A DNA stretch of 64,000 bases from Roseimicrobium gellanilyticum (GTDB taxonomy: Bacteria; Verrucomicrobiota; Verrucomicrobiia; Verrucomicrobiales; Verrucomicrobiaceae): assembly GCF_003315205.1 (NCBI RefSeq), contig NZ_QNRR01000018.1, positions 1-64,000 on the forward strand. The letters run 5' to 3'. The notes beneath the pieces were generated by a model. That model ran no database searches. It saw only the letters and a list, made by a program, of their open reading frames with translations, and had not been told where the DNA came from. Below are positions 1-64,000 of the stretch, piece after piece; position 1 is the first letter of the stretch, and every line of letters begins with the position of its first letter. The position numbers and the translations under genes are program-made.

Positions 1-111
1 GCCCAACGCACCTTTGAAGGTTTGGAAGCAGCCGTCGCGCAAGCACTGGACACGTTCTCACCAGAGCACTGCGCCAACTTTCTTCGTCATGCCAATTATG
101 CGACAAATTAA
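1..111 (+). CDS. IS630-family transposase, C-terminal fragment (5' end outside window)
   Basis: The frame reads from base 1 to a TAA at 109-111 and gives about 36 residues. They resemble the end of IS630/DDE transposases: a leucine/alanine-rich helix, then a serine-proline-glutamate turn, then a Cys-Ala-Asn-Phe-Leu-Arg-His segment and a final Asn-Tyr. The family link is by remembered pattern, not a search. The catalytic DDE part would lie upstream of the window. The stop lies only about 14 bases before a TA dinucleotide (125-126), as expected if the element ends just after the gene. It sits directly upstream of a DUF1579 gene that lacks its start codon. Confidence 0.6.
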   Translation, partial: AQRTFEGLEAAVAQALDTFSPEHCANFLRHANYATN

Positions 112-126
112 ATAGAAAATGCTCTA
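1..126 (+). mobile_element. Right end of an IS630-like insertion, ending at a TA near 125-126
   Basis: The AT-rich tail at about 100-124 (reading ATTAAATAGAAAATGCTC before TA) differs in base composition from the GC-rich coding sequence that follows. IS630/Tc1-type elements insert at and duplicate TA. Immediately after this TA a signal-peptide reading frame begins in mid-sequence with no start codon. The left end and matching inverted repeat are outside the window, so the boundary is inferred. Confidence 0.5.
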
Positions 127-177
127 GCCACACTCGCCTGTGCCTTCCTCGCCTCCGTATGCCTGCAGGCTGCGGAC

Positions 178-663
178 ATGCCCCAAATGCCACCACCCGT
201 GAAAGAGCACGAGTGGCTCAAGCAATTCGTCGGAGAGTGGGACACCTCCGTAGAGGTTTACATGGAGCCCGGAAAACCACCGATGACCTGCAAGGGCTCC
301 GAAACTGCCAAGATGGTCGGTGGCTTCTGGGTCATCGGTGAAGGCAAGGCAGAAATGATGGGCATGCCCATGTCCAGCCTCATCACTCTGGGCTATGATC
401 CCGCGAAGAAGAAATACATCGGCACCTGGATCGACGGCATGAGCAGCTACCTGTGGCAGTATGAAGGCACCGTCGATGAAGCAGGTAAATTGCTGACACT
501 CGAATCCAGCGGCCCCTGCCCCAAGAGTCAGGGCAAGCTTCGCGAGTTCCGTGAAACCGTGGAATTCAAGAGCCCTGACCACCGCATCTTCACCTCATCC
601 ATCAAGGAAGACGACGGCAAGTGGACCTTGATCGTGAAGGGCGAGTACACGCGGAAGAAGTAA
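178..663 (+). CDS. DUF1579 family protein, probably 5'-truncated
   Basis: The product is 161 aa from the first in-frame ATG. The body fits DUF1579: an N-terminal helix ending in VGEWD, paired beta strands with GGFWVIGEG, a GYDPAKKKYIGTW block, and a C-terminal strand with WTLIVKGEYTRK. DUF1579 proteins are often secreted or periplasmic and have no assigned reaction. The open frame continues upstream of the ATG from 127, and codons 127-177 encode a typical Sec signal-peptide core (LACAFLASVCLQAAD). No start codon precedes it before the stop at 109-111. The ATG used here is therefore probably internal, and the intact gene seems to have lost its start to the adjacent insertion element. Any product made from 178 would lack export. 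Confidence 0.7.
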   Translation: MPQMPPPVKEHEWLKQFVGEWDTSVEVYMEPGKPPMTCKGSETAKMVGGFWVIGEGKAEMMGMPMSSLITLGYDPAKKKYIGTWIDGMSSYLWQYEGTVDEAGKLLTLESSGPCPKSQGKLREFRETVEFKSPDHRIFTSSIKEDDGKWTLIVKGEYTRKK

Positions 664-668
664 ACGTA

Positions 669-783
669 GAAGGCTTCTCCAGAAGCCTTTCATTGAAGCG
701 GACAGAAACCTGATTCCAGGTTCTGTCCGCTTTCTTTTTCCACAGTGCGTGCGGCCACATGAAAGGCTTCTGGAGAAACCTTC
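669..783. repeat. Nested inverted repeat between convergent genes
   Basis: A 25-bp arm at 669-693 is matched by its reverse complement at 759-783 with one mismatch. Each arm is itself palindromic (AGGCTTCT-CC-AGAAGCCT). The terminator hairpin at 696-732 lies inside. The whole unit could fold as a hairpin within a hairpin and fills most of the gap between two convergent genes. Confidence 0.75.
696..740 (+). terminator. Rho-independent terminator, likely bidirectional
   Basis: The stem pairs AAGCGGACAGAAACCTG (696-712) with CAGGTTCTGTCCGCTT (717-732), with one bulged A. A T-rich run (731-740) follows. It lies between the DUF1579 gene on plus and the DUF1501 gene on minus, so it probably serves both. 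Confidence 0.8.
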
Positions 784-791
784 CACATTGG

Positions 792-2240
792 CTATGCAAG
801 AATATCCTTCACCACATGCCCGTGCACATCCGTCAGGCGGAAGTCTCGGCCCGCATGATGGAAGGTCAGGCGCTCATGATCGAAGCCCATGCAGTGCAGG
901 ATGGTGGCCTGGAGATCGTGCACGTGCACCGGCTTGTCCACAATGTGGAAACCCATCTCATCCGTGGAGCCGTAGGTCACACCGGACTTGATGCCGCCAC
1001 CGGCCATCCACATGGTGTAGGCCTGCGGATGGTGATCGCGCCCGAGGCTGCGGCCCAATGCGGGATTCGTCTCCACCATGGGCGTGCGGCCGAATTCACC
1101 ACCCCAAATCACGAGCGTGTCATCCAGCAGACCACGCTGTTTCAGATCACGCACCAGTGCAGCGCTGGCCTGGTCCGTGGCTGCACAATTCTTCTTCGTA
1201 TTGCCCGTCACGTCTGAGTGAGCGTCCCAGCCCTCGTGGTAGATATTGATGAAACGCACACCGCGCTCGATCATTCGACGCGCGAGCAAGCAGGCACGTG
1301 CAAAGGAGGGCTTGGCCGGATCGCAGCCATACATGTCCAGCGTGGCCTTGCTCTCGCTCTTTAGGTCCATGAGCTCCGGTGCGCTGGTCTGCAGACGGAA
1401 GGCCATTTCATAGTTGGCGAGGCGCGTGTTGATCTCCGGATCACCAACGGCTTCCATCTGCCTGCGGTTCATTTTGCCCACAAGGTCCAGCGTGTCACGC
1501 TGCAGACGTGCGTCCATGCCGCTGGGGCTTGAGACATTCAGGATGGGATCCCCCTGGGAGCGGAAGCGCACTCCCGTGTACACCGTGGGGAGGAAGCCAC
1601 TGGACCACAGGGCCGAGCCCCCGCTCAGTCCGCTTCCAGTACTCATCACCACAAAGGCGGGAAGATCCTGAGTCTCCGACCCAAGCCCATAAAGCGCCCA
1701 TGACCCAAGCGAGGGCCGGCCGGGTTGCGAGAAACCGGTGTTGAAGAAAAGCTGCGCGGGCGCGTGATTGAACTGATCCGTCTTGCACGAGCGCACGATG
1801 CAGATGTCATCCACGATCCTGGCGAGATGCGGCATGGCCTCCGACAACTCCGCGCCGCTCTGACCATGCTTCGCAAACTGAAAGCGGGGACCAAGCACGG
1901 CGGCATCCGGGCGGATGAAAGCATAGCGCTGATTGCCTATCACCGAGGGTGGCAGTGGATTTCCTTCCAACTTTGCCAGCGCCGGCTTGTAATCGAACAG
2001 GTCGAGCTGCGAAGGCGCGCCTGCCATGAAGAGGTGAATCACGTGCTTCGCCTTTCCGGGGAAATGCGGTTTCAGCGGGCGCAACGGATCCGTGGATGCC
2101 GGTGTGGGCGCCCCACGGACACGTGAAGCAAGTGTGTCCGTGAGCAGGCCAGCGAGAGCCACCTTTCCCAATCCAACGCCACACTCCTGCAGGAAGTGGC
2201 GGCGGGAAACTTGCAGCGGATGAAGGGGGCGATTCTGCAT
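792..2240 (-). CDS. DUF1501 domain-containing secreted protein
   Basis: The product is 482 aa. DUF1501 proteins adopt a sulfatase/alkaline-phosphatase-like fold and are abundant in Planctomycetes and Verrucomicrobia, typically next to DUF1549/DUF1553 cytochrome proteins. No reaction is established. A twin-arginine export signal is visible near the start (SRRHFLQECGVGLGK, then a hydrophobic stretch). Family blocks follow: the AKHVIHLFMAGAPSQLDLFDYKP segment, an N-H-A-P motif, a GWDAHSD motif, WGGEFGRTP and GRDHHPQAY. Length is normal for the family. The start lies 3 bases after the stop of the upstream DUF1549/DUF1553 gene, so the two are translationally linked. A shared role in degrading complex polysaccharides is a common proposal but is inference. 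Confidence 0.93.
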   Translation of the reverse strand: MQNRPLHPLQVSRRHFLQECGVGLGKVALAGLLTDTLASRVRGAPTPASTDPLRPLKPHFPGKAKHVIHLFMAGAPSQLDLFDYKPALAKLEGNPLPPSVIGNQRYAFIRPDAAVLGPRFQFAKHGQSGAELSEAMPHLARIVDDICIVRSCKTDQFNHAPAQLFFNTGFSQPGRPSLGSWALYGLGSETQDLPAFVVMSTGSGLSGGSALWSSGFLPTVYTGVRFRSQGDPILNVSSPSGMDARLQRDTLDLVGKMNRRQMEAVGDPEINTRLANYEMAFRLQTSAPELMDLKSESKATLDMYGCDPAKPSFARACLLARRMIERGVRFINIYHEGWDAHSDVTGNTKKNCAATDQASAALVRDLKQRGLLDDTLVIWGGEFGRTPMVETNPALGRSLGRDHHPQAYTMWMAGGGIKSGVTYGSTDEMGFHIVDKPVHVHDLQATILHCMGFDHERLTFHHAGRDFRLTDVHGHVVKDILA

Positions 2241-2243
2241 GGC

Positions 2244-5200
2244 TCAGCCTTTCGTGACAAATTCATCGAGATTGAAAAGGGCGCGCCCGAGCAGTGTCCA
2301 CGCAGCACGGTCGATCTCCCTGGCATCCTTGTTCCCGCTGATGACAGCAGCATCCAGTTCTCCGGAACGAATGCGCTTCCGCTGGGCTTCCAGATATTCG
2401 ATCAATGCAGCCACCTCATCAGCACCCGCCTGACGGCAAAGCACGCGGCGGAACATGAACTGAAGCTTCGCCTCATCGGTGCCCGGTTGCTGCGACGCAA
2501 GAGCACCCAGCGACTGGGTCGCCTCCACCATGAAGATGTCGTTCAACAACGTGAGCGCCTGCAGAGGTGTATTGGAAACATCACGCCGTGCCACGCACGC
2601 TTCTCCACTGGGCGCATCGAAGGTAGTGGACATGGCAAAGGGGGCGGTGCGTTTCAAGAAGGTGTAAAGCGAACGACGATGCCTGTCATCTCCGCTGCTG
2701 GCCTCCCACGTGCTCTTGCCATAGGCGATGTCCACCACGCCATCGGGCTGTGGCGGATACACGCCCGGGCCGCCCATCTTCAGAGAAAGGAGGCCACTGG
2801 CATACAGCACGCTGTCGCGCACAATCTCCGCCTCCACACGTGGACGTGAGGCGCGCGCCAGCCACTTATTCTCCGCATCCTTCGCCAGCAGCTCGGGCGT
2901 CACTTGTGAGGACTGCTGATACGTGGCGCTGGTAACGATAAGACGGTGCAGCTTCTTGAGCGACCAGCCCTGCTTCATGAACTCCACGGCCAGCCAGTCG
3001 AGCAGCTCAGGATGACTTGGCACTTCCCCTTGAAAGCCGAAGTCCTGCGAGGTCTTTACAAGACCTCGTCCGAAGAGAATCTCCCACTGGCGGTTCACCG
3101 TGACGCGCGCCGTGAGTGGATTCTCCGGTGATACGAGCCAGCGGGCGAAAGCGAGCCGGTTCCGAGGCGCCTCCTTCGGCAGCGGGTTCAGCACGGAAAG
3201 GACCTCCGCCTTCACCTGCTCCTGCGGCTGGGTGTACTCACCACGATTGTAGAGGTAAGTGGTGCGCGGATTGGAGGCGGGGCGCTCGCGCATGACCAGA
3301 CTCACTGGGGCCACCGATGGTTTGCGCAAAGCACGGATGGTGTCCGCGGCACCTGCCACTTCAGGCGCATTCATGAGGAAATGTGTCCGGAGTTGATTGC
3401 GCTGCGCAGGCTTCAGTGCGGCATCAGGAATGGCCAGCAGCGGCTCCAGTTTGTGTGGAATGCCCCGTGCTTCAGCTCCGCTCGCGTGGGTGGTGACCGA
3501 GATGCGAAAACGACCAAGCGAGCAGGCATAGTGCCTGCCAAAGAGCATCTTCACGGAGATCTCCTCCGTTCCTTCCAGAGGCTTCTCGAAGACAAACACC
3601 GCTTCATTTGCCTCACCCGGGCGCTTGGCGCAGCTCCAGCCAGTCTGCGGATCACCATCTACCGCTGCCATGGCGGAGACAGCAGGTGTGTTGGGCCCTC
3701 CGAAATTGTTGCGCGCATAGGTTTCACTCGCACGGTTGATTTTCACCGCCTTGCCATTTGTCGTCACCTGGAACTCACCCATGAAAAAGTCTCCCTTGGG
3801 TCCTTCATAGTAGGCAAGGCCCGGGCCATGATCCGGCAGACTTGGATGCGGCAGAGCTTCCAGACGGATGGCGGTGATGCCCTGAGTAGACGGGCGGAAT
3901 TTCAGCTCATACGTGTCACTCTTGGTGATATCACCAGAACCCAGCACCGAGCCGTCAGGCAACTGTGTGAGATGCGGCATGTTGGTCTTCATCCCAGTGG
4001 GACGCAGCACCTGCCAGTCCACCTTGTCGCCGCGCATCTTCTCCAGCCATCTTTGGAAGGCAACCTCCGCGAGCAGGCGACGGATTTCGGCGGAATCGCT
4101 TTTCTCACCCGGCCACTTTGTTGGCAACGCAGCGGTCTGCTGGGCGAGTTGCTCAAGCCGCTTCTGTTTCGCCTCCGGTTCCTCCTGTACGGGCAGATTC
4201 AGATCCGGCTCATCTGCGTTGTTCAGGAAAGCCATGATCTGGAAATACTCCACGTGCGTGACGGGATCATACTTGTGTGTGTGGCACTGCGCGCAACCCA
4301 GCGTAAGCCCCAGCCACGTGGTGCCGGTGGTGGCCACGCGATCCGCCATGGCGTAATAGCGGAACTCGAGAGGATCGATGCCGCCCTCTTCATTCAGCAT
4401 CGTATTGCGATGAAACCCGGTGGCGATGCGCTGATCCACAGTGGCGGCAGGCAGCATGTCTCCCGCAACCTGCTCAATGGTAAACTCATCAAAGGGCATG
4501 TCCGCATTCAGCGCTCGTACCACCCAATCGCGATAGGACCAGATGCTGCGCTCGCGATCCTTCTCGTAGCCGTTCGTATCTGCATAGCGCGCGAGGTCCA
4601 GCCAGCGGCGGGCCCAGCGCTCGCCGTATTGCGGAGAGGCCAGCAAGGCATCCACCGTCGTCTGAATGGCCGCCTCCTGATCACGCGAGGCAGCTTGCAC
4701 GAAGGCATCCACCTCCTCTGGTTTCGGCGGCAGACCAATTAGATCGAGATACAAGCGACGCACCAAAGTCACCGCATCCGCGGGTGGTGAGGGCGCGAAT
4801 CCCTGATCCTTCAGCTTCGCGCGAATGAACGCATCGATGGGATTCGCTGCCTCAGGCATTCCGTTCCCTGCCTTCGGAGGCCTGACTTGCTGCGGCTTGA
4901 TGAAAGCCCAGTGCTGCTTGTATTCCGCGCCTCCGGCAACCCATCGCTTGAGGATCTCCTTCTGCTCCGCCGTGATGGTCATCTTCGAATCCGGCGGCGG
5001 CATGATCTCGTCCGGATCATGAGTCTCGATGCGTGCCACCAGAGCACTCTTGTCCGGCTGGTGCGGCACGATGGCGATGTCCCCCGTCTTCGCAGGCTTC
5101 AGCGTCTCGTCACGCAGATCCAACCGCAGGCCACCTTTGCGCGTCTTCTCATCCGGTCCATGGCACTTGAAGCAGTACCGGGAAAGAATGGGCCGGACTT

Positions 5201-5303
5201 CCGTGGTGAAGTCAGGGGTAGAAGGTGCGGTGCCCTCTGCCGACAGCACTCCAGAAAGCGCGCCGAGCACGGCAAGGGTGAGCATGGATGAGCGGGATGG
5301 CAT
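2244..5303 (-). CDS. PSD1-type protein: planctomycete cytochrome C + DUF1549 + DUF1553
   Basis: The product is 1019 aa and starts with a Sec signal peptide (MLTLAVLGALSGVLSAEG within the first 25 residues). ATGs at 5303 and 5285 are both possible starts. A single c-type heme site YCFKCHGPDE lies near residue 43, in the planctomycete cytochrome C domain. DUF1549 follows (SPQYGERWARRWLDLARYADTNGY, then LGLTLGCAQCHTHKYDP) and DUF1553 is near the C-terminus (NPLTARVTVNRQWEILFGRGLV, then FDAPSGEACVARRDVSNTPLQAL). A middle region near residues 450-620 looks like a carbohydrate-binding or discoidin-like insert. Such proteins pair with DUF1501 partners, as here. They are predicted periplasmic electron-transfer or polysaccharide-processing proteins of unknown chemistry. 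Confidence 0.93.
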   Translation of the reverse strand: MPSRSSMLTLAVLGALSGVLSAEGTAPSTPDFTTEVRPILSRYCFKCHGPDEKTRKGGLRLDLRDETLKPAKTGDIAIVPHQPDKSALVARIETHDPDEIMPPPDSKMTITAEQKEILKRWVAGGAEYKQHWAFIKPQQVRPPKAGNGMPEAANPIDAFIRAKLKDQGFAPSPPADAVTLVRRLYLDLIGLPPKPEEVDAFVQAASRDQEAAIQTTVDALLASPQYGERWARRWLDLARYADTNGYEKDRERSIWSYRDWVVRALNADMPFDEFTIEQVAGDMLPAATVDQRIATGFHRNTMLNEEGGIDPLEFRYYAMADRVATTGTTWLGLTLGCAQCHTHKYDPVTHVEYFQIMAFLNNADEPDLNLPVQEEPEAKQKRLEQLAQQTAALPTKWPGEKSDSAEIRRLLAEVAFQRWLEKMRGDKVDWQVLRPTGMKTNMPHLTQLPDGSVLGSGDITKSDTYELKFRPSTQGITAIRLEALPHPSLPDHGPGLAYYEGPKGDFFMGEFQVTTNGKAVKINRASETYARNNFGGPNTPAVSAMAAVDGDPQTGWSCAKRPGEANEAVFVFEKPLEGTEEISVKMLFGRHYACSLGRFRISVTTHASGAEARGIPHKLEPLLAIPDAALKPAQRNQLRTHFLMNAPEVAGAADTIRALRKPSVAPVSLVMRERPASNPRTTYLYNRGEYTQPQEQVKAEVLSVLNPLPKEAPRNRLAFARWLVSPENPLTARVTVNRQWEILFGRGLVKTSQDFGFQGEVPSHPELLDWLAVEFMKQGWSLKKLHRLIVTSATYQQSSQVTPELLAKDAENKWLARASRPRVEAEIVRDSVLYASGLLSLKMGGPGVYPPQPDGVVDIAYGKSTWEASSGDDRHRRSLYTFLKRTAPFAMSTTFDAPSGEACVARRDVSNTPLQALTLLNDIFMVEATQSLGALASQQPGTDEAKLQFMFRRVLCRQAGADEVAALIEYLEAQRKRIRSGELDAAVISGNKDAREIDRAAWTLLGRALFNLDEFVTKG

Positions 5304-5428
5304 GCGGGCAGGAGGGACAGGCGCTCGAAAGGGCGGACCTCCATCCTACCAAAACGGGCCAGGGAGCAACAGTCTTATGCCCCTGGAGCCAGAAGATCCA
5401 TCACCAGGGCCAGATACGCCCCCTGCCA

Positions 5429-6118
5429 CTATTCGATGGCTTTGGGCTTCACCTTCACCCAGGTGAATTTCTTCCCATCCCAGCGGCCCTCATAGGCATG
5501 GTCGGGATTGGCCAGGGGCTCGTATTCCTCAATCAGTTCGATGGCTGGGGCGGACACATCGATGGTCGTTCCCTTCTGCGGCAGGTGCCACCACCAGCGG
5601 AAGTTGTCCTTCGCGGCCTTCTTCACCAGTTCCTGTCGCTTGTCGCTGTAGAAGCTCGAGAGGTTCAGATCAGGCAGAATGTCCTTGGTGACCTCCGTGA
5701 GTTTGTCCCCATCCACCTTCCAGAAGGAGATGTGGTCCGTGTCATTGGCCACATTTGTCCATTGCTCAATGGCCACGCCGGCAAGCTTCGTGCCGTCCTT
5801 GCAATTCCACAGCGCCATGGTGAAGACAGCGCCCTCGCCATCGCCACTCGAGTCGATCTTGATGAAGCCATTCTTGGTATCCGCCTCAACCTTCCACACC
5901 AGCATGGGACGGCCCACTTCCTCCACCTTGTCCTCAGGACTATTGATGAGAACCTTCCGTTTGGCGGGGTCCTTGATGGCACTGTTATCCTCGCCCGGCC
6001 ACGCGTCGAAGCAGGAGGCCGGGAGCTTCACAAAAACATCCTTCACATCCAAAGCGAGCGCGGGAACGGTGAAGGTGGCCAGAACGAGCACAGCGGGGGC
6101 AAGCAGTCGGGTCAACAT
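5429..6118 (-). CDS. Secreted hypothetical protein
   Basis: The product is 229 aa from the ATG at 6118. This start places a signal peptide (LTRLLAPAVLVLATFTVPALA) at the terminus. The longer frame to 6334 would run back into the divergent esterase gene and is not favoured. The mature part has no motif I recognise. It contains KLPASCFDAWPGEDNSAIKDP, a strand-rich middle, and RWWWHLPQKGTTIDV near the end, which suggests a small beta-rich periplasmic domain. It lies about 125 bases upstream of the DUF1549/DUF1553 gene on the same strand and may be co-transcribed with it. Confidence 0.65.
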   Translation of the reverse strand: MLTRLLAPAVLVLATFTVPALALDVKDVFVKLPASCFDAWPGEDNSAIKDPAKRKVLINSPEDKVEEVGRPMLVWKVEADTKNGFIKIDSSGDGEGAVFTMALWNCKDGTKLAGVAIEQWTNVANDTDHISFWKVDGDKLTEVTKDILPDLNLSSFYSDKRQELVKKAAKDNFRWWWHLPQKGTTIDVSAPAIELIEEYEPLANPDHAYEGRWDGKKFTWVKVKPKAIE

Positions 6119-6218
6119 GAGCGCGAGTTTGCGCCATGAGGGTGCATTTGTCACGTGTCTGGATGTTGACCTTTGATCTCTGCTTGCCATCCGGCGGCGG
6201 AATGCGTGAGATGTGCGC

Positions 6219-6989
6219 ATGCGCGCCTCCTCACTTCTCATTCTCCCGTTCCTTGCCGTGCTCGCGAGCTTCTCTCCCGTTCGCGCGGACGAAAAGGCCC
6301 AGTCCACCAATACCGCCATCATCCCGGTGGGCAAGCTGGAGAAGGATTTCTATGAGTGGGACCAGCGTCATGCAGCGGTGATGGCAGTGAAGGATCAGCT
6401 CAAACCCGAGGTGGTGCTCATCGGTGACTCCATCACCCATTTCTGGGGTGGCCAGCCGAATGAGCCCAAAGGCAACCGGGGCGCACAAGCATGGAAGGAT
6501 CTTTTCGGCGACCGTCCCGTGCTAAACCTCGGCTTCGGCTGGGACCGCACGCAGAATGTGCTCAAGCGCATCGAGCTTGGGGAACTGGATGGACTCGCGC
6601 CGAAGGCGGTGGTGATTCACATCGGCACCAACAACCTCGCCGGAACCAAGAACGCCCGGGAGAATACGCCGGATGAAATCGTGGAAGGCATCGCGCTCAT
6701 CGTACAGCGCGTGCAGGAGAAGTGCCCTGCAGCGAAGGTGATTGTCATGGCCGTATTCCCCCGCGGTGAAAAGCCCGACAACACCCGCCGCGTGCAGGTG
6801 AACGCCATCAACGAGCGCCTCGCGAAGAAGATGGAGGGCACCAAAGGGGTGACCTATCTCGACATCACCGCGAAGCTCACGAATCCGGATGGCACCATTT
6901 CGAAGGAAATGATGCCGGACTTCCTCCATCCCGGAGCGAAAGGCTATGCCATCTGGGCAGAGGCGCTGAATCCGGTGCTCCCGAAGTGA
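6219..6989 (+). CDS. SGNH/GDSL-type esterase (PAF-acetylhydrolase-like), secreted
   Basis: The product is 256 aa from ATG 6219; a GTG at 6213 is also in frame. A signal peptide (SLLILPFLAVLASFSPVRA) is followed by SGNH hydrolase blocks. Block I is VVLIGDSITHFWGG with the nucleophilic Ser. Block II is LNLGFGWDRTQNVLKRI with the Gly. Block III is VIHIGTNNLAG with the Asn. Block V is DFLHPGAKGYAIWAEAL with the Asp and His. The closest family is the platelet-activating-factor acetylhydrolase IB subunit-like group. In these bacteria such enzymes usually remove acyl groups from polysaccharides or lipids outside the cytoplasm; the substrate cannot be read from sequence. It faces away from the unknown secreted gene, with a shared 100-base upstream region. 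Confidence 0.92.
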   Translation: MRASSLLILPFLAVLASFSPVRADEKAQSTNTAIIPVGKLEKDFYEWDQRHAAVMAVKDQLKPEVVLIGDSITHFWGGQPNEPKGNRGAQAWKDLFGDRPVLNLGFGWDRTQNVLKRIELGELDGLAPKAVVIHIGTNNLAGTKNARENTPDEIVEGIALIVQRVQEKCPAAKVIVMAVFPRGEKPDNTRRVQVNAINERLAKKMEGTKGVTYLDITAKLTNPDGTISKEMMPDFLHPGAKGYAIWAEALNPVLPK

Positions 6990-7011
6990 TTGAGCCCTGG
7001 GAGCTCTGGGG

Positions 7012-7641
7012 CTACGCTCGAGTCAAGGTTTCGATGGCAATCAAAGCAGCAGCGCCGCGATTTTCCACGTCCAGCTTTTGCAGGATGCGCTCCATGTGCT
7101 TCTTCACCGTGGCTTCAGCACTACCCAGGAGGATGGCGGTTTCAGCGTTGGATTTGCCCTGGGCGATCCACAGCAGCACCTCGGCCTCTTTTGGAGTGAG
7201 CCCTAGAGATTCGAGGGGCAAGGGCGAGTCGAAGCTTGGGAGCGCAGGCACGGCATTGGCCACCTGCTCACGCTTGCGCCGCAGGCGGGACTCGATGGCT
7301 TCGATGAGATCGCGAATCCCGACAGGCTTCACGAGGTAGTCGTCCGCGCCGCTGTTCATGCCGGTGCGGATGTCCGACTTCTCACCCTTCGCAGTCAAAA
7401 AGATGAAGGGGATGTCCACAGTCTCCGCGCGACTGCGCATGAGGGCCAGCACCCCATAGCCATCCAGTTCCGGCATCATCACATCACACAGGACCAGGTC
7501 TGGCTTCTCCTTGCGAAGAGCTTCGATGCCGAGGCGTCCATTGGAGACGGCCTGGACCTGATAGCCTTCGAGCTCCAATACGGTGCGCATATTTGAGCGC
7601 ATCTGTGGCTCGTCCTCGATGAGCAGAATGCTGGAGCTCAT
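7012..7641 (-). CDS. Response regulator, receiver + LuxR-type HTH
   Basis: The product is 209 aa. The N-terminal receiver domain has the acidic pair (LLIEDEP), the phospho-acceptor Asp at about residue 53 (LVLCDVMMPELDGYG), the conserved Thr (FIFLTAK) and Lys (YLVKPVG). The C-terminal NarL/LuxR helix-turn-helix reads LTPKEAEVLLWIAQGKSNAETAILLGSAEATVKKHMERILQKL. Its ATG overlaps the stop of the upstream kinase gene by 4 bases (ATGA), so the pair is a translationally coupled two-component system. The target genes are unknown. The next gene upstream on the strand is the large beta-helix outer-membrane protein, a plausible co-transcribed partner. Confidence 0.95.
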   Translation of the reverse strand: MSSSILLIEDEPQMRSNMRTVLELEGYQVQAVSNGRLGIEALRKEKPDLVLCDVMMPELDGYGVLALMRSRAETVDIPFIFLTAKGEKSDIRTGMNSGADDYLVKPVGIRDLIEAIESRLRRKREQVANAVPALPSFDSPLPLESLGLTPKEAEVLLWIAQGKSNAETAILLGSAEATVKKHMERILQKLDVENRGAAALIAIETLTRA

Positions 7642-9329
7642 ATCGCTGGGTTGGTTGTGGGAAGAATGATGGTGAAGGTGGTACCCTTGCCTTCTGTAGT
7701 TTGGAAGGAGATTTGACCGCCATGCAGGTCGCAGCAGCGCTTCGCAATGACGAGCCCCAATCCCGTGCCGTGGACGTGGCCCACGTTCTCCGCGCGATGA
7801 AATGCCTCGAACAACCGGTCGCGATCCGATTCAGGTATACCGATCCCATGGTCCTCCACTTCGAATCGGATGTCACTCCCACTGCGCTGCACCCGAAGCT
7901 GTACCGGAACGCCTGCCTCAGAGTACTTTACCGCATTGGTGAGCAGGTTCGTCAGCATGTGCCGGAGCAAGGCCTCGTCGAGCAGGATCGGGCCAGCCAC
8001 GACTTCCGCGATTTCAAGCTCAATGGGATTCCTCCTCGCCGTGGCGGAGCGCATTTCATCACAGAGACGCTCGCAGAACCCGCGCACATCCAGCTTCGCG
8101 GGATTGAAGGTGATGCCACCGCTATCCATGCGACTGAGCGCCAGCGCGTCCTCCATCATGCGTGCGGTACGTTTCACATTCTCCGTGATGGCGTGCAGAT
8201 GCTCCGCCTTTTGCTCAGCAGTGAGCTTGCCCTCGTAGTGTTCCAGGATCTCCGCGGACGAACCAATGATGCCGAGTGGCGTGCGAAACTCGTGGGACAC
8301 GATGGAGACGAAGCGGGACTTCAGCTTGTTGAGCTCCTGTTCCCGCTCCAGCGCACGCTCCAGTTCCCCTTTGCGTTGCACTGCCAGATGCAGCTTCATA
8401 CTCCTACGTTGGAGCCACCATCCCACGATGCCCCCGACGAGGCACAGCAGGAGCGCTACTCCTGTGAATTTCAGCATCTGCTGATTGCGGGGAATCTTCC
8501 AGAAAGGCGGCAGGGTGATCACTTGCGTGTGTTCCAGACCGGGGACCAGCACATGAATTGCAGCCCTCTCCACCGTCGCCTGACTGGACATCTGGCCTAG
8601 ACGGCAAACCCCGGCAAACCTGGCGACCGTGCCCACGGGAAATGCATCCTGGGGATTGAGCCCAGGATGAAACATCACTTCCACCGTGCGTCCCTGCACC
8701 TCCACATCGACGATATCTTGTTTCACCCGCTCTGCCCAGGCTGGCCCAGAAGCAGTGCCTGCATACTCCCTGTACCCAATAACCCGCCCCGTGGTGACCA
8801 CATACTCACCATGATACTTCGCGTGCACAGCCGGGTCCTTGTAGAGGAGCCCTGTTTCAAGAAGCAGCGGCTCGGGATACTTTCCCTGCCCGACCTTTTC
8901 CATGGAGGTCACGTTGAACCACGGGATTCCAGGAAGACCCTGCGTGCGGAACAGAATCACAGGCTGGTACGTCACCGGGATGCCGGTGAAACGCACGCGC
9001 TCACCCTCCTTCAGCCTCACATTCATATCATAGCCCGCGCGGATCTTTCCGGTGTCATCACGCAGATAGTAGGCCCCAGGAGCAGAGCAAAAGAGGACGG
9101 TGCAGGTGGCGGTCACCCGCGTCTGGTCACCTTTCGCGATGCGTTCGTGCATTTCTGCGAGGGTGACCACGGGAGGAACAGGGGCTGGGGCAGTTTCTTG
9201 GGCACACAAACAAGCTCGTCCCGGCAACAACATCCACAGGGCCACCGCCGCCAGCCACCCCCATCTCCACCTGCCAAGCGGTGAAGTCTTTGCATCGTGA
9301 AGATGTAGATGGAGGAGCAGAGCACGCAT
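7638..9329 (-). CDS. Membrane sensor histidine kinase
   Basis: The product is 563 aa. An N-terminal hydrophobic segment (about residues 24-43) and a second membrane helix (about 288-307) flank a roughly 245-residue extracytoplasmic sensor. The sensor appears to hold two OB-like beta-barrel repeats, each with a strand set such as RVTATCTVLF...YYLRDDTGKIRAGY and YVVTTGRVIGY...VDVEVQGRTVEVMF. A short coiled coil leads to the HisKA H-box SHEFRTPLG with the His near residue 346. The HATPase has N (NLLTNAVKYS), G1 (VEDHGIGIP), F and G2 (GTGLGLVIAKRCC) boxes. It phosphorylates the response regulator encoded immediately downstream. The ligand is unknown. Confidence 0.94.
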   Translation of the reverse strand: MRALLLHLHLHDAKTSPLGRWRWGWLAAVALWMLLPGRACLCAQETAPAPVPPVVTLAEMHERIAKGDQTRVTATCTVLFCSAPGAYYLRDDTGKIRAGYDMNVRLKEGERVRFTGIPVTYQPVILFRTQGLPGIPWFNVTSMEKVGQGKYPEPLLLETGLLYKDPAVHAKYHGEYVVTTGRVIGYREYAGTASGPAWAERVKQDIVDVEVQGRTVEVMFHPGLNPQDAFPVGTVARFAGVCRLGQMSSQATVERAAIHVLVPGLEHTQVITLPPFWKIPRNQQMLKFTGVALLLCLVGGIVGWWLQRRSMKLHLAVQRKGELERALEREQELNKLKSRFVSIVSHEFRTPLGIIGSSAEILEHYEGKLTAEQKAEHLHAITENVKRTARMMEDALALSRMDSGGITFNPAKLDVRGFCERLCDEMRSATARRNPIELEIAEVVAGPILLDEALLRHMLTNLLTNAVKYSEAGVPVQLRVQRSGSDIRFEVEDHGIGIPESDRDRLFEAFHRAENVGHVHGTGLGLVIAKRCCDLHGGQISFQTTEGKGTTFTIILPTTNPAI

Positions 9330-9429
9330 GACGGAGTGCGCCGTCTTGGGGAATCACGGCGAGGGCACGCCGGGCGGAGCAGAGGCATGTTTCATGAGTT
9401 CCGGGAAAATGTCACCCATGGACTTTGGC

Positions 9430-12400
9430 TCACGGCACACTGGTATTGTCCAGGCGGTCGGCATTCACGGGCGGACCGATATGGAAGATGCCCTCCGTGG
9501 TGCCGAATTGGTCCAGCACCCGCCAGGTGGCGGAGCCATCGATGATGTTGTTCCCCGTACCTGGAGTGCCGTAGATGGTCATCGTGCTACCGGGTTCTTC
9601 CAGGAAGATGACACCGGCGTCACCGCCGGTATTGAGGACGGTGTTCCCATCAAAGTTCAGCACAGACAAACCCACACTGCCGGGGTTGGCGCGGAACTCG
9701 ATACCATCAAGCCCGGTATTGTTCACTACATTGAAGGCGACGTCCAAATGGAGATCCCCGCCGTCCATTGCCAGTGCGCCGATGCCTCTGCCTGCCACAT
9801 TCTGTACCGTGTTGAAAGTGACCTGGAAGTCCATCGTCCCGTGACCCGCTACAAAGATGCCGACTCCCATCGCCTGTATCCCGGTGACGACATTGCCCGT
9901 GATAACACCCTCCGCACTCGCAGACTCTTCCGTCCCCACATTCAAGGAGTTCGTCTGCACGTTGGAAATCACATTCTGATTGATGTAGACGACCATCGAG
10001 GAAGTATCCCGGCCAGACACTGAAATCCCCCACGAACCGGTACCAGGAGGACCGAGATCCGCGATCGTGTTTTGGGACAACACCATGGTGTGACTGCTCG
10101 AGCCCAAAGCCTGCATCCGCACACCACCGCCTCCATCGACGGCTCCCGTGGTGAGAAGGTTATTTCTATGGATTTGGCTCAAAAGCGCTCCTGAATCCTC
10201 AGAGTATACCAATACGTGTTCCTCAGGGGCATCGATGACAGTGTTGTCAGAGAAATTCAGATCGAGCGCTCCCAGGTTCCGTGCGATGCCGTGGATCCCT
10301 ATGTTGCCTGGATGCACCACGGTATTGTGGCTGATGATCGCGGTGAGGAGGGAGGTATCGCCCGCCACGGTCACGAAGGCTTGGTTCACGGGAGTCTGGA
10401 TGTAATTGCCCGTGAGCGCACCCGTGATGCCCGAGGTGTCGAAGGTACGGAGCTCCATGCCGGTGTTCGCGGAGTTCACGATCGCATTGAAGTCAGATGC
10501 AAGATCGAGACCAGCAACTCCACGGGTGATAGCGCGCACCCCGCGATTGGCAGCGGTGATGGTGTTCAGATTCGCAAAGGCAACCGCATCCGCACTTTCG
10601 GTCAGCTCAATATCAATCGCCTGACCGGTGATCTGCGAGAATGAGTTTCTATTGAAACCAAAGAGTCCCACCGTGTCCCCCTCAGCAAGCACGGAGATGC
10701 CGTCACCAGTCACGTTAGTCATGACATTGCGCAACACGGACAGCCCGACACGGGCATCTTCGTTCGCATGGACATCCACCCCATTGGCTCCGATGTTGGC
10801 AAGCAAGTCATCGGAAATAATGCCGGCAACCACCGAGGCATTGGTCAGGAACATTTCATAAGCAGAGGTCCCTGTGTTCTGAAACGCGTTGCTCGTGCTC
10901 GCGAAGGTCACTGCGGCATCATCGCTGGCATTCAGCTCGAATGCCGCCGTACCACCACCCTGGAAGCGATTCCCCTGGAGAGTGAGATTGAGTACGCTGC
11001 TTGAGAGCGTGACGTTGATATCGTTGCCGACGTTGTTGACCAGCGCGTTGTGATGGATCAGCACATCCTGCACGGCGTCGTCCGTGCCACGCACGGAGAT
11101 GCCCATGCTGCCGCTGGTGATGGTGTTCCCCCGGATCGTCCCCCCCGAGTTGAGGATGCCATCGGAAAAGACGTTCACACCGACATTCACATCAGCCAGA
11201 CCATTTCCATCCACCAGATAGCGGCGAACGTTGTTGATGTTGATCCCGACGCCTGCGGGCGCAGCGGACAGGCCATCTACCACACGGTACGCCGTGACTC
11301 CGAAGAAGGGAATGGTGTTCGCATTAAAACCTCCCGTCAGCATCGGAGCCGGACCTGCTCCGAAATTCTTCCCGCCCTTGCCTGGAATGAGGCGTCCGCT
11401 TCCAATGAAATTCACACTGCCAGCGTTGGCCTGCACGTCCTCCGCGTATCCGGCTGGGGTGCCTTGGGAGTACACATTCCAGATCCGTCCTGTGCCATTG
11501 CTGTTCGCCATGGCGATGTTTGCTCCCGCCTGAATGGTCGCCATGGGTGCTTCGGCAGTACCATCGCCGGCAGCATCATTGCCCGACTGGATGCCGTTGC
11601 CCACGGGCGCGCCGTTGTTCACGAAAATGATGTCATCTTCCAACACGATACGCTGTGAGCTCTGTGAGACCACCTTGGTGACACGCTTCACACTGGTCTT
11701 GGATGTCGTCTTGGTCTCTGCACTGTGCGCAATCCGGATGGCCGCATTCTGCCGGTGCACCGGCTCCGCCATGCGTTCCACGAGATGGCGGCGGCGTGGC
11801 TTGAAAGCATCCTTCCACGTACGATCGAGCGGTATCTGCAGTTCAATGCCTGCGCTCCAGTTGCTGCCGGTGAAGGCCTCATTCTCGTGCCACAGGCCCG
11901 TGAGCACCACAGCCGGCACAGGACGGATCTCAAGGCCGGCACGCCAGCCACGAATGGGCCCTGTGCCGCGCTCCTGGGGACCAAAGGGCTGGTTCTCCAT
12001 ACTCGCATAGCCCCCGATGATTTTCACATCCATGTGTTCATCGAGTCCCGGAATGAGAAATCCCGCTTCGATGTCCCAGCCTTCCATGCCACGCTCGTAA
12101 AATTGAGTCGTGCGTGTTAGCGTGGTCGTGCGGAAGGTGGTGGTAGCCGTGGTTGTCTGGGTGACATCCTGCAGCACAAGATTTCCCGTGGCGAAAGGGT
12201 CACTCCCGGAGAGTGACGTATTCCTGCGGGTGCTGCTCGAGGTGAAGGTCTGCCGATCTACCTGCGAACCAGCCGACTTTCTTCCGCCTTCCAGCGGCAG
12301 GTAGTAATTGCCGCGCAGCTCCAGGTAGCGCGTACCAATCTCCGCCCCGAACCCAAGCTGCCAGAATTCATTGCGATGCTCCGTCCTGAGCATGTCGATG

Positions 12401-12798
12401 AAAAGACTGCCTCCGACATACCAGCCTTCCTCAAGAAAAGCCGCCTGCCCACGCTCGGTGAGTGCCGAAATCGGCTGATCATTGAAAAGATGCCTGAATC
12501 CGATGCCCAGCGATGAGGCATTCTCCCCCTCTTCGCCGATGCTGGTATATGGTTCCAGGAACAGATAGCTGCCGCCAAGTGTGCCATCGGTACCTATGGT
12601 ACTCCACAAAGGCACATTTAAGAGGATATGTCCGTCCGTGTAGGCATCATTTGAATGCGCTCCGGATCCCAAGAGGGGCATGGTCCACGGTTCGTGAAGA
12701 GGTTGCGTGGTAGCGACGGGATTCTTTTCCACGGGTCCTGCAAATGACGGGAAGGCGAGGCAGCAGGCGGCCAGGATGATGGCATGGGAGACTTTCAT
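9430..12798 (-). CDS. Inverse-autotransporter-like outer-membrane protein with beta-helix passenger
   Basis: The product is 1122 aa from ATG 12798. This start gives a clean signal peptide (KVSHAIILAACCLAFPSFAG); the frame extends to 12933 without one. Residues about 30-330 look like an intimin/invasin-type inverse autotransporter beta-barrel, with amphipathic strands such as GSYLFLEPYTSIGEEGENASSLGIGFRH, EEGWYVGGSLFIDM, FWQLGFGAEIG and WSAGIELQIPL. A linker rich in Thr/Ser/Lys and an IFVNNGAPVGNGIQSGNDAAGDGT segment follow. About 650 residues of right-handed parallel beta-helix come next, with repeated NxVxN- and GNxI-type turns (for example ISHNTVVHPGNIGIHGI and NQNVISNVQTN). The role is probably surface adhesion or polysaccharide binding. 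It lies 100 bases upstream of the kinase gene on the same strand. Confidence 0.78.
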   Translation of the reverse strand: MKVSHAIILAACCLAFPSFAGPVEKNPVATTQPLHEPWTMPLLGSGAHSNDAYTDGHILLNVPLWSTIGTDGTLGGSYLFLEPYTSIGEEGENASSLGIGFRHLFNDQPISALTERGQAAFLEEGWYVGGSLFIDMLRTEHRNEFWQLGFGAEIGTRYLELRGNYYLPLEGGRKSAGSQVDRQTFTSSSTRRNTSLSGSDPFATGNLVLQDVTQTTTATTTFRTTTLTRTTQFYERGMEGWDIEAGFLIPGLDEHMDVKIIGGYASMENQPFGPQERGTGPIRGWRAGLEIRPVPAVVLTGLWHENEAFTGSNWSAGIELQIPLDRTWKDAFKPRRRHLVERMAEPVHRQNAAIRIAHSAETKTTSKTSVKRVTKVVSQSSQRIVLEDDIIFVNNGAPVGNGIQSGNDAAGDGTAEAPMATIQAGANIAMANSNGTGRIWNVYSQGTPAGYAEDVQANAGSVNFIGSGRLIPGKGGKNFGAGPAPMLTGGFNANTIPFFGVTAYRVVDGLSAAPAGVGININNVRRYLVDGNGLADVNVGVNVFSDGILNSGGTIRGNTITSGSMGISVRGTDDAVQDVLIHHNALVNNVGNDINVTLSSSVLNLTLQGNRFQGGGTAAFELNASDDAAVTFASTSNAFQNTGTSAYEMFLTNASVVAGIISDDLLANIGANGVDVHANEDARVGLSVLRNVMTNVTGDGISVLAEGDTVGLFGFNRNSFSQITGQAIDIELTESADAVAFANLNTITAANRGVRAITRGVAGLDLASDFNAIVNSANTGMELRTFDTSGITGALTGNYIQTPVNQAFVTVAGDTSLLTAIISHNTVVHPGNIGIHGIARNLGALDLNFSDNTVIDAPEEHVLVYSEDSGALLSQIHRNNLLTTGAVDGGGGVRMQALGSSSHTMVLSQNTIADLGPPGTGSWGISVSGRDTSSMVVYINQNVISNVQTNSLNVGTEESASAEGVITGNVVTGIQAMGVGIFVAGHGTMDFQVTFNTVQNVAGRGIGALAMDGGDLHLDVAFNVVNNTGLDGIEFRANPGSVGLSVLNFDGNTVLNTGGDAGVIFLEEPGSTMTIYGTPGTGNNIIDGSATWRVLDQFGTTEGIFHIGPPVNADRLDNTSVP

Positions 12799-12861
12799 GA
12801 TGGGTAGGGTCAAGTGCCGGTTCAGTTTCCGGCGACCCTCCCACGCACCCGCGTTTCCCAC

Positions 12862-12911
12862 CATACGCCCACCGGCGTATGAGGCCGCGTTTCCATACGC
12901 CTTCCGGCGTA
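12862..12911. promoter_or_regulatory. Two tandem palindromes upstream of divergent genes
   Basis: A perfect inverted repeat CATACGCC-CACC-GGCGTATG lies at 12862-12881. A second copy, CATACGCC-TTCC-GGCGTA, lies at 12894-12911. The copies are 32 bases apart, about three helical turns, and each is preceded by CGCGTTTCC. They sit between the beta-helix protein gene (start 12798, minus) and the polyphosphate kinase gene (start 12975, plus). Regulator binding is inferred; a small REP-like repeat is the alternative. Confidence 0.55.
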
Positions 12912-12974
12912 CAATGTTCGTCCGATGCCTCACTCACCAGTTGCGAGCTTCGTCATGGAAGCGAGAATGGGCGC

Positions 12975-13865
12975 ATGCCGAAAATCGATCTTGCCCAGTT
13001 CCGTTTTCCAAAAAAGTCCCCCATCAAACTGCGGAAACTGCCCACGAAGATCAAGAGTCTGTATGCCGACGACGTGGACTACCGAAGCAAGCTGAGTTCC
13101 GTGCGCGATGACATCAATGAGATGCAGGCCCAGATGTACGCGCACGACCGCCATGCCATGCTGGTCGTGTTCCAGGCCATGGACGCCGCAGGGAAGGACA
13201 GCACCATCGAGCATGTCTTCTCCGGCGTGAACCCCCAGGGCGTGGAGGTGCACTCATTCAAGACTCCCAGTGAAGAGGAGCTGAATCACGACTTCCTCTG
13301 GCGCTCCACCACAAAGCTGCCCACGCGCGGCAAGATTGGCGTCTTCAACCGCAGCTACTACGAAGAAGTCCTCATCTGCAAAGTGCACCCCGAGATTATC
13401 CAGAAGTACCAGCGCCTGCCCGAGGCGAAGACGAAGGACATGAAGAGGCTCTACCAGCAGCGTTACGAAAGCATCGCCGACTTCGAAAAGCACCTCGCGC
13501 GCAATGGCACCCATGTGGTGAAGTTCTTCCTCCATATTTCCCAGAAGGAACAGGCGGAGCGCTTCCTTGCCCGCATTGAAGACCCATCCAAGAACTGGAA
13601 GTTCAACGAAGGTGATCTCTCTGAGCGGGAGCACTGGGAGGAGTACATGGATGCCTACGAGGAATGCATCCGGAAGACCGGAACGCCGGACTCGCCATGG
13701 TATGTGATCCCTGGTGACAGCAAGAAGAACATGCGCCTCATCGTGGCCTCCGTGCTCCGTCATGAGATGCGCAAGCTGCATCTGGAGTGGCCGCAGTTCC
13801 CGGAGAACGAGCGGGCCGCCATGGCACGGAGCAAAAGGAAGCTCGCAGCCGAACTCAAGAAGTAA
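12975..13865 (+). CDS. ppk2: PPK2-family polyphosphate:nucleotide phosphotransferase
   Basis: The product is 296 aa from ATG 12975; the frame upstream of this is unlike the family. PPK2 enzymes move phosphate between polyphosphate and (d)NDP or NMP in the cytoplasm. The Walker A-like motif AMDAAGKDST lies near residue 70, and FNRSYYEEVL and the Arg/Lys-rich lid (RLYQQRYESIADFEKHL) follow. FFLHISQKEQAERFLARIEDPSKNWKF and WYVIPGDSKKNMRLIVASVL are typical of the roughly 300-residue single-domain PPK2 group (TIGR03709-like). Length is normal. Whether it prefers NDP or NMP cannot be decided from these motifs alone. A membrane glycosyltransferase gene follows after about 70 bases. Confidence 0.93.
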   Translation: MPKIDLAQFRFPKKSPIKLRKLPTKIKSLYADDVDYRSKLSSVRDDINEMQAQMYAHDRHAMLVVFQAMDAAGKDSTIEHVFSGVNPQGVEVHSFKTPSEEELNHDFLWRSTTKLPTRGKIGVFNRSYYEEVLICKVHPEIIQKYQRLPEAKTKDMKRLYQQRYESIADFEKHLARNGTHVVKFFLHISQKEQAERFLARIEDPSKNWKFNEGDLSEREHWEEYMDAYEECIRKTGTPDSPWYVIPGDSKKNMRLIVASVLRHEMRKLHLEWPQFPENERAAMARSKRKLAAELKK

Positions 13866-13936
13866 TCTTCCTCAATTCCGGATCAGCAGGGGGCACTTTC
13901 CGCTTGCGATTTTGTCCACCAGCGAAAAGTGGCTGG

Positions 13937-15223
13937 ATGGAACTGGTGGAAACCAAAGTGAAAGGCCTGCGCTGGGAGACGGCGATCTTCATCGCAGTCA
14001 CGCTGGTCTACTCCCTCTGGATCACCACGCAGCATACGGAGACCCTGGTGGGAGATGAACCCCGCTACTGGGCCTGTGCGGAGAACATGACAAAGGGATA
14101 CCTGGTCACGGATGACAATCCGGACTTCGTCAACGGCCCAGGTTACACCATCGCCTTGTATCCCTATGTGAAGTTTGGCATCCCGCTCTATTGGGCCCGC
14201 ATCCAGAATGCAGTGTTCTGCGCCCTGGCTGCCGCCTTCCTCTTCCGCACCGTGCGGACGTGGGCCAGCGACGGCTGGGCGAAAATTGCCACCGCGTGGT
14301 TCGTGCTGCACCCGGATACGTGGATCAATGCCAAGGACATTGTCACCGAATCGCTCACCTTCCTCCTCGTTTCCGCGCTGGCCTGGAGTTTCATGCGCAC
14401 GCTCACGGCGAAGAGCGGTGCGTGGAAATGGGTGCTTCTCACTTCCGTCATCCTCACGTGGCTGGTGATGACGCGCGTGATGTTCGGCCATGTGATCACA
14501 GCCATGCTGGTCGGGTCACTCGGGTGCTGGGCCGTGTGGAAGAGCCTGCGCCAGACCTGGGGACGCACCGTGGGCGTGCTGGCACTCTCCTTCCTGATGT
14601 GCCAGCCCTATCTCTTCTACACGAAGGCCAAAACCGGTACCTACTACCGCTGGTCCACGAACAGTGGTGAACTCCTCTATTGGGCAACCGCCACCTCCCC
14701 CGGCACCAACGGTCACTGGTACAACTACGACGAAGCGCAGAACCTGCCCCAGCTCGCTCCCTACCATCGTGAATTCATCGCCCGCATCATCAAGCTTCCC
14801 GTCCTGGAGCGCGAGGCGGAGTTCACCCGCGTGGCCAAGGAGAACCTGCGCACCGCGCCCAAGAGCAAACTCGCCTACAACTGGGTGTGCAACGTCTGCC
14901 GCTACTTCATTGGCCTGCCCGCCGCATTCAAGAATGAAGGACTCACCACGGTGATCATCGTGTGCTTCCATGTGCCGTTCCTCATCCTCATGGCCGCCGC
15001 CGCATGGTTCGCCCTCAGACGTCCCTTTCAGCAGCCCGGCCCGCTCATTGTGCTGGCGGTGTTTGCCTGCATCTACATGGGGGGCAGCACCTTGGCGACG
15101 GCACGCTCGCGTTACTTCACCGTGATCACCCCTGTGCTGTGGGTGGTGGCCACGCCCTTGTTGCGGCGGCATCTCCGGCTGGAGATCCTGCCGGATGACG
15201 AACCTGCCAGGCCCAAGGTGTAA
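13937..15223 (+). CDS. GT39/ArnT-like membrane glycosyltransferase
   Basis: The product is 428 aa from ATG 13937 (an upstream extension to 13787 reads through non-hydrophobic sequence). About nine hydrophobic segments are visible, beginning with AIFIAVTLVYSLWITT. The first loop carries GDEPRYWACAENM, the acidic Asp-Glu motif typical of the PMT_2/GT39-type superfamily that uses polyprenyl-phosphate sugar donors. The WINAKDIVTESLTFLLV segment is also family-like. The terminal TARSRYFTVITPVLWVVATPLLRR matches the usual last helix. The acceptor is unknown; glycans or lipid are both possible. There is no specific functional link to the preceding PPK2 gene. Confidence 0.75.
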   Translation: MELVETKVKGLRWETAIFIAVTLVYSLWITTQHTETLVGDEPRYWACAENMTKGYLVTDDNPDFVNGPGYTIALYPYVKFGIPLYWARIQNAVFCALAAAFLFRTVRTWASDGWAKIATAWFVLHPDTWINAKDIVTESLTFLLVSALAWSFMRTLTAKSGAWKWVLLTSVILTWLVMTRVMFGHVITAMLVGSLGCWAVWKSLRQTWGRTVGVLALSFLMCQPYLFYTKAKTGTYYRWSTNSGELLYWATATSPGTNGHWYNYDEAQNLPQLAPYHREFIARIIKLPVLEREAEFTRVAKENLRTAPKSKLAYNWVCNVCRYFIGLPAAFKNEGLTTVIIVCFHVPFLILMAAAAWFALRRPFQQPGPLIVLAVFACIYMGGSTLATARSRYFTVITPVLWVVATPLLRRHLRLEILPDDEPARPKV

Positions 15224-15346
15224 GGGTGGACGCGGAAAGACCCGGCACCCGGATGTAGCGCGATTCTATTCCTACCCCCTTGACCACGCGGGGTCCTGCA
15301 CAATCGTTTCCGGTACAAATCACGCCCCTCCCATCCACTCACCTCC

Positions 15347-16552
15347 ATGGGTTCTCAGATTCGCCGCATCATCCTTGTCCTTGTCATCTTCCTTCTGGTC
15401 GGCTGGATCTACAAAGGCTGGCGCCAGAGCCGTCCGGGGTATGACCTTTTTGACGCCCTGAAGGGCACCCCTCCCCCCACGGAGGAGACCATCACCGCAC
15501 TTCCTGACACCAAACCAGCCTTGCCCAAGGGAGAGCTACCCGGGCTGGAAATGCTCAACGCCGAGTATTCGAAGCTGGCCGCCGCAGTACTGCCTTCCGT
15601 AGTCAGCATCAATACGGAATCCGTAGTGGCAGCACGCCCACGCAACATCATCGAAGCTCTCCAGGGTGGCGCCATGGTCCGGCAAAAGGGCCTCGGTTCC
15701 GGGTCCATCATCACCAAGGAAGGCCACGTGGTGACGAACTACCACGTGGTCGCGGGTGCACGGCAGATTGAGGTGACCACGAATGATCACACGACCTTCC
15801 CTGCGGAGCTCGTAGGGGTCGACCCATCCGTGGACCTCGCGGTCATCCGCATCCTAAGCAACCGGAAGGATTTCCCTGCCCTTTCGTTCGCCGATTCCAA
15901 TGAGGTGAAGGTGGGCCAGATTGTCTTTGCCGTGGGAAATCCTCTCGGCTTCAGCGGTACGGTTTCACAGGGGATCATCAGCGCCACCCAGCGCTGGACG
16001 CAGGACAGCGCCATGGAGTTCCTGCAGACGGATGCGAACATCATCCCCGGCAACTCCGGTGGCCCTCTCGTGAACCTGCGCGGCGAAATCGTGGGAGTGA
16101 ATGAGTCCATTTTCACCGGGAGCAATCCGACCCAGCCCCAGCAGCACTGGCAGGGCATCGGCTTGGCGATCCCGGCAGATGACGCCAAAGAGTCCGTAGA
16201 TGCGATGCTGCAAAAGCGCACCCGCACCGATTGCTTCCTCGGTCTGGTGGTGGACCCCAATGTTGTCACCGTGAAGTCCCAGCAGGGAAATTCTCTCGGT
16301 GTCATGGTCACCAACATTGGCCAGGGCTCACCCGCACAGGGGGCAGGCCTCCAGCCGGGAGATGTGGTGACGCTCTACGGGGATCGCCGGGTGGAGTCCG
16401 CCAACCAACTGCTCCGGTTCATCCGCCGCTCGAAGCCGGGTCAGCCGGTGGAAATGACGGTGGTCCGCGCCGGCAAACTCGTGAAACTCTCCGTCGTACC
16501 CCAGCCGCGCCCCCAGCAACAACCGCAGGTGCCGCAGTTTCCGCAAAGGTAG
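15347..16552 (+). CDS. HtrA/DegP-like trypsin-type serine protease with one PDZ domain
   Basis: The product is 401 aa. An N-terminal membrane anchor (IRRIILVLVIFLLVGWIYKGW) is followed by a low-complexity linker and a trypsin-like domain. The catalytic triad is visible: His in VVTNYHVV, Asp in SVDLAVIRI and Ser in PGNSGGPLVN. A single PDZ domain follows (GVMVTNIGQGSPAQGAGLQPGDVVTLYGDRRV). The tail is Pro/Gln-rich. The layout matches membrane-anchored DegS/HhoA-type quality-control proteases acting in the periplasm. About 120 bases upstream hold no gene; a TTGACC hexamer near 15280 could be a -35 element. Confidence 0.94.
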   Translation: MGSQIRRIILVLVIFLLVGWIYKGWRQSRPGYDLFDALKGTPPPTEETITALPDTKPALPKGELPGLEMLNAEYSKLAAAVLPSVVSINTESVVAARPRNIIEALQGGAMVRQKGLGSGSIITKEGHVVTNYHVVAGARQIEVTTNDHTTFPAELVGVDPSVDLAVIRILSNRKDFPALSFADSNEVKVGQIVFAVGNPLGFSGTVSQGIISATQRWTQDSAMEFLQTDANIIPGNSGGPLVNLRGEIVGVNESIFTGSNPTQPQQHWQGIGLAIPADDAKESVDAMLQKRTRTDCFLGLVVDPNVVTVKSQQGNSLGVMVTNIGQGSPAQGAGLQPGDVVTLYGDRRVESANQLLRFIRRSKPGQPVEMTVVRAGKLVKLSVVPQPRPQQQPQVPQFPQR

Positions 16553-16669
16553 TACAATGCGGAGGCAGCCGTCCGGCCGCTTTTGACGATTCATTCCTGG
16601 TGTTTTGCAGGGGCAATTCCCCTCGACAAAGCAGCTCTGCCGGGTTGCATTATTGGCAGGCTGGAACAC

Positions 16670-18151
16670 ATGATGCTTATGTCCCGAACCCGCCGCAATC
16701 GATTCCACCCGCATGGTGGAGCGCTTGGACCCATCCTCTTGATCCTGGTGGCACTGGCCATCAGCGGGGCGGTGTTTTTCTTCTTCACGAAGAAAAAAAT
16801 CGACGCTCAGCGCGAAGCGGCCATGGCGGAACAAGCCGCTGCGGAAGCTGCGGCCCAACAAGCCGTCAACGCTCCCGGTGCTGCAGCACAAACACCCGGA
16901 GCCGGAACTCAAGCCGCCGGGCAGCCCGCCGCCGCGCCAGCACCCGCTCCCGCCCCTGTGCTTGGCTTTGCTCGACCCGTGGATGTCGCGGAGCAACTCG
17001 CCCGCAGCATGATGATCGGTGACTTGCCGGCAGCGGCGAAGATCATCTCGGGCGGCGATCCTTCCCAGGAAGCTGGAGCCATGGCAGCTCTGAACAAAAT
17101 CAAAGAACTGGGCTACAAGCCAGTGCAACCCGATCTCATCCAGACCATCGGGCAAGTAGGGCCGGCGGTACGCCTCGGCATTCCGCTGATAAAGGCCGGC
17201 GGCGGCCAGGAGCAAATCCGCATCCAGATCGATGTGCAGAAGGATCCCGACATGGGATGGAAAGTGGGCACCGTGCGCCTGCCGAAGGAACTCGAACAGG
17301 TCATGGCTGCCGTCACGCCGCCGGTCACCGCTCCACCGACCATCAATCCTCAGGGAGGTGCTCCCATTCCCCCGAGCACGCCCGCTGCGAAACCCCTCTT
17401 TGTGCTGGAGGCACGGCCGGATGCCATCGTCTTCGCCAGCGATTTCGTGGGCCACCTGCTCAAGCTGGACTATGACGCGGTGAACCGCCTGGTGGACAGT
17501 GAGCGCGTTCCACCCATGAAGGTGGCTGGCCTGTGCATTGTCTTCGAAGATGGAAAGTACAAGCTGGCCGGTTCCAAGCCACTCGTGGTCACCGTGGCCA
17601 CGGAGAACACGAGCTGGATCATCGCCAAGGTGCAATCCGACCTGCTCAAGGAGGAGACGGAATTCGGCCTGGAACTGGAGAAGAAGGGAGACGGCTGGCG
17701 TGTCATCGGCCTGAACCTCTCCAAGCTGCTGGCAGACAATGCCCGCTCCTCCACCGCCGCGGGCGTACCCTACACCCCGCTGGTGCAGAACCCCAAGGGC
17801 GGTGAGAGCATTGCGCTCTACTACGAGTACGATTCCGACATCCTCCACCCCCGCGCCCAGACCCAGCTCAAGATCATCGCCAGCATCCTGAAGAACAGCC
17901 CGACCCGGAAGATCAAGATTGGTGGTCATACAGACGCCCTTGGGGCAGATGCGTACAACCTGGCCCTTTCCAAGAAGCGTGCGGACGCGGTGAAGCAATT
18001 CTTCCTGGATGAAGGGGTGCCGGTGGCGCAGATCGAGACCATCGGCTTCGGCAAGGCAAACCCCCTGAGCCCAAATGTGAAGGGGGATGGCACGGACAAC
18101 CCTGAGGGCCGCTCCCGCAACCGTCGCGCGGAAATCCTGCTGGATTTTTAA
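16670..18151 (+). CDS. OmpA-family peptidoglycan-binding membrane protein
   Basis: The product is 493 aa from ATG 16670; ATGs at 16673 and 16679 are also possible, and the region before 16670 is not protein-like. One transmembrane helix (GPILLILVALAISGAVFFFF) is followed by an Ala/Gln-rich coiled coil and a Pro/Ala linker. A middle region of about 250 residues has no recognised domain but appears to hold two related segments with KxGDGWRV/DMGWKVG endings. The C-terminal OmpA/MotB domain has the typical Asp and Arg of peptidoglycan binding in KIGGHTDALGADAYNLALSKKRADAV and NPEGRSRNRRAEI. The protein probably tethers the inner membrane to peptidoglycan. Confidence 0.88.
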   Translation: MMLMSRTRRNRFHPHGGALGPILLILVALAISGAVFFFFTKKKIDAQREAAMAEQAAAEAAAQQAVNAPGAAAQTPGAGTQAAGQPAAAPAPAPAPVLGFARPVDVAEQLARSMMIGDLPAAAKIISGGDPSQEAGAMAALNKIKELGYKPVQPDLIQTIGQVGPAVRLGIPLIKAGGGQEQIRIQIDVQKDPDMGWKVGTVRLPKELEQVMAAVTPPVTAPPTINPQGGAPIPPSTPAAKPLFVLEARPDAIVFASDFVGHLLKLDYDAVNRLVDSERVPPMKVAGLCIVFEDGKYKLAGSKPLVVTVATENTSWIIAKVQSDLLKEETEFGLELEKKGDGWRVIGLNLSKLLADNARSSTAAGVPYTPLVQNPKGGESIALYYEYDSDILHPRAQTQLKIIASILKNSPTRKIKIGGHTDALGADAYNLALSKKRADAVKQFFLDEGVPVAQIETIGFGKANPLSPNVKGDGTDNPEGRSRNRRAEILLDF

Positions 18152-18194
18152 TCCACGCGAAGAATCAGCGGTTTGCAAAGGCATCGCTCCCACT

Positions 18195-18264
18195 GAAAGG
18201 GGGGCGGGTGAAAGGTCGTTTGGATTTGCCTGCTTTTCAGGCAGGCCATCCCCTTTCCTTTTCC
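18195..18264 (+). terminator. Likely nested-stem terminator after the OmpA-domain gene
   Basis: The inner stem TGCCTG (18227-18232) pairs with CAGGCA (18238-18243) across a CTTTT loop. An outer stem pairs GAAAGGGG (18195-18202) with CCCCTTTC (18250-18257), followed by a pyrimidine-rich run. It lies between the OmpA-domain gene and the next start at 18276. The tail is C/T-rich rather than pure T. Confidence 0.5.
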
Positions 18265-18275
18265 TTCAACCGCTC

Positions 18276-21200
18276 ATGACCAGACTCACCCGCACTCTCC
18301 TTGCCGCCAGCTTCCTGGTGGCCGGCGTCCCTGCTGCGCTCCGCGCAGAAACTCCCAACTGGATCTGGGCCGCCGCCGATGCCAAGCCGAACCAGAAAGT
18401 CTTCTTCCGAAAGACCTTTGAGGTGAATCCGAGGGACACCGTGCGTCTCTACGCCGCCAGTGACGACTCCATGACCGTCTACGTGAATGGCAAGGAGGCA
18501 CTGAAGGGCACGGGCTGGGACAAAATCCAGGTGAAGGACCTGAGCCCTTTCACCTCCAATGGACGGAACGTCATCTCCGTGGAAGCGGGCAATGGCGGCA
18601 ATGACAAGGCCGGTCTGCTGGTGAAGGTGGTGCTGGAAACTCCCAAGGGCGTGCGCGAAGTGGTCAGCGACGGCTCCTGGAAGCAGAGCGACAAGGCGGA
18701 AGACGGCTGGAAGAACGCCGACTTCAAGGACAAGGAATGGAAGCCCGCCTTCGTGGTGGCCAAGCTGGGCGAAGGTCCCTGGAAGAAAGTCACCAATGAC
18801 ACCCTCGCGCAAGCCGCAAACCTCAAGGCTCCCGAAGCCACGGCGGTGAAGGACATCAAGATCAAAGAAGGCTTCAAGGTCGAACTCCTCTACAGCGTGC
18901 CCATGGCGGAGCAGGGCTCCTGGGTAGCCACCTGCTTCGACGACAAGGGCCGTCTCATTGTGAGCGACCAGTATGGCAAGCTCTACCGGGTGACCCTTCC
19001 TGCACTGGGCGGCAAGGCCACCGACACCAAGGTGGAAGCCATCCCGGCGGAAATCGGCGAAGCGCAAGGCCTCGTGTATGCCTTCGGCTCGCTGTATGCG
19101 ATTACGAACTCGGACAAGTATCCACGTGGCCTGTGGCGCATCCAGGACACGAATGGCGATGACCAGTTCGACAAGGTGGAACAGCTCCGCGCCTTCCCCA
19201 ACAAGGGCGGCGAACACGGACCACACGCTGTGGTGGTGGGTCCCGATGGCAAGTCGCTCTACTGCATCGTTGGCAACCAGACTCCGATCACGGAGCTGAA
19301 CAGCAGCTGCGTTCCACAGCATTGGGATGAAGATCGCCTTCTCGCCCCGCTCATCGGTCGCGGCTTCATGCGTGAAGTGATGGCTCCCGGTGGCTGGGTG
19401 GCGAAGACGGATCCCGAAGGCAAGAACTGGGAGCTCATCTGCACCGGCTTCCGCAACGAATATGACGCCGCCTTCAACAAGGATGGCGATCTCTTCACCT
19501 TCGATGCGGACATGGAGTGGGACTTCAGCGTGCCCTGGTACCGCCCCACCCGTGTGTGCCACGTGCTCAGCGGCGGTGAGTACGGCTGGCGCTCGCTTTC
19601 GAAGAAGTGGCCCGTGCGCTGGGAGGACAACCTCCCCCCGACTGTGGACATCGGCCCGGGCTCTCCCACCGGCGTGGGTTTTGGTTATGGCGCGAAGTTT
19701 CCGCAGAAGTATCAGGACGCCTTCTACATCTGCGACTGGAGCTACGGCAAGATGTACGCCGTGCACCTGAAGAAGAGCGGTGCCGGATACGCCGCGGACT
19801 TCGAGGAGTTCATGGCTGCCCAGCCGCTTCCGCTGACGGACGTGCTGATTTCCCCGAAGGATGGCGCCATGTATGTCACCATCGGTGGTCGTCGTGTACA
19901 GAGCGGTCTGTATCGCGTGACCTATGCAGGAGACACCGCTGCTACCGCCAAGGCACCTGCCATGACAAAGACCGGCGGCGGCAAGCTTTCCCTCAAGGAA
20001 CTGCAGGCTGCCACGGTGGAAACGAAAGCGGTGGGCTTCGATGGTGCTGCCGGTGGCGCAGACTCCACGGAAGCGCTGCACAAGCTGCGTCGCGAGCTTG
20101 AGGCTTATCACAAGACCGATGCCAAGGCCGTGGACTTTGCCTGGCCGCACCTCGGTCACGAGGATCGCTTCATCCGCTTCGCGGCACGCATCGCACTGGA
20201 GCATCAGCCCGTGGAGAGCTGGAAGGATCGTGCGCTTAACGAAACCAATCCGCGCGCTTCACTCACCGCGCTGATGGCACTGGTCCGCAGTGCCAAGGGT
20301 GACAAGGCGCTGCTGCCGTTGGTGCTCGCCTCGCTGGACAAGATCGACTTCGCCACGCTTAAGGGCATCGATCGTGAAACGTACGTGCGTGACTACTACC
20401 TCGCCTTTGCCCGCCTGGGTGAACCCGAGGCAGCGTTGAAGGAGAAGACAGCGGCGAAGCTCTCGAAGCTTTTCCCCACCAGTGATCCCTGGCTGAATGT
20501 GGACCTCACCGAGGTGCTCACCTACCTGGGTGACGCCGCGTTCCTTCCGAAGGCCGTGGCCCTCGTGGACACTGCTCCCACGCAGGAAGAGCAGATTGCT
20601 CACGCCATGAGCCTGCGCTTCGCAAAGAACGGATGGACGCCCGAGCTGCGCGAGCGCTTCTTCAAGTGGGTCTGCCTGCGCGCTCCCACGTACAAGGGTG
20701 GCGCGAGCTTCAGCCTCTTCATGCAGGACATCCGCAAGGACGCCGAAGCCGGTCTTACCGATGCCGAGAAGGTGGCTCTCAAGCCCGTGCTGGAAGCAAA
20801 GCCCGATGTGCAGACGCCCCAATTCACCTTCACGCCGCGCAACTTCGTGAAGAACTACACCATGGCGGATCTCGATCATCTCCTCGGTGTGGGTCTGGAA
20901 GGTGGGCGCAACTTCGACAACGGCCGCAATCTCTTCGGCCAGGCTACGTGCTTTGCCTGTCATCGCTTCGGTCAGGAAGGCGGCGCCATCGGACCCGACC
21001 TCACCAGTGTGGCCGGCAAGTACAGCGTGCGTGACCTCCTGGTGCACATCGTGGAACCGAGCAAGGAAATCAGCGATCAGTACGGCCAGCTCGAAGTCAC
21101 CCTTAATGACGGCAGCAAGGTCTTCGGTCGCATCATGAACCTCGCCGGTGATCGCATCACGCTAAACATCAACATGATGGATCCCAACGCCACCCAGGCC

Positions 21201-21350
21201 GTGGATCGCAAGCTGGTGAAGAGCATGGAGCAGAGCAAGGTGAGCATGATGCCCCCCGGCCTGCTGAACACGCTGAGCGAAAGTGACATCCTGGACCTCA
21301 TGGCCTACCTGCTGAGCAAGGGGAACAAAGAGGATCCCATGTTCAAGTAA
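18276..21350 (+). CDS. Large PVC-type secreted heme protein (beta-propeller + HEAT-like + cytochrome c)
   Basis: The product is 1024 aa from ATG 18276, chosen because it gives a signal peptide (RTLLAASFLVAGVPAALRAE). The first 150 residues resemble a galactose-binding-like beta sandwich (TVRLYAASDDSMTVYVNGKEALKG). A sorbosone/glucose dehydrogenase-like beta-propeller (about 180-560) follows, with GLVYAFGSLYAITN, FPNKGGEHGPHAVVVGPDGKSLY and GGEYGWRS. Helical HEAT-like repeats (about 600-850) lead to a C-terminal cytochrome c with CFACHRFGQEGGAIGPDLT, then IVEPSKEISDQY and ILDLMAYLLS. This order is typical of the PVC-type CxxCH heme proteins abundant in Planctomycetes and Verrucomicrobia, thought to oxidise sugars extracytoplasmically. 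The substrate is unknown. Confidence 0.9.
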   Translation: MTRLTRTLLAASFLVAGVPAALRAETPNWIWAAADAKPNQKVFFRKTFEVNPRDTVRLYAASDDSMTVYVNGKEALKGTGWDKIQVKDLSPFTSNGRNVISVEAGNGGNDKAGLLVKVVLETPKGVREVVSDGSWKQSDKAEDGWKNADFKDKEWKPAFVVAKLGEGPWKKVTNDTLAQAANLKAPEATAVKDIKIKEGFKVELLYSVPMAEQGSWVATCFDDKGRLIVSDQYGKLYRVTLPALGGKATDTKVEAIPAEIGEAQGLVYAFGSLYAITNSDKYPRGLWRIQDTNGDDQFDKVEQLRAFPNKGGEHGPHAVVVGPDGKSLYCIVGNQTPITELNSSCVPQHWDEDRLLAPLIGRGFMREVMAPGGWVAKTDPEGKNWELICTGFRNEYDAAFNKDGDLFTFDADMEWDFSVPWYRPTRVCHVLSGGEYGWRSLSKKWPVRWEDNLPPTVDIGPGSPTGVGFGYGAKFPQKYQDAFYICDWSYGKMYAVHLKKSGAGYAADFEEFMAAQPLPLTDVLISPKDGAMYVTIGGRRVQSGLYRVTYAGDTAATAKAPAMTKTGGGKLSLKELQAATVETKAVGFDGAAGGADSTEALHKLRRELEAYHKTDAKAVDFAWPHLGHEDRFIRFAARIALEHQPVESWKDRALNETNPRASLTALMALVRSAKGDKALLPLVLASLDKIDFATLKGIDRETYVRDYYLAFARLGEPEAALKEKTAAKLSKLFPTSDPWLNVDLTEVLTYLGDAAFLPKAVALVDTAPTQEEQIAHAMSLRFAKNGWTPELRERFFKWVCLRAPTYKGGASFSLFMQDIRKDAEAGLTDAEKVALKPVLEAKPDVQTPQFTFTPRNFVKNYTMADLDHLLGVGLEGGRNFDNGRNLFGQATCFACHRFGQEGGAIGPDLTSVAGKYSVRDLLVHIVEPSKEISDQYGQLEVTLNDGSKVFGRIMNLAGDRITLNINMMDPNATQAVDRKLVKSMEQSKVSMMPPGLLNTLSESDILDLMAYLLSKGNKEDPMFK

Positions 21351-21363
21351 GTCCTGCATTTTA

Positions 21364-21390
21364 GGCGGCACCTGAGGTGCCGCCTTTTTT
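21364..21390 (+). terminator. Strong rho-independent terminator
   Basis: A perfect 9-bp stem GGCGGCACC / GGTGCCGCC with a TGA loop is followed by six T. It lies 14 bases after the PVC heme protein stop and ends that unit before the next gene. Confidence 0.93.
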
Positions 21391-21475
21391 GTCCCCAGTC
21401 ATGACCATGCTACACCGATGGTGGCCAAGAATGCATTGCATCAAAGCGGCCTTTGCAGATGATGTTCCCAATTCT

Positions 21476-24043
21476 ATGACTCTTGTCAGGCGGAAGCTTC
21501 TTCCTGATCTCAGCGGCGTCGCAATCGCCGCTCTCTTGCTCTCGTGTCTCAGCCTGCCACTGTGGGGCCAGAGCGATGAAGATGACATCCCTGCTCCCAA
21601 GGCGGAAGTGACCCTCCTGCACCAGAAAGCCATGGTGCGCCTGTACGAACCGGATGAGCGACCGCCGAAGGCCGTCTTTGTGTTCGGCTCCGGCGATGGT
21701 GGGTGGTCCGCCTGGGAAGATGCGGCCAGCCACTGGCTGCGGGATGCGGGGATCTATGTAATCGGATTCGATCTGCGTGAGTACGCAGAAAAGGATTATG
21801 ACCAGCAGAAGCTCGGCCGGGACATGGCCACGCTGGCCAATGAAGCCACTACACGGGGCGGGGGCGATGCCACCACGCCCATCATCTACGGCGGGTGGAG
21901 CATGGGCGCAGTGCAGGCCGTGCCGGCAGGGGCATTCGCAGGACGCCCCTCGAGCTTGAAGGGGCTGGTCCTGATGAGCGCGGATAGCCGGGGACGGTAC
22001 GGGTTGCGAGCCTCAGATGAGCTTGGCATCACGCCCACGGGACAGGGCACATTTGGCCTTTCAGACTTCAGCAAGAATATCGCCGGCCTCCGGATCGCAC
22101 AATTCCATGGCGGAGCGGACTTCATGGCGTCAACGGCCTGGATACAAGGCCTGACCTCGCCGCATCAGCTCTACATCATGCCGGGAGCGAACCACGGCTT
22201 CGATGGTCCGGACGACAGCTTCGCGCCGCTGCTGCTGCGCGGGGTGGACTGGGTGCTGGGGGATGATGCGGCCGTGGCGCTCCCCCCTGAGCATAACCTT
22301 CCCTTTGGGCTCTCGCCCTTGTGGCCCGCAGCGGCGCTCGCGATGGGTCTCGCGATCTTTTTCATCGTGTCGCGCCGGCACTCCATCCGGGTGTTGGTAC
22401 TCGCGGTGGCCATCATGGGTGCGGTGGATCTGCTGGAAGCCTTGTTCCAGAAGCCACCAGGGGTGCTGGCGTGGATGGAGCAGTGGGTTCCTCTGGGAGT
22501 GACGGAGAAGAGCCGCCTGCTGCTGCTGCTCTCCGGGCTGGCGCTGCTCTCGCTCGCGCGCGCACTGCGCCGGAGGAAACACATCGCATGGATGCTGGCG
22601 CTGGGCATGCTGAGCATCTCCGCCGTGCTGCACCTTGCCCGTGCGTTTGACTGGCACCACACGCTCGCGGCCGTAGTTTTGATTATACCTCTGGTGCGAT
22701 GGAGAAAGGAATTCATCGCCCGCTCGGATGCACCCTCAATGCGACTGGGCTGGATCATGGCAGGCGTGCTTGCCCTGGCACTGTTCGTCTATGGCACCAC
22801 GGGATTGCGGCAACTCAGCGAGCGCGGCAATTTCGGTGAGGCGCTCTCATGGTCCCAATGCGCCCAAGGCGCGGCCGCAGCCGTTGTGATGCAGAAGTCC
22901 GAGCTGGACCGCGATGGCAGCCGTGATGCGCGCAGCTTCCTGGCGACGTTGCGGGCCGGCAGCCTGGTGAGCGCCCTTTTCGTGCTGGCGCTTCTGCTGC
23001 GTCCCGTACTGAAGCGCCGCTTCCCTGAGGCCACCGATGAAGAGCGCGCAAAGGTAAAGAGCATCATTGCGACCCACGGCGCCGATCCGATGGATGGATT
23101 CGCTCTGCTGTCAGACAAACGATACTTCTTCAATGAGGATGGCGACGGCGTGGTAGCCTATGCCTTGTGGAGGAAGTTCGCCGTGGTGCTGGCGGATCCC
23201 ATTTGCGATCCCTCGAAGCGAGCTGAGATGGTGCGGACCTTCAGCCAATTCTGCACACGTCAGGACTGGGAACCTGTCTTCTACTGCTCCCATGTGACTC
23301 ATCGGACGCTCTATGAGGAGTTGGGGTTCGTGACTTTTAAAGTGGGTGAAGATGCGCGACTCGACACGGGTGAGTTCAAGCTCCAGGGCGGCAAGTTCCA
23401 AAACCTCCGCACGGCGCGAAACAAGGCGCAGAAAGCAGGCCTCACCTTCCAGTGGTATGATGCCAGGCCGCATCCGGATCATGGACTGGAGGCCCAGGTG
23501 CAGCTCATCTCCCAACATTGGCTCGACCTGAAGCACGGCGGGGAAATGACCTTCGACCTCGGTGCCTTCAATCTGGACTTCATCCGCGAGCACGGCTGCG
23601 CGATCGTGCGCAATCCGGAGGGCCGCATTGAGACCTTCGCCACCTGGCTCTGCTACGGTGATGGCAAAGGACGCTGCCTGGATCTCATGCGCGGGCGCAA
23701 TGAGTTCAAGGATGTGATGGACTTCCTCATCGTGGAAGCCATCGATCACTTCAAGGCCGGTGGCGTGAAGGAGGTGAGCCTGGGCAATGCCCCCCTCGCC
23801 AACGTCGATGTTGTGGAAGGAGAAAAACTCGAAAGCCGCGAGGAGCGCGCCGTGAAGTTCCTCTTCGACAACTTCGACAAATTCTACGGCTACAAGAGTC
23901 TTTTCAACTTCAAGAAGAAGTACCTTCCCGACTGGCAGGGACGCTACCTGGCCTATCGCCCGCGCGTGAGTCTCGCCATGGTGGGCCTTGCCATTGCGGG
24001 CGTACACTTGCCTCGTGGCTTTGTTGGGCTGGTGAGATCATGA
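21476..24043 (+). CDS. VirJ/AcvB-like hydrolase fused to MprF/LpiA-like aminoacyl-PG synthase
   Basis: The product is 855 aa from ATG 21476, chosen because a signal/anchor helix (VAIAALLLSCLSLPLWGQ) follows; ATGs at 21401 and 21407 are alternatives. Residues about 45-265 are an alpha/beta hydrolase resembling VirJ/AcvB: FGSGDGGWSAW, a GWSMG nucleophile elbow with Ser about 142, Asp about 215 (GGADF) and His about 240 (GANHG). About seven membrane helices (280-525) come next. Residues about 535-840 match the DUF2156/LPG-synthase C domain of MprF/LpiA (FALLSDKRYFFNEDGDGVVAY, then VFYCSHVTHRTLYEELGF, and GGKFQNLRTARNKA). In rhizobia and Agrobacterium the synthase (LpiA) and the periplasmic hydrolase (AtvA/AcvB) are separate genes of one operon. 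Here both appear in one chain, presumably making and removing aminoacyl-phosphatidylglycerol. The membrane part is shorter than the 14-helix MprF, so flippase activity is doubtful. Confidence 0.85.
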   Translation: MTLVRRKLLPDLSGVAIAALLLSCLSLPLWGQSDEDDIPAPKAEVTLLHQKAMVRLYEPDERPPKAVFVFGSGDGGWSAWEDAASHWLRDAGIYVIGFDLREYAEKDYDQQKLGRDMATLANEATTRGGGDATTPIIYGGWSMGAVQAVPAGAFAGRPSSLKGLVLMSADSRGRYGLRASDELGITPTGQGTFGLSDFSKNIAGLRIAQFHGGADFMASTAWIQGLTSPHQLYIMPGANHGFDGPDDSFAPLLLRGVDWVLGDDAAVALPPEHNLPFGLSPLWPAAALAMGLAIFFIVSRRHSIRVLVLAVAIMGAVDLLEALFQKPPGVLAWMEQWVPLGVTEKSRLLLLLSGLALLSLARALRRRKHIAWMLALGMLSISAVLHLARAFDWHHTLAAVVLIIPLVRWRKEFIARSDAPSMRLGWIMAGVLALALFVYGTTGLRQLSERGNFGEALSWSQCAQGAAAAVVMQKSELDRDGSRDARSFLATLRAGSLVSALFVLALLLRPVLKRRFPEATDEERAKVKSIIATHGADPMDGFALLSDKRYFFNEDGDGVVAYALWRKFAVVLADPICDPSKRAEMVRTFSQFCTRQDWEPVFYCSHVTHRTLYEELGFVTFKVGEDARLDTGEFKLQGGKFQNLRTARNKAQKAGLTFQWYDARPHPDHGLEAQVQLISQHWLDLKHGGEMTFDLGAFNLDFIREHGCAIVRNPEGRIETFATWLCYGDGKGRCLDLMRGRNEFKDVMDFLIVEAIDHFKAGGVKEVSLGNAPLANVDVVEGEKLESREERAVKFLFDNFDKFYGYKSLFNFKKKYLPDWQGRYLAYRPRVSLAMVGLAIAGVHLPRGFVGLVRS

Positions 24044-24285
24044 GCAACCATGGTGATGCCAACCGGCCGGCTGGTTTCCGCAAGTGAAGCACGCTGGCAG
24101 CGCGAAGGTGGCAGGAAAAGTGTGTAACGTCCGCCCCATTTTCCGGATGTTATCAAAGATCCGAGGGGGCTCGGCGTCATGCCATTCGTTCTTACTGTGA
24201 CACCCATTGCAGCAAGTGTTCCCGCATGTCGCCGGCCCTGGACACAAGGCGCCCTTCAGCAATGAATTTCTCACGTATTCCCTGT

Positions 24286-26022
24286 ATGAGAGTCCTCACA
24301 CATACTCCCCCTCTGCTTGTGCTGCACATGGCCCTGCTCACCCTCGCCGCTTCAGGAGCCGACCAAAATTCCGAACTCTGGGGTGCCTCGGGAGAAAAGT
24401 GGACCCCGGCCAGCCGGCTCCCTGACTTTTCCCAAGCAGGATACCGCAGAGGCGAAGAGCTATACCGCATCCCGAAGAAGACCGTCTCCGTCAAAGACCT
24501 CGGCGCGAAGGGTGATGGGAAAACGGATGACACCAAGGCCTTCAAGAAGGCCATCTCCGGCCCGGACAAACTGGTTCTGATTCCGAAAGGGCGATATGTG
24601 CTCTCGGACATGCTGGAGATCACGGAGCCACGCGTCGTGCTGCGTGGGGCGGGTCCGCTGGAAACCGTGCTGTTCTTCACACGCCCACTCCAGGAGATCA
24701 AACCCGCCACCGAGCAGACAGGAGAAGGGAAGATGACATCGGTGTATTCGTGGAGCGGCGGCCTCATCAGTGCGAAGGGGGCACAACCACCCACCAAAGG
24801 CTCGCCAGTGGAGGTGACCGCCGAAGCAAAGCGCGGTGACATGAAGCTGACGGTAGGCTCGCACCGCTTCAAAGTAGGAGACGAGGTCATGCTGGTGGTC
24901 ACGGACACAGCCGAGCAATCGCTGCTGCACTACCTCCATCGGGGTCAGGGAAAGGACATCCGCTCCAATTGGAAGAAGGTGAATTCCCAGGTATTCCGGG
25001 TCACTCAGGCGGGCGCCAAGGAAATCACGCTGGACCGGGGGCTGCGATTTGATGTGAAGCTGGAGTGGATTCCCAATGTCTGCCTGTTCAGTCCCGAGGT
25101 CACCGACGTGGGCGTGGAGGAGTTGGGCTTTGAGTTCCCTGCCCAGGCGTACAAGGGTCACTGGGAGGAGGTGGGGTACAATCCCATCGAGTTCACCCGC
25201 AATGTCGCGCACTGCTGGGTCCGCAATGTGCGTGTGTGGAATGCGGACAGCGGCCCTTTCATCTCCGGCTGGTTTTGCTCCGTGGATGGCATCTTGTTCG
25301 GCGCGGATGCCGGTCGCAATTTCGCCGGTGGGATCTCCGGCCATCACGGAGTGACGTTCGAAGGAAGCGACAACCTGTGCACGAACTTCAAGTTCGAGAC
25401 AAAAATGTTTCACGACGTGACCCTGCAAAACGGCGCCATGGGAAATGTCTTCTCGAAAGGAAGCGCACCCGATTTCAATATGGATCATCACAAGGGTGCG
25501 CCCTACGAGAACTTGCTCACCGACATCGATGCAGGCGAAGGAACGCGACTCTTCCAGTCCGGCGGCGCGGGCGGCTACGGGAATCACACCGCCGCGGGAG
25601 CCACCTTCTGGAACATCCGTAGCAAGCAGCCGACGAACTGGCCGGAGCAGTACTCCCTGGATGCCATGAATCTCGTGGCAATGAACACTCAGGGTGCGGA
25701 AGTGAAGACGCCAGATGGCCGATGGATGGAATCCATCCCCCCAGGCAGCATCGCGCCGGCGGATCTTCATCTTGCGATGCGGCAGAAGCGTCTGGGCCCT
25801 CGTGCGCCCGCCACAGTGGCAGCGGCACCGCCTCGGAACGGTGGAGTGCAGCAGTGGAAAAGCACGGACGGACGAGTGATCGAGGCGCAGTTCGTCGGAC
25901 TCCAGGGCGACCAGGTGACCCTGGTGCGGGGAGGCCAGTCGTTCGTCGTTCCGATGGTTCGACTGGCACCGGAAAGCCAGGTACAGGCGCGCAATCTGGC
26001 AGGATCAAATCCCACGCCGTGA
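24286..26022 (+). CDS. Secreted pectate-lyase-fold (GH28-like) protein with SHD1-like tail, copy 1
   Basis: The product is 578 aa from ATG 24286; ATGs at 24226 and 24262 are in frame but less like a signal peptide (VLTHTPPLLVLHMALLTLAASG). The N-terminal pectate-lyase-3/GH28-type opening VKDLGAKGDGKTDDTKAF is followed by LVLIPKGRYVLSDMLEI and a right-handed beta-helix. HHGVTFEGSDNLCTNFKFET and FNMDHHKGAPYENLLTDID are probable helix-turn blocks. The last 50 residues (VQQWKSTDGRVIEAQFVGLQ...VPMVRLAPESQ) resemble the SHD1-like domain common in secreted PVC proteins. The GH28 catalytic Asp cluster is not clearly recognisable, so activity is uncertain. It has a tandem paralogue downstream. Confidence 0.8.
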   Translation: MRVLTHTPPLLVLHMALLTLAASGADQNSELWGASGEKWTPASRLPDFSQAGYRRGEELYRIPKKTVSVKDLGAKGDGKTDDTKAFKKAISGPDKLVLIPKGRYVLSDMLEITEPRVVLRGAGPLETVLFFTRPLQEIKPATEQTGEGKMTSVYSWSGGLISAKGAQPPTKGSPVEVTAEAKRGDMKLTVGSHRFKVGDEVMLVVTDTAEQSLLHYLHRGQGKDIRSNWKKVNSQVFRVTQAGAKEITLDRGLRFDVKLEWIPNVCLFSPEVTDVGVEELGFEFPAQAYKGHWEEVGYNPIEFTRNVAHCWVRNVRVWNADSGPFISGWFCSVDGILFGADAGRNFAGGISGHHGVTFEGSDNLCTNFKFETKMFHDVTLQNGAMGNVFSKGSAPDFNMDHHKGAPYENLLTDIDAGEGTRLFQSGGAGGYGNHTAAGATFWNIRSKQPTNWPEQYSLDAMNLVAMNTQGAEVKTPDGRWMESIPPGSIAPADLHLAMRQKRLGPRAPATVAAAPPRNGGVQQWKSTDGRVIEAQFVGLQGDQVTLVRGGQSFVVPMVRLAPESQVQARNLAGSNPTP

Positions 26023-26209
26023 ATCATCACGGCTCCGGCCCCCCGGACCGCATTCAGGTCCTCTGCACGCTCAACCTCAAGACATCACCCTCGACCTTCA
26101 CCACATCATCGGGCGGCACACTAGGTGCTCTCGTGCCAGTAAGTACATGACTCCGTCGCAAAAAATCACTTTTTTTGCGCTTCCGGGACGTCACTTCTCG
26201 CATGTAGCC

Positions 26210-27958
26210 ATGATGAAGACTTGCTCCATACGATGGACCTCCTTGATGGCCGTATCGCATCTGGCCATGGTCACCACGTTCGCCACGGCGGCGGATCAGA
26301 ATTCGGAACTCTGGGGTGTGGCTGGGGAAAAATGGACACCGACCAGCCGTTTACCGGACTTTTCCCAGGCGGGTTATCGCAGGGGCGAGGAACCCTACCG
26401 CATTCCAAAGGAAACCATCTCCGTGAAGGACCTCGGCGCAAAAGGCGATGGGAAGACTGATGACACCGAAGCATTTAAGAAAGCCATCGCCAGTGGCCCG
26501 GACAAACTGATACTGATCCCGAAGGGAAGGTATGTCCTCTCGGACCAACTGGAGATCCGGCAGCCTCGTGTGGTATTGCGGGGTGACGGCCCGCTGGAAA
26601 CAGTGCTGCTCTTCACGCGTCCGCTCCAGGAGATCAAACCCACGACCGCCGCGACCGGCGATGGGAAGGCGACCTCCGCCTATTCATGGAGCGGCGGTCT
26701 CATCAGCGTGGGAGGCTCACCACCCCACAAAGGAACAAAGCTGCCGGTGACCGCGGAAGCGAAACGTGGCGACCTGAAGCTGACGCTGGCAGCACACAGC
26801 TTCAAGGAGGGCGATGAGGTGTTGCTGACTGCGACGGACACCTCTTCACAATCACTCTTGGCCTATCTGCATCGCGGCCAGGCGACGGATCTCAGCCCGA
26901 GTTTTAAGAAAGTGATCTCCCAGGTCTTCCGGGTCACCAAGGCAGATGCCACGGAACTTACGCTGGACCGGGGCCTGCGGATGGATGTGAAGCTCGAGTG
27001 GGCGCCCACTGTCTGTCTGTTCAGCCCCGATGTCATGGACGTGGGGGTGGAGAATATGGGTTTTGAATTTCCTGCCGAGGCGTACAAGGGCCACTGGGAA
27101 GAGGTGGGATACAATCCCATCGAGTTTTCCCAGTATGTGGCGCACTGCTGGGTCCGGAATATACGGGTGTGGAACGGGGACAATGGCCCATTCATCTCCG
27201 GCTGGTTCTGCACGGTCGATGGCATCCTCTTTGGCGCCGATCGCCGGCGAAACTTCACCGGCGGCATTTCCGGTCACCACGGCGTGACGTTCACCGGATC
27301 GGATAATCTGTGCACCAACTTCATTTTCGAAACCATGATGTTCCATGACGTCACCGTGGACCACGGGGCCACGGGCAATGTCTTCTCCCGGGGACGTGCC
27401 ATGGACTTCAACATGGACCACCACAAGAGCGCACCGTACGAAAATCTCTTCACCGACATCGATGCAGGCGATGGGACGCGGCTCTTCGGCTCCGGAGGTG
27501 CTCCTGGCAGGGGGAACCACACCGCCGCAGGAGCCACCTTCTGGAACATCCGCAGCAAGCAGGGCGCGGACTGGCCGGAACATTTCAAGCTGGACGCCAT
27601 GAATCTGGTGGCAATGAAGATGCGAGGCAGGGACATCAAGACTCCCGAAGGACGGTGGATAGAAACTATCCGTCCGGGTGGCATCACACCACCGGACATC
27701 CATCTCGCGATGCTGCAGAAGCGGCTGGCTGGTCGCACTCCCGTCGCCGCCTCCGCTACTGTGGCATCTCCCGCAGGAGGTGTGCAGTCATGGAAGAGCG
27801 CGGATGGACGGACCATCGAGGCCCAGTTTGCCGGGCTTCAAAACGACCAGGTGACGCTGTTGCGCTCAGGAAAGTCGTTCATTGTTCCACTGGTACGCCT
27901 TGCGCCCGAAAGCCAGGATTTGGCACGCAAGCTGGCAGGCGGCACTGGGAGCCCTTAG
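26210..27958 (+). CDS. Secreted pectate-lyase-fold (GH28-like) protein with SHD1-like tail, copy 2
   Basis: The product is 582 aa from ATG 26210 (26213 is also possible), with a signal peptide (SLMAVSHLAMVTTFATAADQ). It aligns along its full length with the preceding gene: the same NSELWGxxGEKWTPxSRLPDF opening, the same VKDLGAKGDGKTDD start of the beta-helix, and the same SHD1-like tail. Nearly every motif is shared but many positions differ, so this is an older tandem duplication. Lineage differences lie mainly in the turn-forming loops and the signal peptide. The substrate is unknown. The gap between the copies is 187 bases and carries no gene. Confidence 0.8.
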   Translation: MMKTCSIRWTSLMAVSHLAMVTTFATAADQNSELWGVAGEKWTPTSRLPDFSQAGYRRGEEPYRIPKETISVKDLGAKGDGKTDDTEAFKKAIASGPDKLILIPKGRYVLSDQLEIRQPRVVLRGDGPLETVLLFTRPLQEIKPTTAATGDGKATSAYSWSGGLISVGGSPPHKGTKLPVTAEAKRGDLKLTLAAHSFKEGDEVLLTATDTSSQSLLAYLHRGQATDLSPSFKKVISQVFRVTKADATELTLDRGLRMDVKLEWAPTVCLFSPDVMDVGVENMGFEFPAEAYKGHWEEVGYNPIEFSQYVAHCWVRNIRVWNGDNGPFISGWFCTVDGILFGADRRRNFTGGISGHHGVTFTGSDNLCTNFIFETMMFHDVTVDHGATGNVFSRGRAMDFNMDHHKSAPYENLFTDIDAGDGTRLFGSGGAPGRGNHTAAGATFWNIRSKQGADWPEHFKLDAMNLVAMKMRGRDIKTPEGRWIETIRPGGITPPDIHLAMLQKRLAGRTPVAASATVASPAGGVQSWKSADGRTIEAQFAGLQNDQVTLLRSGKSFIVPLVRLAPESQDLARKLAGGTGSP

Positions 27959-28133
27959 ACCCCATGGGAATGTCGACCCGGAAGTTTCAGCGAGATTAAG
28001 AGTTTGTTTGCCTACCTAATTTCTAAAGGACGACTGTGTAGTCGCAACGCGTTGGTTCTGCTAAGAATGTCGGAGCTGGCAAAGAAAAATTCCACCCGAT
28101 CCCACCAAGCTTCCTTTTCTGAGTTGAGGCTTT

Positions 28134-28139
28134 TTGACA
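28134..28139 (+). promoter_or_regulatory. Candidate -35 element before the Ser/Thr kinase gene
   Basis: A consensus TTGACA lies 25-30 bases upstream of the kinase ATG (28164). It is preceded by a long T-rich stretch. No clear -10 at standard spacing is visible because the ATG is so close. If the kinase instead starts at 28176, a -10 could overlap the first ATG. It is given as a lead only. Confidence 0.3.
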
Positions 28140-28163
28140 AGATATCTCGCATGAGCCCTCGGT

Positions 28164-31100
28164 ATGAGCAGTCTCATGAACACGTCCAGATCGGAGAAAT
28201 GCGGGCGTCTTATCACCGCCGCCCTGGACCATGCGCCAGAGGATCGGGAGGCTTTTCTGAGACTCGCGTGTGGCGCAGATGAGGGCCTCTTTGCCGAGGT
28301 AAAGAGCCTGCTGGCAGCGCACGAAGCGGCCTCCGAGAATTTCCTGAAGGGGTCCGCAATGGCAAAACTTCAGCGAAGGCAGGGAGCGGAGGAAACGGTG
28401 AAGCTACAGGATGCCTCCCAGGATGAGTCATCCATCTTTCCCCCAGGTGAGAAACCTGGCGAGCGGATCTGCAACTACAAGCTCCTGCAGCCTATCGGCG
28501 AGGGCGGCTTCGGCACGGTTTGGATGGCGGAGCAGGAGCAGCCGGTAAGGCGGCGCGTGGCGCTCAAAATCATCAAACTGGGAATGGATACCAAGGAAGT
28601 GGTGGCGCGCTTTGATCAAGAGCGTCAGGCCCTGGCCCTGATGGACCATCCGAATATTGCCAAGGTATTCGATGCCGGAGCCACCGAGCTCGGGCGTCCA
28701 TTTTTTGTCATGGAGTTGGTACGCGGGGAACGCATCACGGACTACTGCGACAAGCAGGAACTCTCCATCACGGATCGCATCGGGCTTTTCATCCAGGTCT
28801 GCCACGCAGTGCAGCATGCGCATCAGAAGGGCATCATTCACCGGGATCTGAAACCCTCCAATATTCTTGTGACGGTGAATGATGGTGTGGCGGTGCCGAA
28901 GATCATCGACTTTGGGGTGGCAAAGGCGACCCAGGGGACGCTCACGGAGCGCACGCTTTTCACGAGGTTTGACCAGATGATTGGCACGCCAGTGTACATG
29001 AGCCCTGAACAGGCGGAAATGACCTCGCTCGACGTGGACTCGCGCAGTGACATTTACTCTTTGGGCGTGCTGCTCTATGAACTGCTCACCGGCCACACCC
29101 CGGTGGACTATGCAACCATGGCCCGCGCAGGGGTGGATGAAATCCGCCGGCTCATCTGCGAAGTGGATCCTCCCAGACCCTCCGCAAAGCTACGAACCCT
29201 GAGCGAGAAGGACCTCACCACCACAGCAAAGCGACGGCACGCGGAGCCCGTGAAGCTACCCGGCGTGGTGCGTGGAGATCTGGACTGGATCGTGATGAAG
29301 TGTCTGGAGAAGGATCGCAAGCGTCGCTATGAAACAGCCAACGGGCTGGCGCTGGAACTGCAGCGGCACCTGAATAACGAGGTCATCATCGCCCGACCGC
29401 CCACCACGCGGTACCTGCTGGGCAAGCTCATCAAGCGCAACAAGCTCGCCTTCGCGGCCGGGACGGGCATCGCACTCTCGCTTGTGGTGGGGATTGTGGC
29501 CAGCGTGTGGCAGGCCGTGCGCGCGACGCGAGCTGAGAAGGCCGCCCATGCCGAGGCACAGCGTGCCACCGCCGCGGAGAAGCTGGCGGCCACCCGCCTG
29601 AAGGCGATGACCATCGAGCGGGACGAGAAGGAAACCGCGCGACGCGAAGCCGAGGCGGTTTCCAACTTCATGAACGAGATTTTTCAGCGCAAGGGATCCC
29701 CTCGTGAAGGACGGACCGTCACGGTGGCCGAACTCCTCGACCAGGCCGTGAAGAAGGTGGATACCGATCTCTCCAAGCACCCCGAGCTACAGGCCAAGCT
29801 GCGCCACAATCTCGCAGACAATTTCTACTCGCTGGGCCTCTATCATGAGTCGATCCCGTTGTATGAGAAGGCTCGGGAGTATTGCCTTGCGACCCTTGGG
29901 GCGGAAGACCTGCGAACCCTGGAAGTCTTGATGGATTTGGGCAGGGCTTATATTGACGTCGGCCGCAAGAACGAAGCGCTGAAGATTCGTGAGGAGACAC
30001 TCGCTGCCTGGCGCAAGCGGGAAGGCGAACACCACTCCAGGACCCTGCTGGCGACGAGGGACCTGGCTGAATCCTACTACGCCTGTGGCCGCCGGGATGA
30101 AGCCCTCAAAATCCTCGAGGATGTCACTCCCAAAATTCGTGAGGCTCTCGGTTCGGACCACAGCTATACCCTGTCGTCCCTGGGGGTTCTGGCCATGGTG
30201 TTGCAAACCGCGAACCGGCTGGATGAAGCGGTGAAACTCCGGGAGGAAATTTATCAATCCCGGCTGCGCGTCGGTGGTGCCGAGCATGCAGACACCCTCT
30301 GGGCCATGAACATGCTCGCGGGGGTATATATGCTGACTCATCGCGAGCATGAAGCCTTGGGCTTGTATGAAAAGTGTGTGACATCGTTTCGCAAGAGTTA
30401 CACCCCGCAACATCCCTGGACTCTGAATGCGATCACCGCCCTGGCGAAATGTTATGGATCCCTTGGGCGACATGAAGAAGCCGCCAAGCAACTCGAAGCA
30501 TCCGTTCCAGATTCGCGAAAGGTGCTGGGCAACCGTCATCTGGACACCTCGCGCGCGATCTCTGCACTTGCTGAGTCCTTCATCAAGACCGGTCGTTACG
30601 GGGATGCTTTCGACTTGCTCAATGAGCTCGAATTCGAAGGATCCGGATTCACCTTTTATGCCATGAAGCTGCGGGCCATGATAGCATGGTCCGCCAGTGG
30701 ATCCGATCGCGCCAAGTTCCACCAGCGTCTGCTTCAATGGGTCGCCGATACCAAGAGTGGCTACAATGCCGAGCGCGCCGCCAGGTTGATTTGCCTCTAC
30801 CCGATTGACGACCTTTCCATGCGGGAAGAGATCCTCGCCCAGGCCCGGAATGCAGTCAATCCCCGGGAAAACAACAAGGGGCACTGGCCCCGATATCAAA
30901 TGACCCTCGGCATGGCTGAGTACCGCAGCGGAAACTACCCTGCTGCCGAAGCAGCCCTGACAGCGGCGGTAGAGACTGCATCCGACGTTCTCAACGGCCA
31001 GGGGTCAAGTGTTGCGATGGGCGCCTCTTACTACCGGGTGATGTGCCTCTTCCAACAGGACAGGCAGCCTGAAGCCCATGAACTCTTCACCACCACCGAG

Positions 31101-31244
31101 GCGAAAATGAAACCACTTCCCCCTGAAGGCAAAATTTCGTTGCTCGACGTCGACATCCACTACGACGATATCGTCCTCTGGCTCGCCTACAAAGAAGCAC
31201 GCGCCATGCTCCAAACAACGGCAACACCCACGAAAGCACCATGA
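28164..31244 (+). CDS. Transmembrane Ser/Thr protein kinase with C-terminal TPR repeats
   Basis: The product is 1026 aa (a second ATG at 28176 is possible). A roughly 100-residue N-terminal region precedes the kinase domain (about 105-400). The P-loop is GEGGFGTVWMAE, the ATP-binding Lys lies in VALKIIKLGMD, and the catalytic loop is HRDLKPSN. The metal motif is DFGVAK and the activation/P+1 segment is GTPVYMSPEQAE. One membrane helix (LAFAAGTGIALSLVVGIVASV, about 430-450) is followed by a coiled coil and many TPR-type repeats (about 500-1000), for example ESIPLYEKAREYCLATLGAED. This is the PknB-like membrane kinase plus TPR layout common in Planctomycetes and Verrucomicrobia. The ECF sigma factor gene directly downstream is the likely partner. 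Confidence 0.94.
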   Translation: MSSLMNTSRSEKCGRLITAALDHAPEDREAFLRLACGADEGLFAEVKSLLAAHEAASENFLKGSAMAKLQRRQGAEETVKLQDASQDESSIFPPGEKPGERICNYKLLQPIGEGGFGTVWMAEQEQPVRRRVALKIIKLGMDTKEVVARFDQERQALALMDHPNIAKVFDAGATELGRPFFVMELVRGERITDYCDKQELSITDRIGLFIQVCHAVQHAHQKGIIHRDLKPSNILVTVNDGVAVPKIIDFGVAKATQGTLTERTLFTRFDQMIGTPVYMSPEQAEMTSLDVDSRSDIYSLGVLLYELLTGHTPVDYATMARAGVDEIRRLICEVDPPRPSAKLRTLSEKDLTTTAKRRHAEPVKLPGVVRGDLDWIVMKCLEKDRKRRYETANGLALELQRHLNNEVIIARPPTTRYLLGKLIKRNKLAFAAGTGIALSLVVGIVASVWQAVRATRAEKAAHAEAQRATAAEKLAATRLKAMTIERDEKETARREAEAVSNFMNEIFQRKGSPREGRTVTVAELLDQAVKKVDTDLSKHPELQAKLRHNLADNFYSLGLYHESIPLYEKAREYCLATLGAEDLRTLEVLMDLGRAYIDVGRKNEALKIREETLAAWRKREGEHHSRTLLATRDLAESYYACGRRDEALKILEDVTPKIREALGSDHSYTLSSLGVLAMVLQTANRLDEAVKLREEIYQSRLRVGGAEHADTLWAMNMLAGVYMLTHREHEALGLYEKCVTSFRKSYTPQHPWTLNAITALAKCYGSLGRHEEAAKQLEASVPDSRKVLGNRHLDTSRAISALAESFIKTGRYGDAFDLLNELEFEGSGFTFYAMKLRAMIAWSASGSDRAKFHQRLLQWVADTKSGYNAERAARLICLYPIDDLSMREEILAQARNAVNPRENNKGHWPRYQMTLGMAEYRSGNYPAAEAALTAAVETASDVLNGQGSSVAMGASYYRVMCLFQQDRQPEAHELFTTTEAKMKPLPPEGKISLLDVDIHYDDIVLWLAYKEARAMLQTTATPTKAP

Positions 31245-31338
31245 CCAACGCGTGCCCCACCATGGCTCATCGTCGCACCGGAACGCGCCTGTCATGCGAC
31301 AGCCGATCGCGGAACCATCAAAGCTAGCCCCACAAGGC

Positions 31339-31890
31339 ATGCCCGAGATCACCTTGTTGCTGGAATCGATGAAGCGTGGCGAACCCCACGCGGCGGACGC
31401 GCTGATGCAGGAGGTCTACGAGGAGTTGCGGCGGCTGGCACGCGCCAAGCTGGCACGCGAATCATCCGAGCACACACTGCAATCGACCGCACTGGTGCAC
31501 GAGGCGTGGATGCGATTGGGTGATGCGTCCTTTGAGAATCGGGCCCACTTTTTCAGCGCCGCGGCAGAGGCGATGCGACGGATCCTCATCGACCGCGCGC
31601 GGCGCAGAATCTCCGCAAAGCACCATCCTGCAGCCGGACATGTGCCGGTGGACGACCTGGATATCGAGGCGCCTGGACTCGCGGAGGAAGAGGAGCTCCT
31701 TGCCGTTCACGAGGCACTCGATGCCCTTTCCCAGCACGATGCACGCGTCGCAGAACTGGTGAAGCTGCGCTATTTCGTCGGACTTACCATCGACGACACT
31801 GCGGATGTCCTCGGCATCTCCCCCGCAAGCGTGAAACGTGAATGGACCTACGCCCGGGCCTGGTTGTTCCGGAACATGTCGGCGCAGTGA
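31339..31890 (+). CDS. ECF sigma factor, TIGR02999-like
   Basis: The product is 183 aa from ATG 31339, which matches the usual family start and length; the frame runs further back to 31252 with ATG 31294 as an alternative. Region 2 is visible in ADALMQEVYEELRRLARAKLARE and STALVHEAWMRLGDASFENRAHFFSAAAEAMRRILIDRARR. Region 4 is in ELVKLRYFVGLTIDDTADVLGISPASVKREWTYARAWLFR. These resemble the TIGR02999/ECF01-Gob type of PVC bacteria, which lack a classical anti-sigma partner and often sit beside a Ser/Thr kinase, as here. The kinase gene ends about 95 bases upstream. Phosphorylation control is inference. Confidence 0.9.
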   Translation: MPEITLLLESMKRGEPHAADALMQEVYEELRRLARAKLARESSEHTLQSTALVHEAWMRLGDASFENRAHFFSAAAEAMRRILIDRARRRISAKHHPAAGHVPVDDLDIEAPGLAEEEELLAVHEALDALSQHDARVAELVKLRYFVGLTIDDTADVLGISPASVKREWTYARAWLFRNMSAQ

Positions 31891-32003
31891 CAACCCCTGG
31901 AGCCAACAGCGTCTCATGCCTCCGTGGCACCTATTGAGAAAATCAATGAAGCCTTGTCCATTATGTATTGGGCACGATCTTAATTCCCGGTACGGTGCCC
32001 ACC

Positions 32004-32975
32004 ATGGCAAATGCGCGCGATGAGATACTTGAATGGGCCCAACAGGGGCACATCCCACCGGAGCATATGCGCAGCGCCTTGGAGAAGTCAGGCGCCCTGC
32101 CAGATGAATCACAGTGGAGGACCTTTTTCGACAAGGTGCTCCTCTCCATGGGCGCCGTCCTCTTGGGCGCGGGAGTCATCTTCTTCTTTGCATACAACTG
32201 GCAGGATCTGGGGCGTTTTGCCAAGTTCGCTCTTGTGCAGGCCCCCATCCTCGCGGGGCTCGCCGTAGTGTGGAAGCTGGGAATAGATGGTGCCCCAGGG
32301 AAAGCAGCGTTGATCACCATCACGCTGCTGGTGGGGGCCTTGCTCGCCTTGGTGGGACAGACCTACCAGACTGGCGCAGATACCTTTGAACTTTTCGCGG
32401 TATGGGCATTGGCCATCCTGCCATGGACGCTGGCAGCGCGATTCCCGGCCCTCTGGCTCATCTGGCTGGCGCTGGTGAATGTGGCCATCGGCCTGTACTT
32501 CAACACCACAGGGCGCATGCTTGGCATGGCGTTCCGGCCTGACAAACTGATGTGGGTGCTCTTCGGCTTCAATACGATCGCGCTGGCCGTTTGGGAAGGA
32601 CTCGCCGCGGCAGGCGTCACCTGGCTGCGCGAGCGCTGGGCCATGCGCGTGATGGCCGTCGCCAGTGGCTATCTGGCCACATCGCTTGCCATGCATGACA
32701 TCCTCGATTCGCCCCGGGGCTTCCCTGGAGGGTTGATCGCATGGTTTGCCTGGATGGTAGTCTCCTTCTGCGTATACCGCTATGTGGTGAAGGACCTCTT
32801 CGTACTCGCCGGAGGCCTCCTGTCGCTCATTCTGGTAGTGGTGACGGCCATCCTCAAGGAGACCCGCTTCGACTCCGCAGCCGTGTTCCTTGTCATTGGT
32901 CTGATCGTGATCGGAATATCGGCGGCCGGGGGATGGTGGCTGAAACAAGTGGCCAGTGAGGAGGAAAGCGCATGA
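32004..32975 (+). CDS. DUF2157 membrane protein
   Basis: The product is 323 aa from ATG 32004 (an upstream extension to 31968 lacks conservation signals). It has a helical N-terminal cytoplasmic segment followed by about nine to ten membrane helices, beginning KVLLSMGAVLLGAGVIFFFAYNW, which is the DUF2157 signature. A short basic/acidic tail ends with EEESA. It overlaps the next gene by 4 bases (ATGA). DUF2157, DUF4401 and GDYXXLXY genes often occur together as an uncharacterised three-gene module, and the same order is seen here. No transport or enzymatic function is established. Confidence 0.9.
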   Translation: MANARDEILEWAQQGHIPPEHMRSALEKSGALPDESQWRTFFDKVLLSMGAVLLGAGVIFFFAYNWQDLGRFAKFALVQAPILAGLAVVWKLGIDGAPGKAALITITLLVGALLALVGQTYQTGADTFELFAVWALAILPWTLAARFPALWLIWLALVNVAIGLYFNTTGRMLGMAFRPDKLMWVLFGFNTIALAVWEGLAAAGVTWLRERWAMRVMAVASGYLATSLAMHDILDSPRGFPGGLIAWFAWMVVSFCVYRYVVKDLFVLAGGLLSLILVVVTAILKETRFDSAAVFLVIGLIVIGISAAGGWWLKQVASEEESA

Positions 32976-34063
32976 AAACCATGACCAAAAACGAACTCTG
33001 GTCCCAGCTCCAGCATAGCGCCCTTGTCCAGGGAGCCATGCCTGAGCAGCATGAAAAGCACAGCCCATGGTTTGTGCGAGCGATGCTGGGTGTCGCGGGA
33101 TGGATTGGAGCCTTGTTCCTTGTTGGTTTCGTCGTGACAGGGATGGCAATGGGCATCAAGGAAGTCGGAGTGTATTGGTTTATCGGACTCCTTGCGTGTG
33201 GCGGTGCAGCGGTCCTTTTTCACCTGAACCGGCGTGGAGACTTCGTGTCTCAGTTTGGCCTGGCTGTCGCCATCGCGGGTCAGATTCTGATGGTGGCTGG
33301 CATGTCGCAGTGGTGGGAGGATTCGTCGTTCACTGCCGCGCTGTCCGTCGTCTTCGTTCAGCAGTCGTTGTTGTTCTTTTTTCTGCCGAACTACCTGCAT
33401 CGCGTATGGGCGGCTGGAACCGCCACGCTGGCCTTGGCCTTCGTCATGGGCAGGGCGGATCTGTATGCTCTTGTGTTGCCGCTGCTCACCGCCGCGCTGG
33501 CGGTGGCATGGCTTCACGAGTTCGAACGCCCCAGACAGGGGGACATGATTCGAGCCTGTGGCTACGGCATCACATGCACAGCATTGCTCATGAGCTACAT
33601 GAACCCGGGTGACTGGCTTGACTGGCGCACTCACTCCAGCGTGCCCACGGACCTGGCGATCCTGCAGGTACGCAGGTACATGGGCCAGGGTCTCATCATC
33701 ATGGTGATCATTGGTGCTGCGATATTGCTGCTCCGACGCGAGATGGTCGCACTCACCTCAGGCAAGGGGAAGGCAGCGCTCGCACTCGCGATCGTCCTGG
33801 CACTCGCCTCCACCCAAGCGCCAGGCCTTGCTCCTGCTTCGCTGATGCTTCTGTTGGGTTTCGCCAATGGCAATCGCGTCCTCACGGGCCTCGGAGTCGT
33901 GGCACTGCTCTCGTATCTCTCGTACTATTACTATGCACTCCATGCCACGCTGCTGGAGAAGTCCGTGCTCATGATGCTCACCGGCATTGCCTTGCTCAGC
34001 CTGCGGTTTGTCTCGCTTCGCTGGTGGCCGACACTCAAGAAGGAGGAACCAACCCATGCGTAA
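32972..34063 (+). CDS. DUF4401 membrane protein
   Basis: The product is 363 aa. Its ATG overlaps the DUF2157 stop. About ten hydrophobic segments are visible, starting MLGVAGWIGALFLVGFVVTGMAMG. A cytoplasmic N-terminal segment (NELWSQLQHSALV) fits DUF4401. The last 8 bases overlap the GDYXXLXY gene, so all three genes are translationally coupled. Function is unknown; the module is thought to form a membrane complex, which is inference. Confidence 0.88.
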   Translation: MKTMTKNELWSQLQHSALVQGAMPEQHEKHSPWFVRAMLGVAGWIGALFLVGFVVTGMAMGIKEVGVYWFIGLLACGGAAVLFHLNRRGDFVSQFGLAVAIAGQILMVAGMSQWWEDSSFTAALSVVFVQQSLLFFFLPNYLHRVWAAGTATLALAFVMGRADLYALVLPLLTAALAVAWLHEFERPRQGDMIRACGYGITCTALLMSYMNPGDWLDWRTHSSVPTDLAILQVRRYMGQGLIIMVIIGAAILLLRREMVALTSGKGKAALALAIVLALASTQAPGLAPASLMLLLGFANGNRVLTGLGVVALLSYLSYYYYALHATLLEKSVLMMLTGIALLSLRFVSLRWWPTLKKEEPTHA

Positions 34064-34565
34064 GTGGATCATCATCCTGACCGGCGTTGCGACGCTGGCC
34101 CTCGTGAACTGGACCATCACCCAGAGAGAAAATCAGATCACGAATGGCAAAGTCGCGCGCCTGGAGCTCGCTCCTGTGGATCCCCGTTCCCTCATGCAGG
34201 GTGACTACATGGCCCTGCGTTTCCAGCTTTCCAATGAAGTGCAGAGAGCGATAACGGAAAAAAAGGAAGATGCGCAGGATGGCCACCTCGTGGCGAAGCC
34301 CGATGCCAACGGCATCACCCGGTATGTCCGACTTCACGCAGGCGAATCGCTTGCCCCGGACGAGTTCCTCCTGCGCTATCGCGTGCGGGATCACCAGGTG
34401 AAGTTCGCAACCAACGCATGGTTCTTCCAGGAGGGTCACGCAAAGATCTATGAGGGCGCACGCTATGGGGAGTTCCGCGTCTCTCCTGCTGGCGAGATGC
34501 TGCTGGTAGCCATGCTTGGCAAGGATCGGGAAAAGCTCGGGCCGGCACTCCCCTCGACCCCATAA
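34056..34565 (+). CDS. GDYXXLXY-domain protein
   Basis: The product is 169 aa from ATG 34056. An N-terminal membrane anchor (KWIIILTGVATLALVNWTI) precedes a periplasmic domain with the motif GDYMALRF, the GDYXXLXY core, after SLMQGDY. The following segment RYVRLHAGESLAPDEFLLRYR fits the family. It completes the DUF2157-DUF4401-GDYXXLXY module. Length and motif match; the role is unknown. Confidence 0.9.
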   Translation: MRKWIIILTGVATLALVNWTITQRENQITNGKVARLELAPVDPRSLMQGDYMALRFQLSNEVQRAITEKKEDAQDGHLVAKPDANGITRYVRLHAGESLAPDEFLLRYRVRDHQVKFATNAWFFQEGHAKIYEGARYGEFRVSPAGEMLLVAMLGKDREKLGPALPSTP

Positions 34566-34601
34566 TTGAGGTCTTCGACCTTGCCTCCACAACTGGTGAT
34601 A

Positions 34602-35159
34602 TCACCCACCCGTAGCTTGAAAATAAGCCCTCTCCAGCCATTTCCTGCGGGTTGGACTTTCCACCGGTGAGCAGAAGTTCTCCGGGCTCTCTCTCAGGAA
34701 ATCGACCACCTCCGTGCAGCCTCGCAGAATCTCTGCGCGGTACTGCTCACGATCGAACAGGAAGAGCTTTCTCCCCTTCGCGTAGTAGGCCTTCCAAAGG
34801 GTGCATGCACCTTCATGCACCACACGCACACCGCGATAGATGCGGTTGCAACCCGCATGGCCGCATGCGCAGGTGAAGATATGGAAGTCACCACTGAGGC
34901 GCGTGGAGTCGAGCAGGTTCACTGTGCATATGGCCGAGCCGTATGGTGTCCCACCATCCACCTTCAGCGTGAGCCACCGCTCGTTCGGATTCTCCACCCG
35001 CAGTTCCAACTTGAGGGTGGACACCTTGCCGCCCAGCAACCTGACATAGTCCTGGAATGTGCGGGGAGCCAGTAGCGCGGCGTCACGCTCAACATTACGA
35101 GAGAGCATGTGCTCCATGGTTTCGGCAGGGAGAGGAGCGTTGGATTGCTGGATGCTCAT
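34602..35159 (-). CDS. Hypothetical protein with CxCxHxxC cluster
   Basis: The product is 185 aa from ATG 35159, chosen because GGAG lies about 8 bases upstream and the longer frame (to 35546) runs antisense through the tRNA gene. The middle segment FTCACGHAGCNRIYRGVRVVHEG has a CxCxHxxC arrangement that could bind metal. The C-terminal half is aromatic and basic (TLWKAYYAKGRKLFLFDREQYRAEIL). No family is recognised. The tRNA-Tyr gene lies about 145 bases upstream on the same strand. Confidence 0.6.
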   Translation of the reverse strand: MSIQQSNAPLPAETMEHMLSRNVERDAALLAPRTFQDYVRLLGGKVSTLKLELRVENPNERWLTLKVDGGTPYGSAICTVNLLDSTRLSGDFHIFTCACGHAGCNRIYRGVRVVHEGACTLWKAYYAKGRKLFLFDREQYRAEILRGCTEVVDFLRESPENFCSPVESPTRRKWLERAYFQATGG

Positions 35160-35305
35160 GGAAAGGCTCCGGACGACGACCATCCCGTGAAGGGTGGGCT
35201 CAGGCCATGGAACTGCCAGGGCGATGGTGCTTTCGTGCTGACTCAGCAACCCGCTCCAGTGTATGCGGGCGCTCCCACCAGGGGGGAGTGCTGTCATGAA
35301 AGAAA

Positions 35306-35391
35306 TGGTGGGCAGGGGTGGGTTCGAACCACCGTAGGCGTAAGCCAGCGGATTTACAGTCCGCCCCGTTTGACCGCTCCGGCACCTACCC
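35306..35391 (-). tRNA. tRNA-Tyr (anticodon GTA), CCA encoded
   Basis: On the minus strand the acceptor arm GGGTAGG pairs with CCTGCCC (one G-T pair), followed by discriminator A and an encoded CCA. A D-arm with GCGGTCAAA, an anticodon stem CGGAC/ATCCG enclosing the GTA anticodon (plus-strand TAC at 35355-35357), and a long variable arm are seen. The T-arm GGTGGTTCGAACCCACC completes it. An 86-nt class II length and a GTA anticodon identify tyrosine. It seems monocistronic. Confidence 0.97.
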
Positions 35392-35773
35392 GAAACTTTT
35401 TCAGCCGCTCCGTGAGAAGCGGGGAGAAGTTGGTACCGAGGAAGCAGGGTGGACGCAAGGGGAAAGTTGAGTTTTGGAAAGGCGTTTTGAGAAAAAGTGA
35501 GGTTGAGGGTTCTCGCCACCACCCGGAAGCCATGCTGGACGGGCATTTTTGCCTTCTGCCGTTCCGCAAGTCACACAATTGGAACGTGATGACAGGCCAG
35601 ACGTATGATCAATTTGGGAGTCTCGTTTCAGGCTCCCGAAGGCGGCGGCACGCTCCCTGCTACCACCCGCCCTTGCCAATTCCGACAAAAGATATATGCT
35701 GAATGCCCTTTGTCCCCATGCCTCGCGGTTTGGGTCACAAGGGAACACTCACCCCTCCCCATAAACCGACGAG
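35392..35773. other. Non-coding region before gltB
   Basis: This 380-base stretch between the divergent tRNA-Tyr and gltB has no supported gene. It holds a hairpin GGGAG (35614-35618) / CTCCC near 35631-35635 and, closer to gltB, a partial inverted repeat CCCTTTGT...CACAAGGG (about 35705-35747). The latter could form a leader stem shortly before the start codon. An AAAAGATATATGCT stretch near 35689-35702 resembles a -10 region. Confidence 0.4.
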
Positions 35774-38700
35774 ATGACAAAGCATCCCTATTACGACCTG
35801 CCGATTCCCAATGAAGGCTCTCTCCATCGCATGGAGCTCGAGCGTGACGCCTGTGGCGTGGGATTCGTGGCCAAAGTCGACGGGACCCGCAGCCATGAGA
35901 TTCTGGAGCTGGCCCTCGGTGGTTGTTGCGCCGTAGTGCACCGCGGCGCCATGGAGGCCGACATGAAGACGGGTGACGGCGCCGGCGTGCTGGCGCAGAT
36001 CCCCCACAAGATCCTGCTGCCGGTGGCCAAGGAAGAATTCGGCGTGGAGCTGGATCACCCGCTCGACCTCGCAGTGGGCGTCTTTTTCCTCCCGCAGGAC
36101 GAGCTTCAGCGCATCAAGATTCAAACCGTGGCCGAAGGTGCCGTGGCAAAGCGTGGCATCCGCATCATCGGCTGGCGCAAGGTGCCTGTGAATGCCAACG
36201 AGCTGGGCACCAAGTCCCTGCAGACGATGCCGTACATCATGCACCTGCTGATGGCACGGCCTGAAGGCATGGATGACGGCCCCTTTGAGCGTGCGCTCTA
36301 CATGGCGCGGCGCGAGCTGATTCTGAAGTCCCGCTCCATGGGTCTGGCGGAGTTCTACGTGCCCTCGATGTCGCACAAGACGATCATCTACAAGGCACTC
36401 GTGATCGCCACCGCGTTGGGCAAGTTCTACCAGGACCTGCAAGACGAGCGCTTTGAGACCTCGCTGGCCATCTTCCACCAGCGCTTCTCCACGAACACCT
36501 TCCCCACCTGGGCACTCTCCCATCCCTTCCGGATGCTGGCGCACAATGGTGAAATCAACACCGTGCGTGGCAACCGCAACTGGGTGGCCTCCCGTGCGAG
36601 CGACTTCGAGCACGAGTTCTGGGAGAACGAAGAACACCTCCTCAAGAATCTCTGTGCCGTGGGCCAGAGCGACTCCGCGAGCCTTGACGCTGCGCTGGAG
36701 CTTCTCGTGCTCTCCGGCCGCGACCTGACGCATGCCATGTCCATGCTGGTGCCGGCAGCCTATGGCATCGACCCGACCACCACGGACGAAGAGAAGGCCT
36801 ACTACGAATACCATTCCTGCTTCAGCGAGCCTTGGGATGGCCCCGCCGCACTCGTCGCCACGGATGGCGTCAGCATCGTGGCCAGCCTGGACCGCAATGG
36901 CCTGCGCCCCTCCCGCTACAAGCTTACGGAAGACGGCATCTTCGCCCTGGGTTCCGAAGTCGGCATCATCCCGCTGGATGACCGCAAGGTGATCAAGAAG
37001 GGACGTCTCGCTCCCGGCGAGATGATCGAAGTGAACACCCTGAAGGGTACCGTCACCTCCAATGGTGAAATCAAGGCGCAGCTCGCGGCCAATCAGCCCT
37101 ACGGCGAATGGCTCAAGGCGAACCGCCACGATCTCACCAGCCTCGCTCCCCATGCTCCAAAGGAAGAGCTCGATATCCTGAGCCTCTCCCAGAAGCAGGT
37201 CACCTTCGGCTGGAACAAGGAAGAAATCGACATGGCCTTCGCCCCCATGCTGGCGAAGGGCGAAGAAGTCATCTACTCCATGGGTGATGACGCGGCTCTC
37301 TCGGCGCTGTCCAAGCAGCCCAAGGTGCTCTTCACCTACTTCAAGCAGCTCTTCGCGCAGGTCACCAACCCGCCGATCGACCCCATCCGCGAACGTGCGG
37401 TGATGTCCCTCGATGTGGTGCTGGGCTGGCAGCGCAACTGGTTGGCGGAAACGCCCGAGCACGCCAGCGTGGTGCACCTGAAGTCCCCGTTCCTCTTCGA
37501 GAACGAGCTGGAGAAGCTGAAGAATCTTGAGAACTTCCCCTGCCGCGTGCTCGATACCACGTGGGCTGTCTCGGAAGGCACCATCGGCCTGCGCAAGGCG
37601 GTGGAACGCCTCTGCGCGGAAGCGGAGAAGGCGGTGGAAGACAACGTCCGCATCCTGATCCTGAGCGACCGCACCATCGACCACAATCGTGTGCCGGTGC
37701 CGTCTCTCATCGCGACAGGCGCGGTGCATCATCATCTCAACCGTGCGCAGAAGCGCATGCGTTTGTCCATCGTGGTGGACACGGGTGAAGCCCGCGACAC
37801 GCACCAGATGGCATGCCTCTTCGGCTTCGGCGCGAGCGCGGTGTGCCCGTACCTCGCGTTTGAAACTGTGCAGGAAGTGCTGGACGCCGACAAGACGGCT
37901 CGCAAGCCGCTGTACACGGACCTCGACTTCGCCAAGCTGCTGACGAACTACCGGAAGTCGCTTGAAAAGGGCGTGCTCAAGATCATGTCCAAGATGGGCA
38001 TCAGCGTGCTGAGCAGCTACACGGGCGCACAGATCTTCGAAGCGGTGGGTATCGGCAAGGAAGTGATGGACAGCTGCTTCACCGGCACGCCATCGCAGAT
38101 CGCTGGCATTGGCTTTGATGAAATCGCGGAGGAAAGCCTCGCGCGCCACGCCGCAGCCTACACCACGGCGGTGCCGGAAAGCGGCCCCATCGAGCTTGCT
38201 GACCCTGGCTTCTACCGCCCGCGTCGTGACGGTGAGCTGCACAGCGTGACCGGCCCTGTCATCAAGAACTTCCACACCTTCGTGAAGTCCGGCAAGCCGG
38301 AGGACTACGACAAGTATGTGAGTTCGCAGCTCGAGAACCGCCCTGCGGCTCTGAAAGACCTCTTTGAGTTTGTGCCAGACAGTGGCGGCCCCATTCCGCT
38401 CGACGAAGTGGAACCCATTGAAGACATCCGTGTGCGTTTCACCACGGCGGCCATGTCCCTTGGCGCCATCTCGCCTGAGGCACACGAAGCGCTGGCGATC
38501 GCGATGAACAGCATCGGCGGCAAGTCGGACTCCGGTGAAGGCGGTGAAGACCCTCGTCGCTTCAAGCCGTATGAGAACGGCGACTGGGCGATGAGCAAGA
38601 TCAAGCAGGTGGCGAGCGGACGCTTCGGCGTCACTGCCGAGTACCTCGCGAACGCCTGGGAACTGGAAATCAAGATGGCGCAGGGAGCCAAGCCTGGTGA

Positions 38701-40372
38701 AGGCGGCCAGCTGCCGGCCATGAAGGTGAGCGGCCTCATCGCGCGTCTGCGTCACACGCAGCCGGGCGTATCTCTCATCAGTCCGCCCCCGCACCACGAC
38801 ATCTACTCCATCGAAGACCTCGCCCAGCTCATCCATGACCTGAAGGAGGCGAACCCGCGCGCCCGCGTGTGCGTGAAGCTCGTCGCCGAAACGGGTGTAG
38901 GCACCGTGGCTGCCGGTGTGGCCAAGGCGAATGCGGACATCATTCTGGTCTCCGGCCACGAAGGTGGCACCGGCGCGAGCCCGCTCTCCAGCATCAAGCA
39001 TGCAGGTCTGCCGTGGGAACTCGGTCTTGCCGAGACCCAGCAGGTACTCATGCTGAATGGCCTGCGTGACCGCGTGACGCTCCGTACAGACGGTGGCCTG
39101 CGCAATGGTCGCGACATCGTGACCGCCGCCATCCTCGGCGCGGAAGAGTTCAACTTCGGCACCATCGCCCTCATCGCACTCGGTTGCGTGTACGTGCGCC
39201 AGTGCCACTTGAACAACTGCCCGGTAGGTGTGGCCACCACGGATCCGAAGTTCCGCCAGAAGTTCAAGGGCAAGCCTGAACACGTGGTGAACTTCTTCAA
39301 CGCGGTCGCTGAAGAGACACGCGCCATCATGGCGCAGCTCGGCGTGGCGAAGATGAACGACCTCATCGGTCGTCCGGAATTCCTCAAGCAACGCGTGGTT
39401 CCCGATCACAAGAAGGCGAATCTGCTCGACCTCTCCCGCATCCTTCGCGATGTGGGCAAGGAGCTCGGCCAGGATGCCCCGCGCATCTGCCGCGTGAACA
39501 GCAACGAACGCATCAACCACCACCCGCTGGATGACAAGATCATGCAGGCGGCGCAGGTCGCCATCAGCGACAAGCGCAAGGTGAACCCGCTTCGCTACAA
39601 GGTGAAGAACACGGACCGCAACATCGGCACCAAGCTGGCTGGCGAAATCGCCTTCCATCATGGCAACCATGGCTTGCAGCCCGGCACCGTGGAAGTGAAC
39701 TGCGAAGGCAGCGCGGGTCAAAGCTTCGGCACCTTCCTCTGCGGCGGCGTTTCGCTGAACCTCACCGGTGAAGCCAACGACTACGTGGGCAAGGGCCTTT
39801 GCGGTGGCGAGATTGTGATTCGTCCTCCGGCGAAGACGCACCCGACCTTCCAGACGCACGAGAACAGCATCGTGGGCAACACCCTTCTCTACGGCGCCAC
39901 GAGCGGCTCGCTCTTCGCGGCAGGCCGTGCGGGTGAACGCTTCTGCGTGCGCAACTCCGGCGCTACTGCCGTCATCGAAGGCATCGGTGACCACGGTTGC
40001 GAATACATGACCGGCGGTGTGGTGGCGGTGCTCGGAAGCTTCGGCAAGAACTTCGGCGCTGGCATGAGCGGCGGCGTGGCCTACCTGCTGGATGAAGCGG
40101 GCATGTTCGCCAAGTTGCACAACCCTGAGATGATCAAGGGTGGCGCACTGGAAGCAGAAGACGACGTGAAGGCGCTGCAGGCGCTCATCTACAAGCATCT
40201 TGAGAAGACTGACAGCCCCCGTGCCAGGGACATCCTGGATCGCTGGGATCACTTCGGCCCTCTGTTTGTGAAAGTATCACCCAAAGTGGAGCCGGTGGCG
40301 GTGCCGGGGGAGGATGAACCCCCGTCTGACGATACGCTTGGCGCCAAAGCCCAAGCCGGTGTCGCTGCGTGA
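35774..40372 (+). CDS. gltB: Glutamate synthase, large subunit
   Basis: The product is 1532 aa, the normal size. It makes glutamate from glutamine and 2-oxoglutarate in the cytoplasm. The N-terminal glutaminase domain has its nucleophilic Cys in ERDACGVGF; here about 22 residues precede it. Ammonia-channel and FMN-binding core blocks follow, including LRHTQPGVSLISPPPHHDIYSIEDLAQLIHDLK and VSGHEGGTGASPLSSIKHAGLPWELG. The 3Fe-4S Cys cluster CVYVRQCHLNNCPVGV and the C-terminal beta-helix (GTVEVNCEGSAGQSFG) are present. No gltD (small subunit) is adjacent; instead the stop overlaps a GTG start of the glycogen debranching gene. The electron donor subunit must be elsewhere, or the enzyme may use ferredoxin. 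Confidence 0.97.
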   Translation: MTKHPYYDLPIPNEGSLHRMELERDACGVGFVAKVDGTRSHEILELALGGCCAVVHRGAMEADMKTGDGAGVLAQIPHKILLPVAKEEFGVELDHPLDLAVGVFFLPQDELQRIKIQTVAEGAVAKRGIRIIGWRKVPVNANELGTKSLQTMPYIMHLLMARPEGMDDGPFERALYMARRELILKSRSMGLAEFYVPSMSHKTIIYKALVIATALGKFYQDLQDERFETSLAIFHQRFSTNTFPTWALSHPFRMLAHNGEINTVRGNRNWVASRASDFEHEFWENEEHLLKNLCAVGQSDSASLDAALELLVLSGRDLTHAMSMLVPAAYGIDPTTTDEEKAYYEYHSCFSEPWDGPAALVATDGVSIVASLDRNGLRPSRYKLTEDGIFALGSEVGIIPLDDRKVIKKGRLAPGEMIEVNTLKGTVTSNGEIKAQLAANQPYGEWLKANRHDLTSLAPHAPKEELDILSLSQKQVTFGWNKEEIDMAFAPMLAKGEEVIYSMGDDAALSALSKQPKVLFTYFKQLFAQVTNPPIDPIRERAVMSLDVVLGWQRNWLAETPEHASVVHLKSPFLFENELEKLKNLENFPCRVLDTTWAVSEGTIGLRKAVERLCAEAEKAVEDNVRILILSDRTIDHNRVPVPSLIATGAVHHHLNRAQKRMRLSIVVDTGEARDTHQMACLFGFGASAVCPYLAFETVQEVLDADKTARKPLYTDLDFAKLLTNYRKSLEKGVLKIMSKMGISVLSSYTGAQIFEAVGIGKEVMDSCFTGTPSQIAGIGFDEIAEESLARHAAAYTTAVPESGPIELADPGFYRPRRDGELHSVTGPVIKNFHTFVKSGKPEDYDKYVSSQLENRPAALKDLFEFVPDSGGPIPLDEVEPIEDIRVRFTTAAMSLGAISPEAHEALAIAMNSIGGKSDSGEGGEDPRRFKPYENGDWAMSKIKQVASGRFGVTAEYLANAWELEIKMAQGAKPGEGGQLPAMKVSGLIARLRHTQPGVSLISPPPHHDIYSIEDLAQLIHDLKEANPRARVCVKLVAETGVGTVAAGVAKANADIILVSGHEGGTGASPLSSIKHAGLPWELGLAETQQVLMLNGLRDRVTLRTDGGLRNGRDIVTAAILGAEEFNFGTIALIALGCVYVRQCHLNNCPVGVATTDPKFRQKFKGKPEHVVNFFNAVAEETRAIMAQLGVAKMNDLIGRPEFLKQRVVPDHKKANLLDLSRILRDVGKELGQDAPRICRVNSNERINHHPLDDKIMQAAQVAISDKRKVNPLRYKVKNTDRNIGTKLAGEIAFHHGNHGLQPGTVEVNCEGSAGQSFGTFLCGGVSLNLTGEANDYVGKGLCGGEIVIRPPAKTHPTFQTHENSIVGNTLLYGATSGSLFAAGRAGERFCVRNSGATAVIEGIGDHGCEYMTGGVVAVLGSFGKNFGAGMSGGVAYLLDEAGMFAKLHNPEMIKGGALEAEDDVKALQALIYKHLEKTDSPRARDILDRWDHFGPLFVKVSPKVEPVAVPGEDEPPSDDTLGAKAQAGVAA

Positions 40373-42519
40373 CGGGACTCATCTCCAAACTTGCCACGAT
40401 TTGCTTCGGCAACGAGGCAGGGGCCACCGTCTGGAATTCACAACTCAGTAAAAACGCCCCTCCCGCGCTGGGTGCCACGCCCACGCAGGAGGGAGTCTAT
40501 TTCTCCTGCTACTCACGTACCGCCCAGGCGGTGGATGTGTGCCTGTACGAGCCGCTGGAGCCCTCCCGCGAGACACAGCGAGTGCGCATGCAGCGGGACC
40601 ACAATGACGTGTGGCATGCCTTCGTGCAGGACGCGAAGGCGGGCGCGCTCTACGGCTTCCGCGTGCATGGGGCATGGGACCCGCCGACGGGGCGCTGGTT
40701 CAATCCCACCAAGCTGCTGCTCGATCCGCATGCCAAGGCAATCCACGGCAGCACGAAATGGAATGCTCACATGCAGCCGGCCCGCAAGGACGGCACGCCG
40801 GATTTCCGCGATAATGGTGCCGTAATGGTGAAGTCCGTGGTGATCTCCGATGCCTTTGACTGGCAGGGAGACACCCAGCTCAACACGGCGTGGAGCGACA
40901 CAGTGGTCTACGAGATGCATGTGAAGGGCTTCTCCGTGCTCAATGCCGCGGTGCCGAAAGACACTCGTGGCACGTACGCTGGCCTGGCACATCCGGCCTC
41001 CATCGAATACCTGAAGAATCTTGGCATCACTGCGGTGCAACTGCTGCCAGTGCATCAGCACGTGGATGACGGCTTCCTGCTGGCCAAGGACCTCACGAAC
41101 TACTGGGGGTACAACACCGTGGGCTTCTTTGCCCCGCACAGCGAATACGCTGCCGCACGTGAACCGCAGAAGCAGGTCGATGAATTCAAAGCCATGGTGC
41201 GTGATCTGCACCGGGCGGGCATCGAGGTGATTCTGGACGTGGTGTACAACCACACCGCCGAAGGGGATGAGAATGGCCCGGCGCTCGTCATGCGCGGGCT
41301 GGACAACCATTCCTACTACCTCCTCAACGGCGACAGCCGTGTGGTGAACTACACCGGCACGGGCAACACGGTGAATGCCGCCTCCCCCGGAGCGCTGCGC
41401 ATGATCATGGACAGCCTGCGCTACTGGGTGACGGAAATGCACGTGGATGGCTTCCGCTTTGACCTCGCAGCGACCATGGGCAGGCGCGGCGAGCTGTTTG
41501 ATACGCTGGCACCCTTCTTCCTCTCCATCGCGCAGGATCCCGTGCTGAGCCGCGTAAAGATGATCGCCGAGCCCTGGGACATTGGTCCGAATGGATATCA
41601 GGTCGGAGGCTTCCCGAAGCCATGGCACGAGCTCAACGGCCGCTTCCGGGACAAGGTGCGGCGTTTCTGGAAGGGTGATGAAGGTGCGCTGGCTTCCTTT
41701 GCCAAGCGCATCAGTGGCAGTCAGGACATCTTTGGCCCGGCAGGCCGTTCCCCGCTGGTGAGTGTGAACTTCATCACTTCCCACGATGGCTTCACACTCC
41801 GTGATCTCTGGAGCTACAACCAGAAACACAACAAGGCCAACGGCGAGGACAATCGCGACGGCGACAATCACAACGACAACTGGAACTGCGGCGCCGAGGG
41901 CAATACGAAGGACCCCATCATCCTGAGTCTGCGCCGCCGCATGGTCCGCTCCTGCCTGGCATCGTCCTTCTGCGCGCTCGGTGTGCCCTTCCTCACGATG
42001 GGCGATGAACGCTGGCGCACCCAGAAAGGAAACAACAACGCCTACTGCCAGGACAACGACATCAGCTGGATGAAGTGGAGCACGGCGGGTGATGAAGGGA
42101 AGATGCTCGAGTTCACACAGAAGCTGATCCGCTTCCGCATGAGCCGGCCCCACTTCCGCCGGCAGATGCACTACAATGGCCGCATCAATCCGCTCACCAA
42201 GCGCCCGGATGTGACCTGGTATGATGCAAATGGCAAACCTTTGAGCCACGATGGCTGGCATGCGGCGGGCATCCGCTTCTTTGGCATGCTGGTCGAGGCA
42301 CCGGATGCTCCGCATCGTGATGAGCCGGGTGACGGAAGCGCCCCTCTCCTGCTCTTGTGGAACAACGGCACATCAGATATCTCCTTCCCACTGCCTGCCG
42401 GACGCTGGTCGGTGGTGTTTGACACATCGCGTGAAGACAGTTTCGAAGCGACTGATCCTGTGACCAAAACGATGACCAGCGCGATGCGTTCCGTGGCATG
42501 TCTCATGCTGCTTGAGTAA
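40369..42519 (+). CDS. glgX: Glycogen debranching enzyme / isoamylase
   Basis: The product is 716 aa. Its GTG start overlaps the gltB TGA stop by 4 bases, implying translational coupling. An N-terminal CBM48-like beta sandwich (EGVYFSCYSRTAQAVDVCLYEP) is followed by the GH13 barrel. Catalytic residues are visible: the nucleophile in DGFRFDLA, the acid Glu in MIAEPWDIG, and the transition-state Asp in FITSHDGFTLRDL. Family segments GYNTVGFFAPHSEYA, VVYNHTAEGDENGP and NWNCGAEGNTKDP mark GlgX. It hydrolyses alpha-1,6 branches of glycogen limit dextrin in the cytoplasm. Length is normal. A pyruvate kinase gene follows after 54 bases. Confidence 0.96.
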   Translation: MTGLISKLATICFGNEAGATVWNSQLSKNAPPALGATPTQEGVYFSCYSRTAQAVDVCLYEPLEPSRETQRVRMQRDHNDVWHAFVQDAKAGALYGFRVHGAWDPPTGRWFNPTKLLLDPHAKAIHGSTKWNAHMQPARKDGTPDFRDNGAVMVKSVVISDAFDWQGDTQLNTAWSDTVVYEMHVKGFSVLNAAVPKDTRGTYAGLAHPASIEYLKNLGITAVQLLPVHQHVDDGFLLAKDLTNYWGYNTVGFFAPHSEYAAAREPQKQVDEFKAMVRDLHRAGIEVILDVVYNHTAEGDENGPALVMRGLDNHSYYLLNGDSRVVNYTGTGNTVNAASPGALRMIMDSLRYWVTEMHVDGFRFDLAATMGRRGELFDTLAPFFLSIAQDPVLSRVKMIAEPWDIGPNGYQVGGFPKPWHELNGRFRDKVRRFWKGDEGALASFAKRISGSQDIFGPAGRSPLVSVNFITSHDGFTLRDLWSYNQKHNKANGEDNRDGDNHNDNWNCGAEGNTKDPIILSLRRRMVRSCLASSFCALGVPFLTMGDERWRTQKGNNNAYCQDNDISWMKWSTAGDEGKMLEFTQKLIRFRMSRPHFRRQMHYNGRINPLTKRPDVTWYDANGKPLSHDGWHAAGIRFFGMLVEAPDAPHRDEPGDGSAPLLLLWNNGTSDISFPLPAGRWSVVFDTSREDSFEATDPVTKTMTSAMRSVACLMLLE

Positions 42520-42573
42520 CTCTCTCCCCGGTGTGGATGCCTTCAGTGCATCTCCCTCCCCTCACCTCCCTGC

Positions 42574-43980
42574 ATGCGAAAGACCAAGATCCTCGTCACC
42601 CTCGGCCCGGCCACGGAGTCCGCATCCGTCATTGAATCCCTCATCCGGCGCGGCGCGAACATCTTCCGGCTCAACATGAGCCACGCCTCGCACGAATGGA
42701 CGCGCACCGTGTACCAGCGCATTCGCGAAGCAGCCACAGCCCTGGATACCGACGTGGCCGTGCTCATGGACCTCACCGGTCCCTCCATCCGCACTGGTGA
42801 CCTCGCCGCTCCCTGGCAGCTCAAGACGGGTGATGTGGTGGAACTCCGCACGGATGCCACGCTGCCCGCCACCACGGAACTCTCCACCACGGTGAACTAT
42901 CCCGGCATCACCAAGGATCTGAAACCGGGAGATCCTATCGCTATCGATGGCGGCATGATCCTGCTGCGCACCACCTCGACCAACACCCACCGCGTGCAGA
43001 CTGAAGTGGTCACAGGCGGCGAAATGAAATCACGCCGTCATATCAATCTCCCCGGCGTCGATGTGAATCTGCCGCCTCTCACCCGCAAGGACTACGCGGA
43101 CCTGGACCTCGGCGTGGAAATGGGCGTGGACTACTTTGCCCTGAGCTTCGCGCGTGAGCCGGCGCACATCCAGCACCTGGAACTGCTGCTGGAACAAAAG
43201 AACTCCCAAGCACGCGTCATTGCCAAAATAGAAAACCAGCAGGCGCTCAAGAACCTCGACGCGATCGTGCAGGCGTCCAAGGGCATCATGGTGGCGCGTG
43301 GGGACCTTGGCAGTGAATGCCCCCTGGAAGACCTGCCCATCATCCAGCGAGACATCATCGAGCGCTGCTCCTACCACGGACGCAAGGTCATCGTGGCGAC
43401 ACAGATGCTGGAGAGCATGATCGAGAACCCTGTGCCGACGCGCGCGGAAGTTACGGACATTTTCAACGCAGTCACGGAGCAGGTGGACTGTGTGATGCTC
43501 AGCGGCGAGACGAGTGTAGGCAAGTACCCGGTGAGCTGCGTGGATGTGCTGGATCGCGTCATTTCGAAAACAGAAAAGCGCTATCCCAGTGGCCGCTTCG
43601 CCAGTGACGCTCCCCTGAAAACGAACAAGCACAAAGCCGTGAAAGCCGCCGTGCAACTCGCGAACAGCATTCCTGGATCACGCCTGCTCGTGTTCACCAA
43701 GGGCGGCGTGACGGCGCACCTTCTCGCACACCAGCGGCCGGAAGCAGCGCCCATCTATGCGTTCACCGAGAATCTCGCGGTAAGTCGCGCGTGCATGACT
43801 GCCCGCGGTTTGTTCCCCTTCGTGATCGAGTTCTGCGCAAAACCTGCGGAGACCATCGAGCGCGCCATCACCTTGCTGCGCAATCGCAAAGCCCTGGTGA
43901 AAGGTGACCCCATCGTCATCCTCAGCGACGTGCTGCACGATGAACTCGTAGTGGATTCGATTTTGCTGAGAGAAGCGTAG
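42574..43980 (+). CDS. pyk: Pyruvate kinase
   Basis: The product is 468 aa. It converts phosphoenolpyruvate and ADP to pyruvate and ATP. The start KTKILVTLGPATESASVIESLIRRGANIFRLNMSHAS gives the family entry; the usual NFSHG is NMSHA. The magnesium/phosphate-binding ARGDLGSECPLEDLPIIQ, preceded by VIAKIENQQALKNL, and ATQMLESMIENPVPTRAEVTDIFNAV mark the active site and C-terminal helix. The regulatory domain ends with VKGDPIVILSDV. Length is usual for type II bacterial enzymes. It is the third gene of the gltB-glgX-pyk row, although the 54-base gap leaves room for its own promoter. Confidence 0.95.
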   Translation: MRKTKILVTLGPATESASVIESLIRRGANIFRLNMSHASHEWTRTVYQRIREAATALDTDVAVLMDLTGPSIRTGDLAAPWQLKTGDVVELRTDATLPATTELSTTVNYPGITKDLKPGDPIAIDGGMILLRTTSTNTHRVQTEVVTGGEMKSRRHINLPGVDVNLPPLTRKDYADLDLGVEMGVDYFALSFAREPAHIQHLELLLEQKNSQARVIAKIENQQALKNLDAIVQASKGIMVARGDLGSECPLEDLPIIQRDIIERCSYHGRKVIVATQMLESMIENPVPTRAEVTDIFNAVTEQVDCVMLSGETSVGKYPVSCVDVLDRVISKTEKRYPSGRFASDAPLKTNKHKAVKAAVQLANSIPGSRLLVFTKGGVTAHLLAHQRPEAAPIYAFTENLAVSRACMTARGLFPFVIEFCAKPAETIERAITLLRNRKALVKGDPIVILSDVLHDELVVDSILLREA

Positions 43981-44303
43981 AGCCCTGCCGCAACGCTCCG
44001 AACAAGCCCGTCCGCGCGATTGGCGAGACTCTCGGGAAATATTTTTTCGTCCCCCACGGTAATCGCGTGCACCGGTGATCCCATCCTTGAGAGGAGCGGT
44101 TGCGACGGCAATCCTAAAGGTCAATACTCCTCATGAATATTGCACTCAATTCGAATTGAGGCTGTTGCAGGTGCTCAGCCTCCAATCCGCGGCGCATGAA
44201 CGTCGATGACTCGGGTTTTTTACAGATCGCTCCGTCCGTCTGGAGGAAGCATCAACATCTTGGTAGACCTGACGAGAAAATTGATTTATCATAATTTCCA
44301 TAT
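43981..44303. other. Non-coding AT-rich region before prepilin gene
   Basis: No gene is supported in this 320-base gap. It holds CTCAATTCGAATTGAG (44145-44160), a perfect palindrome, and an adjacent CAATA (44122-44126) / TATTG (44138-44142) repeat. The last 30 bases are AT-rich (near 44277-44302), with TTGATT followed by CATAATT, plausible promoter elements for the next gene. Confidence 0.45.
44145..44160. promoter_or_regulatory. 16-bp perfect palindrome, possible operator
   Basis: CTCAATTCGAATTGAG reads the same on both strands. It lies between pyk and the orphan prepilin gene, about 145 bases upstream of the latter. A binding site is an inference from symmetry alone. Confidence 0.4.
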
Positions 44304-44750
44304 ATGAGTTGCGCCATGCTCTACCAGCTCAAATCTATGAAATCCGAACCTGCTCTTCATGGGAAGTGCCCAAGGGCCAGCGCTGGTTTCACCCTCATCG
44401 AAATCAGCCTGGTCATCTCCCTGCTCGTCAGCCTCCTCGCCGTGATTTTTTTCGGTCTCGATGTTTTCCGACAAGGTTCCGATCAGGCGACGTGCCGAAT
44501 GCAACTGGCTTCAGTGCAGAAGGCCGTTCGCTCGCACGCGAACCTGAACAACATGAAGTTTACGGATCCTCTCCCTGAGGACTCAGTGGTGTTCGGTGGT
44601 GGTTCGCCGCTGCTTGCCGTAAAGCCGGAGTGTCCCGCTGGCGGTCTTTATACCTGGCTGAATGCCGTCCCTGCAATTGGCGTTCCGTACGGTGACTGCA
44701 CCGGCACGACCCCGATCCACACCCTGACTGGCAGCGTGGCTGACTGGTAA
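44304..44750 (+). CDS. Type IV prepilin-like / pseudopilin protein (orphan)
   Basis: The product is 148 aa from the ATG at 44304; ATG 44337 is an alternative. The N-terminus has the type IV prepilin processing site: a basic leader then AGFTLIEISLVISLLVSLLAVIFFGL, cleaved after the Gly with a Phe +1 and Glu +5. The hydrophobic helix and following helix (QMxLASVQKAVRSHANLNN) fit the conserved pilin alpha-1. The C-terminal globular part has a GxCTGT segment. No pilus assembly genes are adjacent, so it is an orphan substrate of machinery elsewhere. It may be a minor pilin or pseudopilin of a type II secretion system. Confidence 0.85.
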   Translation: MSCAMLYQLKSMKSEPALHGKCPRASAGFTLIEISLVISLLVSLLAVIFFGLDVFRQGSDQATCRMQLASVQKAVRSHANLNNMKFTDPLPEDSVVFGGGSPLLAVKPECPAGGLYTWLNAVPAIGVPYGDCTGTTPIHTLTGSVADW

Positions 44751-44775
44751 GGCGCCCCCGGTGGGAGGCTGCTCA

Positions 44776-46020
44776 TCACTTTGTTTCTTCAGGTTGCATC
44801 ACCTTTCCGGCGAAGAGCACGCCATTGGTTTTGTCATCCATGATGAAGAACAGGAAGGGGCGCTCCGCGAGGAAGAGCTTTGGCTCGGCCACCGGCAGCC
44901 GCGCACCCGTTGGCATCATGGTGACTGCTGTCGCTGCGGCTGCTTCCGTTCCCTCCTCCGCGACCTTCACCCAAGCCTTGTGAATCACCTTTGCGATCTT
45001 CAGGGACTCCTTGCACATGGCACCGAACTCCGCGTCATCGCTGAAAGCGCGCGCCATGCCCATGGCAGCCAGGGCATCCTCCAGCCCGAGTCTTGCACTT
45101 ACTTCAAATCGCGGGAGCTGAACTACGACCTCGGGCTCGTTCTTCAACCCGGCCAGGATGGCATTGAACTTGTCTCCTCCAAGGTATCCTGATTTGAGCA
45201 GGGAATCTGCCTTGCGTGGGAGCACGATGATCATTGAGGCGGCACCACCTTGATACGGCAAACGCACTGCCTGCAGTTCGGCATTCTCCATGTAGGCAAG
45301 CGGCATGCTCTTCCGCATGGATTTGGCCTCAAGCGTCTTTCCCGTGGCAAGAGTGAAGGCGCGGGGCGCGGTGCTGTTGCCATCGAAGGGACGCAGCCAT
45401 TTCGCCTTGAAGTACACGGCATTGGTCAGGACCAGCCGGGTATCCGGGCGGATGTCATCCGGTTTGAGCAGGTCCTTGATGCGGTCCCCCGTCTCCTGCG
45501 AAACCCAGGAGTTGATTCGAGTCCGCGAAGCGTCCGGCTGATTGGCAAAATCCACAGTCTCCAAGCCAGCGCCATAGGCCTTCTCAGTGAGCTTCAGGAA
45601 GCCCTCTTCAAAGGGTAGCCCCTTGTTTCCCCACAGCCGGTTCGCAATGCGAATCTCCACTTTCCCGGAAGCTTGCAGCGCCTTGCTCCACGCGCCGACC
45701 TGCTCGTGCACGCCGGGGCTCTCCGGCAGATGCAGCGCCTTCCGCATTTGTGCGAGGGTTTCCTTCTCCGCGCCTGCCGAGGTCATGGTCAGCGCGGACC
45801 AGATGCTCAGCGGCGAGCAGGCAAAATTCTCCTCACCACCCTCCACCTTATCCAGCAAGGCGAAAGCAAAAGCATTGTTGGATTTTGCAGTATCCATAGC
45901 ATCTGCGGCGAAGGTTTCTCCAGGTATACCAGCACATGCCCACAAGACTGCTGCGATTCCTTGCATCCATCTCATGTGCCGGCGAAATGCAATCGGCTCC
46001 TGATTCGGTCGCGCTTTCAT
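44776..46020 (-). CDS. Serpin family protein, exported
   Basis: The product is 414 aa from ATG 46020; ATG 45975 is an alternative that gives a shorter signal peptide (GIAAVLWACAGIPGETFA). It is an inhibitory-type serpin by sequence: NNAFAFALLDKV, then ENFACSPLSIWSALTMTSAGAEKETLAQMRKAL, and RINSWVSQETGDRIKDLL. The strand VLTNAVYFKAKW also fits. The reactive-centre loop begins with hinge residues EEGTEAAAATA, the small-residue stretch needed for loop insertion. Counting from the P17 Glu places P1 near the Thr of MMPTG, with Met residues at P3-P4. C-terminal ERPFLFFIMDDKTNGVLFAGKV is typical. The target protease and compartment (periplasm or outside) are predictions. Confidence 0.93.
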   Translation of the reverse strand: MKARPNQEPIAFRRHMRWMQGIAAVLWACAGIPGETFAADAMDTAKSNNAFAFALLDKVEGGEENFACSPLSIWSALTMTSAGAEKETLAQMRKALHLPESPGVHEQVGAWSKALQASGKVEIRIANRLWGNKGLPFEEGFLKLTEKAYGAGLETVDFANQPDASRTRINSWVSQETGDRIKDLLKPDDIRPDTRLVLTNAVYFKAKWLRPFDGNSTAPRAFTLATGKTLEAKSMRKSMPLAYMENAELQAVRLPYQGGAASMIIVLPRKADSLLKSGYLGGDKFNAILAGLKNEPEVVVQLPRFEVSARLGLEDALAAMGMARAFSDDAEFGAMCKESLKIAKVIHKAWVKVAEEGTEAAAATAVTMMPTGARLPVAEPKLFLAERPFLFFIMDDKTNGVLFAGKVMQPEETK

Positions 46021-46091
46021 CCCGCCAGCATGCGGAACGCTGCTGTCACGAGCAAGTAAAATGCGGCTGCATCGCAAACCCGGACCAGCAG

Positions 46092-47048
46092 CTACTTCAC
46101 CGCGACCGCCAGCACCGTCTGGAAGTTCGGGCTTTTCGCCTCGCGATCCACAATGCGCACTTCGATCTGTTTGAAGCCAGCGTGCTCCAGCATCTCGTGC
46201 ATCTCCACTTCGGAGAAGCCCAGCCAGACATCGGCGTAGAGCACACGCGCCTTTTCGAAGCTGTGCTTGAGCAGATCCAGGATCACGATGCGACCGCCGC
46301 TCTTCAGCATGCGATGAGCGGCGGCGAGAGCGTTCTCTGGCTTCTGCGCATGATGCAGGGCCTGGGAGAAGATGGCGATGTCCACCGTGCTCTCCTTGAT
46401 GGGTGGAGACTCAATGTCGCCGAGCCGGTAGTCCAGATTCGTGTAGCCATGCTCCTTCGCGAGCTTGGAACCGTAGGCCACCATTTGCTCGGAGTTGTCC
46501 ACGGCGATGACCTGCTTTGCGTGAGGGGCCAGCATCTGGGAAAGGGTGCCCTCACCCGCACCGAGATCGGCAATGACCACCTGGGGCACGAGGTGCATCA
46601 GCATTTCACCAAGACCTTTCCAGGAGCGTCCCGGCACGTACTGCCTGCCGAACTTCCCGGCAAGCGCATCGAAATAGGTTTTGGCGGTATCCTGACGTTT
46701 GCGGCGCACCAGCTTGAGCGCGGTCTGGTCCCGCTTGGCCTCACGAAGCTCCTGCGCTGCGGCATCCAGCAGAGCCAGGAGGTGGGCGTGGTTTTCCATT
46801 TCCTTCGGCCGGGGGCTCTCCAGCTTGTAGAGCCGGTTCTTGCCTGAGCGCCTGTCGTTTACCAATCCAGCCTCCTTCAACCGTGCAAGCTGGGCGCTGA
46901 TGTTACTCTGGCCCAGAGCGAGGATCTCCTGCAATTCCGCCACGGAAAGCTCCTCCTGGCGCAATAGCGCGAGCAGGCGGACACGGGTGGCATCGCTGAG
47001 CAGGGCAAAGGATTTGAGGATTGACGACACGGCAGTGAGAGGTAACAT
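46092..47048 (-). CDS. ArsR-type repressor fused to a SAM-dependent methyltransferase domain (SahR-like)
   Basis: The product is 318 aa. Residues about 10-90 are a winged-helix ArsR-type domain ([30 protein letters not shown], then [16 protein letters not shown], and [11 protein letters not shown]). A basic helix links to a class I methyltransferase domain (about 150-318) with [16 protein letters not shown] and [11 protein letters not shown], plus [26 protein letters not shown]. This fusion resembles SahR, the ArsR-family regulator of methionine/SAM-cycle genes described in Proteobacteria. The SAM-binding fold would be a natural sensor of S-adenosylhomocysteine, but this is inference. It is divergent from metK, and a shared operator overlaps its start codon. 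Confidence 0.9.
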
Positions 47049-47072
47049 ATCAACGTATCATCATTCGTCCAT
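47021..47072 (+). promoter_or_regulatory. metK promoter with SAM-cycle operator, overlapping the regulator start codon
   Basis: TTGACG at 47021-47026 lies 17 bases before AACATA at 47044-47049, giving a near-standard promoter. The left arm ATCAACGTATC (47049-47059) is followed by AT and CATTCGTCCAT, which matches the right arm of the ahcY operator at 7 of 11 positions. The same -35/17 bp/AACATATCAACG arrangement stands upstream of ahcY (52971). The -35 lies within the first codons of the divergent regulator gene, and the operator begins at its start codon (47046-47048). Confidence 0.75.
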
Positions 47073-47089
47073 ACGAAACAGAATCCACC

Positions 47090-48310
47090 ATGTCACGCTC
47101 GTTTATCTTCTCCTCCGAGTCCGTCGGCGAAGGCCATCCCGACAAAGTTTGCGACACCATCTCTGATGCCATCCTCGATGCATGCTTGAGCGTCGACTCC
47201 AAGGCGCGCGTTGCCTGCGAAACCTTCGCCAAGAGCAACATCGTTGTTGTGGGCGGTGAAATCACCATCCCAAAGCTGCAGGACAAGAAGAAGGGCACCA
47301 CGAAGCCGATCGATGAAGTGATCAACGTGGGCAAGGTGATCCGTGATGCCGTCCGCGGCATCGGCTACACGAACGACGACGACGTCTTCCACGCCGACAA
47401 GATTTTCATCAACAACTACCTCACCATCCAGAGCCCCGACATCGCGCAGGGCGTGGATGCCGCCGGTGCGGAAGGCAAGAAGCACGAAGAGCAGGGTGCA
47501 GGCGACCAGGGCATCATGTTTGGCTACGCTTGCGATGAGACCCCCGAGCTCATGCCGGCGCCCATCATGTACGCACACCGCCTCGGCCGCGAGCTGACGA
47601 AGATCCGCAAGGCTGGCAAGGCCGCCAAGTGGCTGCGCCCAGATGCGAAGAGCCAGGTCTCCGTGGAATACGGACCGGACGGCAAGCCCACCCGCATTGT
47701 GAATGTGGTCATCTCCACCCAGCATGCCGCCGACGCGACGCACGCTGAGATTGAGAAGTTCTGCATCGAGCAGGTCATCAAGAAGGTCCTCCCGAAGGGC
47801 ATGCTGACCAAGGACACCGAGTACCTGATCAACCCGACCGGCAAGTTCGTGGTGGGTGGTCCTCAGGGTGACAGCGGCCTTACCGGTCGCAAGATCATCG
47901 TCGACACCTACGGCGGCATGGGCCGTCACGGTGGTGGCGCCTTCTCCGGCAAGGACCCCTCCAAAGTGGACCGCAGCGCCGCCTACATGGGCCGCTGGGT
48001 TGCCAAGAACGTGGTGGCTGCCGGTCTCGCCAGCAAGTGCGAGGTGCAGTTCGCCTACGCCATCGGTCACCCGCTCCCCGTGAGCGTGCATGTGGACACC
48101 TTCGGCACCGGCACCAAGTCGGATGACGCCATCCTCGACGCCATCCTCAAGGTGTTCTCCTTCAAGCCCGCGGACATCGTGAAGCAGCTCAACCTGCTCC
48201 GCCCGATCTACTCGAAGTCCACCAACTACGGCCACTTCGGCAAGGACGACGCAGACCTGACGTGGGAAACCACCAGCAAGGCCGCGGCGCTGCAGAAGGC
48301 AGCGAAGTAA
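47090..48310 (+). CDS. metK: S-adenosylmethionine synthetase
   Basis: The product is 406 aa. It makes SAM from methionine and ATP in the cytoplasm. Signature blocks are [17 protein letters not shown] at the N-terminus, [12 protein letters not shown] in the middle, and [38 protein letters not shown] near residue 285. The C-terminal HFGKDD segment is also typical. Length is slightly over the usual 380-400. The gene starts only 41 bases from the divergent SahR-like regulator gene. The promoter and operator there are shared in sequence with ahcY, placing it in the same predicted regulon. A strong terminator follows. Confidence 0.97.
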
Positions 48311-48335
48311 GTTCCTCCCACGGAGTTCTCTTCGA

Positions 48336-48373
48336 GGCCGTGTGACTTCCGGGTCACACGGCCTTCTTATTTT
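48336..48373 (+). terminator. metK terminator
   Basis: An 11-bp perfect stem GGCCGTGTGAC (48336-48346) / GTCACACGGCC (48353-48363) is followed by TTCTTATTTT. It lies 25 bases after the metK stop. Confidence 0.9.
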
Positions 48374-48474
48374 GCGTCCAAAATGAAGGGAATCCGGCCT
48401 TTTGAAAGGGAAGACGAAGCGCCACCTCACGTATCTATCTCCCCTGAAATCTGGCCACGTCTGTGCTCTTGCGA

Positions 48475-51400
48475 ATGCCCAACTTTACCCTCCGCTCCAC
48501 CATCCTCCTTCTCGCCGCCGTGTCCTCCGCACACGCCGTAACCGACTGGAATGCCGCCAGGCAGGTCCTGAGCGAAAGCTGCTACGACTGCCACAACACC
48601 AAGAAGACGAAGGGCGGCGTGGACTTGAAGCGTCTGGATGCGAATCCGAACTTGGAAAAAGAATACGCGATGTGGGAGAAGGTGCGCGAGGTCATCGACT
48701 CCGGCTCCATGCCGCCGGAAGATGAAACGCAACTCACGAAGGAGGAGAAGCATGACATCCTCGAATGGATGGACAAGGAACTGGAAATCGTGGCTACGCG
48801 CAATGCGGGTGACCCCGGTCCAGTCACACTGCGCCGCCTCACGAATGCGGAGTATGATTACACCATCCGTGATTTGACCGGAGTCGACTTCAAATTCGCC
48901 AGTGAGTTCCTGCCGGACGGCGGTGGTGGCGAAGGCTTCTCGAACATCGGTGATGTGCTCTTCACGAATCCCACGCAGCTTGAGAAGTATCTCACAGCAG
49001 CGCGCAAGATTGCAGACCATGCGACCATTCTCCCCGGCACGGGAGTGGAATTCCAAGAGCAGCGCGTGGGCATGCGCGGATATGATCAGGTGAAAGGTCA
49101 GGCGCAGCAGGGGCTCTACGTCTGGTACCAGAAGATGTCCGGGCCTTACCTGCCGAAGGACGGCGAAGACTTCCGCGAAGCAGAGTACATGCTCGCGTGC
49201 TGGAAGTGGAAGCACAAGGACCTGACCGGAGCGCAGTCACTCGACCAGCTCGCCAAGGACACAAACCTCTCCCCCGCCTTCCTCGCCAACTGGTGGCGGA
49301 TGCTGCACAACGAGAAGATCAAGTCGCGCTTCCTCGACCTGACCCGTACCGCATGGCACAACCTGCCGGGACCTGACGCAGCGAAACCCAAGGAAGTGCC
49401 CGCGGCGGTGCTCGCCGGTGCAAAAGCCATCCAGGTAGAACGCCGCTCCTGGAACAATCCGCTCAAGGCAGGCAGTGGCGTGCAGCGCCGCCAGCAGGAC
49501 TCCGATGGGCTTCGTAGCTATCCTGCCAAGGTCGCCGTGGATAAGGGTGTACGCGAAGCTCACCTTGTGGTCGGAGACTTGGGCGATGGCGCAGGCGGAG
49601 ACCTGGTACAGCTGAGCAATTTGAACGTACGCCGCCAGGGCAAGACCATCAACTATCAGCGGTTGCTGAAAGTGGAAAGTGAAGCAGGAAAGAAGCTTCT
49701 CAGTGAAATCGAGGGTGGCAAGCCCGCACCAAAGGGTGTGACGGTGGAAGGCCTGAAGAAGTACCTTCAGTCCGTGGACAAGACACTGGCACTCTATGGC
49801 AAGGATCCCCTCGGCAAAGGCGACGTCGCGCCGGAGGTCCTGTGCGTCCAGGCGCCAGCCGTGATTTCATTGCCTCTGCCTGAAGGCGTGAATGAAGTGA
49901 ACGTGGCCGGCAAGCTCGACATGCGTTCGCCTGAAGTGGACAAGGCCACGGTGCAGTGGACTCTCGTCACCGGCACACCACCGAATCCTTCTGCCATCAT
50001 CCCCGGTGTGCTCACGGTCTGGAAACGTCAGACCGAAGCTGCGAGAAGCACCATGTCGGACTTTGGCCGGATGAAGACGGCATTCCCCGACATGTTCGAA
50101 CGCCGCCTGGAGGAAGTGGCGCGGAACTTCTACAACAACGGAACCGGGCCCGGCGTGTATTATTTCACCGATGAGCAGCTTCTCGCCCTGCTTCCGGAGG
50201 TGGAGAAGAAGCGCCTCAAGGGCATGCGCACCGACTGGGACTACGTCTGGACGGACAAACTGCCCAAAGAGAAACAGGCCGAGTACGACAAGCTCTTGCG
50301 CCAACACCTGAAGACCTTTGCCTCGATCGCCTGGCGCCGCCCTGCCGACGACGCGGAGAAACAACAGATCGAGGCCCTCTACAATGATGGCGTGACCAAA
50401 GGACTCGATCGCGAAAGCGCCGCGCGTGAAGTCGTGGCGCGTGTGCTGGTCTCACCGCATTTCCTTTTCAAGACAGAGCTCTCTCCAGTCGCGGCTCCCG
50501 AGCCCGAAAGCCCTGCGACAGACCATCCCGTCTCCGCTTGGGAACTGGCCTCGCGCATGAGCTACTTCCTCTGGTCTTCCAAGCCGGATGAGCAACTGCG
50601 CAAAGTGGCCTCTGATGGCTCGCTGCTGAAGCCGGAAGTGCGTGAAGCCCAGGTACGCCGCATGCTGCGCAGCCCGAAGGCACAGGCCATGGCGAAGGAA
50701 TTCATGGGGCAATGGCTGGAGTTCAGCGGTTTTGAAAAGCATAGCGCGGTGGACGGGAAGAAGTTCCCCGAGTTTACGCCTGAGCTCCGTGAGGATTTGT
50801 ATGAGGAGACACTGACCTTCTTTGCGCATCTCATTCGCGAAGACCGTCCCGTGCGTGAGATTATCAATGCAGACTACACCTTCCTGAATGAGCGCCTCGC
50901 AAAATTCTATGGCGTGCCCGGAGTGACGGGCGAGCAGTTCAAGCAAGTCAGTGTGACGGCACAGAACCGCGGCGGCCTGCTCGGCATGGGCAGTGTGCTC
51001 ATCAAGACCTCGCGCTCACACCGCACCAGCCCAGTCCTGCGAGGCAACTGGCTCCTGCAGTCCGTGCTTGGCACACCGGTGCCACCGCCGCCTGCGGACG
51101 TGCCCGAACTGAAGGAACACGGCCCCACTCCCGCCACCGTGCGCGAGATGCTGGAGCAGCATCGTGCCAGCAAGGCCTGCTCCTCCTGCCACGACCGCAT
51201 CGATCCGCTGGGCTTTGCCTTGGAAAATTTCGACGCGCTCGGCCGCTTCCGCGACAAGGATGAAGCCGGATTGCCTCTCGATACTTCTGCCCAGGTGAAA
51301 AGCACGAAGTTCACGGGCTTCGCAGGCCTGCGCGAGTATCTCGCTTCACACGAGTCGCAGTTCAGCAGCCAGTTCGCACGGAAGCTGCTCGGGTATGCCT

Positions 51401-51537
51401 TGGGTCGCTCCGTACAACCGAGCGACAAGCAACTGCTCAAAGCCATCACCGCGAAGACGATGGCCTCCGACAGTCATTTCTCCGCCGCCGTTCTCGAAAT
51501 CGTGAACAGCCGCCAGTTCCTGAACCGTAGATATTAG
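48475..51537 (+). CDS. Planctomycete cytochrome / DUF1587-DUF1592-DUF1588-DUF1585 protein
   Basis: The product is 1020 aa from ATG 48475, which gives a signal peptide (LRSTILLLAAVSSAHAVTD); a GTG at 48463 is in frame. An N-terminal heme site SCYDCHNTKKTKGGVDL lies near residue 35. A DUF1587-like LRRLTNAEYDYTIRDLTG follows. DUF1592/DUF1595 blocks in the second half include ASIAWRRPADDAEKQQIEALYNDG and WELASRMSYFLWSSKPDEQLR. DUF1588 holds a second CxxCH, CSSCHDRIDPLGFALENFDALGRFR. A C-terminal DUF1585-like segment (ARKLLGYALGRSVQPSD) ends the protein. Secreted electron-transfer function is assumed from the heme motifs. A DUF1552 gene follows 19 bases downstream, the usual partner. The metK terminator separates it from the SAM-cycle gene. 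Confidence 0.93.
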   Translation: MPNFTLRSTILLLAAVSSAHAVTDWNAARQVLSESCYDCHNTKKTKGGVDLKRLDANPNLEKEYAMWEKVREVIDSGSMPPEDETQLTKEEKHDILEWMDKELEIVATRNAGDPGPVTLRRLTNAEYDYTIRDLTGVDFKFASEFLPDGGGGEGFSNIGDVLFTNPTQLEKYLTAARKIADHATILPGTGVEFQEQRVGMRGYDQVKGQAQQGLYVWYQKMSGPYLPKDGEDFREAEYMLACWKWKHKDLTGAQSLDQLAKDTNLSPAFLANWWRMLHNEKIKSRFLDLTRTAWHNLPGPDAAKPKEVPAAVLAGAKAIQVERRSWNNPLKAGSGVQRRQQDSDGLRSYPAKVAVDKGVREAHLVVGDLGDGAGGDLVQLSNLNVRRQGKTINYQRLLKVESEAGKKLLSEIEGGKPAPKGVTVEGLKKYLQSVDKTLALYGKDPLGKGDVAPEVLCVQAPAVISLPLPEGVNEVNVAGKLDMRSPEVDKATVQWTLVTGTPPNPSAIIPGVLTVWKRQTEAARSTMSDFGRMKTAFPDMFERRLEEVARNFYNNGTGPGVYYFTDEQLLALLPEVEKKRLKGMRTDWDYVWTDKLPKEKQAEYDKLLRQHLKTFASIAWRRPADDAEKQQIEALYNDGVTKGLDRESAAREVVARVLVSPHFLFKTELSPVAAPEPESPATDHPVSAWELASRMSYFLWSSKPDEQLRKVASDGSLLKPEVREAQVRRMLRSPKAQAMAKEFMGQWLEFSGFEKHSAVDGKKFPEFTPELREDLYEETLTFFAHLIREDRPVREIINADYTFLNERLAKFYGVPGVTGEQFKQVSVTAQNRGGLLGMGSVLIKTSRSHRTSPVLRGNWLLQSVLGTPVPPPPADVPELKEHGPTPATVREMLEQHRASKACSSCHDRIDPLGFALENFDALGRFRDKDEAGLPLDTSAQVKSTKFTGFAGLREYLASHESQFSSQFARKLLGYALGRSVQPSDKQLLKAITAKTMASDSHFSAAVLEIVNSRQFLNRRY

Positions 51538-51556
51538 TACCCCTTCTGTTTTTGAG

Positions 51557-52885
51557 ATGAGCAATACCCTTTCCCGTCGCCGCTTTCTACGAGGTGCAGG
51601 CCTGGCCCTTGGTCTGCCATGGCTTGAGTCCATGCCCACCTTCGGAGCGACTGGTGTAAAGAATGCCACGGCGCCACGACGCATGGCCATGTGCTTCTTT
51701 GGCAATGGAGTGAACCCACATCACTGGGGCGCGGAAAACACTCCAGGAGGCCTGGAACTCAAGCAGACACTCAAGCCGCTCGAATCGCTCAAGGACAAGC
51801 TTCTGGTGCTTAAGGGGCTTTGGAACCCCACCACTGTGGAGGGGCCTGGTGGCCACTACCCGAAGATGAACATCCTCTCGGGCCTGAAGGTGAAGCAGAC
51901 CACCACGGATGTGGAAGTGGGCGTCACCATGGACCAGATCATCGCGGCGCAAGTAGGGCGTGATACACCCGTGGCCAGCCTCGCGCTCGGCACGGAAGGT
52001 CCGAAGTACAGCACCGACTCCGGCTATACGTCCATCTATTCCGCGTATCTTTCCTGGAGCAGCCCCACCACGCCGGCACCGAAGGAGATTTACCCGCAAC
52101 AAGCCTTCGACCAGCTCTTTGACGACGGCAGCAAGCGCAAGCGCGACAAGAGCGTTCTCGACCTCGTGCTGGGCGATGCCAATGCTCTGCGCACACGCCT
52201 GAGCCGCCGCGATACGCAGAAGCTGGATGAGTACCTCACCTCCGTGCGTGAACTGGAACAGCGCATCGAACGCGCGGAGAAGTTCAGCAAGGCGGAGACG
52301 AATGGCCAGGGCTGGCAACCGAGTGTGAAGACGCCCACCATGGCGCGTCCGAACCCAGGCATTCCCGCCCGGCAGGAAGAACACCTGCGCCTCATGCTGG
52401 ACATCATGGTGCTGGCCCTTCAGATGGATCGCACGCGTGTGGCGACCATGATGATGACGAACGACCTTTCGCAGATGAACTTCGACTTCCTGGGTGTGAA
52501 GGGGGGCCAGCACGAACTCTCCCACCACGCGAATGACGAGAACCGTCTCGCGCTCTACCAGAAGAGCAACGAGTACATGGTGAAGGCCTGGGCCGAGACA
52601 CTGCAGAAGATGCAGGACACGAATGAAGGTGAGCGCACCCTCTTGGAGAACAGCATGGTGATGCTCACCTCCAGCCTGTGGGACGGCAATGCTCACGATT
52701 CCACACAACTTCCTCTGCTCGTGGCCGGCAATGGCGGTGGCACCATCAAGGGCGGTCGCCTGCTGGACTTCAGCAAGGACCCGAACCGCAAGCTCTGCCG
52801 TCTGCACCTTGCTTTCATGGACCGCATGGGTGTGAAGCTCGACCATTTCGGCGACGCGGAACAGGCGATTGCGGAGCTGGGCTGA
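51557..52885 (+). CDS. DUF1552 family secreted protein
   Basis: The product is 442 aa. A twin-arginine type leader (LSRRRFLRGAGLALGLPWLESM) is followed by RRMAMCFFGNGVNPHHWG and the family block LLVLKGLWNPTTVEGPGGHYPKMNILSG. ARQEEHLRLMLDIMVLALQMDRTRVATMMMTNDLSQMNFDFLGV and LVAGNGGGTIKGGRLL also fit DUF1552. Length is normal. It lies 19 bases after the DUF1592-type gene, and this pairing is standard in PVC bacteria and parallels the DUF1549/DUF1553-DUF1501 pair at 792-5303. Substrate and reaction are unknown. Confidence 0.93.
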   Translation: MSNTLSRRRFLRGAGLALGLPWLESMPTFGATGVKNATAPRRMAMCFFGNGVNPHHWGAENTPGGLELKQTLKPLESLKDKLLVLKGLWNPTTVEGPGGHYPKMNILSGLKVKQTTTDVEVGVTMDQIIAAQVGRDTPVASLALGTEGPKYSTDSGYTSIYSAYLSWSSPTTPAPKEIYPQQAFDQLFDDGSKRKRDKSVLDLVLGDANALRTRLSRRDTQKLDEYLTSVRELEQRIERAEKFSKAETNGQGWQPSVKTPTMARPNPGIPARQEEHLRLMLDIMVLALQMDRTRVATMMMTNDLSQMNFDFLGVKGGQHELSHHANDENRLALYQKSNEYMVKAWAETLQKMQDTNEGERTLLENSMVMLTSSLWDGNAHDSTQLPLLVAGNGGGTIKGGRLLDFSKDPNRKLCRLHLAFMDRMGVKLDHFGDAEQAIAELG

Positions 52886-52970
52886 CCGCAGACAGTCCAC
52901 TCATAAGCGGTTGATTTTAGGCAGGTTAGAAAACCCGCCATCCGCCTGCCGTCCACTCGAGACTTCGAGG

Positions 52971-53022
52971 TTGACATCCGCGCTCTTTGAAAGAACATAT
53001 CAACGCATCTTGATGCGTTGAT
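52971..53022 (+). promoter_or_regulatory. ahcY promoter with 24-bp perfect palindromic operator
   Basis: TTGACA (52971-52976) is followed after 17 bases by AACATA (52994-52999). The overlapping operator has arms ATCAACGCATC (52999-53009) and GATGCGTTGAT (53012-53022) separated by TT, a perfect inverted repeat. A repressor bound here would cover the -10 region and the likely start site. The arrangement is the same as upstream of metK (47021). The next gene starts at 53054. Confidence 0.8.
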
Positions 53023-53053
53023 TCAAACTACTGCACCCGAACGCTTTTACTCC

Positions 53054-54475
53054 ATGAGCACCCGCCAAGCCGCCATTGATTACAAGGTAAAGAACATTGA
53101 GGAGGCCGACTTCGGCCGGAAGGAAATCGAAATCGCCGAGCACGAAATGCCCGGTCTCATGGCCACGCGTGAGAAGTACGGCAAGGACAAGCCCCTCGCT
53201 GGCGTCCGCATCACCGGTTCCCTGCACATGACCATCCAGACCGCGGTGCTCATCGAGACGCTGAAGGATCTCGGTGCCGATGTCCGCTGGTGTTCCTGCA
53301 ACATCTTCTCCACCCAGGACCACGCCGCCGCCGCCATCGCTGCTTCCGGCACGCCCGTCTTCGCATGGAAGGGTGAGTCCCTCGAAGAATATTGGTGGTG
53401 TACCTGGAAGGCCATCATCTTCCCCGAGCAGAAGGGACCCCAGCTCATCGTCGACGACGGTGGCGACGTGACCCTGCTCATCCACAAGGGTTATGAAATG
53501 GAGAACGGCGACAAGTGGGTCGACACTCCTTCCGACAACCACGAAGTGGCCGTCATCAAGGATCTCCTCAAGCAGATCCACAAAGACACCCCCGGCATCT
53601 TCCACGAAATCGTGAAGGAGCTGAAGGGCGTGTCCGAAGAGACCACCACCGGTGTGCATCGCCTCTATGAAATGGCGAAGGCTGGCAAGCTGCTCATCCC
53701 CGCCATCAACGTGAACGACAGCGTCACGAAGTCCAAGTTCGACAACCTCTATGGTTGCCGCGAATCCCTCATCGACGGCATCAAGCGCGCCACGGACGTG
53801 ATGATCGCCGGCAAGGTGGCTGTGGTCTGCGGCTACGGCGACGTGGGCAAGGGCTGCGCCGACGCTCTCAAGGGCATGGGCGCCCAGGTCATCGTGACCG
53901 AGATCGACCCCGTCTGCGCACTTCAGGCGGCCATGGCCGGTCTGCGCGTCATGCCTGTGGAAGACACCCTTGGCATCGCTGACATCTATGTCACCACCAC
54001 CGGCAACAAGGACATCATCCGCGTGGAGCACATGGAGGCCATGAAGGACCAGGCAATCGTCTGCAACATCGGTCACTTCGACAACGAAATCCAGGTGGAC
54101 AAGCTCAATGCTTATCCCGGCATCAAGCGTCTGAACATCAAGCCCCAGGTGGATCGCTACACGTTCCCGAAGGGCAACAGCCTCTATATGCTGGCGGAAG
54201 GCCGCCTCGTGAACCTCGGCTGTGCCACCGGCCACCCGAGCTTCGTGATGAGCAACAGCTTCACCAACCAGTGCGTGGCCCAGATGGAACTCTGGAAGAC
54301 CCGTGAGACTCGCGCCGTGGGAGTGACCGTGCTCTCCAAGCAGCTCGATGAAGAAGTCGCCCGTCTCCACCTTGGCAAGATCGGTGTGAAGCTCACCGTG
54401 CTGACCCAGGAGCAGGCCGACTACATCGGCGTGCCGGTGGAAGGTCCCTACAAGGCGGACCACTACCGCTACTAA
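53054..54475 (+). CDS. ahcY: Adenosylhomocysteinase
   Basis: The product is 473 aa from ATG 53054; the frame extends upstream to 53018 without family-like sequence and through the operator. It hydrolyses S-adenosylhomocysteine to adenosine and homocysteine with bound NAD. N-terminal [21 protein letters not shown] and [18 protein letters not shown] are substrate-domain blocks. The NAD-binding Rossmann motif is [18 protein letters not shown], with [26 protein letters not shown] just before it. The C-terminal [37 protein letters not shown] ends in the usual KxDxYRY. Length is as in long bacterial forms. A shared operator ties it to metK. Confidence 0.97.
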
Positions 54476-54520
54476 CCAATCTTGTTGCAGCGAGTGCTGC
54501 AATTGAGGCAAAACATCATG

Positions 54521-54556
54521 AGCGGGCGGCCAGCAATGGCCGCCCGCTTCTGTTTT
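54521..54556 (+). terminator. ahcY terminator
   Basis: AGCGGGCGGCC pairs with GGCCGCCCGCT across a short AGCAAT loop (54521-54548), followed by TCTGTTTT. A smaller hairpin TTGCAGC/GCTGCAA lies just before it at 54485-54502. Confidence 0.88.
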
Positions 54557-54625
54557 GGAGAAGGACGTGAGGAGTCAAGCAAGGGAGGAAGGTCCGTCCC
54601 CCACGTATCCTAACCTCGCAGCCCA

Positions 54626-55258
54626 TCATTGGGGTAAGGCGAGCGAGGATTTCGCAGCTTGCTTCACTTCTGTAGCAATATTGGGACTGCTTGCGATGGA
54701 CTCCAGCCCCTGGCGAGCCGCGGCCTTAACGTCTGCATTCTGCGCACTATGACTGAGCTGCGTCAGGGTCCGAATGTTGATCTTGGCCACATCGATCACT
54801 TGGGAGGCAACTTCCGGTGTGGCAGCACTAACGGCCTTTTCTGCCGCCACTTCGGTAGACGCCACCGTCGCTTTTACTGCTTCGGGTGTCGTGGTAGTCG
54901 ACGAGGTGAGCGCCTCTTGTTTCTTCTTGGCCTCCACGCCCGCCGCAGCCACCGCCCTGTCAGCCGTGATCTTTACAATGCCACTCGTGGCCTCAACCAC
55001 TGCAGACCAGGAAAGCCCACAGATGGCAGCGAAGGTGATAGTTCTTGGGAACTGAGTAGTGTCCGTATTCGCAAGAACGTAGACGCCAGCCGTCGCCGCC
55101 AAACCACCTGCCAGCAGGTACTTGCCTACATCCAGGAGGATGCTGGGCTGCTTGTCGAGATACCCAGGAAAAGTGGCGGCAATCAGCCAGGCAACGAGAC
55201 CGCCAACGACACCGGCAACGAGGACGTAACGCCAATCAGTAGGAGTAGATGCAGGCAT
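54626..55258 (-). CDS. Hypothetical membrane protein
   Basis: The product is 210 aa. Two to three membrane helices occupy the first 90 residues (YVLVAGVVGGLVAWLIAATF; KYLLAGGLAATAGVYVLA; TITFAAICGLSWSAV). The rest is Ala/Thr/Val-rich and probably helical, with TTTTPEAVKATVASTEVAAEKAV and ADVKAAARQGLESIASS. No domain is recognised. The codon choice and lower G+C feel of this gene and its upstream neighbour differ from the flanking genes by eye. Confidence 0.6.
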   Translation of the reverse strand: MPASTPTDWRYVLVAGVVGGLVAWLIAATFPGYLDKQPSILLDVGKYLLAGGLAATAGVYVLANTDTTQFPRTITFAAICGLSWSAVVEATSGIVKITADRAVAAAGVEAKKKQEALTSSTTTTPEAVKATVASTEVAAEKAVSAATPEVASQVIDVAKINIRTLTQLSHSAQNADVKAAARQGLESIASSPNIATEVKQAAKSSLALPQ

Positions 55259-55654
55259 GGTGCAACAGTAGTGAAGTGCTCAATAAATCCGGGCGACCAG
55301 TGCAAAGTTCTGGCCTTTGCCTAGTTGTTCAGGATAACGTCACTCATGGAGTTCGCAGGGCCAGGGTTGGAATGTCGGAACCCTCTGGAGATGGGAGGGG
55401 CAGGTGAGAAAGGGACGCATCAAAGAGCCAGCGCAGCCACGAAGGCTGGGAGAGGCGATTCTGGGCAGGACCTTACCGTCGCAGTAGCCTGAGTGAGAAC
55501 CGGCACACGCCCCAGGCAGCACGGCAGCAAGGGCGGGCTCGTCCCTATCATAAAACAGAAGCCGATTCACAACGGAGCGAACCGGAGCGAGGATGCGGTT
55601 TACCAAGGGTGGCATAAGCATCTCGGAATGGTTGGTAGGATTAAGAATTCGCGC
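55259..55654. other. Non-coding stretch, content unassigned
   Basis: About 400 bases between two minus-strand genes contain no coding pattern that I trust. Overlapping short frames cross it on both strands. I looked for RNase P, SRP and tmRNA signatures and found none convincing. Confidence 0.4.
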
Positions 55655-56305
55655 TCAGCGGGATGGGGTGATTTCCTCGACGGTGACCGACAAGTGTCCA
55701 TGGTTGTTGCCGTAGGTTGGCAGCGACTTGGCTCCACTCTTGGCAGGGTTGCGGAAGCGATTTTCTCCCTGCGTACCGATGCCTCCCGGCCAATCGTTGC
55801 AGAACAAGAACAGTGTGCCGCTCTCCACAGCGTCAAACTCCCGGCACCTCCCGATGACACGTGTGCTCGCTTTCGAATCATCCATGCCGATGGTGGCAAT
55901 CAGGGTGAGGAAGCTCGCCCTGCGACGCTCTTCGCTCTCGTCTTTCAGCACGCGAAGACGCTTGGTCACGCCTGGGCCAACGTAGCGAAACAGATTCCAT
56001 CGACCGGGCGACCTGACACAACGATCAAAGCTCCACCCCAACAAGCCTCTGGCTCCATCAGCCGTGCAGGGGACGACGTCATCTTTATAACATGCCGACT
56101 CTTGGGCCGAGATTCGATACCGCTTCCCCTTCGTAAGCCGAATGGTTGTCTCCACCCAAGGCACATTGCTTGGAACAACAAACGGTTTCCCCAAGCTCGA
56201 TGCTTGATTGAGGACTATCGGCAGCTCAGAACCCATCGTAGTGAGGTTGCAAACACAAAGGAGCACACCGGAGAGAAAGACCCGCAGGGATCCAAGGAAT
56301 GACAT
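55655..56305 (-). CDS. Secreted protein, possible PA-IL-like lectin-fold domain
   Basis: The product is 216 aa from ATG 56305; ATG 56329 is also possible. A signal peptide (LRVFLSGVLLCVCNLTTMGS) leads to a beta-rich domain. The segments TTIRLTKGKRYRISAQ, LTLIATIG, SGTLFLFCNDWPG and YGNNHGHLSVTVEEI follow the order and spacing of PA-IL/LecA-like galactophilic beta-sandwich domains (strand, ligand strand, xxND, terminal NNxGxLxVxV). The match is by eye. The compartment would be periplasmic or outside. The 396 bases downstream carry no gene. Confidence 0.5.
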   Translation of the reverse strand: MSFLGSLRVFLSGVLLCVCNLTTMGSELPIVLNQASSLGKPFVVPSNVPWVETTIRLTKGKRYRISAQESACYKDDVVPCTADGARGLLGWSFDRCVRSPGRWNLFRYVGPGVTKRLRVLKDESEERRRASFLTLIATIGMDDSKASTRVIGRCREFDAVESGTLFLFCNDWPGGIGTQGENRFRNPAKSGAKSLPTYGNNHGHLSVTVEEITPSR

Positions 56306-56762
56306 ACGGAAGCCCATAAGTTTATCCATAGACGTTACGAATCCAGTTTAGTGATCGTCCGGCGATGGCAAGCGATATTTGATCTTTTTTCCATGAAGCC
56401 CCATTCCAAAGCCCCGAAAAACGATGTCCAGCAGTATCCCAAGAGAAACGTCCCCTCTTGAGCACCACCCCGACTTCTCTATTGGTTACGGCGAGGGATG
56501 AGAACCCAGCGTTTTCTTGCCCCATCGGCGTGCAATCCCAGAACACAAATTTCCCGAGCGAAACCGCAGTCCCGTTCTCCGTTGGCGTTCAGGAAGTGAC
56601 AAAGTAAACACGCTCGACAGAAAAATGGGTGTTCGGATCGAATATTCGCATTCCCCCACTTGCGAATCGCCCTTCCCCCTACGTTATTTATTTGTTTATC
56701 GATACGTGCGAAATGCACGAAACACTTCCTGCACCTCGCATTTTCTCCATACACCTTAAATA
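56306..56762. other. AT-richer non-coding region before hypothetical gene
   Basis: The stretch after the minus-strand start holds no gene I can support. The last 60 bases before 56763 are AT-rich (CGTTATTTATTTGTTTATCG near 56682-56702), probably a promoter for the next gene. Confidence 0.4.
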
Positions 56763-57662
56763 ATGTCCAACCTGGCCCGCATCGCCTTTCTGCAGCGACC
56801 TCGCACTGACCAGCTCCTATCTCTGAGCCGGGTGCTTCACGTGATGCAGCGGGTGTTGGTGCTGAAACACTGGCACGATGTGCGCAAGTCCAAGAGCTCA
56901 GGACCTGCGGCCGAGCCGGTGCTTTCCCTCTTGGAGGAGGCCTGCATTGATTCCAGCATGCTCGCAGCGCGTGCCTTGGACGCCTTCTTCACCACACGCT
57001 CGACATATGCCATGCGCGGACATGAACTGGACATCTGCGCCGAACATTTTGGCTATCCACATACCACGGGGTTTTTGAGCAAAGAACGGCGTGAAGAGCT
57101 GGATCGGCACATTGGACATGTGACCATGCTCACGTCGGATGCAGCGTTCCATGCGAGCCTGCGTGAGGATTTGCTTCGTTCACTTGGGCCATCGCGGAGG
57201 TTTGTTGCATGGATACTCGGAACGGAATTTCTGGATGGTGAAGAGGCGATGCGTGAGGAAGCGCAGACGCTGCTGGCAAACCTGCAGTCTGCCGCTGCCG
57301 AAGTGGCTGCACAGACACTGAAACCTGGCACTCTCGAAATGAGCGAGGATGTGGTGAAGGCCACCACGGCGTGCCTGCGCGCGGCAAAGTCCTCCTTTGG
57401 TCCCGTCTTCGCACGACTGATCCGCAACGCGGTGCCCACGAATCCTCCCGTGAAAGGAAAGCTGCCAGGCCTGGGAGCCTACGGCACGCTCACCTTCACC
57501 GGACGACTGGATGATCTCGACCTTCTGCTCAAGGCGCTGTCTGCCATCCAGGCATCACTGGGTGAAAGTTCAGAGTCCATTCGCATCTTGAACTGGCTGC
57601 ATCTCTCGTGGTCGGAACTGCGACGCAAGGTGATACACGGTGCATCGCTCGCGCGGGTGTGA
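56763..57662 (+). CDS. Hypothetical helical protein
   Basis: The product is 299 aa. It is almost entirely helical, with a likely four-helix start (LLSLSRVLHVMQRVLVLKHW) and a central AEHFGYPHTTGFLSKERREELDRHIGHV. The LRSLGPSRRFVAWILGTEFLDGEEAMREEAQTLL and RKVIHGASLARV ends show no known domain. There is no signal peptide or membrane helix. It is convergent with the 874-aa gene, 50 bases away, and its ATG follows an AT-rich promoter-like region. Function is unknown. Confidence 0.7.
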   Translation: MSNLARIAFLQRPRTDQLLSLSRVLHVMQRVLVLKHWHDVRKSKSSGPAAEPVLSLLEEACIDSSMLAARALDAFFTTRSTYAMRGHELDICAEHFGYPHTTGFLSKERREELDRHIGHVTMLTSDAAFHASLREDLLRSLGPSRRFVAWILGTEFLDGEEAMREEAQTLLANLQSAAAEVAAQTLKPGTLEMSEDVVKATTACLRAAKSSFGPVFARLIRNAVPTNPPVKGKLPGLGAYGTLTFTGRLDDLDLLLKALSAIQASLGESSESIRILNWLHLSWSELRRKVIHGASLARV

Positions 57663-57712
57663 TAAGCACCTGAAGGGGACACCAGCCCCCAAAAGGATGC
57701 TTTGAATTTCCT

Positions 57713-60337
57713 TCAATGTCCGACGGTACTCGTTTCGTCCGACGGAGAGGCATCCGGCACCTTCCAGGCGCCATCGTCGTACCACTCCAGCCCCAGCGGA
57801 GCGGCCATGGTGTACTTTTTCTCCGTCTCCAGAGGAATCTGCAGCGCCTGGGCGAAGTCGCGGTCATACGCTGCAAAGAACATTTCCAGCTCGTCGGAGA
57901 TGTCGTACGGGTAGACCATGAAACAGACGAGGCGCTTCTCTTCAGAAATGGCTATCAACTGCCTTCCAACGACACGGCCTGCACTGTCCCGGGCATAGAC
58001 CACCTGCTTGTTGGCCTCCAGGGCATTGGTAATGGCTGAGTATTGATTGCAGGCTCCCGCCCCAAGGCAGGAGCGGCCGTAGTCTCCCATGCGCAAGATC
58101 TCCTGAGGATCCTGCTCCACAGAAATCGTAACCTCCCCGAGCTTTGGGAACTGTCGTTTCCTGGTGAATCCGCCGATCCATAAGGCCGAGGTTGGTGAAG
58201 GGAGGGTACCAAGCCAATGACGGTTTGCTGGATGATGCTCTTTTGGCGCCGGCAAACCTTCAAGGTGTTTCCTCACAAGCGAGCGACCCTTCCGCCGATT
58301 TTCATCAAGTGTATGCAAGAACAAAACGGTATCCCCGCTTGCGCCGGTGTGTGTGAAAATTGGAAACATCAGCTTCAGTTCGCGCTGCACCAACTCCTGC
58401 AAGACCTCCAGGGCCAGCCGCGCCCACGCCTGAAGGAGTTCCACACGGTCGGCCTCAACCAGGTGCGGCGGTTGCGGCTTGGTGTTCGCGAGATGAGCCC
58501 GCAGGCGCTCCTTGATATCCAGGCCGTGTATTCGTCCGAGCGAAGCAGCTTCCACCATGATCGCCAGTTCCTTCAGCGAGCACGTTTCGGCATTGCAGGT
58601 CACCAGCGGATGAGCAGCAAAGACGTCCGCCACCCTCTTCGCAGCTTCTTTTTTCAGCAACCCCAGCAGCCGGAAGGCCTTCACAAATGCGCGCGGTTCC
58701 CTCAGCAAAAAGAAGAGGCACGCTCTCCTGCCAATCGGCGGGATCCAACCCGCACCGGCCCGCATGTCATACGCAAAGTCGAATGACCGCTCCACCTTCT
58801 TGGTCGCACTGAGCAACCTTGTGAGGTGGGTCGCAATCTTCTGGCGCTGCTCCGGCCAAAAACAGGGCAGTAACCGGAACAGCAAATCTCCGCGCAGAGC
58901 GGAATCGATGGTCTGCGCATTCCGCAGTGCATGCGCCCATTGGATGGCATCCCTGCCGATCTCGGGTTCGGTCTCAGCGCGTTTCGCATCGAAACCATAT
59001 TGCAGCAGGCTGATGATTTCCCTTCGCGAACGTTTGTTCTCCCAGCGATTGCGTTTGCACCCATGCCTTGCGAATTGGAGGATTTCCTTCCAGTGCTCAC
59101 GCAGCAACGCCCAGCGTCCAGGCATGTATTTTGCATCCTCTTCTCCAAAACTGGCAATCCAGAGGTAGAGCTTGATCGCCACCGTCGCAGTCCAGCTCCT
59201 TCGGGTGATACACCGCAGCATCTCCCACGCTCCGGGATAAAGTGATGCTGTCTTCCAGAGTTCACCGGCAGTGAGCGGTGCCATGTTCCACATCTTCGCG
59301 AAAGCCGCGAGCCGCGTGGCACTGGGGCAGCACTCCACCTTGGCGATATCCTGCACAAAGTGCCCTGTTTTCTCCGCCAGATGGAGGGTACCCGCAAGCC
59401 ATCTCCATGGGAGGCCCTTTACCAGACCATCGACGGCCCATCGCAACCTTGCCGCCATGTCCAGGGGCTTGGAGATATGCAGCACGGTGGCGATCAGCCG
59501 ATGGGTACCAGGCTTCGGAGTGTGCTTCCAGCCATCCAATTGCAGAATCGTATCCAGCAACAACCTGGCGTGGCCAGTTTGCTCGATTGGCAGCAGCGCC
59601 ATCCATTGAGCGCCGGCCACCCCGTGAGATACGAGACGGCACAGATCACCTTCTTCCTGAAGAAGGATCGGCAGGCTCAGAAACTGAGCCTGCATCTTCC
59701 GGATGTCCTCCCACAATACGTCCCCGGATACAAATGGCAGCAACCTTCGCGCGAAACGCGCATCCCACCCTGCATCGCGCATGTCCAACGCCTTGCCAAA
59801 ACGCGCCAGGGCAAACACATCCGGGCAGAATGCCCCGTCCCTCTCGGGCGAGAGCTTCTCAGCGGAGGCCGGCAGCACGCGCTGCTTCACCAAGGGCGCG
59901 ATAGCCTTGTTCCAGTGGTGACTCATCTCCACCAGCCAATGGCGCAGCACCTCACGATCGGAAATCCACGGACGCGCATCCCTGCCTTCTCCGAATCTCG
60001 GAGTCCAGCAAGGTCCACGCCCTTCAGACGATGGAACAAGGGCCAGGATACGGAGCAGCGAGGTCAGAGTAGCGACATCCCGTTTGGCACCTGCCAGAGC
60101 CTGCCAATCCTGCGCCAGAGGGAAGGCGCTGGTGGAGTGCAAACGCAAGGGCGCCTTGTCCAGAGGTCGTCGGACGACGCAGACAGGCGCATGAGATTTT
60201 TGGGAGCGCGGCACTTGAGGGGATGCCAGCTCAAGAAGGTCTAGCCGTCCGGCATCACGCAGGAGCGGCGGGCACATAGGATGCATAGGTAAGTCAAAGT
60301 CAGGTGCACATGGAAGGGAGCGCCGGGACATGAGCAT
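57713..60337 (-). CDS. Large protein of unknown function with conserved C-terminal block
   Basis: The product is 874 aa; several early ATGs (60289, 60280) are alternatives. Residues about 75-680 look like repetitive helical segments rich in Leu/Trp/Arg, for example LRILALVPSSEG and WALLREHWKEILQFARHG, perhaps HEAT-like. A Cys/Gly/Asn-bearing block lies at about 735-800: ILRMGDYGRSCLGAGACNQYSAITNALEANKQVVYARD, then GRVVGRQLIAIS. The SxCL...C...Y...N...NK arrangement looks conserved but I cannot assign it. The end (PLGLEWYDDGAWKVPD) is aromatic. No signal peptide or membrane helix is evident. It is convergent with the preceding hypothetical gene. Function is unknown. Confidence 0.7.
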   Translation of the reverse strand: MLMSRRSLPCAPDFDLPMHPMCPPLLRDAGRLDLLELASPQVPRSQKSHAPVCVVRRPLDKAPLRLHSTSAFPLAQDWQALAGAKRDVATLTSLLRILALVPSSEGRGPCWTPRFGEGRDARPWISDREVLRHWLVEMSHHWNKAIAPLVKQRVLPASAEKLSPERDGAFCPDVFALARFGKALDMRDAGWDARFARRLLPFVSGDVLWEDIRKMQAQFLSLPILLQEEGDLCRLVSHGVAGAQWMALLPIEQTGHARLLLDTILQLDGWKHTPKPGTHRLIATVLHISKPLDMAARLRWAVDGLVKGLPWRWLAGTLHLAEKTGHFVQDIAKVECCPSATRLAAFAKMWNMAPLTAGELWKTASLYPGAWEMLRCITRRSWTATVAIKLYLWIASFGEEDAKYMPGRWALLREHWKEILQFARHGCKRNRWENKRSRREIISLLQYGFDAKRAETEPEIGRDAIQWAHALRNAQTIDSALRGDLLFRLLPCFWPEQRQKIATHLTRLLSATKKVERSFDFAYDMRAGAGWIPPIGRRACLFFLLREPRAFVKAFRLLGLLKKEAAKRVADVFAAHPLVTCNAETCSLKELAIMVEAASLGRIHGLDIKERLRAHLANTKPQPPHLVEADRVELLQAWARLALEVLQELVQRELKLMFPIFTHTGASGDTVLFLHTLDENRRKGRSLVRKHLEGLPAPKEHHPANRHWLGTLPSPTSALWIGGFTRKRQFPKLGEVTISVEQDPQEILRMGDYGRSCLGAGACNQYSAITNALEANKQVVYARDSAGRVVGRQLIAISEEKRLVCFMVYPYDISDELEMFFAAYDRDFAQALQIPLETEKKYTMAAPLGLEWYDDGAWKVPDASPSDETSTVGH

Positions 60338-60646
60338 GCCTTATGGCATAGCTCTGCCGGACGTGGATGACTGCGGACGATCTGCCGCAATCCAGAATCA
60401 TGAGTCGGCTGCTCGCGCCTCACATGGCGCGGACACAGCCTTCCCTTTTCAAGCGTTGCGGGTCTTTAGCCGCAACTGCTTGATGCACCAAAACTGAAGC
60501 TGTGCATCGAGTAGAACATGAGCAGAGATTGCCACAGCTTTGCGCTATTGCAAGGGCATCGATATTGCCGCGGCAGGAGTAAGTCAGTCCGGAGTCCCCT
60601 GAAGTGGACACAGAAAAGCTTTCTCATTCCACCGCTCCCGGCTTGC
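60338..60646. promoter_or_regulatory. Leader with two hairpins before the flavoprotein operon
   Basis: No gene is supported in this 309-base gap between divergent units. One stem pairs GTTGCGG (60455-60461) with CCGCAAC (60470-60476), extendable by AAGC/GCTT with one bulge. A second pairs GATGCAC (60482-60488) with GTGCATC (60502-60508) around a 13-base loop. They are adjacent, about 140 bases upstream of the flavoprotein start. They could be an RNA leader or regulator sites. No U-tract follows, so they are not simple terminators. Confidence 0.45.
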
Positions 60647-62374
60647 ATGGATGCTCAAGGCGCGAAAGACTGTTGGATGCCAGACGCTCCCTCCCGGCTC
60701 AACCCAGTTTTCCTGCGCCTTTATCGCGCCGGGATACTTGTGGCCATTGCCTGGCTCATGCACAGCCAGCATCGCTGGTTCATGGCACAGGAGGGCAGCA
60801 CCCTGGATGTCTCCCGTATCCGTGACTTTTATCCCAATGCGGCATCCCTCGGACCGCGGGATCCCGACACGGGCGTGCAGCGGGTGCTGGACGGGTCCGG
60901 TATTGTGCTGGGCATGGTGGCGCAAACCACGCCTCTCTCTGACAAGATCATTGGCTACTCCGGGCCCACGAATACGCTCATCGCCTGTGACGCGCAGGGA
61001 AAGGTCATTGGCGTGCGTGTGCTGCGCAGCGATGACACACCGGATCACATGGCGGAGATCATTCGCCACCGTCCCTTTTTCAATTCCTTCAAGGGACTCA
61101 AGCTGGGCGATACTTCCAGCCGTCCCAAGGTTGATGCGGTAAGCGGAGCCACCCTGACCAGTACTGCGATAGCGGAAGGCGTGTTGCGACGTCTCGGCCA
61201 GCAGGGAACCTCGCTGCGCTTTCCTGATGCCATCACGCTGGAGGAAGTGAAGACCCTGGTACCCGAAGCCGCGACACTGACACCGGCCAAAGACCGTGCC
61301 GGTATGCAGGATGTCAAAGATACCGCGGGCAAAGTCCTCGCCCTGGTTACGCGCACCTCTCCAGCCAGTGACGCCATTGTGGGATACAAGGGGCCCGCGG
61401 ATACACTCATGGTGCTGGACCCTGCAGGTGAAAAGCTGGTGGGCATCCGCCTGCGCAAGAGTTTTGATACCAAGGACTATGTCGCAGATATGGCAGCGGA
61501 CAGCTACTTCATGAATCTCTTCAACGGGATGAGCATGCAGAAGCTGGGCACGCTCGATTTCGCGGAAGCCAAAGTGGAAGGCGTATCCGGAGCCACGGAA
61601 ACCAGCTGGGCACTTGCCGAAGGACTGAAGCGTCGCGCCGCGCAACTCGCCACCGCAGCCACGCCCGCGCCACCATGGTACACGCGCATCACCTGGAAAG
61701 CAGCGGACTGGGGGATGCTGGTGGTGCTCATCGTTTCACTGCTCATGACTTTCACTTCCCTGCGTGGGAAGCGCTGGATGCGCTGGGTGCATCACGCGCT
61801 GCTCATCGGCTATGCCGGCCTCTTCAGCGGCGCCATGATTTCGCAGGGTCTGTTTGTGGGCTGGGCAAGGCACGGGGTTGCATGGCAATCGGCACCCATG
61901 CTCGTGCTCGTGGCGGCCCTGGCATTGATCACTCCCTGGCTGTGGCGCCGTGGCTTCTACTGCCACCACTACTGCCCGCATGGAGCGCTGCAGCAGGTGC
62001 TGGCGCATCGCTTGAAATGGCAGCTCAAGGTACCGCACAAGCTGGGCAAGGCGCTGGAGAAGGTGCCGTGGCTGTTGCTCATCTTCATCCTCGTAGTCGC
62101 CATGTTCGGACTCGAGGTGAATGTGAATGCGCTGGAGCCCTTTGATGCGTGGCTGTTCCGCGTAGCAGGCTGGGGCACGATCACCGTCGCCATAACAGGA
62201 CTGGTGGCCTCGTTATTCGTCCCCATGGCGTATTGTCGTTATGGATGCCCCACAGGCGCGCTGCTCAAGTTTGTGCGTTATGCAGGTCATGGCGACGCCT
62301 TCGGGAAACGCGACGTTGCAGCGCTGGTGCTGGTCTTCGCCGCCGTCGGCATGCTCTACATCTCTCGCATGTAG
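60647..62374 (+). CDS. NosR/RnfG-like membrane flavoprotein with two FMN-binding domains and CxxxCP motifs
   Basis: The product is 575 aa from ATG 60647; ATG 60677 is also possible, and the frame upstream of 60647 is not membrane-like. A first membrane helix (RAGILVAIAWLMHSQHRW) is followed by two periplasmic FMN-binding domains. Each ends in a flavinylation motif: VSGATLTSTAIAEGVL near residue 165 and VSGATETSWALAEGLK near residue 315, with the covalent FMN on a Thr or Ser. About five membrane helices follow, with two cytosolic CxxxCP motifs (CHHYCPHGALQQV; CRYGCPTGALLKF). This is the NosR/NirI-type layout, predicted to move electrons across the membrane. A 4Fe-4S ferredoxin domain is not evident, so it is shorter than NosR. 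The adjacent ApbE gene would attach the FMN. Confidence 0.88.
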   Translation: MDAQGAKDCWMPDAPSRLNPVFLRLYRAGILVAIAWLMHSQHRWFMAQEGSTLDVSRIRDFYPNAASLGPRDPDTGVQRVLDGSGIVLGMVAQTTPLSDKIIGYSGPTNTLIACDAQGKVIGVRVLRSDDTPDHMAEIIRHRPFFNSFKGLKLGDTSSRPKVDAVSGATLTSTAIAEGVLRRLGQQGTSLRFPDAITLEEVKTLVPEAATLTPAKDRAGMQDVKDTAGKVLALVTRTSPASDAIVGYKGPADTLMVLDPAGEKLVGIRLRKSFDTKDYVADMAADSYFMNLFNGMSMQKLGTLDFAEAKVEGVSGATETSWALAEGLKRRAAQLATAATPAPPWYTRITWKAADWGMLVVLIVSLLMTFTSLRGKRWMRWVHHALLIGYAGLFSGAMISQGLFVGWARHGVAWQSAPMLVLVAALALITPWLWRRGFYCHHYCPHGALQQVLAHRLKWQLKVPHKLGKALEKVPWLLLIFILVVAMFGLEVNVNALEPFDAWLFRVAGWGTITVAITGLVASLFVPMAYCRYGCPTGALLKFVRYAGHGDAFGKRDVAALVLVFAAVGMLYISRM

Positions 62375-62398
62375 AGCGGCAGCAATGCAATTCCGACC

Positions 62399-63388
62399 AT
62401 GCTCCGCGGACGCAAACTTCTGAAGCTGCTGATCATGACGGCCACGATGACCGTGGTGCTGTTCTTGATTCCCGACTGTCCCCGGAACAACCGCCTGCCT
62501 CAGGCCAGCGGACCCACCATGGGAACAAGCTGGCATCTTACTCTTGCAGAAGGCAACACGGAGACTGCCTCCAAGATGGTGCAGTCGCGGCTGGATACCC
62601 TAGAAGCCCTGTTCACGAACTGGCGAGAAAACTCTGCGGTGTCGCGCTTCAATGCTTCACGCAGCACCGACTGGCAGGCTGTACCTCGCGAACTGGCTGA
62701 AGTGATGATCTTCGCGCAACGCCTCAGCAAGGAGACGCATGGTGCGTTTGATGTGACCGCATCGCCACTCATCGAACTCTGGGGATTCGGCGTGAAGAAA
62801 TCGACACACGCTATTCCTGCCGATGACGCCATTGCCGCAGCGAGGGCACGCGTGGGCTGGCAGAAGGTCGAAGTGCAATTGGATCCACCGATGCTGCGCA
62901 AGGCGCAGGCAGATGTAGAAATCAATGTCTCCGGTCTGGTGGAGGGATATGCCGTCGATGATCTCGTGAAGCGACTTCATGACACAGGCCACCCAAACTT
63001 CCTTCTGGATGTGGGCGGTGAACTCTACGCCAGCGGCATGAAGCCTGACGGCTCACCGTGGCAGGTGGGAGTGCAACAACCTGACGCGGACAAGGGTGTG
63101 GTGACCGGCGCGGTGCCACTGCAGGACAAGGCTCTCTCCACCTCCGGCACCTATCAGCAGTTCTTCGAGATCGATGGAAAGCGCTACCCACATGTGCTGG
63201 ATGCACGCACCGGTCGCCCGGTGACTCACTCGCTGGTTTCGGTGTCCGTGATTTCCAACTCTTGCTTTGAGGCGGACTCATGGACTACGACCCTGCTCAT
63301 TCTCGGGCTGAAGGAAGGCAAAGAAACCGCCGCGAGGCTTGGAATTGACGCGTTGTTCATCGAGCAAGCAGGAGCACATCCCCGGTAA
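62399..63388 (+). CDS. apbE: FAD:protein FMN transferase
   Basis: The product is 329 aa. ApbE attaches FMN from FAD to a Thr or Ser of SGATxx-type sites in periplasmic proteins. A membrane/signal segment (LLIMTATMTVVLFLIPDC) starts the chain; it has no clear lipobox, so a lipid anchor is uncertain. Family blocks are TMGTSWHLTL, then ITLEALFTNWRENSAVSRFN-like start of the substrate domain, NVSGLVEGYAVDDLVKRL, and NFLLDVGGELYASG. LSTSGTYQQFFEIDGKRYPHVLDARTGRPV holds the metal-binding Asp/Thr. It begins 24 bases after the flavoprotein gene, whose two SGATxTS sites are the obvious substrates. Confidence 0.93.
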   Translation: MLRGRKLLKLLIMTATMTVVLFLIPDCPRNNRLPQASGPTMGTSWHLTLAEGNTETASKMVQSRLDTLEALFTNWRENSAVSRFNASRSTDWQAVPRELAEVMIFAQRLSKETHGAFDVTASPLIELWGFGVKKSTHAIPADDAIAAARARVGWQKVEVQLDPPMLRKAQADVEINVSGLVEGYAVDDLVKRLHDTGHPNFLLDVGGELYASGMKPDGSPWQVGVQQPDADKGVVTGAVPLQDKALSTSGTYQQFFEIDGKRYPHVLDARTGRPVTHSLVSVSVISNSCFEADSWTTTLLILGLKEGKETAARLGIDALFIEQAGAHPR

Positions 63389-63440
63389 GAGCATTGGTCA
63401 GATGCATTGACGTGCCGTGGATTTTCGCTACGGAAACCCG

Positions 63441-64000
63441 GTGAGCGAAGTTCCCAAAGAGCCATCCAAAACAGCATCCACCAGCGCGCCTGATTCCACT
63501 CAAATGGCCGGAGGAATCCTGAAGGAAGCCCGCGCCCGGCAGACCTTGGACAAGGATTGGGATCCCATCTCACCGCCACCCATCGATGGCGTGTATGTGA
63601 AAGATGTGAAGAACGTCATCTACCGCGGCGGCGTGCTCACGGAACTCTATCGACCGGAGTGGTTTGCCGAGGAATCCTTCCCCATAGGCCATGTGGTACA
63701 CGTCTCACTGCTGCCCGGCCTGGTGACGCAGTGGCACTGCCACCATGTGCAGCGCGACATTGTTTTTCCCGTCAGAGGATTTCTTCGCATCGGCCTGTAC
63801 GATGCACGCCAGGACTCCCCCACCCAGGGCAAATCCTTTGCCATGAATTTCAATCTACACCGTCCCCGGTACCTGCACATCCCACCCGGCGTGTGGCATT
63901 CCTTGAAAAACATCGGCACGGATGAGGCCGTATACATCGTGCTCAATGATGTGCCCTTTGAATACGAAAATCCAGACGACTGGACGCTGGCCCCGGATTC
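63441..64000 (+). CDS. RmlC-like cupin (dTDP-4-dehydrorhamnose 3,5-epimerase family), 3' end outside window
   Basis: The frame is open from GTG 63441 to the window end; GTG 63417 and ATG 63504 are alternatives. Cupin strands are visible: VYVKDVKNVIYRGGVLTELY, then a histidine-bearing VTQWHCHHVQRDIVFPVRGFLRIGLYD, followed by YLHIPPGVWHSLKNIG and YENPDDW. The last fragments resemble RmlC. The active-site His/Tyr pair of RmlC cannot be confirmed in the visible part. It begins about 50 bases after apbE but with no obvious functional link. Confidence 0.6.
   Translation, partial: MSEVPKEPSKTASTSAPDSTQMAGGILKEARARQTLDKDWDPISPPPIDGVYVKDVKNVIYRGGVLTELYRPEWFAEESFPIGHVVHVSLLPGLVTQWHCHHVQRDIVFPVRGFLRIGLYDARQDSPTQGKSFAMNFNLHRPRYLHIPPGVWHSLKNIGTDEAVYIVLNDVPFEYENPDDWTLAPD

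Follow-up and report, generated by a model that had tools for sequence, protein, structure and literature searches.

Can the enzyme that makes an aminoacylated phospholipid and the enzyme that removes it be joined in one protein? The question is raised by a gene of Roseimicrobium gellanilyticum, located at positions 21476..24043 on the plus strand of a 64,000-nucleotide stretch of contig NZ_QNRR01000018.1, which was analysed as a whole and is called the window below. The gene encodes a protein of 855 aa, designated P0001, which had been predicted from the sequence alone to combine an aminoacyl-phosphatidylglycerol (aminoacyl-PG) synthase of the MprF/LpiA type with its hydrolase of the VirJ/AcvB type. 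That rhizobia encode the two enzymes by separate operon genes, lpiA and acvB, was part of the same prediction and agrees with published work (PMC13197417).

Gene and Domain Organization

The gene lies within an uninterrupted frame, 21377-24043, whose GTG start would give a protein of 888 aa and whose ATG at 21476 gives the 855-aa product. The latter start is preferred because the GTG at 21377 sits within a terminator-like stem-loop (21363..21385, plus strand) in the gap that separates the fusion gene from its upstream neighbour. The stem-loop is a consensus match only, and four such sites were observed in the window versus 2.1 expected in shuffled sequences. In order from the N-terminus, P0001 consists of a predicted signal peptide, a VirJ-type alpha/beta hydrolase, seven membrane helices, and an MprF-type aminoacyl-PG synthase, all features given here being on the plus strand. 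The signal peptide (residues 1-31, 21476..21568) is predicted from a hydrophobic stretch at residues 12-30 found in a hydropathy scan and from a helix at residues 12-25 of the structure model. The hydrolase domain, predicted to be extracytoplasmic (residues 40-263, 21593..22264), is recognized by Pfam, a PDB profile search, and fold matches. It is followed by an extra transmembrane helix running from outside to inside (residues 283-298, 22322..22369; hydropathy, Lys and Arg counts, and model), by the six-helix TMD2, or Subdomain 2, of MprF (residues 303-507, 22382..22996; NCBIfam, model, and structure alignment), and by the synthase domain, predicted to be cytoplasmic (residues 521-830, 23036..23965; Pfam, profile, and structure matches).

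Pfam detects both halves. VirJ (PF06057) matches residues 67-189 with 33.2 bits against a cut-off of 22, the match spanning only positions 3-124 of the 191 in the profile, about two thirds of it. LPG_synthase_C (PF09924) matches residues 531-827 with 236.4 bits against a cut-off of 27.5, which bears out the DUF2156/LPG-synthase assignment of the C-terminus. Both domains were found in all 17 aligned fusions, PF06057 matching each of them at E 0.001. The NCBIfam family NF033480 (MprF/LpiA) reaches 377.3 bits, under its cut-off of 600, and its 841-position model is matched from position 319 onward only; the NCBIfam search assigned no family to the hydrolase domain. The solved relatives closest by sequence are MprF/LpiA chains from residue 306 on, and AcvB for the N-terminus.

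The Synthase Half and the Missing Flippase

The best solved match of the synthase half is the Ala-PG synthase of P. aeruginosa (6.2e-42), followed by the Lys-PG synthase of B. licheniformis (2.2e-38), a gap too small to indicate the amino acid. Residues 521-855 of the model align to the structure 6lv0 with Z 35.2 and rmsd 2.4. The DLMR motif (Asp736-Arg739, 23681..23692) aligns to LDLMR of the P. aeruginosa A-PGS, and D736, M738, and R739 are invariant across 17 fusions. LpiA with the D750N substitution is inactive (PMC13197417), and D736 of P0001 is assumed to be the equivalent of this residue. The LysX family NF002821 also matches, over residues 349-841 and under its cut-off.

The reduced number of helices had been taken to argue against a full flippase, and both the alignment and the model agree: the flippase Subdomain 1 of MprF (TM1-8) is absent, the hydrolase occupies its place, and TMD2 and the synthase remain. 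A search of the genome with the MprF-type flippase profile PF03706 at E 0.001 gave no match, though a divergent flippase could escape it; in the control, the profile matched in 11 of 14 genomes, and one full MprF of the phylum scored just 24.1 bits against a cut-off of 33.4. A truncation in S. aureus lacking most of Subdomain 1 makes Lys-PG and translocates it poorly (PMC8131360), and synthesis without efficient flipping would therefore be expected of P0001.

Membrane Topology

The TMD2 of MprF has six helices (PMC11980842, PMC8131360); therefore, a hydrolase merely set in front of it would share the synthase's side of the membrane. One extra helix in the fusions makes the number odd, and this would place the hydrolase outside and the synthase inside. 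The topology and structure of P0001 are predicted from an AlphaFold2 model built on a 60-row alignment (mean pLDDT 87.8, pTM 0.70), which replaced an earlier one of 17 rows (pLDDT 70.0). Its seven membrane helices, at residues 283-298, 303-323, 344-365, 369-390, 393-408, 418-449, and 483-507, are preceded by the signal-peptide-like helix. The extra helix is absent from all 11 unfused flippase-less synthases examined, in which the stretch ahead of the counterpart of the second helix reaches at best a 19-residue mean hydropathy of 0.98, the threshold for a helix in the scan being 1.25. In 21 fusions, the predicted inside loops contain 26.7, 46.7, 25.1, and 22.9 Lys and Arg per 100 residues, and the predicted outside loops 3.8, 6.5, 9.5, and 10.3. 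An extracytoplasmic hydrolase is thus a prediction on which the hydrophobic N-terminus and the positive-inside pattern agree, and the arrangement put forward earlier, with the two domains on opposite sides of the membrane, is consistent with the model, the loop charges, and the extra helix. Residues 281-845 of the model align to residues 303-860 of the R. tropici MprF with Z 35.7 and rmsd 7.2 over 459 aligned residues (VIA-align), and the MprF structures 7duw and 7f47 are matched as well. The position of the added helix may roughly correspond to that of TM8 in MprF, a lead rather than a result.

The Hydrolase Half and Its Active Site

That the N-terminal domain might belong to an unrelated alpha/beta hydrolase family was checked with a 13-row profile of the hydrolase clade: the best PDB match is AcvB, with E 1.1e-19, and the next is a monoglyceride lipase with 2.8e-7. 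A structure search on the model yields alpha/beta hydrolases with Z of about 18-20; the AcvB entries 9xhm and 9xhn were not among the structure matches listed by Foldseek and VIA-align, whose library reaches only to 2026-04-08, hence this is no counter-evidence to kinship. The original prediction of a VirJ/AcvB domain can be upheld in part. It is favoured by the PF06057 score above the cut-off and by the match to AcvB, but the profile is covered incompletely and the clade is distant from true VirJ, being separated from it (L063, L080) by a very long branch in the N-half tree, from which AcvB itself was left out.

The motifs expected of the family are all there: SGDGGW at residues 72-77, GWSMG at 140-144, His240, and Asp215. 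The profile alignment pairs residues D271, S336, D340, E368, D370, and W378 of AcvB with D74, S142, V146, R172, R174, and E182 of P0001, respectively, the AcvB numbers being counted from S336 along the printed chain. The nucleophile Ser142 of GWSMG (21899..21901), Asp74 (21695..21697), the predicted catalytic His240 (22193..22195; equivalent to AcvB His433, its position assigned by MAFFT), and Asp215, the probable catalytic acid (22118..22120), are kept in all 22 fusions of the residue table, the last in 40 of 40 counted clade members. The table comprises 42 sequences and leaves out L067, a 594-aa frame without Ser at the nucleophile place and without the synthase half, which is included in the N tree. 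AcvB itself retains, in addition, an inactive alpha/beta hydrolase domain (PMC13197417, PMC13135905).

The residues that contact the substrate in AcvB are a different matter. As reported for AcvB, the D271A substitution causes a strong accumulation of Lys-PG and D340A and D370A a moderate one; Asp340 is the alpha-amino contact, and Asp370, tied to lysine by the authors, corresponds to Thr or Ser in the B. abortus VirJ and in Pseudomonas homologues (PMC13197417). At the Asp340 position, occupied in P0001 by Val146 (21911..21913), the residue is non-acidic in 22 of 22 fusions (18 V, 2 A, 1 T, 1 G). It is acidic in 19 of 20 unfused homologues, comprising 17 of the 18 from the same clade (E in all 10 beside short synthases; E in six, D in one, and Q in one of the eight beside long MprF) and both true VirJ proteins, which have D. 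Arg174 (21995..21997), at the place of the contact to the epsilon-amino group of lysine, is Arg in all 40 clade members, the 22 fusions included, and C or D in the two true VirJ. Since D340 is lost in all fusions and D370 is replaced by Arg, Lys-PG is unlikely as the substrate, and these sequences suggest that it is probably another aminoacyl lipid and that the amino acid carried is probably not lysine. Given the same two changes, the hydrolase may act on something else.

Proposed Function and Alternatives

In the reading that we consider fairly probable, P0001 is a bifunctional aminoacyl-PG synthase/hydrolase without a flippase, running a level-limiting or leaflet-restricted cycle. The cytoplasmic C-terminal domain would transfer the amino acid from aminoacyl-tRNA into an ester on phosphatidylglycerol of the inner leaflet. 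The N-terminal domain would be exported by its signal peptide, and the seven helices would hold this serine esterase at the outer face, where it would strip the aminoacyl group off lipid arriving in the outer leaflet. With the esterase standing in the position of the MprF flippase, one polypeptide would make aminoacyl-PG on one side of the membrane and prevent its build-up on the opposite side. Both catalytic activities, PG as the acceptor, and the action of both domains on the same lipid are what we infer; the family of the esterase, its active site, and the pairing of the genes suggest that it would be the synthase's own hydrolase. AcvB both binds LpiA physically and hydrolyses Lys-PG (PMC13197417). 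The bifunctional reading would need the product to reach the outer leaflet without a flippase, which counts against it, as do the changes at the D340 and D370 positions, the very long branch to true VirJ, and the partial coverage of the PF06057 profile.

It is unlikely that the hydrolase domain works on another lipid or ester and shares just a membrane anchor with the synthase. The unconserved AcvB substrate residues would fit this, as would the hydrolases of other families found upstream of flippase-less synthases, namely Abhydrolase_2 (L041), Esterase PF00756 (L086), and an annotated alpha/beta hydrolase-fold protein (L100). However, 19 of the 386 genomes surveyed in the order have a hydrolase of the P0001 family beside an MprF gene, and the physical binding of LpiA by AcvB also weighs against such independence.

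Many alpha/beta hydrolases are acyltransferases, and the N-terminal domain could, though this seems distinctly improbable, be a transacylase that passes the aminoacyl group at the outer face from PG to a glycolipid, LPS, or another envelope ester, so that P0001 would be a machine for envelope aminoacylation and not a futile cycle. The acidic alpha-amino contact, gone from every fusion and present in all but one of the 18 unfused clade members, would be explained, as would the two Arg at the places of acidic residues of AcvB, and the loss of the flippase would suit a direct hand-over. Yet no acceptor-modifying gene is common to the 17 fused loci, and the closest solved relative, AcvB, is a hydrolase.

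Distribution, Gene Pairing, and Origin

The fusion was surveyed across Verrucomicrobiota, as had been suggested along with the original prediction, by searches in which at most two candidates were scored per genome, so that the counts are lower bounds and a second MprF could be missed. In the order (E <=1e-15), 44 of 386 genomes match. At least 19 of the 386 carry the fusion intact. Of the 21 fusion genomes, two have it interrupted, as can happen in draft assemblies: in G002 contig ends cut it, and in G014 the frame breaks close to the C end. In another 19 genomes the two parts are separate close genes on one contig, the synthase frame being of at least 855 aa in 17 of them, 616 aa in G699, and 708 aa in G312. 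Only the synthase half was found in G463, G509, and G673, the synthase gene of G463 being adjoined by a true VirJ gene (locus L080), and G007 has only a hydrolase fragment at a contig end. In the phylum (E <=1e-3), 27 of 387 genomes match: at least eight carry intact fusions, in addition to G002, and in four (G134, G137, G336, and G413) a separate hydrolase gene immediately precedes the gene of a flippase-less synthase. The matches in the other 14 are longer MprF proteins, some of them with a hydrolase alongside, or are weak and partial. In Opitutaceae and others it is the same hydrolase that lies directly upstream of the flippase-less synthase gene.

A second transmembrane MprF was found in none of 13 fusion genomes in which every candidate was scored, and none was seen in the 21 fusion genomes of the order survey, with at most two candidates scored in each. 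G059, with a fusion and a long MprF together, breaks this either/or pattern. Several of the 13 also have a soluble DUF2156 gene in addition to the fusion. When gene families were compared, only the fusion itself was common to all 17 fused loci; in five of them, a DUF1003 gene immediately precedes it.

Beyond the phylum, the survey consisted of a peptide-pattern scan and a plasmid collection. The scan of 84,980 species genomes for six exact peptide patterns of P0001, which reaches close relatives only, found 18 loci, belonging to Verrucomicrobiota wherever the group was named. Among 72,556 plasmid records, 130 match P0001, none of them over 80% of the query and with no fusion seen, and the hydrolase domain alone gave no match.

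The same fusion is found in other genomes at 48-91% identity, and six intact copies come from single-contig genomes (G001, G012, G295, G298, G549, and G593). In four pairs of fusions dN is 0.033-0.125 for the hydrolase and 0.025-0.106 for the synthase, about as low in one half as in the other and in both far below dS, which is saturated in one pair (L010, L011); between the hydrolase and its nearest relative dN is 0.064 and dS 1.07. Judged by these rates, both halves are under purifying selection. An assembly or frame artefact joining two genes, including a sequencing error, can be dismissed because of the 19 intact fusions of the order survey, the presence of both domains in 17 of 17, and the purifying selection in both halves. 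The fusion is genuine, and the claim of a single polypeptide joining synthase and hydrolase domains holds, the frame being intact, both halves having Pfam hits, and the fusion recurring in other genomes.

In both trees all fusions fall on one side of a branch, with support of 99 in the C-half tree (46 rows, 21 fused; a quick tree with SH-aLRT) and 99/100 in the N-half tree (43 rows, 22 fused; a careful one). Left out of one or both were L050 (runs of N, partial), L016, L022, and L044 (contig ends), L020 (a fragment), frames cut by locus ends, and duplicate loci; L015 is in the N tree only. Several long branches were flagged by the program, and within the N tree the position of the fusions is poorly resolved. 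In the C tree, ten flippase-less synthases whose hydrolase is encoded by a gene of its own, from Opitutaceae MAGs and others, and L041 join the fusions (support 100), apart from the long MprF, and the Chroococcidiopsis synthase falls outside this group. Since the fusions group as one clade in either half, a single event is the favoured origin, and the simplest history suggested by the sequences would be a flippase-less synthase with an upstream hydrolase gene, followed by a single fusion. Two independent fusions, hinted at by an unlike extra helix in L054 and L055, are unsupported, the fusions being one clade in both trees.

Comparison with Known Systems

LpiA and AcvB of Agrobacterium, like LpiA and AtvA of Rhizobium, are a synthase and an extracytoplasmic VirJ-type hydrolase that are encoded and act together (PMC13197417). 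They are two proteins, however, and LpiA has a flippase subdomain, while P0001 is one polypeptide without a flippase, with the hydrolase first, an extra helix, and D340 and D370 not kept. With MprF/LpiA of NF033480 it shares TMD2 and the synthase domain, without Subdomain 1. MprF1 of Clostridium perfringens, compared by description only, is a natural flippase-less MprF consisting of TMD2 and the synthase, and the description available mentions no fused hydrolase (PMC11980842). In LysX of mycobacteria an MprF-type synthase is also fused to an enzyme, but there it is a cytoplasmic lysyl-tRNA synthetase domain, the partner in P0001 being a predicted outer-face esterase.

Plasmids of Chroococcidiopsis and Rubrobacter carry three-gene clusters of a hydrolase, a short synthase (542-555 aa), and a flippase, with the hydrolase directly upstream as in the order of the fusion. 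In contrast to P0001, the genes of these clusters are separate, the hydrolase belongs to another family (PF00756 in Chroococcidiopsis), and a flippase-like gene of its own, a PF03706 gene in Chroococcidiopsis, follows the synthase. The N-terminus of the Chroococcidiopsis esterase is hydrophobic, as seen by eye. The Rubrobacter plasmid has a gene for an annotated alpha/beta hydrolase-fold protein upstream and an annotated flippase-like protein as well. In L041 a gene like Abhydrolase_2 and PHB esterases is located upstream on the same strand, 169 bases from a flippase-less synthase. An alpha/beta hydrolase of another family thus lies upstream on the same strand in three of the three cases looked at, a small and non-random sample. 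It is a tentative and rather doubtful idea that in an MprF-type enzyme an esterase took over from the flippase as its second half and that the Chroococcidiopsis, Rubrobacter, and L041 clusters are repeated inventions of a synthase-esterase module.

A literature search of open-licence PMC papers found, among the matches listed, no title or abstract describing a synthase-hydrolase fusion. P0001 is a new architecture of known domains, from which we infer its function. Aminoacyl-PG systems have so far been described as a synthase plus a flippase, with the hydrolase a separate regulator. A natural synthase-hydrolase fusion lends support, from another phylum, to the complex of AcvB and LpiA that was reported in 2026. 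The flippase drops out of the picture, and the fusion offers one protein that can be expressed and whose synthesis and removal steps could each be disabled by changing one residue at a time. It would allow direct tests of why a cell makes and unmakes the same lipid, and of whether aminoacyl-PG serves a purpose in the inner leaflet without being flipped.

Genes neighbouring the fusion

When neighbour genes were compared, 5 of the 17 fused loci proved to have a co-directional gene of one family immediately 5' of the VirJ-type hydrolase–synthase fusion: L088:6171-6950, L089:9991-10698, L090:6333-7043, L091:6095-6820, and L033:4051-4827. In three of these the frames of the upstream gene and the fusion touch. 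The members in L088 and L090, the two that were scanned, are DUF1003 membrane proteins. The window's genome has a DUF1003 gene located away from the fusion (G000:C3:231324-231620). Downstream of the fusion, window genes 24226-26022 (598 aa) and 26147-27958 (603 aa) are consecutive and very similar, probably a tandem duplication; the first matches the pectate-lyase-like fold PF12708.

Related genes elsewhere

A hydrolase, a flippase-less synthase, and a flippase adjoin as genes on plasmids of Chroococcidiopsis (L086:5055-9042) and Rubrobacter (L100:2734-6489). The Chroococcidiopsis hydrolase belongs to a family other than that of the fused one; a DUF1003 gene is present near the Chroococcidiopsis cluster (L086:3494-4063). 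The window's genome also carries a second DUF2156/LPG_synthase_C gene, G000:C4:247935-248711 (locus L002; frame of 388 aa, 113.2 bits), and similar genes are present in several relatives. A distant relative of the hydrolase, L067:1441-3222 on the minus strand, has neither Ser at the nucleophile position nor a synthase half.

In Verrucomicrobiota, the VirJ genes L063:682-1407 (177.5 bits against PF06057) and L080:3087-3836 adjoin full-length MprF and lie on a branch far from the fused hydrolase. Because these far-branch genes also adjoin MprF, the phylum has two separate lineages of VirJ-like genes that pair with MprF.
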